64,000 bases of DNA from Dactylellina haptotyla (taxonomy: Eukaryota > Ascomycota > Orbiliomycetes > Orbiliales > Orbiliaceae): the NCBI GenBank assembly GCA_031310005.1, contig CM062380.1, forward strand, positions 1,054,001 through 1,118,000, read 5' to 3'. Numbering within the stretch: position 1 is the stretch's first letter; each line of letters opens with the position of its first letter. Of the stretch, positions 1 to 64,000 are shown piece by piece. The notes below the pieces were generated by a model. It saw only the letters and a program-made list of their open reading frames with translations. It was not told where the DNA came from and searched no databases. Position numbers and translations under genes: made by a program.

Positions 1-1750
1 TGCCTCCATAGCACCGATCCACCAACGAAATTCGTCCTGTTACATTACGATTGTTAGTGAAACAAGATCTATCCATCAAGGGATACCGAAGTACTGACCT
101 CTGTGGGCATAGAATCGGAAAAGACATCAACTCTTGTGGGTCGTTCCGCATCGGCACTGGCAATAATGGCGTTTCGGCGAAACTTGATGGTACGGTCACC
201 ACCGGTGACCTCGTATATATGTCTCGAGTCCTGCCAGCCTATTTCATTGTTAAGTTATATCAGCCGCCGTATTTCTAGTCGTGATGTAGAAAGGATATCT
301 CTCACCTTTGATTTGGCACAGACGGTAAACGGAACGGTTGGTGTCTGGGTGATTGCCAATGCACACTCTCGCGAAGCATCCAACAGTGGCATCTTCGAAC
401 CCAGGGTATGCCCAGTATTTGGCGACAGTGCTCCTCCCGACAATCAAGAGCTTGATATCTGACAGAGCAGCCTCCTCGCTTCCCTTCTTGGATGCGGAAG
501 CCTTCTCCTGTGAAGCCCAAACAGGCTGGCTGCCCTGCCCTTCACCATCGCTATCCGAGTCTTCTCCCTCCGAACGATCAGCAGACATGTCTCTTTTCTT
601 CTTCTTGTTTCGATCCGAGGCGTCAGCCCCAGCCTTCCTAGCGCTCTTCTCGTCACGTCTCTTCACGAGCTCGTTGAGCTGCGCGTTCTTTCTTGAATTC
701 AGACTTCGCTTTGCCGAAGACTCTTCACGGGTAGAACGTCTAGCTCCGGATGCGGCGAGAAGCTTGTCTGCTTCTTTCTTCTTATTCTTCTCCGCGTCTC
801 TCTTTTGCTGTTGGAGACGGGCTTTCATCTCGCGTGCTTCAGTCCATCGAGAGATTTCATCGGCACGGTCAGCAAGGATCTGTTCCCTTTGGAATTCGGG
901 GAGGGCATCGATTGCAGCTTTGTCCTTGGGGTCCTTGTAAAGTTGTTGGTACGGATAGACGTGGCCGGGTGTTTTGGCTCCACCGTCGAAGTCATCATCG
1001 TCGTCGTCACTAGAAATTGGTTCGCTCGCAATTCCGACGGAAGAGTTCTCGGAAGCAGACATTGCACCGCCGTAGTCACTAGATGAACGTTTGCGTTTCG
1101 CGGGCATCTTGTTAGCCGTCTGGTCGTTTGATTACTTGACTGAGGTTTATGGGGAGATGTGGATTTTGGAAGGGAACAGAGATGGAGAGGTGCTAATGGA
1201 TAGTGAGATGTGATGTCGAGGAGTGCAGATATATGTGCGTTTAGAGCACGTCCACAGCCAAAGAGGGCCCCTCCAAACTACACGCACAACAAGAAGGGTT
1301 TCTTTTCTCCTTGAACATAATACAATGAGGGATAGAACACACGCCGGGGGTGAACACTTACTCCTCATCATCCGAGTCGCCGCCCTTCCCCTTCTTCGCC
1401 TTCTTCGCGCCAGCCTTCGCCCTCTTCTTTGGCGGGCTGCTCGCATCGTCTCCTGGTGACGGTCTCTTCCGGCCACCGGCCGCCCCTTTCCTCACAGGAG
1501 CATCTTCCTCGTCCTCCGAATCCGCAGCCCGTCTCCTCGCCGGCGGTGGCGATGGAGAGGTAACAACCGTGGTAGGTTTCTTCTTCCCCCGCTGACTGCC
1601 AACCGTGCTGTCGCTAACAGCACCTTCGGATTCGTCACCGGAATCTTGGTGCTTACGCCCGTCGCCGCGGTGGTCATTGTCGGATTGCTCGCCCTCATCG
1701 CCGCCGAGGCCGAGAAGCTCATTGTCGAGATCGTCGAAATCGTCAGACAT
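1..1750 (-). CDS. RTF1: RNA polymerase II-associated Paf1 complex subunit Rtf1 (3' end outside window)
   Basis: Rtf1 is the Paf1-complex subunit whose Plus-3 domain contacts elongation factor Spt5; it promotes H2B ubiquitination and transcription elongation in the nucleus. The acidic, lysine-rich N terminus (MSDDFDDLDNELLGL) is typical of the family. It is followed by a coiled, charged middle and a Plus-3 domain starting at SDIKLLIVGRSTVAKYW and containing VYRLCQIKG. Exons read as 1750-1362, 1078-306, 238-99 and 36 to the window edge. All junctions are GT-AG and keep frame; intron 1 is long (283 bp) and has CTAAC about 22 nt before its acceptor. The last visible residues (DEFRWWIGAM) are the usual end of the Plus-3 domain, so the C-terminal tail lies outside. 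Family call is firm; intron 1 is the least certain junction. Confidence 0.9.
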
Positions 1751-2489
1751 CCTGTTTCTATGATATCCGTATACGACTCGGAAGGAGATAGGTAAACCGC
1801 AGGGCAGCAATCACGGATTGCCTTTTATGTCTACTGTGGCACAGGAGCAGAGAATGGATTTGATGTAATGCGTGTATGGATTTGTATCGAAGCTCCTGGA
1901 TTTCGGGGTACCGATACGCGTCTAACGCTGTCCGGAACCGAACTCTAATACCCCGAGGAGGGTCCGGTGGGTATCTACGGTAATCTACAGCTGACTTCGG
2001 GCTCGCAGGTCGACGTGTAAGGAGGAATCGGACGCTTCGGAGGTTTACCAGGCTGGGCGAAGAGGGGAGAAAATAAGGGGAATTGGAGAGGGCGAGGGTT
2101 TTGGGAGGATGTGAAAAATGGCGCTTTGGTTTCGATTGGAGAAAGAGGACAGACGTCAGTTCCAAGCGAGGCCGCCCAACACAGCCAACCTGCTTAGCTA
2201 AATGCCGTCCTGAACGTGCACCGGCCGCCGCGGCGAGCTGCAGAAAAATGCACTGGCAGGGATGCCACCTGCTCTGCAGTGTACATGGTATACGAGTGGA
2301 CGGTGCGGTATTCGAGAGTGGTAAATAAATGAGTAGAAGATTGCTTATCATTGCCCGCGGGCTGTAGGTACTTGGTCGTAACAGAAGGCCGTTCACAAAT
2401 AAAAAACATAAATTCACAAAATAAAGAAAGAAAAAAGAGCTATATAAGCGGTAGTTCTATCTATATATATGTCATATCAGAACACCCCT
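1751..2489. other. Intergenic: RTF1 promoter and SLT2 3' region
   Basis: No supported gene. The right end next to the SLT2 stop is AT-rich, as expected for a 3' UTR. The left part must hold the RTF1 promoter. A 219-codon open frame on the minus strand has low-complexity, non-protein-like composition and is not annotated. Confidence 0.6.
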
Positions 2490-4207
<1,718 letters not shown>

Positions 4208-5377
4208 CGCGGCTGCGTGTGCGGTTGAAGTCCTGCTCGGAGGGGTTTCTCTGCGGTTTGCTGGACGGGTGGTGTGGCCTGGGCACAAAAAAGCTTCGGG
4301 CGAAGGTTGGTGTTGATAAGGGTGAGACTATCAGACAATGTGTTGCAGGTGGGGATGATCCTCAACGACGGCAGTTCGGACGGGTCTCAGCTGTGTAGCT
4401 GTGGAGATGCGGCGTATATAAGGGAAACCGAGGAGAGTTCGAAGGACCGGAGACGGACGCAGCTTGAGCCTCGAGGAGGGTTCCAGGTAAGCAAGCAAAA
4501 GGGGGGATCAACAGAAAGCTCGGGCTCCTCAGCGCTAAGCAAAATAACAACGGCTGGGTGCTGCTGCGAATTGGAGGGGTCCGTTCATGCGGGAAGAGGG
4601 GCGAGGAAAAGGAGCCTATCTCAATTCGATGCTCGATGCTGAGAGCTTCAGGAAGGGCCAGCCGGTGCGAGAGGGGTGTCCTGGGGCTTCACTTTGTTCG
4701 ATGTCCACATAACGTGATTCAAATACAACCGATGATTTTGCTCTGAAATTCTTTGCAACCTCGGGTGCTGCTGAAGCTGAAACCGTTTCTGAGGTAAGAT
4801 ACACGCCTTCTCAGGTCATCATCAAGATCGAAGCGATATCTCTGCATATTGTCTTACGGGGCTGAACAATGCTGTTCAAAGCGCATGGGTCTCGAAGATA
4901 GGGCTGGTGGCGGTGGAGCTCCTCGGCCGCACGGATAGCTAGCTAGCTATACAGTGCACCAGACTAGCCAAACCATAAAGAAGAAAATCCCAATCCGTGG
5001 AAATTCGAAACCGAAAACTGATATATCTCTATTCTCCTAACATTTGAGTCCAGTCCATGAAACCTCGAAGCTAAGAGAATACCTGAGAATTCTGATAAAT
5101 ATCGATAAAGCACCAATACCTTGGATGTTGCCGTGCCACACGGCGAAACCCAGGACGAAACATTGAGCAAACATTAGAAAGCTTCAAGAGCATGGGTCCA
5201 GCAATGTCCGTCTTTCGATTTCAATTGAAAGAGAATCCTAAAATATTACACTGGAAATCTTCGAACTTGGTATACCTCGCGTATTACTATCTATTAAATA
5301 TATATATCCTAAATCTATAATACATTAATAAGAGCGCATAAGGCTTATAAAGAAAGTGCAAATGGCATCTAAACCGG
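4208..5377. other. Intergenic: SLT2 promoter and 3' region of the F-box gene
   Basis: About 1.2 kb without a convincing gene. Open frames here (for example 4274-4642 on the plus strand) have random composition. The SLT2 promoter and 5' UTR should lie in the left part. No further signal recognised. Confidence 0.5.
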
Positions 5378-6257
5378 TTATTTGAAAGGCATGATATCAG
5401 TATAAACGCATGCATCAGCCTCCAACCCATCTCCAAACCCAACCTCCATACAAAATTTAATAGCGCCCACCTCCTGTATATGCCGATCTAGATCTTCAGC
5501 TTCCCGCCTATTCTCAACATGCTCGTAAAGAGCCTCCTCGAAAGTCTTCTTTAATAAATCCATCACGGTTACATCCTCCGCAAACTCTAAAATGTTCGAA
5601 TTTGGATGTATCCCGCAGTTCTTATCTCGCGATGAAAACTGTAGCTTAACCTTGACGGTATCCCCCTTTTCTACCATTTCTGGTATCCTCGTTCTCCCAT
5701 TTATAATACCCGCAATATTTTTGTAAGAATCCGGAATCCTTAGGAAAGCCGGCTCGTTGAGAAAAGGACAGTCGCCGAGTTTGACGAGATCGAAACAAAG
5801 CTCTTCTTCCTCCTCCTCCTCATAGACTTCCTCGAGAGGCAGGCATTGCTTAACTCGCAGGGTTAGATCGTTTATCCCCGATACACTATTTGTGACTATG
5901 CCCTTTAACGACGAGTTCCTTTGAGTACCGGTAGATCCTGAATTATAAAGATAGCCTTAGACGTATTAGTAGCCCGTAATAACCAAACTTTTTAGAAACA
6001 TTATGAGACGTTGACCTCCAACCTATGAATTTGCAGAAAGGAGAATTGCAATCCTTCCACCGGAATAACAGTTGATGGACTTTATATCTAGCATTCGAAT
6101 TCGAGGGCCCTTTGTATCGACTATCCCGAAATTTATTTAGAAAAAATATCTCTTGCCATTTCCTGCTAACCTGACTTGCAGGTATCGCGTCACTGAACTC
6201 AAGGTATTCCAGAATCCCTTGGTGGATCTCAGGCGGCAGATCTGATATTTTTAACAT
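5378..6257 (-). CDS. F-box protein, same family as the gene at 56877
   Basis: Probable substrate adaptor of an SCF ubiquitin ligase. Two exons (6257-5984 and 5937-5378) around a 46-bp intron give 277 residues; the frame closes exactly. The N-terminal F-box starts LPPEIHQGILEYLEF and includes SQVSRKWQEI. Further on are an acidic run of E residues, GDCPFLNEPAF, and EDVTVMDLLKK. The same landmarks in the same order (HQLLF, CPFLNEPAF, EDVTV) recur in the F-box protein at 56877-57644. The donor GTTATT is not the best consensus, but CTACTAATAC inside the intron is a strong branch site. No leucine-rich or WD repeats are visible, so the target-binding region is of unknown type. Confidence 0.8.
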
Positions 6258-7159
6258 TCCTTTCTAAATTATCTCTAGAAAATTCGGGAAAAAAAGAATA
6301 TGTACTCGAATAAAATAAGGTTTAGGGTCCCTGCGTATGCGGTACGATCTGCCAACAATGCAAGGGATGTAAATTCTTAAATTTGGCCCGTGCGCGCTTC
6401 GTGAAGGTTACACATATTAATATATTTCTCATCTACCTCGCGACGACCATTTATCTATATTTATATATATAATTGACTTCCATGCTGACTCCAACGGGTC
6501 CATGGAATAGACCCAGTAGTGTTTGCACGGGTTTGCCGTCGGGAAACCGCGGATTAGCTCATATCGGACGGTGGCATCGCGATATCGCTTACCGACCAAG
6601 CCTCGTCAGCCAGAAACATTCAAGACGCCCAGCCTCTGGAGTTGGCACTGAAATGACGAGACATAAGACGGTACTTATCGTATAAAGCTGACCAAAGTGG
6701 ATACTGAAGTATCTTTCAAGCCATTCACTCTTAACGTTCGTATGGGCTGGAAGCAGGTTATTCCGGGTTAAATACTAGCTAGCCAGTACAATTGCCGAAA
6801 TATGCCGATCAACGCCTATAGGAATGGCCATATAGCCAGAATATTATATTAAAAACATTGCGTTAATCCCCACTATATTTATATCGTTCGCTGATATATC
6901 TATACTTACAAGAGCAAGGGAAACCTCATCGTTCGAGGTCATACCTTTCCTAAATCACAACATCCCCATGGGGGAGAGTATAAAGAATAATGTGAAAACC
7001 ATGAATATTATGCTATAGAATAATACACAAGAGCGCCTAAATCCAGACCGCTCGCACAATTAAAAACCAAAAGAATTCAGGAACGCATACGCCAGCCAAA
7101 ACTCGCCCGCCAAAAATACAAAATACGTCAAACTCCGAATTACTCAAGACAATACTCCT
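6258..7159. other. Intergenic, AT-rich
   Basis: Holds the promoter of the F-box gene at the left and the 3' region of the phospholipase-D-like gene at the right. AT-rich with TATATA-type runs around 6455-6475. No gene seen. Confidence 0.5.
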
Positions 7160-8992
7160 TCACGCCTCTGGATCGTTCCGCTTCTGCCGCGGGACCCCAT
7201 CAACTCCGTAACTCAATTCATAATCTCCCTCGCCTCCTGTTACCCACCCGCTGCCTTTTAAAACTTCTAATCTTCCCGCGAGCGCATTAACCAGTGCTTG
7301 CCTGACTATCCCTGCCTTGGCTTTATTCAAAAACAGACCGATATTGACCTCTTGTGATGTGACCCAGCTCGCCCTGTCCGCATTCCCGGAGCCTAGCATG
7401 ACGACCTGTTCGTCAACGATCAGGCACTTGACGTGGCTCTTATCATACCATGTCAACTTGTGGTTGTCGTTCGGGTTCTTTACGAAGGGGGGGAGCTGGG
7501 GCCGTTTTGTAGGGTTGTATTGGTATACGAAGAACCCGCCCGTCTTAATGGCGCCGTCGGGTGTGGTTTCTTTAAACTTTCCGACCTCTTTTACCATCTT
7601 TTGTAGACACTTATCCGTTGTGGTGCCCGCGGTGACCAGCTGCTCCCACTTCATCATCCCAATGGAGGTCACGATTTCCACCGTAACACCCCGCTTGACA
7701 GCTCGGACCAGGGCATTCATAATAGGCTTCGCCGTCACATTCGGCGTGTGTAGATAAATAGACTCCTCGGCACCCTCTATCGCAGCAAAGATGAAGGCGT
7801 TCTGGGGATTGCTGAGGTATCCTTCATCGTTGTCCGGCCCTTTCTCCAATATCGCACCCATCAACTTCCTTATAATTCTCCATATAATCTGCACTTCTCC
7901 CAGCGGCCACACAGGCGGGAAACTCCCCTGTTCCGGATGGGGTAGAAATATCGTTGGCGCCCATCCCAGCCATTTGGACTGATTGACGGGCGTCCCCTTG
8001 AATTTATCCATGATGATCGACCCGCCGCCCTCGTGCACCGTGACCGGAAAGCTCTCCCACACCCTTTCGAACTCTTCGGGCCCAGGCTCTTCCCCGACCA
8101 TCCACACGGACTCCCAGTACCGTACGAACTGTTTCACCACGTTTATGGTACCCGTTGTCGTCGCTTCTGGGTCGCAGATGTATGTGGTTGCGCCTTCCAG
8201 CCATTCCTCCCAACTAAGGTTCGCACTCGGGACCACCAGCATCCGACGGTCCACAATCATGTATTTCCCATGCAGCAGGCCGACGGGTCGGAAAAACAGG
8301 GATTTAACGGTCAGATCGATCTTTCCTTTGAGGTACGTCGGATCCGCGAGGCCGAGTTTCTTCCATTCCTTTTCCTTCCATATTCGGCCTTTTGGGTTCC
8401 GCGTGTGCAGCACTTTTTGCAGGAAGCCGCTGCTGGAAAAGCAAATGTGTACTTTTAAAATGTTGTCCGTGCCTCGCCGTACGTTTTTGAGGGTCTGGCG
8501 GGTAGCGAGGACTTCTAATGTGCGGTTTAGGGTTCTGACGGATGCTGATGATGGGTGGAGGAAGCCGGTGACGATGATGACTTCGTATTCGGCTTCGAGA
8601 GCTTTGGCGCATTGGAGGTTTGTGAGGGATTCGCCGGTGCCGACGTCATAGCTCGAGAGATAGGTTTCAGAAAGCAGGTCTTCTATAGGGTGCGCGAGGG
8701 AGATAGGATCATCGAGACGGGTCGTAGATAGGGTGCGGCCGTCATCATTTTTATCTTTCTTGTCGGATGCGGCTTTGGAGGAATGGGACTGGAGGACATC
8801 GCAGAAGGAGTGGGCGATTCGCTTGTGGGTTTCGCTGAGGTTCAGGCGAGACGTGAACCAAGAAGCGACCTTGGGGGGCAGGTGTGAGTATTTCGGGTCG
8901 CGGCAGACGCACGGCTCTATCGGTCGAGAATGCGAGGATGAGGATGTTATCTGATCGGCGGGCGGAGACGCATTCAAATCCGTCATACCCAT
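7160..8992 (-). CDS. Phospholipase D-superfamily protein with two HKD motifs
   Basis: Intronless gene of 610 codons. Two catalytic HKD motifs (H-x-K-x4-D) are visible: HGKYMIVD at residues 241-248, followed by VVPSANLSWEEW, and HVKCLIVD at 520-527, followed by GSGNADRASW. Both keep the asparagine expected after the motif. This is the two-repeat layout of phospholipase D, cardiolipin synthase and related phosphotransferases or nucleases. No PX, PH or C2 domain of the large Spo14-type phospholipase D is seen, no signal peptide is evident, and the N terminus is serine-rich. It is best called an uncharacterised fungal PLD-family enzyme; the substrate (phospholipid or nucleic acid) cannot be told from sequence. 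Confidence 0.88.
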   Translation of the reverse strand: MGMTDLNASPPADQITSSSSHSRPIEPCVCRDPKYSHLPPKVASWFTSRLNLSETHKRIAHSFCDVLQSHSSKAASDKKDKNDDGRTLSTTRLDDPISLAHPIEDLLSETYLSSYDVGTGESLTNLQCAKALEAEYEVIIVTGFLHPSSASVRTLNRTLEVLATRQTLKNVRRGTDNILKVHICFSSSGFLQKVLHTRNPKGRIWKEKEWKKLGLADPTYLKGKIDLTVKSLFFRPVGLLHGKYMIVDRRMLVVPSANLSWEEWLEGATTYICDPEATTTGTINVVKQFVRYWESVWMVGEEPGPEEFERVWESFPVTVHEGGGSIIMDKFKGTPVNQSKWLGWAPTIFLPHPEQGSFPPVWPLGEVQIIWRIIRKLMGAILEKGPDNDEGYLSNPQNAFIFAAIEGAEESIYLHTPNVTAKPIMNALVRAVKRGVTVEIVTSIGMMKWEQLVTAGTTTDKCLQKMVKEVGKFKETTPDGAIKTGGFFVYQYNPTKRPQLPPFVKNPNDNHKLTWYDKSHVKCLIVDEQVVMLGSGNADRASWVTSQEVNIGLFLNKAKAGIVRQALVNALAGRLEVLKGSGWVTGGEGDYELSYGVDGVPRQKRNDPEA

Positions 8993-10306
8993 GGTTTGGC
9001 TGTGGACGTGGGAGGTTGGTTGGTTGGTTGGGGAAGGAGGTAAGGGCGCAGTTGACGTTATTCAGCGTGGTGTTGAGTGCGTGTGTGCGGTGTGTGCGCG
9101 GTGTTGTTGGCCAGGTGGACTGGCGCTGGCTGCTATTTAAGAGCCCGCGGTGGGGCCGGCCAATCTCGCGACCGCCAGCCGGAAGCGTGTCCACGCCCGC
9201 CGTGAACAAGTGTCTTGCAATGTATGCCCGTTGACGCAGTATCCTCTCCTCGAAAACTGGCTTTCTACCGGATCCGTTTGGTGGGCGGCTTGTTGGTCGA
9301 ACCTGTTACCAGCTACCCCGTAAAAGCTCTTGGGAGAAGGTCCCGGCCAAGACAAAGGGGGCTGCGGGTATCACCGTAGTTTAGCCTTGCCGCGCACATT
9401 CCAGTTTTTACCTAGTTTGGGCATGCGGCTGGAACGGGCATCGTGCGCTACAAACATGGTTAGGACGGCCATCTGATGCAGGCGGGTGATGATGTATGAT
9501 GCAGCTCATAAAGGTGGTACCTGTGAGATATCTAGATTGGCATATTTGTGGCATTTGGATATCGAATTGGATCAGTCTTCGTGATCCCAAACAAATCCGG
9601 ATACTCATATACTTCTATAAATTTAGGAAGGTCTAATCAGAGTCGTCCAATCCAACCAACTCGAATGCTATCTTCAGTCAAGTCGACGTCCGAGAACATC
9701 TTCTACATGCTTGTTCGTCCTCCAACTCGCTCCTTCTAAGAATTGATATTTTTGGAATACGTATATGATATGTATTCTGGCAAAATATGATTGAGAATAT
9801 CAAAAGAATATATGACATGGGAATCGGTTTCAAATCAATTTCTCTCGCCTGACTTTTTGGTTTGTTTCCTGCTTTATTAACGTAAAATAAACGGTCAACA
9901 GTCAACAGAAAAGGACGTAAATATATATAATATACGATTAATTGCACCTTAGTATCTTAAGCAAGGCCCTTGATTTGAATATAATTATGCAACAATTTGG
10001 CTCAAGATGCCAGTATCCTGTTTCTCATTCAACCTATTCAATAAGGTAACACGCCCCAAGAAATTGATTCTCTGCAGCCCTCCATGGCTTTTCTGCAATA
10101 TCTTCACAAGTGGTTCAAAAATAAAGAGGTAGCCTCCCGAATAACTTTCATGTCTAGCCGTAGTACGCAATATAATACAATAGATAATACTGCTGAGAAA
10201 GATAATATACAAGAAGAACCCCCAAAACGACAAAAAGTTATTAATACAAGCAAAGTAAATCCGCGACAACGCTCCAGCTGTGTTAGATCTATACCTGTCA
10301 CCTAGT
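8993..10306. other. Intergenic: PLD-gene promoter and SAS10 3' region
   Basis: 1.3 kb without a supported gene. A short TTGG repeat lies at about 9014-9031, just upstream of the PLD-gene start. AT-rich DNA near 9730-9960 and 10080-10300 looks like 3' UTR and spacer of the SAS10 gene. Confidence 0.5.
9014..9031. repeat. Short (TTGG)n microsatellite
   Basis: Four tandem TTGG units 20-40 bp upstream of the PLD-gene start codon, in its presumed 5' UTR (CCAA on the transcribed strand). Confidence 0.7.
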
Positions 10307-12250
10307 TCACGAAAACTTTACGGACTTGATAACCTTCGTCCTGATACCCGTCGCCTCACCGCTATACGCGCCCGTCGGCGGCTTATAAATCGCCTTCTTA
10401 CTACCAAGCTTCTTCTTCGCGGCCTCGAACTTCTTCCTCTTCTTGACACGCGGGTTTCTAACATCCTTCTTCCGGTGTGGAGTCAATCCCTTATTCTTCT
10501 CGATGGTGTAACCGATAGCCCGCTTGCCAGTAACCGGGTCTATCGTCTCTGTTTCTACAACTCGTTCTCTAACCTCTGCTGCTTCGCGTTCAAGTTTCTT
10601 CTTCAGTTTTTCTAGCGCTGTTTTCGATGCGACATTGTTATAGAATTCGAGTGCGTCGTTATCCACGGCATCGTCTCCTTCAATCTGCTCCTTCAGCGAC
10701 ATGCCGTTGGTGAGGTCGTTATCGTCGTAGTCGCTATCACCGCCCAAGTCTGAGCCCAGGCCGTCTTTGGTACCTCTCTTCTGTGCTTCGGCGTTCAGTT
10801 TTTCCATGCGTTCCTTATTCCTCTCCTTACGCGGTAGATCCAGATCACCACCTGCGTCTCGGCCGGCACGATCTCTCTTGCTCGATTTCTGGTGGATCTG
10901 GGCGGTGTAGAATTTAAGGGACTTCTTTCGCTTTGCTTTCTCCTCAGCATCGGATTCGTAGATGAAATCTTCATCACCGAAATCGTCATCCTTAAACTGG
11001 ACGAGGGCTTTGGATTTGATAGGTTTCTGGCGGGTTGTCGAGGAAGGCAGGAGGCCGTCGAGGTCCTTGAGGCGAGCGTCGGATTTCGCGAGACGTTTGG
11101 CTTCCTTGGTGTCTGTCTTCGATTTGGATTTTTTGGCCTTCTCTTTGATACCGTTAACTTCCTTCTTCGCCTTAACATCTTTGACAACTGGCTGAACGAT
11201 TATCTCAGCTGCTTCGCTGTCGCTGATCTCGACATCCTCTTCGTCATCCAGGCTCATATCTCCCATATCCTTATCGAGCTGTAACGGCGCAGCCCCCGGC
11301 TCCGGTGTGGCTTCATCCTCCATCTTCTCGACCTCCAACCATTGCAAGCGCCACTTTAGTAATGCGTCCATTATATCGTGATCTCGAAGGTCCACTACCT
11401 CGCCCTCCGGCCTCGGTTTTGTAAGAAAAGCAAAATACATCGACAGTGTAGCTAGGTAAGCGGATAGTATGATCCACCTCTTCCTTGCGATCGAAGCTGG
11501 ATTCGTTCTCGATTCGGCCTTTGCTGTTATTGAGTCATAGAGCGGGGCGAGTCGCAAGTAGTCACTCTTCAGTGGTCCGAATTCAGGGTGTAGTAGTTGC
11601 ATTAGTTCCATTTTATCCTTGTCCGATTTGGGGATCTCGATCTTTCTGGTCCCCGTGACCTCTAGATCCATATCCTCGACATCTGGTGCGCTGGATTTGA
11701 CACCGTTGACATCTTTATCGCCAGACTGTTTCCAGTCGGCCTCATCGACACCGAAATCCTGCGCAGACATGGATTGCAGCTGTCGTTTCTGTATCCGCCT
11801 CGCTTCCTCTTCTTCCATCGCTGCATCCTCTTCATCCTCGATATCGTTTGCATCATAGAAATTCTTTCTCGATTTACCCCAGTCGGCATACTCGTCTTCG
11901 ATCTCTTCTTCATCTTCTTCGTCGTCGTCGTCTGAGTAGCCTGCGCCGTTGGCCGTTCGGCCGCCTAGCTCATCTTCCTCGTCCTCCTCATCCGAGGACG
12001 GTAATTCGGCCAAATCAAGAACTTCCTCCTCTTCACTATCTTCGAAGGCAGCATCCCGATTTAAACGACGGCGTTTGGTGGAAGGGTCTTCGTCGAATGC
12101 AACTCGGTCCTGGTTCAAGTAGAATTCGTCCTCGGAGTCGGCAAGGTCTTCGTAGGTGGTCAACTTGCCAACTTTGGCGTCAGCTGGGTCAACAGCACGG
12201 GGACCGCTGGGCTTAGAGTCCCCGCGTGACCGCTTAGATTTTCGGGCCAT
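10307..12250 (-). CDS. UTP3: Sas10/Utp3, U3 snoRNP small-subunit processome protein
   Basis: Nucleolar component of the small-subunit processome, needed for 18S rRNA maturation; the yeast orthologue Sas10 was also linked to silencing. Single exon, 647 codons from the chosen ATG. The N-terminal third is strongly acidic (runs of D and E) with YADWGKSRKNFYDAND. The central Sas10/Utp3/C1D segment contains LLHPEFGPLKSDYLRLAPLY. The C-terminal Sas10 domain is basic (GLTPHRKKDVRNPRVKKR) and ends in the typical GEATGIRTKVIKSVKFS. The start at 12250 has a strong ACCATGG context and gives the usual M-A-R-K beginning; an in-frame ATG five codons upstream is possible. Confidence 0.93.
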   Translation of the reverse strand: MARKSKRSRGDSKPSGPRAVDPADAKVGKLTTYEDLADSEDEFYLNQDRVAFDEDPSTKRRRLNRDAAFEDSEEEEVLDLAELPSSDEEDEEDELGGRTANGAGYSDDDDEEDEEEIEDEYADWGKSRKNFYDANDIEDEEDAAMEEEEARRIQKRQLQSMSAQDFGVDEADWKQSGDKDVNGVKSSAPDVEDMDLEVTGTRKIEIPKSDKDKMELMQLLHPEFGPLKSDYLRLAPLYDSITAKAESRTNPASIARKRWIILSAYLATLSMYFAFLTKPRPEGEVVDLRDHDIMDALLKWRLQWLEVEKMEDEATPEPGAAPLQLDKDMGDMSLDDEEDVEISDSEAAEIIVQPVVKDVKAKKEVNGIKEKAKKSKSKTDTKEAKRLAKSDARLKDLDGLLPSSTTRQKPIKSKALVQFKDDDFGDEDFIYESDAEEKAKRKKSLKFYTAQIHQKSSKRDRAGRDAGGDLDLPRKERNKERMEKLNAEAQKRGTKDGLGSDLGGDSDYDDNDLTNGMSLKEQIEGDDAVDNDALEFYNNVASKTALEKLKKKLEREAAEVRERVVETETIDPVTGKRAIGYTIEKNKGLTPHRKKDVRNPRVKKRKKFEAAKKKLGSKKAIYKPPTGAYSGEATGIRTKVIKSVKFS

Positions 12251-12627
12251 GGTTATGGCTGGCAATGGGTATGTACGAGGGAAGTGCGGCGGATGGTGGC
12301 TCTGTCGAGTTTGAAGCTTTTGGAGATTCTAAAATTTGGGCGAGCCGAAATTTTTTTTTTTTTTAGCGACAAAGCGAGTTGCCGCGCCAAGACATCGGCC
12401 CCAGCCAGCAGCAACCCTGCCAGACAGCTCTCACCGAAATTACGTAGAGACACCAAGCACAATTCTACCAGACCCACCAAATCACCGGCTTCAGACCCCA
12501 CGACTTCAGATCGGAGACATGATACCCGGCTATTCGATACTCTAGCTCGCCTACGATACACTCAGCGCCTCTTCTCCCCTTTTCCGCCGCTATAATCACG
12601 CACTTGCGGCCGCAATAGATCGCCGAA
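12251..12627. promoter_or_regulatory. Bidirectional promoter between SAS10/UTP3 and MIM2
   Basis: 377 bp between two divergent starts. A run of about 16 T at 12348-12364 is the kind of poly(dA:dT) tract that keeps promoters nucleosome-free. No clear TATA box is seen, in keeping with housekeeping genes. Confidence 0.6.
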
Positions 12628-13107
12628 ATGTCGAATCCCTCGATCGACCTCTCCTACTCCCAGACGAGTGCTGCCAGTTCTTACCTTGGAGCCTCCGCCC
12701 TCTCCTCCTCCGATAATAATGACGTGGAATCGATAGGATCAGAATCCACGGAACGTGATGTGGACTCAGACGCGGAGTTGGAGTGGCAGGAATCCATGAA
12801 GCAGCTGGAGATGCTGCTGACCATGGTCCTCATTCCATTCGCGGGGAAATGGTTAGGGAGACGCTGCGCCTTCTGGGGTAAGTCCTCTTAAACAAGCCAT
12901 GCCATTCTCAAAACGGCAGATCGTGAGAAAGGGCCAGGCTATAATTGGCTGGGTGGATAGGTGGATGGATGGCTAACATGATCTGGGAGCGCAGCGTGGG
13001 CGAAAGCTATGGAGTGGAAGTACCCCGTTGATGTCGTGATAACATCGAAAGCAGAGTACAGAGTAGGCGGAATCGCCGCAGTCGCGTCAGTTTCACCTTC
13101 GATATGA
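12628..13107 (+). CDS. MIM2: Mitochondrial outer-membrane import protein Mim2
   Basis: Small subunit of the MIM complex, which with Mim1 inserts alpha-helical proteins into the mitochondrial outer membrane. Two exons (12628-12877 and 12995-13107) give 120 residues in frame. The intron has donor GTAAGT, branch site GGCTAAC and a CAG acceptor. After a Ser/acidic N terminus come ELEWQESMKQLEML and a single membrane segment (LTMVLIPFAGKWLGRRCAFW). A short C-terminal part follows (KAMEWKYPVDVV). This layout, acidic N terminus plus one helix plus WKYP-type tail, is what I recall for fungal Mim2. The call rests on memory of the family. Confidence 0.72.
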
Positions 13108-14593
13108 AGATTAAGCTTCAAGCTCGGGCACCTTTGGGATATACGAGCCGAAATGGGTATCCGGCACTTACGCGCTAGGTATTGTGTATCAAGCGTCGAT
13201 GGAGCCGCTTCCCCGCGCACCCGCCCCCCCGCATATAGCGAGAAACTCAACAGTTTTCAAACCTTATCTTCATTGGAAATCATTTATCACGAAATAGAAT
13301 ACAGCGGATAGTTTTTTGTGTGTATTTTACAAAGATGGCAAGCGGACAGTCATCCTGTCCATCTTGCCAACCCCTCATTGTCACAGGCGTTTTTTCGGGC
13401 TCTTTGCGATCCCATTTTCCAGCAACCTCTGTTACAAATGGGGTTGCATAATCTCGTCGTACATGTACATACAAGATACAAGCTAGAATTGACGGAGCTC
13501 CGAATGCAATTCCATTCAGCTATGCCCCTCCTCAGCCGTTCGTCTATCATGACGGCACTATCTCCCCACAGAAATGCGAACTCGATGCTGGCGGGTTGGG
13601 GTGTTGGCCGACTCGGCCCGGCTAATCTCGCACCTCCACCACCAGCCGAACGACCTGACCTCACTTTCCTTGTCCTATGCCGAAGCCGAAATTGAGGAGT
13701 TCCCACCTCCCGTGGTCGGCAAGTACGTAACAACTTCGGCATGTGCCGTTCAGATGTTTGCTTAACTGTTGAGATTAATTGAAACGTGAATGACCCGACC
13801 CATGCATGTCTGCAGGTGCGCCGCACAGGATCGCCAGCTAATTAGTCCGGGTGGCAGCAAGCTGGGGGGTTGAAGAAACGGCCCAATGGGTCCATTTCCC
13901 TTCACTTCCCCGCCCCCTCTCGATGCAATGCACAGAGGCGATTTTTCGAAATTGAGGAGAAGTCAAGAAAAAAACGTCGCGGTGTGCGCGGCCCACGCAC
14001 GGATATCTCGAGACCCGGCCCAGTGAAATGGCGCCCCAATATCATGGTTGATCTGTGCTAGTTGGAATGAGCTCGCTACCTCGGACCCCCATGGGACTCC
14101 CATCGAGGCTAGCTTCCGGGTACTTGGATACGCCCAAGAGCTTTAGCTCCAACCAAGTACCTTGCATCTTCGAAATTTCGGAGTAACGTAAACAGGAAAT
14201 TTCTTGATTCAACAAAAAATTTTCGCAATACGAAAAAGATCCCTTCGAGCGAGGGGAAGGAGAAGGCTTGCATGCATTTGATTTCATCCTATCAGAGCGG
14301 GCGAGATCAATTAAGGTTATCAAGAGACCCGAAACCCACTTTCCTGTACACCGCTATACCGCTATTATATTAAGTCCCCCACCATCCAGTTATGAGGATT
14401 TCAGCATCCACCTTTGTGTCCTAGCTCCCCTCAAAAGGAAGTCCATAAATTCAACGATTTCTCCCCGTGCGCGGTTCGCATTCTCTTGCAATTGACCTTG
14501 CGCCGGGCTTGCGTTTCACCAATACATATTTGTCTACAGCGTTTTCCCATTTGTTCACCGTTTTTCTAGGCCAATTGAGCCAGCGCAACCTCA
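13108..14593. other. Intergenic: promoter region of the Dal5-type permease
   Basis: 1.5 kb with no supported gene. The longest open frame (13350-13826, minus) has arginine/proline-rich composition without family motifs. The region should contain the promoter of the downstream permease. Confidence 0.5.
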
Positions 14594-16630
14594 ATGGGTA
14601 CCGAAACGCCACCGGGGCCGAAGGGCTTCGACGAACCAGTCAACGTGCGCGACTCGCTCTTCAAAGAACTTGGCGGCGACGCTGAAGTCGGCGCGGATAT
14701 CGCATCAGACGCAGAGGTGGACCGCATCTATACGTGAGTTGTCGTTTAACGAATTTTCCCGTTCTCCCAAAATGCCACAACGGCAACGCGGTGTAACCAT
14801 CGGAAACCTGGCAGCACCAACCAGGAACAAGGGGCGCTGGCTGAACTTCACTAACGTTGTGTTGGCCCACAATTTTATAGAAAGCTTGACCGCCGGATAA
14901 TCCCCGCCCTGTGGATTCTCTATTTCCTTTGCGCTGCCATCCGTTCCAATGTCGGCATTGCCTTGACTATGAATTCTGCCACTGGCGATTCATTGGGGCA
15001 GAAGCTTCATTTATCCGGCCACCAGATCAGTACCGGCTTGGCGCTCTTCTATGTGTGCTATGTCGTTTTCGACTTCCCGTCCAACCTGATAATGTCAAAG
15101 CTGAGCCCGCACGTCTGGCTCAGCCGTATCGTTTTGTGCGTGGGTATCGTTGGCGCCTGCCACGCTGCTCTGTCTGCCGCCTGGAACTTCTAGTAAGTAA
15201 ATATTTCTTGCATACACTTCGATTTAGTAAATGGAGATTAAAACCTTCGTTCTTGTATAGTTTGATCCGTGTCCTGTTGGGCATCGTCATCGCAGGCATG
15301 TGGCCTGGCATGTCCTACTATCTGACTCTCTTCTATCCTCCCTCTCGTACTGGCAAGCGTATCGGGTACTATTTCACTGCCGCCCAGGTTTCTGCCGCAG
15401 TCGTGGGGCTGGTATCTGCTGGTTTCCAGAAAATGAACGGATACGGGGGCCTGAGTGGGTTCGAATGGATGTTCCTCATCTACGGTCTCATCACCGTGAT
15501 CGATGCCGTCCTTCTTCTCTGGTGGTTGCCAGATCGTCCTTTACCGCCTGGAGAAACACGACACCGCAGGTGGTATTATAAATACCTGCCTCGTCAGGTT
15601 CCAGCGTTTACCAGCGAGAGGGATCAGAAGGTGCATTACGAGGAGATGACAAGAGTGTATCATGCACCTCCGTGGACGGCGAAGGATCTGGCGAAGGTCA
15701 TGATGGACTGGCGTATCTGGCCGTTGACGTTGATGTACTTTGGAGTTGTGGGAGTTGGTATCGGAGTGCAGAATTACGGAACACTCATCATTCGGTCGAC
15801 GAATCCGAAGCTTACGAGTGTGCAGTTGAGTTTGTTGTTCGCGCCTATCTGGGTTGTAAGTTAACTGGCTACATCCCCAAAGACTTTCTCGGTAACAGAT
15901 GGAGAGAGGGAGGTTTTATAATGTCCAACGCTAACCGACTGTATAGATGGACTTGATTGCAATTTTGATTGCCATGCCGTTGTCTGATCGCTTCAACTCG
16001 AAGAGAGCTTACATATTTGCCTTTGGATGCATGGTTCAGATTGCCGGCCTCTCCATGACGACGTTCGCAACCGCCCCGTGGACTAGATATGGCGGCTTGT
16101 TGGTGGTAGGCGCGGGCCTTGGACCAACGACTCCGAACGTCATGGTTTGGACCAAGTAAGTGATTTTGTGGTGTGCACGACAGAGTATTCCGGAAGTCCA
16201 CAGTGGCTAATGATATATCTTTGTAGTGAAATCTTTTCCCGACGGCATGGAGAAGTCGGGGTTGCCGCTGCCACCGCGCTGGTTTCCGGGCTAGGAAACT
16301 TGGGATCTGTTACCACTGTTAGTATAGTTTTCCCGTCGGTTACATTTGTTTTCCCCGTAGACTTTTGAATGCTGATAAAGATTGAACGAAAAGACCTACG
16401 CACTCTACACAGGTTGGGCAAGTGACAATGTCCCAGGGCCGCGACAGTACCGCAAGAGTAACACCGTCATGATGGGAATCCTGGGCATGAGCATTCTGAG
16501 CAGTTTCACTCTGAAGGCGCTGTTATACTTCTTCGACGACAAGACAGTGCAGGAGAACCCGGAGAACATGGATCGCGCGGCCAAGAGGGAGTTGGAGAGA
16601 GGCGAAAGGGGATGGGGCCGGTCGAAGTGA
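14594..16630 (+). CDS. MFS permease, Dal5/Tna1-like (anion:cation symporter) family
   Basis: Plasma-membrane transporter of the fungal Dal5-like group, whose members carry allantoate, nicotinate, pantothenate, biotin and similar organic anions. Six exons, 14594-14733, 14881-15192, 15261-15855, 15947-16155, 16227-16317 and 16394-16630, sum to 1584 bp, 527 residues. Typical stretches are VVFDFPSNLIM, GIVIAGMWPGMSYYLTLFYP, GFEWMFLIYG and GNLGSVTTTYALYTGW. About 12 membrane helices are expected. The start ATG gives a short hydrophilic N terminus ending in SDAEVDRIYTKLDRRIIPALW, as usual in this family. The last acceptor (GAAAAG before ACCTAC) is the least certain. The substrate cannot be assigned. 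Confidence 0.88.
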
Positions 16631-17654
16631 TCGAGGGTTTGCTGTACTGTTCGCTTTATGGTGGCTAAAATTCATTTGTCGCGGTAGATCTTTAATGCTG
16701 GAAGTATATACAATATAATAAAAAGAGTTTTCTGACCTTTGACCTCGTTTTTGGAGCCGATTTCTCGTGTAGTGGTCGCGTCGATGAGAAATACCAACTC
16801 TCTGAACGTGAAGGATCCACCGAATTTTCTGTGCCGCAATGGTCGCCTTACGAAAGCATACGTCGAGAACTTTTGCTAAGTGCTAAGCAAATACGCCGGG
16901 TAACTACAGGGAAGAGGCAGGAGCGTCTCTCGAGACAGAAAGACAACGTTAGTGGGTTTACGATTAAAGCCCATTTGTTTTGGTGTCTACGAGTTCAGCG
17001 TAGGCGAGCCCAGAAGCGGGTGGTTGGTATGGATGAACAACAAACCCGATTTAAACGTGCTTGAAACGCCAGCTGCAGCGCTGCAGCAAGAAATTACGGG
17101 TCGTGCGGGCGGCTCCTCTTCTAACGCAATCCTTGCGTTTTCTGCTACTTTAAAAGGGCAAAATTGGGAGACAGAAATGGCATTCTCATGGAAGCGAGTG
17201 CCGTGGAATGTTGCAAAAGAGACGATGGGCTCCGACTGGATCTTCCAAAGTTACATTCATAGCCAAGATAGTTTAATTACTCGACGGCTTTCGGGGGGAA
17301 GGAATCCTCGAAAGATGCTCCCTGTTTTCTCGAGGATTTGTGTGAAGAAGAAGCACCCTCGCGGGTACGGTTGTCAAAACTCCTAGAATATTTGGGGCTG
17401 GACCGTGGCCTCCCTACCAGCACATGCCGGACTCTCCCACTGGAACTGTGCAATTCTGCTCCAACTGCGAGCCACTAATGCCGCCGAGGAAGCCAGAAAG
17501 TTAGGCACATCCTCACCTTCCTTTTTCGCCAGTGTTATTGCTGTCTACAGCGGCGCCCGAGCCCGGTAAACATTCCATACGCCTACAGAGAAGCCGTGCC
17601 GCACCCTCCTACCCGCCGATATCATTCACGAAGCAGCAAACAAATTCAAGATGT
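16631..17654. other. Intergenic / possible relic sequence
   Basis: No intact gene. An open frame at 16952-17386 (plus, 144 codons) has no family motif and no splice context. The right part (17400-17650) has protein-like stretches broken by stops on the minus strand and may be the downstream end of the decayed gene at 17.7-18.3 kb. Confidence 0.4.
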
Positions 17655-18283
17655 TTTCTGGATGAACCTAAATGGGTCTGAACCCCAGTTCACTGGTGGC
17701 TGGGGTGCGTACAGATAAGCAGCGTACCACAAACCGCCCCCAGTCGATGTCGGCACGCTTGCCCATGCCAGGAGCTACCGCTAAACCATTGAATGGCAGA
17801 GTTTCGTTAGTGCCAGCGCCGCTAAAGGCATCGCACTATCAAAAAGATACCTGACCACCCAAATCCGTTGCTTTAGTAGATCGTGAGGCAAGGATGTCGG
17901 GGGTCGCTGCGTCCGCCCTCCCAATTTCGAGATATTTCCCTAGATGTCTCTGTTAACACATGGCACCGAAATTTTAAGCAGAAGAGAAATACATTAGTAA
18001 AACGGCAGATGATTTAGACAGTCCAGTATTCCTTATACGTAGCCAAGTAACCACCGGCCGCCCCGGCCTGAATACTGTCCACAAAGAACATTCGAGTAAG
18101 GATAAGCGTCAAAACGCGAACGCGGACGACCCAGATTTTTGTTTTCGAGCCTGCCCTTAATCCAACCTGAACCGCTGCCCGGATTTCCCCCAAATCCTCA
18201 CCCTCCTTGGTTCTTCTCCTCAAATGAACTGGCTCTACAATCATCCTTTCCCGTATACAACTTCTCTTCTTCTCATCCACCAT
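17655..18283 (-). pseudogene. Decayed gene of unknown family
   Basis: Minus-strand reading gives protein-like segments in one consistent frame. The first (18283-18016) ends AAGGYLATYKEYWT. It can be joined in phase 0, through an intron with branch TACTAAT and acceptor TTAACAG, to a second segment containing GKYLEIGRADAATPDIL. After two consecutive stops (TGA TAG) the same frame resumes with GTNETLPFNGLAVAPGMGKR and ends SELGFRPI. Resumption of a sensible frame right after the stops suggests a broken gene rather than chance. The donor of the intron (GTCTAA) is also poor. I do not recognise the family. Confidence 0.3.
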
Positions 18284-21200
18284 ACCAGTGGTCCTCGCTT
18301 CATCTATGCTTTTCGAGTGCCTCTATCTTCCTCTTCGTGTGAATGAATACCTCTTGTCCTATTCAGACATTAGTCCTAGCCGATAATATCGCTAAGCAAT
18401 GCCCTCATAACTACAAAATTATCCAAAATGCAAGACTTCCGCCTCCGACTTCCGAGTGTCGACACCTGAATAGCGTCTTTGTCGATTCGAAGCCAAGATG
18501 ACACTACATCTCTCCTCAATCTCAATCTTCGATCACTCGCCTCGTATCCTTTCTATCTATCTCGGTCTCGGGATAATCGACTGCTTCCTTAATAAGGAAG
18601 ACGAGTTGTTACGTGACACGCTCGACGGCAATACCACCAAAAAATCGAGATTCTCATAAGGGATGACCGCTAGCACCCGGATCAGTAGACCTCCCACCAA
18701 GTTCTCTTGTCTGTTTCTTCGCTTGGAAACCGTCAGAGCCAACTAGAATCATCATCGAAGGTCCTGAGGCCCTCACAGGTCTCTCTCTGGGCCTCTGTGC
18801 TGCCACCTCTCACCCCTGCTTCACTTTACGGTCCTCGCGAAGTAGGTGTGCACCGTAGACAAACGCGTTCATCTTGACCTAAATAACTAACTTAATCAAG
18901 TATTCTTATAGTCTCAACGTCGAATTTTCGAAACCAGTTCGCTTTCCATGCTGCATGGCATCGTTAATCCAGCCTACGCTCTGCGATTTTTCGGCCAGCA
19001 CCTGACAAATAACAACTTTGCCCTCTTGGGCAGCAAATGGATGAACGACTTCGCCAAAAGTGCCACCGCCCGCCTCGTATCTATTCGCACTCGATTTGAC
19101 TACGAGGAAGCCTTTCCACCTTCGTGCATCGCCTGATCTTGCAAGAGCAAGCCAAATGATTTACAACAGAAATATATACTCGTTTCTGCACAAATGTTCA
19201 CAAAATGAAATGCGTTGTTGCTCAGCCTTGTTATTGGGTGGATTTATAACAGGCGCCAGGCTTGCCAATTTGGGACGAGGGAGGCTTCGCCATGGAGGCG
19301 TCTTTGGTAGGAAGATTCATTCTTACCGGCATGATGGCCAGTCAGTTGACGGAACACGTATGCTAATGCTTACAATACAGTCTTCGAACAATTGCAATAT
19401 CTCAATTGACCGCTGGGGCCTCTGTCACGCTGGCAATTGCATATTCCCGACCGTCTGGTCAACAGCTGCATCCAGGGTGCCCGGTTACAACTGTAGATTA
19501 TGCAACAAAGTCGCAAACTCCATCCCGGTGTATCGAATGTCAACCGGGTGTACCCTTGAGCAATCTGTCAGTCGGTGTTGGGAAATACGGGTCTGGACTG
19601 GGTGCGGGTTGTGTCTCGATGGAGGGATCCGGGAGCGTATCGGCGAGAGAGGATGGAAAGGAACCGGATTTGCTGGGTCTTCTTCCTGGGTGAGTTCCAC
19701 GTGAGCCCATATCCCGGCCCCAAATAAATGCAAGGGAAAGTCAACCTCCCCGGAGCGACGAACAGTCAACAGGTATCGATGCCAAGTTGAGAGCCGAAGT
19801 TATCTATTATCTAGGTCTCTTTCGCAATTTTTATCTCAACCAAAGCTTCTAGGATATTATTTATTGTTCATGAAGAAGCAGCGCTCGATTTGCGGGCGGA
19901 GACGCTGCGAGCAGCACTGAACAGTATCTTGCTAGTATTCATTACAAAGCAGGCATCGAGCCTCTATTGGCTATATTGTTGGAAGCCCGGATAGCGCCCC
20001 TGGAAGGACTCTCCCCGACGAACCACCCTGACTCGAAAGCTTGTTCCACCTCGGGCCAGGCCGAAACATGAACTTCAACGCGAAAGTTGTGTGTTATTTT
20101 ACTTACTACAATCCTCTGGGGGCGTGCTTCGTAGAAAACTTTAGCTGTTAATATAATTGGCATGTTTACTGTATCGCGATTTTTATTTTGAAGGGTTTTT
20201 TTGACCTAATATCCTCTTGGGAGACGGTGTTCTGTAATTACGTACATAGCATCAGGCTGGTTCGTAGTAACTTGTATTTTTCCTCAGATTGTTTTGTGCG
20301 GTCAGGTCCTTAATGGGACTGCGACCGCAAAAACCGTTTGTGTTGGGAAGCATCGGCGATAATAATGTGCGTGTATACTGGATGCGCGACATCGCCCTCC
20401 ACGAAAGGATCGAATGTGCTCTCGGAAAAAACCGCTGCGCCTTTCCAGACAAGATAAGCGGATACATATTCGCCGGGCAAAAGCCGAACTATTTTCCTTC
20501 TGTTGTCCGAACTTCAGTGTATTTCACTGTGAGTGTCAAAATCAATTGTATTTTTCGTCACATCAGCAACAATTTTAGCACAGAATCTTCGAGTAAGAAA
20601 AAGGTACGCCCGTGCATCATGCGTATGCAAAACAAACGCAACATTCACATCACTTAACAGCTGGCGAATTATAGCCTTTTTTAATTATCTCCGACGGATC
20701 GTTGCCTTGCTCTTAGCAAGGCGGAGAATATCTCGACTCAAGGTACTAATATATAGACATATCAGATTCGAGGGCATACCAGGGCACAGAGATGGGGTGG
20801 CGTCGTCCCGTTGTGGGCAGTCCAAGCGTGCCGATATCAAGACAACAGGGCTCATCCTTTCCGTCGTCCTATTTCTGGTGTATCGTGTGCCGTCTCATCC
20901 AAGACGCCCTCGCTGTTGGGTTCTATCACAAAGTGATATGATGAGAGGATTTCTGTGACATCGCTTACTAGGTGGGGTCTTTGTCGTGTTTTTGGAATCA
21001 AAGTGGGTCTTTGTGCGACACAAAGTCTTGCAAGCGTGATATCGATACGTTCTATGCTTCAAGCTCTCGTGTGCTATAGATGATGTAGCTGCATGGAAAT
21101 TTCTAGCGATGCTGTAAATTAGAATAGAACTGATATATCAACTGCCAATGATAAAGGCGGATCGAATGATTGTTACTACCTCGTCAATTGACCAAAGACA

Positions 21201-21850
21201 ACCAAGAACCCTTGCACTTCCGGGCATCGTTGGCTGCCCGAGCCGCTCGAAAAAAAAAACAAAATTTGCTCGTGAATATGCAGCTAGGGGTAAACAGTAG
21301 CCTGTAGGTTCGAGATCTGGGTTTGTACCTACTGAGGATCTGCAGGCTCCCCATTGCTGCCCTTGCTGGTCATCGTTTTGCTGCTTCAGGCCAGGTATGC
21401 TCCTCCCAGCAGCATTTTCCTCTCACTGCTATTTTGAGGTTGCTGAAAAAAGTTGCCACCAACTGCGCGCAGGCGCAGGGAGGTTACCGTTTAGAGTGTT
21501 TCGAGATATAATCCACTCCTTGGCGGGCACTCAGATCCTTCGCGAAAAAGTCAAACACTCCTTCCCAAACTCTCAGGACTTACTCGTGTTAACTGCCATG
21601 TCTTTAGCTCAGGCCTCGCATATGCGCGCATGGGTTTGATGATCTAGACCGATATTTGGCAACGCTTTCATCGGTGGGGACTCTTCCATTCCAAATGACC
21701 TCTCATCATCACAAATTTGAGCCTCAGTTATATGGCAAATTGTTGAGCATTATGGCGAAGATGCTCTCCGGAATCCCGAAGCGCGGCGTGTAAGCTCTCC
21801 TCTCTTGGTTCCTTAAAATTCACCCCCGCAAAGGATTAGAGACAGATGGC
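18284..21850. other. Sparse region with uncertain open frames
   Basis: No gene I can support. Around 19292-19920 several overlapping frames are open and there are good-looking splice signals: donor GTAGGA at about 19307, branch TGCTAAT with acceptor ATACAG at about 19380, and GTGAGT at about 19690. No frame gives a recognisable product. A 20313-20529 frame starting MGLRPQKPFV and followed by a GTGAGT donor is also protein-like but unassigned. The rest appears to be AT-rich spacer. Confidence 0.35.
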
Positions 21851-21852
21851 GG

Positions 21853-21862
21853 GTATAAATAG
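21853..21862 (+). promoter_or_regulatory. TATA box of the orphan gene at 22018
   Basis: GGGTATAAATAGGGG, 160 bp before the ATG. The AGGGG overlapping its right end would fit a stress-response element. The following leader is pyrimidine-rich (TTCTTCTTCC, TCTTCTCTC). Confidence 0.65.
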
Positions 21863-22017
21863 GGGATTCGAATCTCAACTGATGGGATCTCGAGAATCAT
21901 ACCCTGACCACCAAGCGACAGTATTACCAACAGCCTTCTTCTTCCTTTGATTTCAGATCTTCTCTCTTGACAGCCAACTGTTGCATCTTTTCCCGAGTCC
22001 TTGTTCAGTTTTCGAGC

Positions 22018-22651
22018 ATGTCTTATCAAGGTGGCTCGGGGCAGGATGGTAAGGGGGGTGATTTTAACAATACCGATGAAGCGAAGCTCATTGCTCAAGA
22101 AGAGGTAGGTGACAATGTACTCGGCATATAAGCAGTTGCAGATTCGACAGTTATACATTACTAACCATTGTTAATTCGGCAAGATTCCGACTACCAGAGC
22201 TCGTTCTGAACCTCAGGAACTATTAATCAGCACGTCCTCCTCTAGCACAGCCGCGCGCATTCTGAATGTGTGTGCTGGTATTGCAAGCGCAGATCTCGAG
22301 CAGGACGTGACAGCGCTGGTGAGGAACGGCGGAGAAAACATTCTACCATCTAGGGGTGACTTGGAGGATAGAGGAGATGCTGTTAGCTCTTTAGCAATGC
22401 CCACAGAGCTAAGCGATTTGCTTGACAGCACGCCTGGTTCCATCGCCTCTGGAGACGGCAACCCATTGAAATTAGATGGAGAAGGCGAGGAGGCACCTTG
22501 TGCTCATGGATCAGCAACTAAGAACCGACTTGGCTACATATTTGGCAGAGCGAAGTGCGGGTGCATAAGAACGGACGGAGACTACGACCCGAACATGGCA
22601 GTGATTCTACCGCCTGAATATATCGGCATTCAAGATCCTGAAAAATCGTGA
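22018..22651 (+). CDS. Orphan two-exon protein with C-terminal CGC motif
   Basis: Exons 22018-22104 and 22184-22651 encode 184 residues; the intron is phase 0 with GTAGGT donor, TACTAAC branch and AAG acceptor. The protein is hydrophilic, rich in G, S, D and E, and begins MSYQGGSGQDGKGGDFNNTD. The C-terminal part contains EEAPCAHGSATKN, then IFGRAKCGCIRTDGDYD and ILPPEYIGIQDP. There is no signal peptide or membrane helix. A strong TATA box 160 bp upstream and a single phase-0 intron after a short first exon resemble the small CGC genes at 39.8, 41.2 and 49.2 kb, but the rest of the sequence cannot be aligned with them by eye. Function unknown. Confidence 0.65.
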
Positions 22652-25358
22652 AGGAGAAATCGGGGAACGCGCGGGAGTGTTCTGCTTGTTCCGAGAGATG
22701 GTTGTGAGTGTATTTAAATCGGATTTATTAATACTTGGTATACTAATTTTGCTCAGCAAGCATCCATTTTTAGCGCATCGGAGCATACCGAGTCGACGGC
22801 CATTCTCAAAAACAGTGTCTCTATTGGACAGACCCTTCCCACTAAGGGGTCTGCTTGTCAAAGATATCGACAATGTGACCCTTCAGTCACAAAAGTTTAT
22901 ATTCATCTTTCTTACATATCGTCAAATAAGCTGCTCTAGTCTTTCCTTTCAGAATTACCCTTTAAAGAGCAATCAAACGAGACTCAAAAATATATATTTC
23001 TGATTATTATCTTGTTTGTGGGACATTTTATTGCAATAACTTCGCTCATTAATTCACTCTTCTATTTTCTGATACCTGGTGTACTCAGTATGCCTACCTA
23101 ACCCCCAAACGCGGCTGCCTTGTTCAAGGTGTCTAATCCTACTCTCGAGCGGAATATCAATAAAACTCAGGGGGTGAGATATAAAGCAAATCATATGCAG
23201 CTGTTTGACTGCTATCGAGACCGTACAAATCTTATATTGAAAGTTCAGACTAAACAGTTGCTTCCATTCGCCTCCGTCTCTCTATCTGGGATGCCTAGAT
23301 ACATCTGTAATATTAGTGTTCCAATAGCAAGCCGTGCCTGATAGAGGCCAGAACGCGGCCGATACCAATATTCAATCGTATTCCTTGGTTTGCGAGCCAA
23401 TAGATATAAAAAGCCACGATAATTACAGCCACAGGCGTATCTTGCCAACCCGTCTTGGAAATATAGTATTTTCAAATTTTCAGCATTCTCCTTTTGTTGT
23501 CCACAATCGAACTTCACGAGTGAAGGCACCACCACGTGGAAAACGGGAAAGGGGTCAACGTGCCGTTCCTTGCCAAGGCGGGTCGGATCACGATATCCGG
23601 GAATGGAGAAAAAGGAGAGGCCTCCCCAACATGTCTCATAATGGGTATCTGCTGATTGATTTTGATAACGGTTCGCGGGCTGCCGCCTTCGCTTGCGGCC
23701 TAGCTGGTCGTAACGTTATTTCAAAACATTCGATGCATGCGATATTTCTTTTCTTCACCGAAAACAAGTTCAGCGTCTGTTTGATTTTTACGAGACGGAC
23801 TATTCCTGTTATCGTCTGTGGCTTTACCAGGAGCTGAAACCTAAATTATTGAGAGGCTAGGGATTACATCTATTTTTCAAAGTCTGGTTACGATATTGCA
23901 TTTTTCAATATATCGCACAGCAGTACAAATATTGCAACTCGGTCGGAGCAAGGAGCCAAAACTCGACAGTTGTCAACCAACCAGAGCCCAGCTAGAGCTT
24001 TCAAGATTAGGTGGGATTCCTTGACACAGCCTCACGGGATGGCGAATCAGATGGCCGTCTCGCGAGATTCCACCCTTTCTACGGACATTACTTGTGGCCC
24101 CTTTCTTAGCCTTCCGCGATCGCGATCTGTACCAATAATAAGGCTCCCATGTTACACAAACGCCACTCGACGTGGCATCTCTAGACGATTATTTGAAGAT
24201 ATGGAATGCAGAAGGACCTTTAATCTCACGTCTTTTCTTTTTCCATACCTAGTTAGCTAGTTCGGGCCATCCAAGAAGTAGAAACATGAGGGAATAAGTA
24301 ACAGCGGCAAAGTACTAAAGTCTAGACCCAAATACGTGATATACAAGGCGCACTCTTACTTCTTCATATTACTTGGTGCATAGTATGAGGCAGCAGCGAC
24401 TTGGATTCTTCTTTGTCTAACCCAGACCCACCTACCCGGTTCACTCTCCATGCAGAGTGACAAGTGGCGGTAAGAAAGGTAACTCTGAATTGGCGGTTAG
24501 CAACTATTAAAATTAACCGTAAGGCTCCTGCATACGCATATACATACCAACAACAATCGTATCGCAAGGCTGAGTTGTTTAACGCGCCGTTTGCATGAAA
24601 TGGAATGCAGCGGAATTGATCTGGAAAATAGGAAGGAGTCTATGCATGGCTATTTGTGCGTGAGATCGAAGACCACGGTTACATATTTATGTGTATCACC
24701 TTTTTGAAGAGGAATGCACGAGATCTCAAAAGTGTGTCTGTAGGTAGTTAGCCGTCGTCGTCTACAAATCCATGAATGCAAATTCACGCCTCTAGTGGTC
24801 ACATTAGTACCATTCAAAGAATACCATGATAATCACGAAACAAATGTACTCAACTATAGTTAGTTATAGCCTCAAACCTGGACCCTTCGACGCGAGGGTT
24901 AATTCCATCTGGAATCAAAATACTTTCACCATGCACTAAAGGGTATCTCCGAAACAGCGAAATTTGTTGGAAGATCGATAATTATCACAGTATTATTCAA
25001 GTTTTTGGTTTACGTCCATTTTCATATTTCATCGCACATCCTAGTATCCCGCCATTAGGTACCAAAGGCTTATAAAAGCTAGCAACGATTCCTATGGCGC
25101 GATATTTCGATACTAAAGTTATTTCACCTATCCTACCATACGAACGCCAATATCTCTAATTTCTCCTGAAAACCAATTATTCATACTCGATCCTATCCTC
25201 AATTTCATCAGTCTCCTGTCTCAGAGCTAGAGACTTAACAACGAATAACTCTCAGGTGGCATAATAAACTCCCGAGGTATTCTCCCAATTCACGGCCTTT
25301 ATGATAAATTCAGTTGATATTCACGGAGTCTCAAGTTAGATCGGAAGCAAAAGTCGAC
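22652..25358. other. Intergenic, AT-rich
   Basis: 2.7 kb with no supported gene. The 23334-23837 plus-strand frame (167 codons) lacks family motifs, promoter signals and coding-like composition. Nothing else recognised. Confidence 0.45.
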
Positions 25359-25538
25359 ATGGATAAAAATACATTCAAAGAAGAGTCGCGAGTTGAAGAT
25401 ACTCGCAACTCTAGCGATTGCTACCAAAACTCTCCCGAAGTTTCTGGCAACGGTATTTGTGAACCGGAAACGCCATCCACCAATCGGCCACCTCAAAAGT
25501 CTCCACCCACCGATCAAAACGACACCGAACGACCTTAA
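25359..25538 (+). CDS. Possible small hydrophilic protein, 59 residues
   Basis: An ATG-started frame beginning MDKNTFKEESRVEDTRN, rich in S, T, N, P and charged residues and ending QNDTERP. The composition is more protein-like than the surrounding frames, and a TATA-like CTTATAAAAG lies at about 25068-25077. No family, no splice signal needed, no signal peptide. It may equally be chance; a second overlapping frame at 25393-25605 is also open. Confidence 0.25.
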   Translation: MDKNTFKEESRVEDTRNSSDCYQNSPEVSGNGICEPETPSTNRPPQKSPPTDQNDTERP

Positions 25539-27440
25539 AGGCAGATCAATAGCCCAAATGTCTCCATATGTGGAACCATTTGTCTCTATTACTCCTAGCG
25601 ATTAACTAGGATTGAAGAACGATTAGTTGTCCTGACGCGAAGACAAAGTTGGGACTCAGAAGAGATACAAAGGGGTAGGAGGGTGAGAAGAAATATATCA
25701 CGCTTGGGGATGTCAAGGAGTTGCAGGAACCGTAGATGTTGTTATTCTTTGGTCGTATAGAGAGCAATGAATTTTGGATACTCCTATTATCTCACTAGAA
25801 GATACCATCGAAAACGGGGTCGATTCTCGTCGGCGAGCCTCACAAATCGTATCTTCGACTCCAGCCAATCGTCTGGTTTGAGCCTTTCCTGACTGTGTTG
25901 GCTACGTTGGGTTATGTGACCTAAGTTTGTGTTGAGCTAGCTTCGAGATGTTTGATAATCCGAAGAGAGCAAACTTGCCCGAACCAAATCTGCACCCTTT
26001 GTCGTCAACGCAGATGCCCAGATTTCTGTGCAACATATATTGCATGAACATATATGATTACTTATGATATCATTGTCATCAAGCAGTAGCGGCAGTCATT
26101 TCGCATACGGTGTGCTGGTCCCAATTACGTTTGAGCTCCGAGATTCCCGGTCGTGCTGGTTCTAGACGCAATTCTTTCTGGGTCAGCCACTAATTAACTT
26201 TGGTCTTGAACGTGTTGAACGAGGGGTCAACTGCGGTCAACTCCGAATTCAATAAGTCCCGCGCGTGAGCAGATCTGCAGAATAACCGTCAAAAACCAGC
26301 TTTTAATTCGGTTTTACTCTTCACTATCAACTTCAGTCGCCTACCCTATTGTCTCTAGATGTTTAAAGACCGTCAGTCTACATATTTTGGTGTTCTTGAG
26401 ATTAAGATATGCTTGTTACACAAGCCGTACTTTGTTCAAAGGCCAAGGTTTGTGCCCAATGTCGTGGCCCTGATTAGTCACTGAAGTGACTCTCTGAATT
26501 TGTATTAAGGTACCTGAAGGTGGCCGAACGGAATATATATTATCCCCGCGCTTCTGGGTCGGGCAATTTTGCATTCCGATTCCGCGAAGATCATTCAAAC
26601 TTTAAGCAAATATCGACTAAGAGACTAGAGCGGAAGGAACCGTTGGGCACACAGAGGTCGGTTGCAAACCCGCGGTTTGGAAACCATATTGCCTTCCGAG
26701 CCTCCGTCGGTATAGGAGCACGGACTGCCGAACCAAGGACAGAAGGATTATCCCACATGGGCGGCCGACTGGCGGCTTGATGACATAACAACATTCGGGG
26801 CAATCTACCACGGGTGACCTCATGTGCACTACTCCCTTCTATTTTCCATCTAGTGCTTACGAAACCAAGAGCATCCAATTCGGGCTTCGCTTGTCAAGGC
26901 CAGCCCTATAGTCCGAGGTTTCGTATTTCTGCGAACGGGGATAAATTTTCTTGGTTATCCAAGTCCAGAACCCACCCAAATCTATCGAATCCAGGGCACA
27001 CAACACCAAATTCCTAACACCGTCCATGCATAGCCTTGGCAGGATCTCAGAGCTTATCTCTCCACGTACCTATAGTATTGCGGAAGCCAGCGGATCTGTT
27101 TTAGCAATTTTTTTAAAGATGGAGGGATCTTAAAGTCTCGGTGCCCCAATCACAGTTAAACCCGGAACGAAAAAGAAATCTCCGTTGCAAAACACGTCAG
27201 ATCGCTGACTAACTTTGGGGGTTAATGATAAGCCGTCGGAGAACGAACAGATGCTTGAATGACAACATCTCATATGTCCCCGGCAGATTACTCAGACTTT
27301 GCATGTACCGGCCGGGATACAAGAGAGTTGTATGGCTAACGCGCCGTTGAACGGACAGAACGAAAACCTATTATCGTATTAAAAATATCAGTGTTGTAGC
27401 TTGCTTGATAAGGAGTCTGGAAAGAGCCGTGTACATGAAG
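25539..27440. other. Intergenic: upstream region of the DHA1-type transporter
   Basis: No supported gene. Short open frames on both strands at 26416-26878 overlap each other and look random. GGTCAACT occurs twice within 20 bp at about 26224-26243. Confidence 0.45.
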
Positions 27441-27447
27441 AGCAGAA

Positions 27448-27459
27448 CTATATAAATCC
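27448..27459 (+). promoter_or_regulatory. TATA box of the DHA1-type MFS gene
   Basis: CTATATAAATCC about 110 bp before the transporter ATG. Confidence 0.6.
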
Positions 27460-27561
27460 ACCAATTTCTCATCTGCGTAAAATTCTGTTTGAAATCACAC
27501 ACCATTCTCTTGTCAGTGACGACACAAGGAGTATTCTAGATTATAGCATACTGTCACAAAA

Positions 27562-29521
27562 ATGTACGATATTCTCAGAGACTCGGGATTCGGCCATTTG
27601 GCCAGATTCGTCACTGGAAGGCGTGTTTTCCAGTTTCCAGAAGAACGCCCTGGCTTCGAATTACCCGAAAGTTATTACAATGAAAGCATGCAAAAAATGA
27701 CAGATGCAGCGAAAGACGCGGCAGCTGGCAAGAAGCCCTTACCACAAGATCAATCACCAGACGAGAAGCCTCCTTCGCGAAGAAGTTTATCGTCGTCTTC
27801 CTCCGACCGAAAAGACAGCGAGCTCGGTCTAAGTTCTGAATCCAACCTTGCGATACCTAAAGAAGAAGAAAACGCCATACAAAAAGCCGAGACAGCTCGT
27901 GATCTTGAACGGGCGCCGACTGCGGCCGATCTCGAGAAGACTGTGTCGAGGCCAATCGCCCCAACTCGAACAAGAGAGGGCTATATTCTCGTTGACTGGT
28001 ATACCACTGATGATCCGGAGAACCCACAAAACTGGGGATCCGGAAAGAAAACAATTGTAGTAATGCAGATATAGTGAGTTGTCATTGGGTCTCTAAAACA
28101 TTAATACTTTCAATGCTCATGCAGACTAATCGGATATGCAGCTTATATACACTTGCAGTTTACATGGGTTCAGCCATCTACACACCTAGTGTACCCGGTG
28201 TAATCGAGGTTTTCGGTGTCTCCAGCACTGTAGCTCTCCTCGGTTTGTCTTTGTACGTCTTGGGGTACGGAGTTGGCCCTCTGATATGGTCTCCGTTGTC
28301 CGAGATTCCCATCGTCGGTCGGAATCCCCCATACTTATTCACCTTTGGTATATTCGTTATCTTGTCCATACCTACTGCCCTCGTTGATAACATCGGCGGT
28401 CTCCTCGTCCTACGGTTTCTCCAGGGATTCTTTGGTTCTCCTTGTCTGGCAACAGGTGGCGCATCACTTGGCGACGTCACAGACTTGCTTCACCTTTCCT
28501 ACTTTTTGACCGGATGGGCAGGCTTTGCAACTGCAGGTCCTGCTCTTGGACCAGTCATTTCGGGATTCAGTGTCCCCGCAGAAGGCTGGAGATGGTCGCT
28601 TTGGGAGATACTGTGGCTCTCAGGGCCGATCTTCTTGTCCATGTTCTTCCTCCTCCCGGAGACTAGTGCTAACAACATCCTCCTTCGACGTGCGAAAAGA
28701 ATCCGCAAGCTCACTGGCAATCCCATGTATAAGTCTCAGTCTGAACTTGACCAGCAAGGCTTGACAGCGAAGTCTGTAGCATATGAGGCTTTGGTTCGAC
28801 CATGGATTCTAAACGCCCTTGACCCCGCTATTCTTTTCACCACTGTTTACGTTATGATTGTCTACGGAGTATGTAGCATCCAACCCCACCGCCTTGAAAC
28901 TCTTCACTAACCAATGTGATTTAGATTTACTATTCCTTCTTCGAAGTTTTCCCCATCGTATACATGCAAGGCTACGGTATGAACATTGGACAGATGGGTC
29001 TTGTCTTCCTTGTTATTGCCGTTTCCGTCGGTATCGCCATTCCGACATACTTTGCCTATCTAAGATACCATTTCACTCCCTACGTTATGAAGAATGGATT
29101 CTCAAACCCTGAGCATCTACTTATTCCCGCGCTCTTTGGTTGTTTCGGTCCTCCTATCGGCCTGTTCGTCTTTGGATGGACCGGTCGTCCTGACATCCAC
29201 TGGATCGTTCCCACTATCGGTATCGCTATCTATACTGTTGGAGTTTTCATTTTGCTGCAGAGTCTTTTCATCTACATCCCAATGATCTACCCGCAGTACG
29301 CTGCATCGTTGTTCGCAGGTAACGACTTTGCTCGTAGCGCTTTCGCAGCCGGAGCTATCCTATTCGCGGATCCCCTGTTCCACACCTTGGGTGTCGGAAA
29401 GGGCTGCAGCTTGCTTGGAGGGTTGGCAGCCGGATGTTGTCTTGGTGTGTTTGCTTTGTACTACTATGGTGCAGATTTGAGAAAACGATCACGATTCACT
29501 GTTAAGGCGCCCGTGGAGTAA
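27562..29521 (+). CDS. MFS drug:H+ antiporter (DHA1 family)
   Basis: Plasma-membrane efflux pump of the 12-helix DHA1 group (Flu1/Mdr1-like fungal transporters). Exons 27562-28073, 28142-28868 and 28925-29521 total 1836 bp, 611 residues, with clean GT-AG junctions (GTGAGT, GTATGT). The long cytosolic N terminus (about 160 residues, Ser/Lys/Glu-rich) ends with DWYTTDDPENPQNW, the usual lead-in to helix 1. Next come GSAIYTPSVPGVIEVFGVSS and VLGYGVGPLIWSPLSEIPIVGRNPPY, the family signature. LRFLQGFFGSPCLATGGASL and PEGWRWSLWEI-like residues follow (AEGWRWSLWEILW). The last exon carries the C-terminal helices. Substrates may include drugs, fungal metabolites or plant compounds; none can be assigned. 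It is convergent with the tyrosinase gene. Confidence 0.93.
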
Positions 29522-30165
29522 TCGGTTTTCTTTGCTTAATTTATGTCAAAAAATGCTTCACGTGTCTACGGAATATCTCTAATACATCTCTACATTCTCC
29601 TTTGATTGTATGTTAGCTAGCGCCTGCTATAACCTAGGTTAAACGGTTGAGTTTGTTACTAGGTCATGAAATCTAATTTATAATTAATCTTTGAACAATA
29701 AAAGAAATTAACATCATACTTTGTGGTTGAAGCGCGCGAGTATCCGATTGTCACATCACACACAAATAAAATCGTGGGTTCCCCAGCGGCTCAACACGTG
29801 GAAGATATGCCAAAAAGGGAATTTTTGGTTTGTCTGACCAGTCGCAACACAAAATTAAAACTTCGTAACTTGACAGCAGGTTTACGACCAGGAAACTTCG
29901 GTCAATATATTTCCAAGTCCAGGAATCTCACACAACTGTGCTAGTTTTCAGATGGTAGATAGCTCTATGTGAAGTCGATCCTGAAAAGTAATGTTGACGT
30001 TGATATATTATCGCGAGGTCTTAGTATAATTGAAGAAAATGATAGTTTGAAGTTTTAAAAATTTGCAGGATATCGATTTGATATTGATAAATACATGCAT
30101 TGACCCAGAATTATTTCCCTTGCCTGTGTTGCACTTTCGCGACCTCAGCAGCTTAGATTTCTCTG
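29522..30165. other. Convergent spacer between the MFS and tyrosinase genes
   Basis: AT-rich, contains the 3' UTRs of both genes. A 73-codon frame at 29723-29944 is not convincing. Confidence 0.5.
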
Positions 30166-31836
30166 TTAGTGTTTAATTTTCATCACTTTGCTACTACCCC
30201 GGGGATGAAGAGCTAGCGTTGGCTTTGCAATGCCAACAGTGTTGCGATCTCTCACCTCTGAACGGAAGGTCCACTCCTCTGGTTTTCCATCCAAGGCGTC
30301 TTTAGGCACTGGAGCGAATATATTCAACTTCAGGTGGTTCTGACAATTCATGCATCCTTGGATACCCAATCGGCTTAGAATAGGTTCACTGTGTAGAAGC
30401 ACATTTTTAGTCCCCAAGCCGGTACCTTTGACAGCCCATGTATCGACCACAAACGAGCCAGATATCAAGTCTCTCGTCAGCCCACCGACCTTCACCAGCC
30501 CGTACAAGTTCTTGTTAATCGCCGGAGCTCTCAAGCCACCCTTCTCCTCTGGCTTTGAATAAGGTGTCAAAGAGCTCTCGCCATAGGTGTATCCCAACGC
30601 TTCGATATCGGTCACCTGACTAGAGTTGTACTCGAACGGCCACAACCTTGTTTCAAGGGTCAGAACGTCGCCCTGTGCAACGCCCGCAACACCATCCGAT
30701 ATCAACCCCGGATCGTTAAAATCTTCAACCAACGCAAAATCAGTTTCATGTCCGTTCTTAACCTGCCATAACCAAAAGACATGATCGATCCAGCAATGGT
30801 GAAAGAAGAAAATTGGGTCCATTGCGGCTGTGTCATTTTCCCCCATATCGCCATTAGCTCCGAGGATTGCATCAGCATCGTAGCTACCTGCTCCATAAAA
30901 TCCACCAACAGAAAGATGGATCGCGTTGTGGGGACTTTCTAAGGAATCGTAATAATCTTGGTTTTCTTGGCCGGCCTGATCAATCCAATATGCCTGTGAT
31001 GCCGTATTGGAAAAGATATTGTAACTTGGTGCATCCAAACACCGTCTAAACCGATTGTGGACGGAATAAGTGTCTGGATAATTCGTGTTGACTTTTTTTG
31101 GATCATCTGGATCTGGTGTTATCTTGTAGGTACCGTTCAACCAAGACTTAACATTGTCATTGAGAATCTTGGTATTCTGCACTGGGTCTTTGTAATTGTT
31201 ATTATGGTCCTGAGTTTGAATTATATCTTGCGGGCCAACGAGACCGGAGAGCGGGTAGCGCACAGTAGTGTAGCCCTGAGTCTTGGTGTAATCGCCGTCG
31301 CCCGCATTATCAACAATCCCTTTTGCGAATGTGTAGGAGTACAAGGGATTAGGAATATCCTTTCCGTCGAGGGGGAAAGTGACTTGAGTGAGTACCGAAG
31401 GGATAACTGGAACGTTGAGGGGTTTTCCTTTTTCTTCACTCTCAACGACGAGTGTTTCGTCCCAGAAAGGCATCACCACATCTTCGCACCCGGCGATAGA
31501 TCGAAGTGCATTTTCCAGACGAAGGACATATGCTCGATGCCAAGTAGGGAAGAGTACAGAGGCATGGTGACAAAATCCTCCCCACCAGGAAAGAGTATGT
31601 CCCTGTGCACCGGGACCACGGAAGGGCTCGCCATGATAACCAGCTATGACAAAGAAAGAGTTTTGGTCGCTCGGAGGGAGAGCTTGAACTCCTTGGAACG
31701 CTCTAATGAGTTTCTCCAATGGCTCTTTATTACCACTGTCGTAATCATCTTGCAAATCTTGTAAGGACCTGCGAACCCGGATCGTCCGGAGCTGGGGAGT
31801 GGTTTTCCCTAAGACTGAAGTGATTGCACTCGCCAT
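30166..31836 (-). CDS. Tyrosinase (type 3 copper monophenol/diphenol oxidase)
   Basis: Oxidises monophenols and catechols to quinones, the first step of DOPA-type melanin formation. Single exon, 556 residues. Copper site A: H68 in AGYHGEPF, H91 and H100 in FCHHASVLFPTWHRAYVLRLE. C89 two residues before H91 can form the thioether bridge known from fungal tyrosinases. Copper site B: H303 and H307 in SPHNAIHLSVGG, and the HH pair at 346-347 in DPIFFFHHCWIDHVFW. The C-terminal extension (after about residue 400) with CMNCQNHLKLN is the lid domain that is usually cleaved on activation. No signal peptide is visible, so the protein is likely cytosolic, as in Agaricus and Aspergillus enzymes. Confidence 0.95.
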   Translation of the reverse strand: MASAITSVLGKTTPQLRTIRVRRSLQDLQDDYDSGNKEPLEKLIRAFQGVQALPPSDQNSFFVIAGYHGEPFRGPGAQGHTLSWWGGFCHHASVLFPTWHRAYVLRLENALRSIAGCEDVVMPFWDETLVVESEEKGKPLNVPVIPSVLTQVTFPLDGKDIPNPLYSYTFAKGIVDNAGDGDYTKTQGYTTVRYPLSGLVGPQDIIQTQDHNNNYKDPVQNTKILNDNVKSWLNGTYKITPDPDDPKKVNTNYPDTYSVHNRFRRCLDAPSYNIFSNTASQAYWIDQAGQENQDYYDSLESPHNAIHLSVGGFYGAGSYDADAILGANGDMGENDTAAMDPIFFFHHCWIDHVFWLWQVKNGHETDFALVEDFNDPGLISDGVAGVAQGDVLTLETRLWPFEYNSSQVTDIEALGYTYGESSLTPYSKPEEKGGLRAPAINKNLYGLVKVGGLTRDLISGSFVVDTWAVKGTGLGTKNVLLHSEPILSRLGIQGCMNCQNHLKLNIFAPVPKDALDGKPEEWTFRSEVRDRNTVGIAKPTLALHPRGSSKVMKIKH

Positions 31837-31961
31837 CGCGGAATGTCAAAAGAATTAATATTAATATATGAGAGTTTTATTTATATTAATAGATTTGGTA
31901 TATGTAATCTTGGTTTTCTTAAGGATATCGGAAAGGAATTAGGAGGAGGCAAGTGGGCTTC

Positions 31962-31976
31962 AACCCACTTTATATA
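31962..31976 (-). promoter_or_regulatory. TATA box of the tyrosinase gene
   Basis: Read on the minus strand, CTGTATATAAAGTGG about 130 bp before the tyrosinase ATG; a regulated promoter is suggested. Confidence 0.6.
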
Positions 31977-34900
31977 CAGGTTGACCTGGCACAAAAGTAC
32001 GAAGAAAACTCGAAAAACAAGAGCTCATAATTACAATCAGCTTTAAACTGGAAAGCGGAGGAATGATTCTGGCCCCTACATCTGCGTGCGGAGTCCGTTC
32101 TCGAACTCTGCGCACACGCTAAATGCACCGTCTACCAGCAATGCACTGCGGAGGCACTTTTTGTGGTGGCAACACGCTTCTTATTGGATAGTTTGACGCA
32201 ACAGCTGCACCCGCAACAGAAAACGGGCTTGAAGGCTTGAAAAATGCAACGCCCATAGGCCGAATATTCAGCTGATGTGGTTCGAATGCGGATGAGCTGA
32301 AGGAAAAGCTCCGGCTGCTAACTTCATCTAGCCAGTTTTTTCCTCAGCCGTGACTCCGAAGCGCGCAGCCAATAGGGAGACCCCTGAACTAGTTGATCAG
32401 CGGGACGGCTCGCTTTGTTCTTCCAACAGCTTCCCGCAGAAACTTTTGAGTAGACGGAATCGCTGTACACACAGGGTGTATATTTGTTAGTTTTTGATCT
32501 TGATCATCAGCATCATAGGCACGACTTATGATCTTGGATCTTGTGCAACTCTTTTACCAAAAACCTGGCATCAACTTTGTAGGAGAATTCGGAAATGTGA
32601 CCAGCTGTCAACCATAGCTCACTGCGTTTACTTTGTCCTGTGGCGCGATGAAAGGACCGCTGATCATCTGGAAACGGATGTCGAGCAGGTCTCAAAGAAT
32701 TCACAGAACTCAATTAGTACTTCGAACGTTTCGTTACGTGCCCGGAAAGGAGGGACTGGCAAGTGACAAATTTGTGGTCTCTAGTCGGTTTGTCTTTTGT
32801 GTTGTCTGGCTACGAGACTAACTCGAGTTCTCTGGTGCAAGTGAGGTTCGCTTTGCGCAGAGTATATATGATAACCCGCGACGAAAGGTTGTGGCGAGTC
32901 TCGTACGCAGATTGTGGTTGCATTGCCAAACGAGGGTAGTGCCGACTACAACGTACAGCCCGATAGCTATCAAATAACACTTGCTTCTGCGAACTTGCTT
33001 TTAGCTTTGGAGCTGTGGGCAGGTCGTATATTTTTTTAATTTTATTTCTTTTAGAAAATTTAAAAATTAAGGAAAAGTGTACACTTCTGAGATCAGGCGC
33101 AGCAGCTACCCAGCTACCCAGCTAAAGAGAATGCAAATTCGTGTTCTCCAGTAGCTGAAGCTTCACGCCACAAGGGGTTGAAATTAATCAAGGTCCGCAT
33201 CACAGGGGTTCCGAAGGATCCGATGCATCACGAGATGCATACACCCATACCAGATGTGGTGCAAACGGCAATCGGAAGGTAGGCATAATTACAATGCAGG
33301 TACAGAGACATTGCACACCTGTGGCCTTCGTTTCAAGAATTCTGTCAGAAGGTTCTAATGCCACGCAGCTCGTCAAGCTATCTTACTCGAGCTCCGCTTT
33401 TGCTCGGAGTGGGTCGCGATCTGAACATTCGTGACTCGTCCACGCATAGATGGAATTTGAACATCAATAGCTTGATCCTGCGTCTTTTATTACGTACCTC
33501 GAGCTATAATAACCCTCGGACTAATGTTATCCCACTATGTATATGTCTTTTCGTCCTGCACGATCGATATCCCTAAGAATTGGCGGTGTCCTGATGGGGA
33601 GCTCACATTCATTCCTCATCGTCACCGATTCGAGCATTGAAAGGGAAGGATGTTGGCAAGCATCGGTTAAACACAGCTTAACACCAATGAAGCCCCAGGC
33701 CACACACAAAAACCGACATGTTCTCAATTCAACTCCCTAGTTAGGATAGATTATTGCTCTTCGAATACACTAGTCTAAAATAGTCACAAAGATTAGAAAA
33801 TACCGATTTTATGAATCGGGTTAAAGTGGCCCTGGCACATATCCTCATATTTTGGGGGTTTGACAACACCATGTTTCACAAGGGCCTGTCCTGGCTTCGA
33901 GACTAGGCCTGTCGCAAAAATGGATGCAGTGCAATGCTAATTTCTTCCATCTGCAATCCGATCGATACTAATGACATTACTCACGTTAAATCCGATTAAA
34001 TATTTCTTCAAAATGGTGAGCCATAGCTACGATTAAATGAGTATCAATAAACCAACACCCGAACAATAGTTTTGCTCGCTAGTTGCCCAGTCTCATAACT
34101 GTGACCCTGCAGGCCTGGCACATAAATTCAACGCAATTTCCTATACGCGTGTTCTCTGATCATGCGAGATATATGATGCCTGATGTTGAAATACTTTTCT
34201 CAAACGCACAAAAAGGTCTCACTCTGGTGTCTTAGTGTTAACAATATCACTGCCACCCTAGGTGATTAAGATTTCTGGGGAATCTGAAGCAACTAAGTTG
34301 TACTGTCTGGAAAAGCTTTCTGGTACTCTTTTCCTTTTTGAGGTACTAATTAATCTTACCAGATGATTGTACGGGATGTAAAGTAGGATCGAACAGAACA
34401 CAGCCAACATTCTACTCGATGTACTTCAGAGCCAGGCCAAACCCCGCCCCCCCGTTAGCTTACCGGGTCGCTGTTTAGCGACCTATCTTTTTCTTTTTTT
34501 TCCCTTTTTTTCTCTTCGTTCATTTTTCTTCCCTCTTCTATTTCTTTTTTTCTTTTTCCGATTCTGTTTCCCTCATAGTTATCGCTATTAATCTTTGGAA
34601 TATTTTAGCCTTGTTGTATCTGGACGAAGTCAACCCGACGAGGTATCTAAAATTTGGAATGCTTTATACATCAAAACTCGATGATAATATATATTGTGGC
34701 CGCCCCTATGCTATAGGTTCCGTAAGTTCACAAATGTACAAGTAGGAACATCGATTTCGTAATATAAAACCAAAGATCGCCGCTAACTAGTAACCTCGGT
34801 GGTTCTTTTCCATCTTTCTTATTCATTCTTTTTCTACAAACCCTTAGGTTTCATACAAAATTTTCTCTCATTCTCATTGTTGATCAGCCCAACCAAATAC

Positions 34901-35027
34901 CAAACTCTCGCCTCTCGCTCCAACTAAACTACGACAATACCTAAAAGCCATTCGGGTATTTGCTCTGTTATTCCTACTATTCTTTTCAGTTTCACGGCTT
35001 CTGGTTAAACTACCTTGCGACTATACC
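31977..35027. other. Intergenic, upstream of tyrosinase and of the 35-kb orphan gene
   Basis: 3 kb with no supported gene between divergent starts. Short frames (for example 32494-32766 and 33358-33576, plus) have no coding character. The right end carries a long pyrimidine-rich stretch described separately. A direct repeat of AGCTACCC (2.6 copies) lies at 33104-33124. Confidence 0.45.
34485..34558 (+). repeat. Pyrimidine-rich tract upstream of the 35-kb gene
   Basis: About 75 bp almost wholly C and T with several runs of 6-9 T, some 470 bp before the ATG of the orphan gene. Such CT-rich stretches often mark promoters and 5' UTRs of well-expressed filamentous-fungal genes. A second CT-rich stretch follows the gene at 35778-35830. 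Confidence 0.6.
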
Positions 35028-35606
35028 ATGTGGACTGGCCATTCGCAGGTGAGCTTTTCTTATCATGTTGAAAATTGAATTATAGGGAGCCGAGGGTTAA
35101 CATGTCAATGATAGCAGCAGGACCCAACCTCAGCTGGATATACGGTTGCTCTATTAGATACAGATTCAAACTACATACACCACGCAGAGTATGATAATTC
35201 CGCACCCGCCGAGCCCGAAAAAGAAAAGTCTATCGAGACTCTCACCGATGAGATGAACTTGGTAGAAGTTAACGACCCGGACTGTCTTTTCGATGAATCC
35301 CGCCGAAGTACGGAAGCTGCCCTGATACAAGAGACGGGTCGGCACTTACTCGCGACGAACACGACGAATAACACCTATGGTTTGGCTGTAACTCCCATGG
35401 AACGCTTCAAAAACACCTTCTGCCGGTCTGAGAATCCAATTCCTTGGTATTCGGGTACTCGACATCACCCATACAAGCCTCCCTCGTTTCTGAGACGAAA
35501 AAGAGCGGTTTCTTATCCGTCTAGCATGGCCTCTACTCGAAAACTAACATTGCGAACCCGAAGTTTATCTCACGCTTCTACGACGCCTACCAGTTATGTC
35601 GAGTAA
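35028..35606 (+). CDS. Orphan two-exon protein, 168 residues
   Basis: A 7-codon first exon (MWTGHSQ, 35028-35048) is joined in phase 0, through an intron with donor GTGAGC and acceptor AGCAG, to exon 2 (35121-35606). The total of 507 bp is in frame. The protein is hydrophilic: an acidic part with EPEKEKSIETLTDEMNLVEV is followed by a basic, aromatic and Ser/Thr-rich tail with PIPWYSGTRHHPYKPPSF and RKLTLRTRSLSHASTTPTS. No signal peptide, membrane helix or known domain. The basic RTRSLSHAS stretch offers possible kinase sites. It sits alone, with long CT-rich DNA on both sides. Function unknown. Confidence 0.6.
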
Positions 35607-38600
35607 ATATTACTACATCTATTCTTCACCGTAGGACGATTTTTGAATACATTCTTTGGATAGCCGTGCTCCATGTGGCGCCTCTGGTTCGCGCCAATCT
35701 TTTACGCTGATTTTCAATCAGTTTCAACCTTACCTCAGCAGCTCTAGAATTCGAGAAATTTGCTGGCAAAATCTCTTCACTTCTCCTCTCTTTTCTCTTT
35801 CTCTTTTTTTTTCGTTCTTTCCTTCTTTAAATTTCTGACTCTCTTCGCTTTCATATTTCATTTCTAGTTACGGCTTCCAGGTCCCTGGGCCCGGATTGCA
35901 TCTACTATTCTTATTACTAATGTAATCGATTCACGAGCAGTATACTAGTAGTCATTTATAATTTTGATGTACGATTTCTATTACTTTTAATTTATTATTT
36001 TACGAATAACAGTTACGCTATCCGCCGAATTTGAACCATGACCTATTCAGAATAATATATATACTAATGGAGCTACTAGTATCTACTTTTCCCCTTCTTT
36101 TAGCTAACCGATATTTAACTTCTAATTTTCTGAAGCTTTATTCGATAAACGTATAACCATGAGCCCATGAGATGTGTGTTGCATGCCCATTGCAGCGCTA
36201 CGAGAACTTTTACCGAGTTGGATGTTTTGGCTGCTTTGCCTACACCCCTGCTGAGGGGTGCCTTGTTCCAAAACGACGCAGGGGAAAACGGAGGACCGCG
36301 AACGAATGATTTGCTCATGTTCATTGGTTTAGAAACGGCTGTCATTTAATGACAGAGAGGGCCTGGTGTTTCTTCTTGCTGCAGAGGTTTCAACATTGCC
36401 AGCTGGAATTTTCTTCCCGCTCCGAGCTAGGACATTTCGCTATAAATTTCATTTAACCTGATAAACGTTCCCAAACTTCGAACCTAGTATTTTCAAAAAG
36501 GAAGATCTATTCTTAGTTTTTCATACCTTTGGTCCGCCCGTATTGTCCCTTCCCTTGCTATTTTATGTTTGCTCTACCAATTCATCGTTAACGAACAACT
36601 AGAGCCTAAATTCTTTAAACCACAGAAAGTCTCTATTTACAGGTTACACGACTCAATAGACGCTTGGCGTTAGAATAAGACTCCACATTCCGCGGAAGAG
36701 GTGTTCCACGAGCCTTTGAAGCCTTGGTTAGCCTCGCTGTCTCCACTTTCGAGCATAGCCCAACAAAATTTATGAGCGCATCTGCTGACCGTGATCCGTT
36801 TCAAAAATCATATCACCACCCATTGCAACAGCTGCGTGAGTTACAACAGCGAAGAATTCAATTTCCCAAATTCTCAGATTAACGCGTCTTCATGAGTTTA
36901 ATTGATGGTGGCTCCGCAATCTCTTTCACTCTATGATGAAGTTTTGCCTCAATGGAACCAGGGTATAAACACTACTCTACCATTGTCCAGCTCTTGTCGA
37001 GAATGGTTTGCGAGAATTGAAATTGTGTCGTCTTGAGAGAGTTGCAACTTCGTGATCGAGATTCCTGACGAGATGGAGTGGAGGCTCCGGTTCCAGACTT
37101 TCTGGGGAGATCCCAGTTGAGCTAGGTACCATGCGAGTTGGGCCCACTCGATGGCGTAAACACTTTGCTGGTTTCCAGCCCCGAGCTCACAATGCATGAT
37201 GAGCACTCAATGCGTTCAAATGAGATAAGAATCTTTCAAGATGGAGCAACTGAATGGCAAAGTAATTTTTCAAAGGAAAAAACATTCGTTCTTCATTATA
37301 TTGTGCAAGGAATCCTGGATTCGCAATCTGCAGAGATGGCCCGTGATGGGGAGCACATGATTATATTTTCTTATTGTAATGCAGGCACTTCGCTTCAGGG
37401 CAGTTTCGGAGGCAAGATTAACTCACACAAAATTTCCGAGCAACGCAAAACCAAAAACGCAATGTGAATTTCTTTCCTCAGTACTGCAAAGTTATCATTT
37501 CACTTTCGAAGTGTGGTCTGCTGATAAGTTTGATATCAATGTCACAGATCTGTCAGATCCCCATTAAATTGGTATTGCGTACCTGCGCGGTGTGCATGGA
37601 TCAGGCTTGAAGAACTCCATGGGCTCCACCAGAAGTAACATAATCCCAGCCGTCGATCCGACAGCCTTCAGCCGTTCCCCCCCGCCGGCCTCGTTAAGAC
37701 TCTGTAAGCGCAAAATTCAAAAGCAAAATTCACGGCCAAATGAAAAAGATATACTGTTTCCAACAATCGGAAGAGGAAAATTGTTTGGAGAAGCAAAAAA
37801 AGCCCGAAGACGAGCCAGCTCAGCCCAGCTTCCGGTGGTTTGGCAACCCTTGTTTACCTCAATCATTCCTTGGTAGGTGCATTTAATGCAAACATGGATC
37901 TCGATGTATTTCACCGCATTTGTCTCAACCTGAAAAGTGCTGGGCACCTCCATATACTGGTTCTTGCCACTGTTATGGGTGGGCAGTGGAGTCGATGGGT
38001 TCTCGATTTATTCAAGTGCATTTCTCGTATGCAGGATCAATTTTAATTTCATTTTCGAGGCGTTGTTGTCGATGGGCTTGTTTGAAAGCTGGGCTCCTGC
38101 CACCACCCATGGACCCCGCATCGCATCGTGCTGGCAATTACGCAAAGCTCACAAGTGCATCGGGTGGCAAACTCCGCTTCAAATCTGAAAATTTATTCTT
38201 CTCCAGCTGATTCGAAGCCTTTGTTGAGCTCTTGGCCCCGCTGTGGCAGTTCATTCATTGCTACTGCAGTACTACAAGCACTGTGTGGTGTTGTTCGTTG
38301 GACGGAATCTGCAGCCCTCTGATCTTTTTACGACAATCAAATTGGATAGCCGGATTCTGTACCTGGCTTATCACTCTTTTATGCATATATATATTGGACA
38401 TCCAGCCAGGAGAGTTTCAGTAACCCCACATTCCAATGACGCTCGGACATGGTTTGCATTGAAAGGTGGTAGCGGGCAATTGTTCGTCAAGGATATGTAT
38501 CATAGATTTGGGACCCAGGTTCTCGGTCTCGCCTTCACTGTACTTGGAGGATTTAGTCACGCGGTGACAATTGGGCAAATCTACCACTCTTTAATCTTAA

Positions 38601-39756
38601 GTTTGCCATGAAAATGTTAAAACTGACAAGAGATTTTAGCAGACTAGTACATTGGCGGGAGCATGTTACATAGTTTTGATCATGTGCGGGGAGCCCAGTT
38701 TTAAAGCCATGGTCTCTTTCGCAAGAGTTCGAAAGAATAACAAGTGGGTCGGGCTTACATATTGAAGCGTGCATTTGAAGGGCAATTATGGATCCGTTAA
38801 GCACAGGCTTTTCGTCTCGATCCCGCGCGCCGCACAGACCATATTAGAACCCGATGTCCTTTTGTTAGCTCCCAGACAGCGGAGTCCTTTATCTAACTCC
38901 AAGACGAATTCTGAAGAACGGAGACCCTTGACCCTGTAGACGTGGCTCAGATTGGTATGCCAAGTTCCGTAGAGTGACCAGGACCCCTGTTGATTGAGGA
39001 TGTGATCGTTTCAATCTCTCGCTCCTACGCTGCTATTCGTCTTTCGGCATTATATTCATTTTTACACATATTCCTCATTCGGCTGTACCTGTAGCCTTAG
39101 AGTTATTGGAATTGGTTCGATTCGTTTAACGGAATATCACAATAGTCCTGTCAATAATTTTACAAGCTGGCATCCCCCGGATATTTCCCGCTGGCCTTGA
39201 GAAGCAAAACGAGACCGGTTCATATCGCACCAGATTTTTCTCAATGTTAGGATTTGTATATGTCATCTGCTCTTAGAGAAGTTCTATTCCTGGCTTTTGT
39301 ACCTCTGCTTAATTTTCTATATCAAAAAGTGCTGGGTTGATTGAACCTAAAGAGTAAACAAAAGAAGAAATAGGTGTTGAGACTATGTGCCCCGGCTGAA
39401 CTGCTTAGGCAATCACACAGTAAGAATTTCATTTATTCAATATAAGATATTTAAATGTTTATGTTTGTAGGAAATAATCGAATCCGGGAGCCAGGCGACG
39501 TGCTTCGCTTCCAACAATAAAATCCCAGTAGAATTTGGTGACACACCAAGTCCTTTGACGCAAGGAATTTTTTTTAAAATTAATAAAAAATACAAGGTTC
39601 AGTGAGTTCTCAAAAGTATTTCGTTGCAAAACAGGCTGACTTAAGTATTTTTCAGATACCAAAGCGGAAAGAAGAGTGAGAAAAATACAAATTAAAAAAA
39701 AAATACCAATGGCCTAGAATTGAAGCGAAATCCGAACACCACTCATTTGGATCCAC
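35607..39756. other. Gene-poor spacer with possible relics
   Basis: 4.1 kb without an intact gene. A minus-strand frame at 36949-37206 reads like the C terminus of a real protein (AIEWAQLAWYLAQLG, then ILANHSRQELDNGRVVFIPW) but no upstream exon could be found; it may be a gene remnant. Plus-strand frames at 37138-37467 and 38243-38611 are open but unassigned. Confidence 0.4.
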
Positions 39757-40115
39757 CTACGCCCCAGGAATTGGCGGGACACAGTTCTCACCACATTTTT
39801 CTGCAGGGTGGCTCATGTTCCAGCAACCGCAAGGTGCATGTCCAGAAGGACAGTTGTAGACTCTTACATCGTCATCATTGCCTTCTGTGGATCCATCGTC
39901 GGACGGATTGGCTCTCTGGCTTATAGTGGGCTTTCGGCTCCCCCCAACCAACATTTCCTGATCAGAGTTTCCAAAAATGAGAGGATTGCGGGTCTCGGAG
40001 CGACGAGGGGTTTGCTGTGTGCGAATTTATGCTATTAGTATATAATATCGATAGTTTAGATGGAGAAAAGCTACAAAAGTACCTGGTTTGAACTCGAACG
40101 TTTCCCACGACACAT
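39757..40115 (-). CDS. Small CGC-motif protein A, 96 residues
   Basis: Member of a three-gene local family. Exon 1 (40115-40083) is 11 codons, MCRGKRSSSNQ. A 68-bp phase-0 intron (donor GTACTT, branch TACTAAT, acceptor CACAG) leads to exon 2 (40014-39757). Early in exon 2 is PLIFGNSDQEMLVGGSRKP; the I-[FY]-G-x-S-D-x4-[VL]-G-G-x2-K-P pattern also occurs in protein C. The C terminus is GHAPCGCWNMSHPAEKCGENC followed by VPP. Four of six cysteines lie in this tail and could bind metal or form disulfides. There is no signal peptide. A TATA box lies about 207 bp upstream. Exon prediction is strong because three genes share it; function unknown. Confidence 0.75.
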
Positions 40116-41214
40116 TTTTGGTGGATGAGGAGAATATATATCACTTAGTGGCGAGTGTCTTTGGATAGGTTGGGGAGAATGGCTGGTTATTTTAAAAGAG
40201 TTCGACTATTATGAGAGAGCTGGTAGATATTTGCAAGATGACACTGAAAGTCGACTCTCAGGGAATGTGGCCGGTGTGGAAGAAAACGAAGAAATATGAA
40301 GGTACTGGCAATAGACAGCTATTTATAGGCTCCAAAGAGGTGAAGAGAGGGAAAATCGGGGCGCAAGAAACCATAAATGGACCCGTGTTCTGGCCCTGGG
40401 CCGCCCGGAGATACTGTTTTGGGCTCTGGGTGTCCCGGTCGACAACTAGCGTGTGGGTCACTCTGTTGAAACAGGAGCAAATGCGCGGGAGCGAATAAAA
40501 ACTCTCTATCAATACTTATGATAATTTCACGCTTTCTGGGAGACTATCTGCAATATGCAATCTCGTTTCACAGAACGCCGCTACTTTCTAAATATATTAT
40601 TCTCTTCGGAAACAGGTCTCTGTCGTCGACACGGAGAAATATAGGCCGGCTATCTGAACAGAAATCAACTCTCTCGTACGAACAGCTTCAGATGCATTGC
40701 TGTATCGGTGTTGCACATGGCAAATGTACCTCCCTATCTCTCTATTTAAGCTGTGAAGCCCTAGCACCGTTCATATATTCATAGCAATCTGACTCGATTA
40801 AGAGTTGTCACAGAGAGAACTAAAATGGGTATTCTGCGTCCTTGGGTACCTAATCTAGACCTACCTGATACTTAGGACCAAAACTTTGGGGGATCAGAGG
40901 GTCACTTCAAGTTCATTAATTGAATTCCACGAAAGATGGCTACAAATATATGCCGGAACGCTTGCTAAGGGCAGAGGAGATAAAAGTGGATGTGTTTACA
41001 TTTATGATGGCCAAATTCTCCACCTCGCGTCCTTCTGTGGCCGATTGTAACTGGAAACGAGACACGCCAGAAAGAAAACCACAAATAATACCGCTACTAG
41101 GAGCGTAAATCTTCATTAGGTTCTATCTTCGAGCATGACTTCGTCGGGCTAGTAAAAGCACTCACCTAGCGCATATAGGACACCTCCCACATATATATAG
41201 TGAAACGTGGATGT
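40116..41214. other. Spacer between small genes A and B
   Basis: 1.1 kb holding the promoter of gene A and the 3' region of gene B. No other gene seen; frames such as 40211-40498 (plus) overlap the A promoter and are not coding-like. Confidence 0.55.
40317..40329 (-). promoter_or_regulatory. TATA box of small gene A
   Basis: Minus-strand CCTATAAATAGCT about 207 bp before the ATG. The same spacing class is seen for genes B and C. Confidence 0.7.
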
Positions 41215-41594
41215 TTATTTCTCCCGATTGCATCCACAAGCCGTCTTTTTATCTACAACGAAGGCTACCTTTGTTGCTTTAGACGGTACAAAGCTCCTAC
41301 TTCCATCTTCGCCGGACGAGCCAGGGGCAGAGGGCGGGCTAGTTGAAGCTGGAGGGCGGTTGCCTACTTCTTCCGGAGATAGCGTGAAGTCAGAAGATCC
41401 TAAAATCAAGGACTTTTTTCCTTGCTAAGAAACAAGAGCGAAAAGTTTAGCAGAAGTTACCTCCAAGTTTGAACATTCTTCGTAGGCAGTTCATGCTTCT
41501 TGTAATGCGTGACTCTATTTTAAGATTTATATACATAAGACTCATTTGGAAATATTCTTACCTCAATGTTTTGGTTCTGGTTTCCTGAAGACAT
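41215..41594 (-). CDS. Small CGC-motif protein B, 80 residues
   Basis: Exon 1 (41594-41562) is again 11 codons, MSSGNQNQNIE; the NQNQ is shared with protein C. A 137-bp phase-0 intron (GTAAGA donor, TTTCTTAG acceptor) leads to exon 2 (41424-41215). Exon 2 starts QGKKSLILGSSDFTLSPEEV, giving the family I-x-G-x-S-D motif near the same place. The middle is rich in P, S and G. The C terminus is KKTACGCNREK: the CGC is kept, but the protein stops before the WN...CVPP part found in A and C. It is either a shorter natural variant or a truncated copy. TATA box about 175 bp upstream; no signal peptide. Confidence 0.7.
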
Positions 41595-44500
41595 TTTGCT
41601 TTTGGAAATGAGGCCGAAGAGGGGCACTTGGTGCGATGAGAAAAAATTATTGTTGAAGACAGAGAGGGCAAATGCGGAAGTAGAAAGCTGAGCACTGTAG
41701 AAACCACGAGTATCAAAGTGAATAAGACATGGAACTAGAGAAGGGAGACCCGCTGGGAGAAATCGGAGTTTATATACTGGAAAGATGGAGGGAAGCACCC
41801 AACTGGACAGTGTTCTGTTCAATGTCAACAAAAAAATACTCCCCCAAAGCGGCGTGCTCTCCATTTGCTGCTATGAAGAGCACCGACCGCCTAGAAACCC
41901 CCCGGGGACCAAAAGGAGAAAAAATAGTAGCGCACGACAACGAGGGGAATCCTTGACGCTAACTCACTGGTCATCCCGACGTGCTACCAAATGTATATAC
42001 GGTAGTCGTAAGCAGAAAGAGAACAAAAGTCCTTTACGGACACAATATTAGAGCAATTCCCAGTTACGTGCTGAGACAAAAGCAGATCAGAGGCCCACTT
42101 GTCCGTCCTCTGATTTCTATTAATCCAACAGTGACATACATACCCGGGAGGCTCAAGAAAGGATTACAACCCCTCGTCGCATATTGCTATCGCTTTCCAT
42201 CTCTCGACGACTCATCCTACTATTACCCAATTAGAACTACATTTTGATATTTATGGAGTCCAGGGATAATTTCATATCCATCTATCGCAGGGTCCTTATC
42301 ACAATGCTAACTGTCAAAGCACACGTACCGATACTAGATCACCGTCCATGAGTGATCAAGCATGCTGATGCGAAATCCCATTTTCTGCTTCTAAACGGCG
42401 CAACAATATACAGCTCATATACGGCAAGAAGGAAAGCCAAGAGTGGAGAGAATATCAAAAGGGCTTGTTCTCGACCGAGGGGTTCTTCCCCTTTCGAATA
42501 AGATCAACCCTAAAGGTGGGTGGGTCCCAGTTGTCTCCCGGACAATATATTATAGCATTGCCTGTTCCCAGGATGGAATTGCGCTTTTATAGCGAAGGAT
42601 CTTATCTTCGCCCGAAGGTGAGATGAAAAAGAAAAAATGAAGGAGAATGGTGGAAAAGGACCGAGCCCTGTCCTCAAGTTGAGCCCTTTCCTGTCCTTTC
42701 CTGGCTGCAGACCTGTGTTGCAGTCCCGAACTTGCGGGATGCGTTAGCCTGGAGCCCGTCTTGTGCTGGACAAAAGTTGCGGTGCCGACCGAGAGCTCTG
42801 AGCGGTTAGGAAATGAATTTTCAAACCAACAAGGCGGAATATTGTATTCGCTGGGCTTTTTCGTCAGGCTGCCTTCAAGGGCTTGATGGTTTTCCTTTCC
42901 TTGCCCTTCCCTTGCTAGATTCTGGCCGCTACAAACTTTCGTTCCCGAGCTGTTGCACTGGGCCCGGGAAATTCGAACCTCGCTCTTGGGTGAACGAGAC
43001 CAACCTCTCCACGCATCATGCAGCTCCCAAGCACATCACTTAAGCACTTCCTCAGGAATGTGAGCTCAAGTTTTTCTGATACTGCGGACAGTTTCGGGAA
43101 CCCAGTCTCTAAAGACCTTCTTGTGGCCGCTTCGACTGCGGTTTCGACCAAATGCGAAGTGTAAGGTTACCTTCGAATATCGGATCACCCGTTGGTGCGC
43201 TCTTTGGGCTGGCCCGAACCTTCGAAGCGCTGGAAGCCTACAATCCACCTTTGTACTCTTTCTTTATATTCTCGAGCGAAACAACGACGCACCCGGATGT
43301 TGCCGACTGATAGGAAATCTCCCTGATGACTAAGTAGTAAGTACTATCAGACGAGCCTGCCAACTTTGCCGAGCCAAAATACCGATGATTCTTGTCGGCG
43401 CCAGCAAAGAGAAAATGGACGTCAATACAAGTATACACTGGCATTCTCATTCTCACCCAAGCCCCGCCGGAACTAACTAAAAGTTGCATATCTGATTTAT
43501 CCTCTACCGTTCCTCAAAGCCAAGATAACAGAGTTAAGTAAGAACTAGTTCCCAATTACACCCAGGCTGCGAACGCCTCTTCGAGATCTTCGACACGAAC
43601 TCGGGATTCGAGGAAGACCCTTGTGTTGTGCTGAATCGTCGGCAACACATTCTCGGAGGGTCCTTCATTGAACTCTTTTAATCAGCTTTCGTCAAATAGA
43701 TAATCAAGACACTATGCTGCTTTTATAACTACTATCGAAGATCAAGGATTCGGGTTTAATGATTCAGGCGTTGATATGCTGGTATCGAGACTAGTTGATA
43801 TGTTATTTTAGCGTTACTACAAGTGCATGCGGTACAGGCATTCTGAATTGCTTTTTGCATTTATGCCTTCTTATTGATAATACGGACAATATTCTATCTC
43901 TCCTAGCTAGCTGTCGGCCAGACCAAGGTACGCTAAAGTCCTACTAAAAGTGGTTCCACAGTAGAGATATATGATTACTATGGTGACTGAGGAATATCTC
44001 GATATGCAGGTAAATTTTACGATACAGAACATCAAGGTATGATATTGCCAGTGCCCCGACATCAAGCCCTGCTACCTGGCTAGAGTCAAACGAAACCATG
44101 ACCTCGTGCATCTCAAGAGAGTTTAGTGCGAATGGTTCTTAAGCTGGATGCTCGACTGAGGATGGAAGTCAAAATTAAGTTGGTAAAAAGGAAATATCAT
44201 TCACATTTGCTATCCTCGCATCGGCATGGGGGAGCCAGGCGAGACGGCAACTTGCAGAACTCGTCTAGGTTCCGCAATTCCCCTGCAGGATTTCTTTTGG
44301 TTTGGCACTTGTGTTCCTTCCACCCGGAGCTTCGTCTCGGGCGGAGGTCCAACCGGGGTTAGTCGAAGTATTCTTTCGTAAGAGGAATTCTTCCTGTTTG
44401 GGATTACGAATGCCCCCTATTGGGATGATTGGGCACCAGAATGATTTTGAATGCGCTTATGTTCTATACAATTACACGAAGAGACGGAATCTTCGATGGC

Positions 44501-45077
44501 CTTTCTAGAAGTACTAAATGAGCCTACAAATCTCTTTATCTAGGAATACGATGACCTGCTAGCCGCTTAGGAATGTTGACTCTAGCATTTTCTGAGAAGT
44601 CTCTGATAAGGAGGTGTCGTTAGGTCCCTGCGGACAGCTTATCAATGGACTGTCTCAGTAAAAGTAGTTTTGAAGACGCGTTTTCCATACAGAAAATATG
44701 TGCCCAGATTGAAATGCTAGTGTAAACAAAGGACGTCTGCACAATTTGCCCATCCAGCCGGACCCAGTCCCACACCATTAGTCTATGGTGGATGTTCTCC
44801 TAGTTTGAACCTCCGAGGGTGTCCCATCTGTCTATCCCTTAAATATTCCGCAAACCGCCGAAACTCTATTTACTTGAATCTGGTCTGTGGACCCGCGCCT
44901 TCAGAAGCAAAACTCAATTCTTCCCACTCTATAAACCAGCCTACACAGCTTGGAAATCACAGCGCAACTACAGGTCGTCAGGTACCTCGTAACGCGAGTG
45001 ACGGGGTGTAATAAGCCCTCTACTTTATTCCACCAGTTTCTATATCATGGCAGGTCACTACTAGCATTTACACTTAG
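41595..45077. other. Gene-poor spacer
   Basis: 3.5 kb with no intact gene. On the minus strand at about 43560-43690 a protein-like run (NVLPTIQHNTRVFLESRV, then EDLEEAFAAW and a stop) is preceded by an in-frame TGA and a readable segment (LDYLFDES), which may be a gene remnant. The left end holds the promoter of gene B. A TATA-like CTATAAACC occurs at 44928-44936. Confidence 0.4.
41767..41777 (-). promoter_or_regulatory. TATA box of small gene B
   Basis: Minus-strand CAGTATATAAACT about 175 bp before the ATG, followed by a CT-rich leader. Confidence 0.65.
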
Positions 45078-46144
45078 GTTTCTCCGTGTCTACGGTATCT
45101 CCAGTCTCTGGGCGACTTATTCCACTTCGATAACATCCCGTACCATCCGAATCTACGCGCTCGGGAACCGTACAATTCTGGCTCCCTCGATACCCACCGT
45201 CTCGACCAAAGAAAGCCTATCGACTTTCTAGCTATCATTGGCGACACTGTATTCTTGATTGGACAAGAATTTTTTGCTGGGCAAACAGCTTGTGACACAT
45301 TGGGCCTTTAGGCACAGAACCTCATCAGGAACTTCGACTCTTTCACCAAAACGTCCTCATCCAGTGCGAGATCCAGGCAGGTAGTTATAGAGCAAACTCC
45401 TCGCCGATTGCAAAGAGTACATAAGAACACTTCTGAGCAGATCTCATTCTGCTGCTTATGTTACAATGCCAAATTATTGAATTATTGAATCCTATCCATG
45501 TTGATCGTTCAAAGAGAAGCTCGTAGCGTAGACCACAACACAAGCATTCGAAACAGTGATTGTGTAAATAGCATAGTTGCATTGCCTAAAGAAATAATCC
45601 AATGGTCCTTGAGTCTCATGTAGGTTGAGTCGGAGATCAGACGATCGCGTTCTCTGTTTTGTCGCGAGATATATCGGCGTCCGCACTTGAAATTACTGTG
45701 ACCTTGCCGGTCTGGTCCGGTCCAGAAACAAGGCCAAAAGCTTCCAATTTTCTTTGTTCGAATTCAAATGTTTCAAGGCTCACTCGAAACTCAGATGCGG
45801 GATAAATTCTCCGTGTACTTTTATCGACGTAGAATCATGGGATGCTGAACTCTTGAAAACATTATTCGAGAATTTTGGATCCATAAATACAACAGCAGAG
45901 GGCAACGATACCTGCACTCAGATTAATGAGACTGGATTGAACAGCCCAATGCCGAATATGGTGCCCATACTTGAAGGCATCGCGACAACAACACACACAA
46001 TACCACAAATACCAACAGACTGTCTTTTGCGTTGTTTGGTGAGTGAAACTACAGATATTAACATCGCGTGCCAGCGCTCTCGGCATATTGCGTACCTAGA
46101 CAGAAAAATACTGCCAAACCACCGCTGCCCCTCTCAAGGCATAG
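45078..46144 (+). pseudogene. Gene-like fragments of unknown family
   Basis: Two protein-like stretches on the plus strand. The first (45078-45311) follows an ACACTTAG acceptor and contains SLGDLFHFDNIPYHPN and KPIDFLAIIGDTVFLIGQ. The same frame continues past its stop as AQNLIRNFDSFTKTSSSS, which an optional 64-bp intron (GTATTC...TTTAG) would join. The second (45691-46038) contains CGINSPCTFIDVESWD and LLKTLFENFGSINTT. It has no ATG, ends at a GTGAGT donor and can be joined to a 15-codon last exon (46100-46144). No start exon was found for either, so they may be parts of one decayed or unresolved gene. No family recognised. Confidence 0.25.
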
Positions 46145-47692
46145 AACTTTCTTGTACCTTCTCGAACTGTGTTTCATTATTGTGGGGATCATTGCAAATC
46201 CTACCTCTCCTTTGAAACGCTTTCTGGCGCTTGCCCATTCGGAGCGTCTGAACATCCAGTCCGCGCCTACTCTAGAAACGGTTCCACAAGGCTGATTTCA
46301 GTGCATTAACAAACTGGCGGCTAGCTACCTTGTGAGCCCCCCAATAAATATTTCTAAAGAAACATATTCTTCATTTTTACTTGTGTGAAATTTCAAAAAT
46401 ACCTATCGCGTATATCGCCACTCAGAACGGCACCGACCAGGGAATTTAGTATTTGGCGAAGCGCTCAGACAAACGATATTCCGACAATGCACATGCTTAC
46501 TCATATTGTTTGTTATTCTCGCTAATTGAAAGGCTGGGATCTCGACCCCGGCAAGGTTAAGATGTTGACTGTCTGCGGTAGTTTAGCGGTAGTCCTCCGG
46601 CGGCAAAGCAAACGGTTTCCATCCTCAAGGGGAAGGTAGGAGCAAGTCGGCCAACGGTTCTGATGTGCAGTCGTCTGTAAGGAAGCTGTCCTTTTCCTCT
46701 ACTTGATATACTGGTTTCCTTTCCTCTGCTGCTTTGGCGTGCGCAGCTTGAAGCCGCGTAATTTGGCTCTGTTAGTGGCTTGCAGCACTGGTTGTTGAAT
46801 TGTTTTCTGCAGACAAGCAGCGGCCAGGGCTTTCAGGTACATCTACGCCTGCATGAGGTCTCCCTGTCGTATTAATTCCTGTTTCAGGTCATAAAACCGC
46901 TGAAAAGGTTCAATCCTTGTGAAAAATCTTGGGATTGTGCCCTCGATTCCTTCCTTAAGTTGACATGAGCTCTGTGCCACATTCATCGAACGATTGGCCT
47001 TTAAAGGCTCAAGTACAGCCTAATTTTCTCGAATAACAAGGCTGAGGCCGCGAATAGGATCTAGGGAGCCTCGCAAAAAAACCTTCCTCCTTTCTCCTTC
47101 GCGTTCGAATTTTTGGTTGAGGTTGCCCACCGGACCGTCCCTCAACACAGCACTAATCCGCCCACCTTCTTGGAAAAACAGCAATATGCAAGTATCCAGG
47201 GGCAGATAATAGATGGGAGGAACAGAAGATAGCATTCCCACTTTTAATTTCTTGGGGCGGGATCCTTTTTGTGCTGGCTGCCTCGTTGACTGCACCAATT
47301 TCACCGAACATTTACCTCCGCACACATCAAATGTTCTCCCGATGATGCTTCTCTCCTCTCCTTCTTATCTGCATTTCACCTACGACAGTTCTTTCGAGAT
47401 AGATTATATATCATATTCTTTTTCAGAGTCTTCGTAATAAAATCTATTCTGCCGATTTCGTATTCTCGCTGAAAAGCGCAATCATCGTCATCACACAACG
47501 GCCTTCGGAGTTGCTCCTTCCTTTCGACGACTTCACAAACTGTATTATATCCACCCATGGCTCTTCTCAAATTTCGATGGAAGAGTTACTAGCACCGCCG
47601 TCGTCTAATTCCTAAATAAAACCTCTGCCTCGTAATACCTGGACTTTCTTTGATCCATTGCATTCACTCGTTGTCCCGTCTACACGTCTCCC
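46145..47692. other. Spacer
   Basis: 1.5 kb without a supported gene. The right end (47300-47690) is CT-rich and may be the promoter and leader of the small gene at 47693. Confidence 0.45.
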
Positions 47693-48062
47693 ATGGAATC
47701 TGGCTTCTGTCAACAGCGACTCCAGCGGATGATCTCCAAACGTTAACGTCAAATAAACATCAAACAATACAAATATCTATTCAAGATATGGATTCGTGAT
47801 TGCAGATAGCTAAATCTAACATATACAAACGCTGCTAGCTGTGTACGATGAAAACGCACGCCTGAGACTTATCGTCAACAGTCGGAAATTTATTGTCGAT
47901 GACACGGTCGCGTCTTATTCGGTACCTACTCCTGCATCGTCTATCATACCAAAACCCTATGTGCCTCCCAGATCTCGAGTCTTTGCGAGAAACTCAATCA
48001 AAACATTTCACTCACGTTTTCAACAGACGATATTTTTATTATTTGGCAGTTTCTCCTTCTGA
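47693..48062 (+). CDS. Possible two-exon small protein, 90 residues
   Basis: ATG in a CCCATGG context opens MESGFCQQRLQRMISK (47693-47741). A 97-bp intron (GTTAAC donor, ATCTAAC branch, GCTAG acceptor, phase 1) leads to exon 2 (47839-48062), and the frame closes at 273 bp. Exon 2 reads VYDENARLRLIVNSRKFIVD, then SIIPKPYVPPRSRVF, and ends with a hydrophobic LLFGSFSF. The leader is CT-rich. No known domain and no signal peptide. The donor is weak and an overlapping frame (47893-48183) is also open, so this is tentative. Confidence 0.35.
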
Positions 48063-49152
48063 TCAGATTCTCTATCATCGTCTAATCGAAAGTTTTCAAC
48101 TTCTTAACCTTTGTTCGCAGACAGAAACCTCAGATTTCAATAATACAGAAACAGCGCTGAATGGAAACATCAGTAACACTTGATTTAATCACCTATTCTC
48201 AACCCTTCGATCGTTAGAATCTCAGTCCACTGGAGCGGCAATACCCCCTTTCAGGCTACATCACGAACCTGGGCAATAGTAGCAAAATGGAATTCGTGTA
48301 TTGTGCCGCAAAAAGTCTCCAACATTCTCCATTTATAAAAGACCGTAGCTTGTATTGTAAATGTGACTCTCCAATCGTTTCCTGTTCGTAGATAGCAGTT
48401 TTTACGAACAAACCATACATGCTTTCCTTTCACACCTTAGTGCGTAGTTTGGCAACCTTTTGCGCACTTGAACTGGCCGTATCCTACGCCCTGACTATGG
48501 TCACACCTCCAAGAGCGCAGTTATTGTCATGGCTTGAATCGATGAAGAGGCTTGTGGCCATAGCAGGACGGCCTGCATGTTCTACCCACCAAGTGTGCAT
48601 GCCATGTTCCTAGCCACACTCCGAAGACTGGTCGCGCGATTGTTTGATGTTCGTTACGTATCGAACGCGAATGATCGGATAACCCCCGTCATTCCCTTTT
48701 ATTGGCCTAGCACCTACACGATTAGATTTTGGTCACTGCAAAACGATCTTTAAATTATCGGAAAAACAAACAAAATAAGAACCCAAGACTGAGCGGGAAA
48801 AAGGGAACAGCAAAGCAAGAGAACCTCACGACGAATGTTTCGATGGAAGGTATAAATGCGAAAAGGATCCAAGACGGAGATCTCCCCGCGTAGAATAATT
48901 CTGTGTTCCTCTTGGCCTCCATTGTTGCTCTCACAATCTTGTGCCAAACTTTGAACTATATACAAAATGTGTGAGGGATCTCCAGGTCAAGATAATTGTT
49001 GTTTGAGAATGATTTCAATGCATTCAGTCAGGGGTATTAACCCACATGGTGAATAACAGTCCGATAATTTTCCAGCGCCAAACCAGTATAACTCCCCTTG
49101 TGGCTGTTAGGATTGAATAGGTATGGGACAAATACACCCCTCCAAATTGCGT
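48063..49152. other. Spacer with one doubtful open frame
   Basis: No supported gene. A 64-codon frame at 48419-48613 (plus) follows a TTTATAAAAG box by about 75 bp. It has a mildly hydrophobic N terminus (VRSLATFCALELAVSYAL) and a Cys-containing end, so a small secreted protein is conceivable, but nothing else supports it. Confidence 0.35.
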
Positions 49153-49590
49153 CTAACTGCTAGGCCCTTCTGTAACGATCCCGCCTGGCCCAACCACGCA
49201 ATCAACTGGAGGCACACAACCTGGACCACACAACTTCATTTCGTGGCGGTCATTCCAGCAACCGCAAGCAGAATGACCCTCATAGTATTTACGTCTGGCT
49301 TTGGTTGAAACCGGAAACCCATCTGGGTCGCTATCAGAGGCATTGCCAGTTTCCGTCAAAGATTTTGGTTTCTTTTCCCCACCGAGATACAGGAGACAGT
49401 CGGAGCCACCATATATTCTAGGCTCACGAGAAATTAGACGGCTAGAGCCCTAGTTCTCGTTAGTAACAGAAGATAAATGAGATAATGCTTGATATAATAG
49501 AGCGCGGCGGATTTCGATAGAAATGTCAGTAACTCATAGGAGAGAAGGTCAGCATACTTCACCATATTGGTTTTGATTTGGGAAACACAT
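49153..49590 (-). CDS. Small CGC-motif protein C, 109 residues
   Basis: Exon 1 (49590-49558) is 11 codons, MCFPNQNQYGE. A 108-bp phase-0 intron (GTATGC donor, TACTAAC branch, AACTAG acceptor) leads to exon 2 (49449-49153). Exon 2 contains EPRIYGGSDCLLYLGGEKKP, which matches the IFGNSD...GG..KP of protein A. The C-terminal half has YYEGHSACGCWNDRHEMKLC followed by GPGCVPP, close to A, plus a further tail with CVVGPGGIV. Genes A and C share a 16-bp identity over the CGCWN codons. No signal peptide. TATA box about 208 bp upstream. Function unknown. Confidence 0.75.
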
Positions 49591-49795
49591 GTTGGTCAAA
49601 AACTTGATATGGGTTCTAGTTTAAAATGGAGCCTAAGATGTGGTTGCAGAGGTATATATTTTATGATTTTTCCTTCGCTCCCAAGGTTTAGTATAAGATT
49701 ATAAAAAGGTTGCCCTTGATTTGAATACTCCGAGTCAGATAGGATAGGATGGTAATAAGAGGGATACGATTGAAAGAACATGATGGGAATCGCCA

Positions 49796-49806
49796 GTATT
49801 TATAAA
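49796..49806 (-). promoter_or_regulatory. TATA box of small gene C
   Basis: Minus-strand TTTATAAATACTGG, preceded by a run of T, about 208 bp before the ATG. Confidence 0.65.
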
Positions 49807-50708
49807 AAAAAAAAATCTGGACTTTGAAGGAGGGAGAAAGGCCCTGGAAATAAAATATCTCGGCACAATATCCCAATGTTTCTGATAATTGGTTCTCGAG
49901 TTGCAAAACGGGCCGGGGGACTTTGCTTGAGCTATAGCATTGGACGTGGATATGGCTTATGAGTATGGAAGCTGATCCCCCATTTGCATTTACTCGTTTT
50001 AGCACACTTGACGCGATCGGGAGTATCCGGAGTTACCAAAGTCTTAATAGAAAGTAGGATCCGCTTTACACAGTCGTGTAGTACCCAACTTTCGATTTCT
50101 GACTCGTCACATCTTTTATGATAACGCGAGTTCTGACATGTAACTGCAAAGCCGGAGTTATGTGATAATGCAATCGAACGTCGCAGACACGGCACATAGG
50201 GAGGGTATTTTAGTTCATTTCCCTGTTCAGTGAGCTGATATCAATTATTATGGTTTGCGGTGATGTCGATGTCACAGGATCGATGAATATTGGACCTCCC
50301 TCGATTGCTGAGCCCTGTTGGCTACCAGCAAGGCGAATATTATGTGATGCGATAGAGAAACTTTTACTTTGTTCTCAATGAAAATTTCTAAAAGTCCGAG
50401 AATTCATGCTCAGGTGCTAAGGAAATAATTTCATACTTGGCAAGATGTCATCACCCTCGCATCCAATGCTAGAAGCTTCCATTTTGCAGATTTATAGATG
50501 CGGGGAGCCAAAATGCTGCAGTTTATGGTCTTGCATGTACATGTACACACCAAGTACTCCGTATCAGATACTTCTGAAGGTGTCGATGATAGATAAACAC
50601 CTCCATTATAATACTTTTCTCTGCTTTTTTCTTTTTGCTTCAGGTCCTGGGGGGTCTAACAGAGCACGGGGCCGGGAAGTAGGCTTTCCGGGCCTGCAAG
50701 GCTCAGGC

Positions 50709-50756
50709 GGTTCGAATTCGGGGGGTTCGGGAAACAAAAAACAAAAAACAAAAAAA
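50709..50756 (+). repeat. B-box-like motif followed by (CAAAAAA)n tail
   Basis: GGTTCGAATTC resembles the internal B box of tRNA-derived promoters and is followed 15 bp later by three CAAAAAA units. A tRNA-derived SINE end would look like this, but no A box or target-site duplication could be recognised. Confidence 0.25.
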
Positions 50757-53700
50757 TGCAATGCATAATGTGCCTCATGCATTTAACCCTGCGCTCGACA
50801 TAAAAGAAAAGTCTGAGCTCTCGAATTTCCTCGAAACCGTTCGTTGGGATTCGCAGAAACGGCAGAGCTTGAAGGATCCAGCCGGCGAGGAAATGGAGAC
50901 GCAATTGTTTGCCCCAAAACAAGGAAACTTTGGCAGCCTTCAGGTGCGCATACAAATATACTCAGGGTTTTGACGGAAGGGACTGCGGAACGGGTCCAGT
51001 TGCGAATAAGCCCACAGCACAGACCCCACGACCATAGTGCCATAAAGTTATATTGTAGACGCCTAAGCTTCAGGCAGAGTTCTCGATTATTGTTCTCAAT
51101 AATGAGAAAAGCATAGAATAAATCAGACCCGAGCCCTCACAGCCGAGTCTTTTGCTGTTCTCCTACATCACGAACAGCCACACAAATTGCTATGCGCTGC
51201 TCGCCCTCTAGCCGAACTGGCCAGCTGGCATCTCAGATTTCGTCTGGATCCTTTGATAACCTTCAAAAAACCTGCTCAGATCCCTGTCTTCGCACATTGA
51301 ATGCTGTAGACACATCTGTACGTGCATGAGCTGCAGCATATCACACCCACGCCTGCGTTCTGCTCCGCCAGTGTACCGCGGGGCGAAATATTACGTATGG
51401 CTATCGAAGCACTCTTATCGTATGCAGTAAATATCCAGTCTTTCGCGCGGAGCATTCTGATTTTCGTCCGTCTAAATTTCCCAAAACCGAGGCGACAGAG
51501 CCCTTTCTCCTTAAGCTTCTACATGTCCAGCAAAAGGTAGAATCCCTTGTTCCAAACAAGAGGACTTATGTAGCACGAGATGGCAAGAGCTCGCATCACA
51601 GAAGCATATACTTCCAATTGGTAACCTCCTGCACTTTATGGTACAACAAGGTCCAGATTGCCACCGGCTTGGTAAACTTGCTTCTATGCCAGAATTCACA
51701 TTTCCAAAGAAAGTGTTGTGACTTGTGGTAATTGACTTCCCAAAGGTGGTATATTTTAGCGTTAGGAGCCAGTGATCTGTCAAAAGCCAATGTAGCACGT
51801 TCGCCGACCGAGAGATTATATTTGCTGTCATTCGGATAGTACTCATTGGTGGCGTTGAAATCAACTGTTTTAAATAAAATGAAGCAGAACGTTTGGTTCC
51901 TAGCAGATACTGAACACGACAAAGTCGAGAACCTTATGCCATTCGCGTGTTGGGAAAGTCTGAAGCTGTGATCCGTGAGAAAGAAACTAAGCTATTCGAA
52001 ATAGGAAATCGGCTAGTGTCATGTGACCGGTCCGATATCAGAGTTTCTCAACTATCTTTTGATTCCCGTATTATCGGAGTCTTGCCGTTTTCTGTCCATG
52101 GCAATTGCCGGAACCGCCAAACGGCAATCCGAAAGTTCGAGCTTCAGGAACCCTCGGCCTGGATCTAGCTTCAATTTCTGAGACACAGGGCCGACATTTA
52201 CCAACACATTTACTCTATATAGCTATGGCTTGTTAGATTTTATTGATTTTGAGATGATAAACGTCTATGTTGGACAATGAAGACGATGGGATTGATTCAG
52301 TAAGCATGGGCTGGCAATAGGTGTTGCAATATAGATTTCCGATAAAATATTTCCGGTTTCCCTTTCTATAGATATTAATACTGTATTTTCGGGTGAGAGG
52401 AATATATATTTAAGACTTGCGAGAAACACCTAGCGATCCTTAATAGCAGCGTATCTCACGATATTAACTAGATCCAACTCGATCGAGAACCTCTCTGACG
52501 TTGGAATTAAGTTAACCGAGCTGTTGCCTTGGAGGATCTCCCGACAGCTGCATGCCTTTATCGAAGAAAGGGGAAGATATTTATTGATTGACTAATATGC
52601 AAACCGGCCGTCAATGCATATTTAGGCTCCTAGGGAACTTTTGACCCCATGGGCGTCCTACGGAGGTAGTGCTGTCCCCGAAAAACCAAGGGGCTCTCTC
52701 ATATCTGGTGCGGTCCCATACCAAGTTGACGAGGGCGGGCCTTAGCGAACGAAATGTTTTTGGCTCGCATGCCGCGGCTTTCAGTTTACTAACAGAGCAG
52801 GGATAATGTCTAGCTCGAGAGACTTACTTAATGATAAAAGAAAACTTAGGCGAATGCATACATGCATCCATCTCGCCGGCGTTCTAGAGTAGTTGCATTA
52901 CATTCGGGCTGGTGAAGATACCGCCGTTGAAATGTCTAGGATTGCTTTGGTTCTTTCCAGTGCTCTGGGGGCGCTTGAGTCGCATTTATCATCCCTTCCC
53001 ACCAACCTGCACGGCTTCTCGTTTTCTTAATTCATTCGCCATGCTATTTGGAGGCCAGAGGCGGCGAAACATCGGTGATGGGAAAATATTTAGGTCTTCA
53101 TCTGTTCCCGGTACCTACCAGCACGGTCATGGGTGGGTACATTTGTGGGAGATTGTCAGGACTAAACCAGGACGGTCTGTCCCTGGTTCTCCCGGGTTGC
53201 CACTCCATGGGCATCATCGGAGGGTTGCGGGCCTCGATACTTGCTATTTCTTCAAGTTTGTGGGTTAGCACATATGCATCCCAAAGTAATAGCAGTATTG
53301 TAGTATTCTATCGATTGATAGAAGTCTTAATCGAATTAAAACCTTCGATATCGGCAGACCAAAATATTAATTACGCAGCCTTAAAATGCCCGTTAATGTA
53401 CGGGCGTGGGATTTTTGTCCCAACTAGATCTTATAAGCCGACGCGATTCGATGGAGTGAGGCGCATATGCCCGGTAGGCCAGGCAAGAAGAATGAGACCC
53501 AGCTAATGTATTGCCACATAGATCTGCTGGGGCCTCGAGGCTTTCTTTAACCCGACAGGCTCGTAGTCATAAAGAAGCCATACTATCTGGAGATACCTCC
53601 ACCACTTCTATCCATATCATCCTGCCCGGTTAAATTTACGCGAGACAATATTAAAAGTACGGGACTCTTTGTTCAAACCACCCGTTTAATGAAAATTTAC

Positions 53701-56564
53701 ACAACATTAATGATGTCTGCCTCCATGTGCCAATCCATCCTTTGCATAGCCCAGACGCGATGTTTGATTCAAAGATTAAAACCCCGCATGCGGCGGCCAC
53801 ACCTGTCGGCTATCACCTCAATATGGTGGTTTGCTGGGCCTGTTGTACGTGTGCATGAACTCCATACTTCTACTTACCCAATTAGAGCAAGTATGGAGTG
53901 AATCCACGGAGTCCCGTTGCAGGCGTATCACAATTTCGGACATAGTTGTTGTGCGAGCTCTGCATTTTTCATCAGCTGAGAGTTGGCTGCTACCTCATTT
54001 CAAGCGGGACACTGCATGTTCAGCTGTCAAACAGGCCTAACAGATATAGTGGTGTGCAGGCAGAAGCGAAAGGGTGCCCTCTTCATTGAAGTATGAAGAA
54101 TTGGGCGTCACATATGTGAAAGCCGAATTTTCCTCTATTGCCTTCCATGAATTCCACTCATTACCAACGAGAGAAGGGAATTGAATTGGCTTTGTAGATT
54201 ATATTCTATAAAAAAACAATCAATAATTGGCGGCCGTCTCCTAGCAAGAGTTTAACTAGGTACTGAGAATTACTAAGTAAACAATGACAGTCACTTTCAT
54301 AAGTCCCAATTCGTGGAAGTCGAGGAATGTTACTCAATCAGGCGCAAGGGGTATTCAAGAAGGAAATGCAACTTACCCTGAGCCGATACTTTGCCTTTCA
54401 CGTCGACTGTCCGACATGTACATGTACATATTCCAAATTTCATTTTTCAGAGCAGATTTATGCTAAGCGCCCGTGGGCTTCCCCACATATGATTTGCTGT
54501 CCTTTGTCATGGGCAAAGCGTTCAGCAAAAACCCCATCAACAAATTTGTTGTGTGTTCTCTTGACGAGTGACGTTCTGCCCATTTAAGGTTACGGCCCGC
54601 AAGTTAGCCGCAAGTGCTGGCCTTATATTATTGCGACACGATGTCGCGAATCTGTCAGAAATAATACTATGGGACTATTATTGTTTACTTAGCTACTCCG
54701 TAAACGGCTAGTTTGGGGCAGGATTTGTTAGAGCCTCAGCCGGCCAAATCGGCCCGGAACTATAAAGTCTTTCGTCCATTAATGGTTATCCGAGTCATGC
54801 ATTGGATTTTTAGATGCACCTCGAAGCCCTTCTATCACATTCGAATATTCTATTTTAAGACTCTACCACATGTTTCTCAGAAGGATATCTTGTGGCGGCA
54901 ACATCGCTACTCGGATCTAGTGATCACTTATGCTGTACATTTTCACTTTTTAGCACCTCCCACGGTATCGGAGTCATAGTTAGCGGTCATTCGCCAACAC
55001 CTGCGAACTCCCTTTCAACGTGTTTAATTCGTAAGAGCCATTTGGATTTCGAGGAATGGATACTCTCCAAATTGGATGAGAGGTTTGTCTCCTTGATCTA
55101 GATGTTCAAAACGATAGATATGGTTACTAATTACCCTGTCGCTTGCCTTTGAAACAAATTTAAACTCTTGAACAGGATTATAATCTTCTCAGGGCAACAG
55201 AGCTGCTTTCATCGCCCTTCGAGCTTCTAGCTGTTTAGCGATGGTGGTATGGGGCAAATATCCGGTGCTTTTAAGAAGGGTGCAAGGTCTTGATCCATGA
55301 GATAAGGTCGTAAGACCCCAATATATCCCGCCCTTCGAGGTTGTGATACGCAATCAAATGCGACTCATGAACTCGTGGGTTTCTCGAACCTCTCCCCGTT
55401 TTCACCTTCGACTAAAATTGCAGGTGGGCGAAACCTACCCATGCACCAAATGGGGGAGGCGACTTTTAAGGGGCATCATGAGGACGTGTGACGTGATTGA
55501 TCACCGCAAATGATTTGCACGTCGGGAATTTCATTTCCTGCGTCTACCGGTACCTGTTTTATCACTGGCATATCTCTGACTTGGCGGAAACGATATGCTT
55601 TCAACCCTCCAAGCTACCCCAATTTTGATTTGTCGAATTGATCACGAAACTCAGTTACTAGATGAACTAGCCTCCATGGGACAGGAATCGTTTCCTTTCC
55701 GATGATGAGACTTCACTGCTATCTCTTATTTATGGAGGCATTTCACCCTTGAAGTTGGTAGTTCACTCCACACACGAGATGATGTGCCTGGCAGTGAATC
55801 GTCTGAATAAGCTTGAGGCGGCGTGACCATTGACCAAGCCACGAAGGGGTCCTGTTGACGCTAACAGTGTAATCCTCGCGCCCAACGGATTTGCGACCCT
55901 TCTTTATTGAACTTCTTTCCAATCAGCACGCGCGAGAAGGGCACCTCACGTGGGCTCTGTTTGGTTTTGGCGCAGTGTATGAGCCGGACCGCGTGTCAAC
56001 GCACGCTCATAACCCGCTCCCAAATGCCACAGTACTACTATCCACTGCTGGTCACTTTGAGGCAAAAGGGAGGTGAAAGGAAGAGAGGCAAACCCAGCCT
56101 CCTCGTTTATCCCTTTTACAGGAAAGTCGCGTGGTTCTCTTTCCCGAACATTTGCCTATTCCCGTGAAATTATAGTGAGCAACCGAGGGAGAACAGGCAA
56201 CAAACCCAAACTGCCTCAAGTCTTTCGAATTTCCCCTATAAATCACAGCATGGACAAAGCCATTTCTTGCGAGATAAAAATGACTGCCTTTTTGATATCT
56301 CCTACTTTTGTTTTGCAAGAATTACCACTTTATGACGATGTCCGATTCTAGTTGTTTTGATCCAGGGAGATGCGGTGACCGCGTAGAATTGTATACACAT
56401 ATCAATGCCCAGCCGAGACCCAGTTTTCCTACGATATAACATTCGGGAGCTTTTAATTTATGTCCTCTTGATACGAACTTCTTTTATTTTAACTGTTTCA
56501 AACCTTTAGACCTTCTACCGCAACGGCTTGGTTGTGAGACTGGATTCTCGTCACCCTAGTTTAC

Positions 56565-56593
56565 CAGCCTATCAGCCTATCAGCCTATCAGCC
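56565..56593. repeat. Tandem octamer CAGCCTAT, 3.6 copies
   Basis: Three perfect CAGCCTAT units and a partial fourth in intergenic DNA. Confidence 0.9.
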
Positions 56594-56876
56594 CGCCATA
56601 ATGAAATTGCTCGGATATACACCCATAACAGCGCCGTCACCAAGAGGTAGCACTATCCTCAGTACAGTCTATATGCCAACCGATCTACAGATATATGCTA
56701 CTCCCTAAACATTATTTATTCAACCTACGTCGACACACAGTCGTAACTTAATATCCTACTGGGACATGCTTTTGGTTATGCAGGGAGCCTGAGCAGGATC
56801 CCAAACTCTTATCAAATAAACTTGGAATATGATACAGGTACACAGCATACGCAGATGCTCTCATTGATCCTTGGCT

Positions 56877-57644
56877 TCAGTAGAACCTCCCTCGAGTCGC
56901 GACACCATACTGCAGACTTCGTTCTTTAAACCTCACGCTAGTCTCCGAAACCGATATATTCTCCCTCACAGCGTCCATCCCCTTCCCCGGATTATCGGCC
57001 AAAGTCCACCTTCCAATTGGTCGAAACTTGATCTTCCGCTGCCCGCTCGCTAAACCCAAATCCGACAACAATTTCGAGCTCTCGATCTCCCTTTTCAAAT
57101 TCCTAGCGATCTCCTCCACGGCCTGTCGTACCGTTATGTCATCTTCCTTCTCTTGCTTTCCCCCATCCCAGAAAAAGCCTCGAAGAATCGGCTTGCACGC
57201 CACCGCTCCAATTCTAAACTTCATCCTCTTTTCAACTTTCCGCGCTACCCCACCGCTACCGTGGTCACCACATTCTCCGGTCTCGGGCTTCTGTACAGGC
57301 GGCGCCTCAGTAAACAACGGCTCGTCCAAGAACGGGCAATTCGTTATATCAAACTTCATTGGTTCCCTCTGATTGTGGTCCTTCCAATAAAATAACGTAT
57401 ATTTTATAATCTCTCCTCCCCGCATTGTACACCTCATATGGCCCTTACTAGACTCGACTAGTCGATGAGTCTCTACATGGCATGTTTCGACGCGAGTGTA
57501 TCTCTTCTTCCGGAATTGGCGTTGATCTAACAGTATCTGATGCCACAAGGTACAGACCATACCAGCCAAAATCTGGTCGTTCGAAGAGAGGAAAGCAAGA
57601 ATTTGGTATTGTAGTTCCACAGGAAGGGATAACAACGTCGCCAT
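56877..57644 (-). CDS. F-box protein, same family as the gene at 5378
   Basis: Intronless gene of 255 codons. The N-terminal F-box is LPVELQYQILAFLSSNDQIL with CTLWHQILLDQRQF; downstream are LFYWKDHNQREPMKFD, ITNCPFLDEPLFTE and DDITVRQAVEEIARNL. The order of these blocks matches the F-box protein at 5378-6257 (LLF, CPFLNEPAF, EDVTVMDLL). A probable SCF adaptor whose substrate region is of unknown fold. The two copies differ in intron content (one versus none) and are diverged, so the duplication is old or they are members of a larger family. Confidence 0.8.
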   Translation of the reverse strand: MATLLSLPVELQYQILAFLSSNDQILAGMVCTLWHQILLDQRQFRKKRYTRVETCHVETHRLVESSKGHMRCTMRGGEIIKYTLFYWKDHNQREPMKFDITNCPFLDEPLFTEAPPVQKPETGECGDHGSGGVARKVEKRMKFRIGAVACKPILRGFFWDGGKQEKEDDITVRQAVEEIARNLKREIESSKLLSDLGLASGQRKIKFRPIGRWTLADNPGKGMDAVRENISVSETSVRFKERSLQYGVATRGRFY

Positions 57645-58884
57645 TGCTATTGTCGCGCACCCCTCTCTACCGCTTCGCTCGAATTGGCATAAAGTTCAAG
57701 GACGACCGGATTTGTGAAAGCTTACTGGTTGTGTTTCCCGCGTGATGTGTTAACGTGTTGTATTTTGCAGTCAAGGTAGGTGAGATTCGACGCCTTCTCC
57801 GGCTATTTATCGGTCTGAAGCGGGGACAGTCAGGCTCCTTATGAGTGGCCGTGCAGGTAAATTTAACCTCTACTTGGTGGTTAGCCAATGCTCGCGTGAC
57901 GTGTTGATTTATATTCGTCAATGGGCCCTGAGAAAGTTGGAGGGTACTCGATCGATTTTATGTGCCTGCGGAATCGATCCGGCAGATCCTAAAACTTTGT
58001 GTGACCTCCCTTTGTATTAGTAATTTGCCTCGGTTGTAAACTTTGGGTGCTCAGATAGTTTATTTGAACTCCGATAACTTGAATGTTTTGGACAACCCCG
58101 ACCTATGGCAGTTAAAGAGATCGTAGCTAATACTATCTTGTTTCGACTTTAGCAATTTAATGAATATGAAGTAACAGTGAAATTATTAGCATTAAGTTCA
58201 TATCTAAGATGGGTAGCGATATATGTTAAGTAGAAATATAAGGGTAGAGACACGCCAATTGATCAGCAAGAATATTCACAAAAGAGATTATTTTGAAAAC
58301 AGCATTCACCGACAAAAAATAACCGGAACCGACTCGAAAAAACAAACTCCTTGCTGTTTGGTATTCAGATCCCCAATATATAATCAATAGCAAAGGAAAC
58401 GAGATGGATAGACGGATGAAGTTTGAAAATATAGGAGATATCATAAAAAGATAAGCTCGCCGCAAAGTACTTGCGACAGCCAAGATATATCGCATAGACA
58501 TGATATATATAACGAGACAGAAATGAAGACATGATAGAAATGTATATGAATATGAGGAATGATATGTTCAGAAAGATCCCGAGAAACCGTCGCTTCGTAA
58601 ACAGGAATTCATGCTCGTGATGATATGTAGAAGCTTCTCAACGTGTTCCTTGACAAATGCAGACAAAAAAAAACAAAAACAAGACAAAAAAGAATGAAAT
58701 GCAAGAGTGATATCGTATACCGCTGAAACTTGCCCAAAGGTCAAAAGACCTTAAAATTTGCACCAAAACAAACCAAAACCAAATGATAACTCATGACACC
58801 TCCCCATGCCATCCCACCTGGAACTAAACTATAACCAAAAAAAGCAGTAAAATTCAGACACTATAAATCCCATCGTATCCTCCC
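57645..58884. other. Intergenic: F-box promoter and BUD2 3' region
   Basis: 1.2 kb. A-rich DNA from 58250 to 58880 on the plus strand looks like the long 3' UTR and spacer of the RasGAP gene. No gene seen. Confidence 0.5.
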
Positions 58885-61800
58885 TTAGTTTGGCCAATCG
58901 CTTTTACTCCCCTGTACTTTCTTCTTGATCTCCGATACTAGCTTTAAATTTCCTACGAAGTCAGTAAGCTTATTCTTCCCAATAGCCGCCATACTTGCAA
59001 ATTCGCTATCTTCCTCTAGAATGCCGAACGTATGTCCATGCTTCATTGTCGCTGGCCCTGATGCTACTCTAGAGTAGTTCAGGCCTCCTCCCCCAGGAGA
59101 TGTCTGGAACTTACCGGGAGCCGCAATGGTTGGTGCTGAAGTTGCTGAATATCCTTGTCCATAATTTTCCTTACCGATGTTATCCCATACTGCTGTGGCG
59201 CTGGACGACGACGACGCGACGCTCTCAGCCACTGCCTCCCAGCGGTTGGATAAACTACTCGATGGCCGCTCAGGCCTCTCCGCATTCTCCGCTCTTTCTA
59301 CACACATCGTCATTCGCTCCTTCAGGTTTAAACACATCTCGTGGAATAGCAGAACATTTCCGGAAAAGGGTTTAGAAGTTGCCCAGTCCTGGTGTTTTTC
59401 ATGGTATTTGAGCCACATTTGCACTAAGCGGCCAATAGCACGTGGCTGATCGATGAGGAAGGGGAGCGATGGGAACCCTTCCTTCGATGCCTGCCCTAGA
59501 CGAGCTTGGATTGTGATTGGCGTGGCATAAGATGGAGGCACCTGGAAGTTAATAACTTCTGGAGGCGCAGCGCTAATAACATCGATGAACTTTTTAAATT
59601 CGCTGGAATGCTCCTATGAGGACAGTTAGAAACATCTCTCTATGATGCAGTCACTATTCATCAGAACTTACATTCAAAAACTCGTTCATCGGCTCGAACC
59701 ACGGTTCCTTGACGCCGAACGTTGTCATATTCGCGAGCCCCTGAAGACTCTTAGCGAGTAATGTCAACGTTCGTTGCGCGTGTGTCCCAGGATGGTCTAT
59801 CATCTCAAGTTAGCATGTGTATTCAAAGATAGACTCTGTAAAAGCGTTCTTACCTTTTAGAATGCCAAAGAGCTTCGGGTTCATGATGGCAGGGCAGAAG
59901 AATCGTAAGAACAAGAAGCCAGAAACACTAGAGTATGTCGGGCCTTCGATAATGCCACCAAATTTCTCTTCCACCAGCATTCTGATGTGGAAGAGGATCT
60001 TCTTGACTTCAGTGGGGCATTTGTGGGGGGAAGTATAGATAGAGTGCCACACGGTGCGCACTAGGTTGTTTAATAGCTTCCAGTTGTGCTTGATCTCATC
60101 AGCTGATTTGCATTTCATAGGATCGACTTCGAGATAGATGTCATCCTCTGCAATGCGCTTGACGTGCTCGCCAATGGTCTCATCCATATACTCCTTGCCG
60201 TAGCGCTTCATATGGGCCTCTACAGCCTTTGTGAGGAGTGAGTTTCCACGGAATAGGAGGTTTGCTTCCATTTGGGCGCGTTTTGCAGGGTCCATCTTTT
60301 GTTGCTCAGGTTTTGCTTGGCTTAGTTGGACCTCTGCGTCTGTAGTTACACCAGGTATCGGAAAATTGTACTTGACGACGTTGTCCTCTTTGTGGTGCCC
60401 ACTGATTTCAGCCTCTGCGAGCGTCATCAGCCAATCTACAGACTTGCCCGAGACCTGGAAGATTTTTAGTAAGGTATGAGCTAGACGCCGAAGGTCCATG
60501 GATACGGCTTGACCGATCTGTAGTGTCAACCCGTTTCGGAAGTCTTGGAGGAGCTCGAGTAATGGCTTGTATTCGTCCATCATTAAGACGACTAATTCTT
60601 CTTTTCTCAGCTTGAGCAAAACTTCGCCAATCGGAACCTCGAGATGCCGCGAGATTGAGGATATCGGCCACCAGACTTCACTTTCTGTATCATATTCCAA
60701 CTGGTTTAAATCGATATTGACAATCCCGATGGTGTCCCCAGCTATTACAGAGTAATTTGACAGTGTCCCATTACTGCTTGTATGACCCCTATCTTTTTTA
60801 TGCTTCACAGTCCTCTGCTTTAGTACTACTTCGATGAAGTTCAATTGTGATGGGAGTTCGTTGAACTCGAATTGCTCCATCCACATGCAGGTAGGAGATC
60901 TGATTCGAGGCATTGATCTTGCACGGGCGTCACCGTCGATGTTGATTTCAAAGAAAAGCTCAGTGTCTTTCCTTTCCCCAAAGTTATGCCGATGTTCATC
61001 ACTGGGTGGAGCACCTGGGAATTTGGCTTCTATTATTCTCAGGTCTAGAAGACGGGGTACTCTAAAAGCATCGGTAAGAGCTGGTAGCCCAAAGTCGAAG
61101 CCTTGGGACTGCGAAGGGGTCTGGGGCGATGTAGCAGTAGACGCGGTCAAGCCCGCTGGGCCATACAGCTCCGGAACTGTATATGCTCTTAGGAGAACGA
61201 ACCAAACTTCGAATAGTATCTTGGTGTCAAGAGCCAAGTATATCGGCGGAGCTGGGGCTTGGAATCTTGCGTAGGGGCTGTAATGAGGATAGATACCGAT
61301 ACAATACTCGGATCCGAGAACCGATGGATCCAAGTACTGAATAGCTGATCTCGATAGCGACGAAAGTTGTATTACGTGTAGCAATGCAACATCGGCCTCG
61401 TTGTAGAGCTTGAATTCGCCATTTTCTTGCAATATACATGAGATTCTCCGCCATGATGGTCCAATGAGTTTCGAGGATTTTGAAGGTTTGTTGGCGGTCG
61501 CCGAAGAAGCTGGAATGACGTTCCCGGCACCACTCCGGTCCCAGAGTTGCATTTTGCCCACCTTGATGATAGCGGCTTCCCTCAGAGATGCAGCATCAGA
61601 ATTTCGTCGTCGATCGACTTTCCGATCTGTAGCTAATCTAACAGGTTGTGTTTTTACCATCTTGTTGTTAGGACCAGCAGGGCGGATCGGCTGCCAGCAA
61701 AGTAGCGCTGCAAGCCAACAATCATATTGATGTGGGTTTAACGGTCGAAGTTTGACGTCTTGCCTCGAACTGAAAGTGGAAACCTCGATGATTCCTTCGT

Positions 61801-62812
61801 ATTCGTCTGACTTTTGCCCACTCGTCCGTATCTGACAACCACGAAGATCCCCAATGACAGTAGATGTGCTCTTGTCATCTTTAACATCGACGAGTCTACC
61901 ACTGTCATCGACGATAGTGCAGAAGCCTTTTGTCCAAGTCATGCTATCCCCGATTCGGTACTCTAAGTTACTTTCCATCTTTCCGCGGAGTTCTTTCATG
62001 AGGGAAAGAACTTTACTAGCGTCCCCCGCTTGCTGTGACTTGAGATTCGAGTAGGAATCCGATGTTCGTACCGATGTAAGTGTACCGTTGGAGCCTTGGC
62101 TTCGGAGAGTTCTTTGCTTGTACAGCTTGCTGCTTGATTTTTGGACACCAGGGCGTTGACCCTGGCCGTTTGTGGAGTAGATAGTGGTAGAAATTTGAGC
62201 TGATGGCGACGCAACAGAAGGCGACGAAGCTGCAACTGAGGGTGAAGACGGCGAATTTTGAGACGGCGACGCTGTCTGTTGGGCATATGAACGATTTCTA
62301 AAGGTTTGGTTCTGGGTGTTTATCGAGATCTCGGCCATCGAGGCGGCAGAAGCAGGGGAGAGTTCGGTATCGTCCGTACTACTAGATGGCGAATGCGGCA
62401 CGATTCGTCCCCTTGTTCGGTATTCTATCGTTCTGTCGGCCATTGGATGAAACGGATTGCTGGTTGTCGGAGAGGTGGCATTATTCCGTTTCGGGAGCGG
62501 GAAATTGGCCATTCGGTTCTCGACTTTAGGGCCATCATGTGCTGTTGGTGTCCGAGGAGGGGTTGACAAGGACGATTTGGGTTCTTTGGTCTTGATTTCG
62601 TCCTCGTCATTTGGGACGGGCCGTATAGTCATCTCTCTGAACTGTGTGAGACTATTCATTGTCATAGTAGCGGACTGACTGCGTCGAATGGTCTTGACTT
62701 TGCGCTCCGGTGAGTTATTGCTCGAGCTAGGTCGTGTCCCAAAGCTTCGCCCAGGGGTACCTGTAGATCCGGTTAATACCCCGCCACTGGCGACACCATT
62801 GGCCGACACCAT
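58885..62812 (-). CDS. BUD2: Ras-family GTPase-activating protein, Bud2/Cla2 type
   Basis: In yeast, Bud2 inactivates the Rsr1/Bud1 GTPase and sets bud-site and polarity choice; the filamentous-fungal orthologue acts on Rsr1-like GTPases in hyphal polarity. Exons 62812-59854, 59796-59672 and 59613-58885 give 3813 bp, 1270 residues, in frame. Domains in order: a long Ser/Thr/Pro-rich N terminus (to about 270); PH-like segments (RGKMESNLEYRIGDSMTWTK and SWRRISCILQENGEFKLYNE); a C2-like stretch (LFFEINIDGDARARS); and a RasGAP domain. The RasGAP domain has the catalytic arginine in LFRGNSLLTKA (R855) and the signature FLFLRFFCPAIMNP (about 966-979). The last 90 residues are low complexity. The C-terminal third fits the RasGAP family closely. 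Confidence 0.88.
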
Positions 62813-63635
62813 CGTCCCTCGGCGTGGAGATCGTTTGCTTTCCCAGCGCCGCCTGCCAAATTGACGATGAAAATGGCAGGTATGTCGCAGTTTGCTAGAG
62901 TCGACAATTGGATCTGATGGAAAGGGTGTTGGAGGGGAGGTGCTGGTTGTCTACAGTCCTCCGAGTCGCACTAATGCTGATCAACCAACTAGCAAAACAG
63001 TCGTACAAAGACCACCTAATGTTATCAAGGGAGAGCCGAGCGTATATGGAGTTATTCACACGGGGCGATAGGAAGAACGAATTGAGAGGGAGACAAGTCG
63101 TCCGCGGTGAAGTAAGGTGAATTTTCGTGCCGTTTATCGATCCAGTCAACGATTTCGTCGTTATTTGTAACCGTCCCAAAGTTTGGATGTTGAAACTGGC
63201 GTAGAATAATAAGACGTCCACAATCCGGATTCAGCGGCAGTGAGGCATTGTTCTCCTTATTAATTTTTCTTTTAAGACCTTCCGATGTAGTTGCTTTGGC
63301 AGAGACAATAGAATAACGTTTCTTCTAATCCGGATCAGGCTGAAGCTAGAGAGAGGGTGGATATACCCAAAACTGAAGGCGCCAGATAGTATGAGGCAGG
63401 CGAAACCACTGATCCCGAAGAAGCGAGAAACAGCAAAGGAATTAAAAAGACGTCAAGGCTTTTTCTTATTTTTCTTGCACTCGTTTGGGAGGGAGGGGCC
63501 GGGTTTTGAGGGAAAGGAGACTCGGCTTTGAGATCGGGGGATGTCGCGATCTGTCTGGCGTTTTGAGATTCCGGGTAACAGCGAGCCGGACAGAAAGTAA
63601 GTAAATAGCGATCAGATCGCAACCCTTTTTGCTTG
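62813..63635. other. Intergenic: BUD2 promoter
   Basis: 0.8 kb with the RasGAP promoter on the left. A 104-codon minus frame at 63335-63649 is not supported and may be 3' UTR of the next gene. Confidence 0.5.
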
Positions 63636-63911
63636 TTATTTCCGAGCACAGACGATAGATGCTGTGCTTGTTCCCTGGTTTTGCCCGGGCTGGGCGTTTT
63701 GCTTTTTAGCGAGAGGGTTTAATTCTCCCTCGGTCTTTTCTGTCTTATCACTAATTTCCCAATTTTTTCTCTTTGGTTCCTTAATGTACAGCCCGTCGTC
63801 ACCGAGTGGAAATTTTGGTGTGGGCTTTTGGATGTGAAATGGGGTTGGGCGATGAGATTGGACTCGAGTTGTACGACCTGTGGCGTGAAAGGAAGGTGGC
63901 AGCCGACGGAG
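63636..63911 (-). CDS. Last exon of an unidentified, possibly mitochondrial protein (5' part outside window)
   Basis: A minus-strand frame with good coding character but no ATG, so it must be a downstream exon; the acceptor GTGTCTCAG places its start near 63911. It begins LLRRLPPSFHATGRTTR, which is basic, lacks acidic residues and resembles a mitochondrial targeting sequence. It continues PKFPLGDDGLYIKEPKRKNW and ends STASIVCARK. Upstream of the acceptor the frame meets a stop, in keeping with an intron. The first exon would lie beyond the right edge. No family recognised; a small mitochondrial protein is an inference from the arginine-rich start. Confidence 0.4.
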   Translation of the reverse strand, partial: LRRLPPSFHATGRTTRVQSHRPTPFHIQKPTPKFPLGDDGLYIKEPKRKNWEISDKTEKTEGELNPLAKKQNAQPGQNQGTSTASIVCARK

Positions 63912-64000
63912 CAGCTGAGACACGGACAGACAGAAAATAAGCTATCGTTGCTTCTCTCCTGTATCGTCGTCCTCTTGATACCTCTCTCTCTCCCTCTATC

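What the first reader, a model, noticed from the sequence alone, without database searches (positions are those of the whole stretch)
39757..49590. A local family of three small CGC-motif proteins with a fixed 11-codon first exon
Genes at 39757-40115, 41215-41594 and 49153-49590, all on the minus strand, share: a first exon of exactly 11 codons; a phase-0 intron; an I-[LFY]-G-[NSG]-S-D motif early in exon 2; and a CGC motif at the C terminus. A and C also share G-G-x2-K-P after the motif and CGCWN-x2-H-x3-x-C-G-x2-C-V-P-P, and B and C share NQNQ in exon 1. Frame closure of all three gene models and shared motifs on both sides of the intron make chance unlikely. I know of no named family with this layout. 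Lack of a signal peptide points to an intracellular role; the Cys/His tail could bind metal.
Basis: partly seen in the sequence, partly recalled or inferred. Interest (0 to 1): 0.78.

Follow-up and report, generated by a model that had tools for sequence, protein, structure and literature searches.

The report
Small local Cys/His protein gene family
A fungus-like genome carries two clearly related tiny genes and a probable third, close together on one strand, that encode small proteins with no named relatives in the libraries searched; two of them end in a possible metal-binding tail.

Summary
The three minus-strand models close as described: 11-codon exon 1, phase-0 intron, exon 2 with I-[LFY]-G-x-S-D. 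A and C are certain paralogues (E 2.1e-11 and 7.5e-12 genome-wide), with 34 of 92 aligned residues identical and conservation concentrated at codon positions 1 and 2. B is a probable, far more diverged third member: 1 of 20,000 shuffles matches its A+C profile score, but its E is only 0.044 in 264 kb of six-frame translation. No other member was found, though that genome search is insensitive.

Correction: CGC is shared by all three, the Cys/His tail is not. A and C have H-x2-C-x-C-x4-H-x4-C-x3-C at identical positions (70-89); B stops soon after CGC. The spacing is one residue short of a CCHC zinc knuckle, and Pfam has no hit. All three have a TATA box 182-214 nt upstream.

Best reading: a lineage-restricted, mostly disordered intracellular family with a zinc-binding tail in A and C. 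Metal binding is inferred. Fungal relatives could not be searched, hexamer scores do not look coding, and AlphaFold was uninformative.

The parts
40083..40115 (-). Gene A exon 1 (11 codons, MCRGKRSSSNQ)
   Evidence: coordinates
40015..40082 (-). Gene A intron, 68 nt, phase 0, GTACTT...ACACAG
   Evidence: donor weak; no RNA evidence
39757..40014 (-). Gene A exon 2 with stop
   Evidence: similar to C, E 7.5e-12 genome-wide
39961..39978 (-). Gene A IFGNSD motif
39781..39840 (-). Gene A tail H-x2-C-x-C-x4-H-x4-C-x3-C (residues 70-89)
40320..40327 (-). TATA box TATAAATA, -212 from the ATG of A
41562..41594 (-). Gene B exon 1 (11 codons, MSSGNQNQNIE)
41425..41561 (-). Gene B intron, 137 nt, phase 0, GTAAGA...TCTTAG
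   Evidence: no RNA evidence
41215..41424 (-). Gene B exon 2 with stop; ends ACGCNREK, no His and no further Cys
41389..41406 (-). Gene B ILGSSD motif
41769..41776 (-). TATA box TATATAAA, -182 from the ATG of B
49558..49590 (-). Gene C exon 1 (11 codons, MCFPNQNQYGE)
49450..49557 (-). Gene C intron, 108 nt, phase 0, GTATGC...AACTAG
   Evidence: no RNA evidence
49153..49449 (-). Gene C exon 2 with stop
   Evidence: similar to A, E 2.1e-11 genome-wide
49399..49416 (-). Gene C IYGGSD motif
49216..49275 (-). Gene C tail H-x2-C-x-C-x4-H-x4-C-x3-C (residues 70-89)
49797..49804 (-). TATA box TATAAATA, -214 from the ATG of C

Best explanation
A, B and C descend from one small two-exon gene by old local duplication on one strand. 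They encode 80-109 aa intracellular, mostly disordered proteins with a conserved short docking-type motif near the start ([RK]-x3-I-[LFY]-G-x-S-D). A and C also carry a compact Cys/His tail that most likely holds one structural zinc ion in a CCHC-knuckle-like site (C73, C75, H80, C85, with H70 and C89 as spare or alternative ligands) and so binds a protein or nucleic-acid partner. B lost or never had that tail and may act as a partner-binding paralogue or be decaying. TATA-box promoters suggest inducible rather than housekeeping expression. Shown: open gene models, A-C homology, conserved Cys/His positions, TATA positions. Statistically supported: B's membership. Inferred: splicing, zinc binding, intracellular location, regulation, role.
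For: A-C homology. Codon-position identities 48, 53 and 29 of 92, so selection acts on the protein, while the 700 nt upstream regions of A and C share no word of 10. B against shuffles and third best in 264 kb. The motif I[LFY]G[NSG]SD occurs only in these three. H70, C73, C75, H80, C85 and C89 are at identical residue numbers in A and C, and C-x-C-x4-H-x4-C occurs nowhere else in the 264 kb six-frame set. TATAWAW at -182 to -214 in 3 of 3, base rate 5.3% per 100 nt. No hydrophobic N-terminus; 66-74% disorder-type residues.
Against: No RNA, protein or fungal comparative data. Hexamer scores do not look coding. AlphaFold gives mean pLDDT 37.5, so the tail fold is not supported. No zinc-knuckle hit in Pfam. 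The C-x-C spacing is one short of a classic knuckle. B keeps only the two Cys of CGC: it lacks two of the four proposed ligands (H80, C85) and both spare ones. Only two sequences carry the tail, so its invariance is weakly sampled. The TATA interval was chosen after looking at the positions.
Confidence: 0.45

Rival explanations
1. A and C are a real paralogous pair, but B is an unrelated small gene or a chance open frame next to them.
For: B is not found by A or C alone, B alone finds only itself, its profile E-value in 264 kb is only 0.044, and it lacks the Cys/His tail.
Against: 1 of 20,000 shuffles reaches its profile score; same strand, same 11-codon phase-0 layout, I-L-G-S-S-D, G-x-[RK]-x-P and CGC in the same order; NQNQ shared with C; a TATA box at a similar distance.
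Confidence: 0.2
2. The tail is a redox or disulfide unit of a protein exported without a classic signal (unconventional secretion), an effector-like or extracellular protein, not a zinc protein.
For: Small, Cys-containing, no relatives found, TATA promoter.
Against: No hydrophobic leader; A and C keep Cys interleaved with two invariant His, which disulfide proteins do not need (inference).
Confidence: 0.2
3. A copper- or metal-handling helper for the copper enzyme tyrosinase encoded about 8 kb away (30166-31845).
For: The tyrosinase open frame (PF00264, E 6.4e-42) is on the same strand; the Cys/His tail could hold Cu(I) (inference).
Against: About 8 kb apart; shared regulation was not tested; B has no tail; bacterial tyrosinase caddie proteins are His-rich and different (recalled).
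Confidence: 0.04
4. The genes are decayed relics, not expressed.
For: Hexamer scores do not exceed background; none of the six unassigned frames of 32-56 kb that I scanned scores over a Pfam cut-off.
Against: Open frames in all three, third codon positions the least conserved between A and C, six tail Cys/His positions unchanged in the A-C pair, A at -3 of each ATG and a TATA box upstream.
Confidence: 0.08

Closest known systems
CCHC zinc knuckle (Pfam PF00098, C-x2-C-x4-H-x4-C; accession and consensus recalled)
   Same: C-x4-H-x4-C spacing, an aromatic residue beside the second Cys, compact unit
   Different: C-x-C instead of C-x-x-C; Ser or Arg, not Gly, before His; no Pfam hit at E up to 10; extra His three residues before the first Cys and extra Cys after the last
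Fungal metallothioneins (recalled)
   Same: Small, no leader peptide, a C-x-C pair
   Different: One C-x-C only; 6 Cys in A (96 aa) and 7 in C (109 aa); two His and a Trp in the tail; no Pfam hit
Small secreted cysteine-rich effectors of fungi (recalled)
   Same: Small, Cys-containing, no relatives found in the collections searched
   Different: No hydrophobic leader peptide

Membership tests
CCHC zinc knuckle (PF00098) | C-x2-C-x4-H-x4-C | tested here: not met
   A and C have C-x-C-x4-H-x4-C; B has neither
CCHC zinc knuckle (PF00098) | Score over the Pfam cut-off | tested here: not met
   0 families for 3 of 3 proteins at E up to 10; HMMER filters may drop weak hits
CCHC zinc knuckle (PF00098) | Binds zinc | not testable with these tools
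   needs purified protein; AlphaFold mean pLDDT 37.5 gives no help
Metallothionein | Several C-x-C pairs, few or no aromatic residues (recalled) | tested here: not met
   one C-x-C in each protein, Trp in the tail of A and C
Secreted cysteine-rich effector | N-terminal signal peptide | tested here: not met
   best 11-residue hydropathy near the N-terminus is -0.67 (A), 1.06 (B), -0.38 (C); hydropathy only, no dedicated predictor was available
The local A/B/C family | 11-codon exon 1, phase-0 intron, I-[LFY]-G-x-S-D, CGC | tested here: met
   3 of 3 genes; splicing itself not observed
The local A/B/C family | Full-length sequence similarity | tested here: inconclusive
   met for A and C; B supported by shuffles but E 0.044 in 264 kb

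The most novel reading that the evidence does not exclude
A previously undescribed fungal protein family with a new minimal metal-binding unit, H-x2-C-x-C-x4-H-x4-C-x3-C, that arose and duplicated locally on one strand, with one paralogue (B) keeping the docking motif but lacking the metal tail and so acting as a natural competitor of A and C.
Probability: 0.12. Interest if true: 0.55.

Novelty: new member of a known kind. Interest (0 to 1): 0.3.

Why it matters
Small intron-bearing genes with no named domain are easily missed in annotation. If the tail binds metal, this is a new compact metal site and a clean set (tail present in A and C, absent in B) to test what it does. Otherwise it is an ordinary lineage-restricted duplicate family.

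Tried and rejected
Led nowhere: Pfam, PDB by sequence, prokaryote genome contigs (136 pattern stretches, none confirmed), IMG/VR (40 stretches, none confirmed), paper searches (0 papers each; two papers, of which I saw only the listing with the start of the abstracts, neither about such a family by title). AlphaFold on exon 2 of C with A and B: mean pLDDT 37.5, pTM 0.16, so no fold search was made. Hexamer coding scores did not separate A, B and C from background.

Rejected candidates: the 1-mismatch genome match on C3 (L013) has an in-frame stop two residues before CGCWYGKH and unrelated flanks. The CWNERHSPQGC match on C4 lacks CGC and the front motif in the 401 bases read. A 10.2-bit profile hit at C2:979124-979324 lacks the full Cys/His spacing. 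A weak hit of A on C4 (E 0.17) was not read. One search gave 86 places (control 73); of these A, C and three others were read in frame. One search gave 55 places (control 33); I translated about a dozen of the matched stretches by eye and read the surroundings of one. No tRNA in the window. The 7.4 kb between B and C gave no other match in the genome at E up to 0.001.

Limits: the genome search took single proteins only, and a 38-residue piece of C did not even find A, so distant members elsewhere are not excluded. A small middle exon inside B's intron was considered; it would leave a 36 nt second intron, which I judged too short (inference).

Full report
Setting. The window is C2:1054001-1118000 of a 39.8 Mb, 11-contig genome. 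Protein kinases, Sas10, Plus-3, RasGAP, tyrosinase and F-box matches fit a eukaryote; that it is a filamentous ascomycete is my inference. The 2-kb blocks of 32-56 kb have 41-47% G+C against 46-53% in the first 16 kb. Of six unassigned open frames that I scanned in 32-56 kb, none reaches a Pfam cut-off.

Gene models. Exon 2 has no Met before the shared motif in 3 of 3, so each needs an upstream exon; the in-frame stop lies 11 codons upstream of C's ATG; all three ATGs have A at -3. A's donor GTACTT is weak. The introns of A and C carry branch-point-like CTAAT and CTAAC near the acceptor, B has CTAAA (sequences; the consensus is recalled).

Relatedness. A and C find each other genome-wide at E 2.1e-11 and 7.5e-12; the only other match is one at E 0.17 for A. 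They share 34 of 92 aligned residues; identity by codon position is 48, 53 and 29 of 92, as expected for protein-level selection, while their 700 nt upstream regions share no 10-letter word and the only direct repeat of 22 nt or more that one search reports between the two loci is the stretch that encodes CGC. B: profile score 16.5 bits, 1 of 20,000 shuffles as good; exon 2 alone 13.4 bits, 3 of 20,000. In 264 kb six-frame it is third with E 0.044, followed by 10.2 bits. A profile that includes B shows no fourth member in that 264 kb: the next hits are C's own exon 1 and then 8.2 bits. The rest of the genome was searched only with single proteins and patterns, and one search shows that this is insensitive.

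What the proteins look like. 66-74% of residues are of disorder-promoting kinds, with no hydrophobic leader. In A and C, Cys 2, 73, 75, 85 and 89 and His 70 and 80 sit at identical residue numbers, giving H-x2-C-x-C-x4-H-x4-C-x3-C. C-x-C-x4-H-x4-C occurs in 2 places in the 264 kb six-frame set, these two, against 0.5 per shuffled set: rare, but a short pattern alone proves little. B ends ACGCNREK and has no His. So the tail is a feature of A and C, not of the family.

Mechanism. I judge a single structural zinc in a knuckle-like site the most likely use of the tail, with the front motif as a docking site (0.45 for the whole reading). Steps shown: open models, A-C homology, positions. Steps inferred: splicing, metal, partner binding, location. 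A TATA box stands at -212, -182 and -214; the base rate of TATAWAW in a 100 nt interval is 5.3% of 20,000 random placements in this window, but I chose the interval after seeing the positions.

Results against. The hexamer coding score, from a small in-sample training set, does not separate A, B or C from 152 background frames, so composition does not support coding; the evidence for coding is comparative. AlphaFold failed. Pfam gives no zinc-knuckle hit. B's E-value is modest, and B keeps only two of the tail's six Cys/His.

Verdict. A real, modest finding: a local family of two certain members and a probable third, with no named family in the libraries searched and no paper found on it with the queries, which hold open-licence papers only. 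Such orphan families are common in fungi (recalled), so I score it 0.3.

Noticed in passing
window 30166-31845 (-): Long tyrosinase open frame (PF00264, E 6.4e-42) about 8 kb from gene A, same strand.
   Followed up: partly
window 56877-57695 (-) and 5378-5956 (-): An F-box open frame (PF12937) and a second open frame with a similar FD...CPFLxEP stretch (12 of 29 identical, E 5e-4 in a single comparison) but no Pfam hit of its own: possibly scattered F-box relatives.
   Followed up: partly
window 35115-35603 (+): 163-codon open frame with no Pfam hit over cut-off and the highest hexamer score among the frames of 32-56 kb listed: maybe another small orphan gene.
   Followed up: no
window 41523-41870 (-): The frame of B's exon 1 stays open about 90 codons upstream, across the TATA box, with an earlier in-frame ATG; an N-terminally longer B is not excluded.
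   Followed up: no
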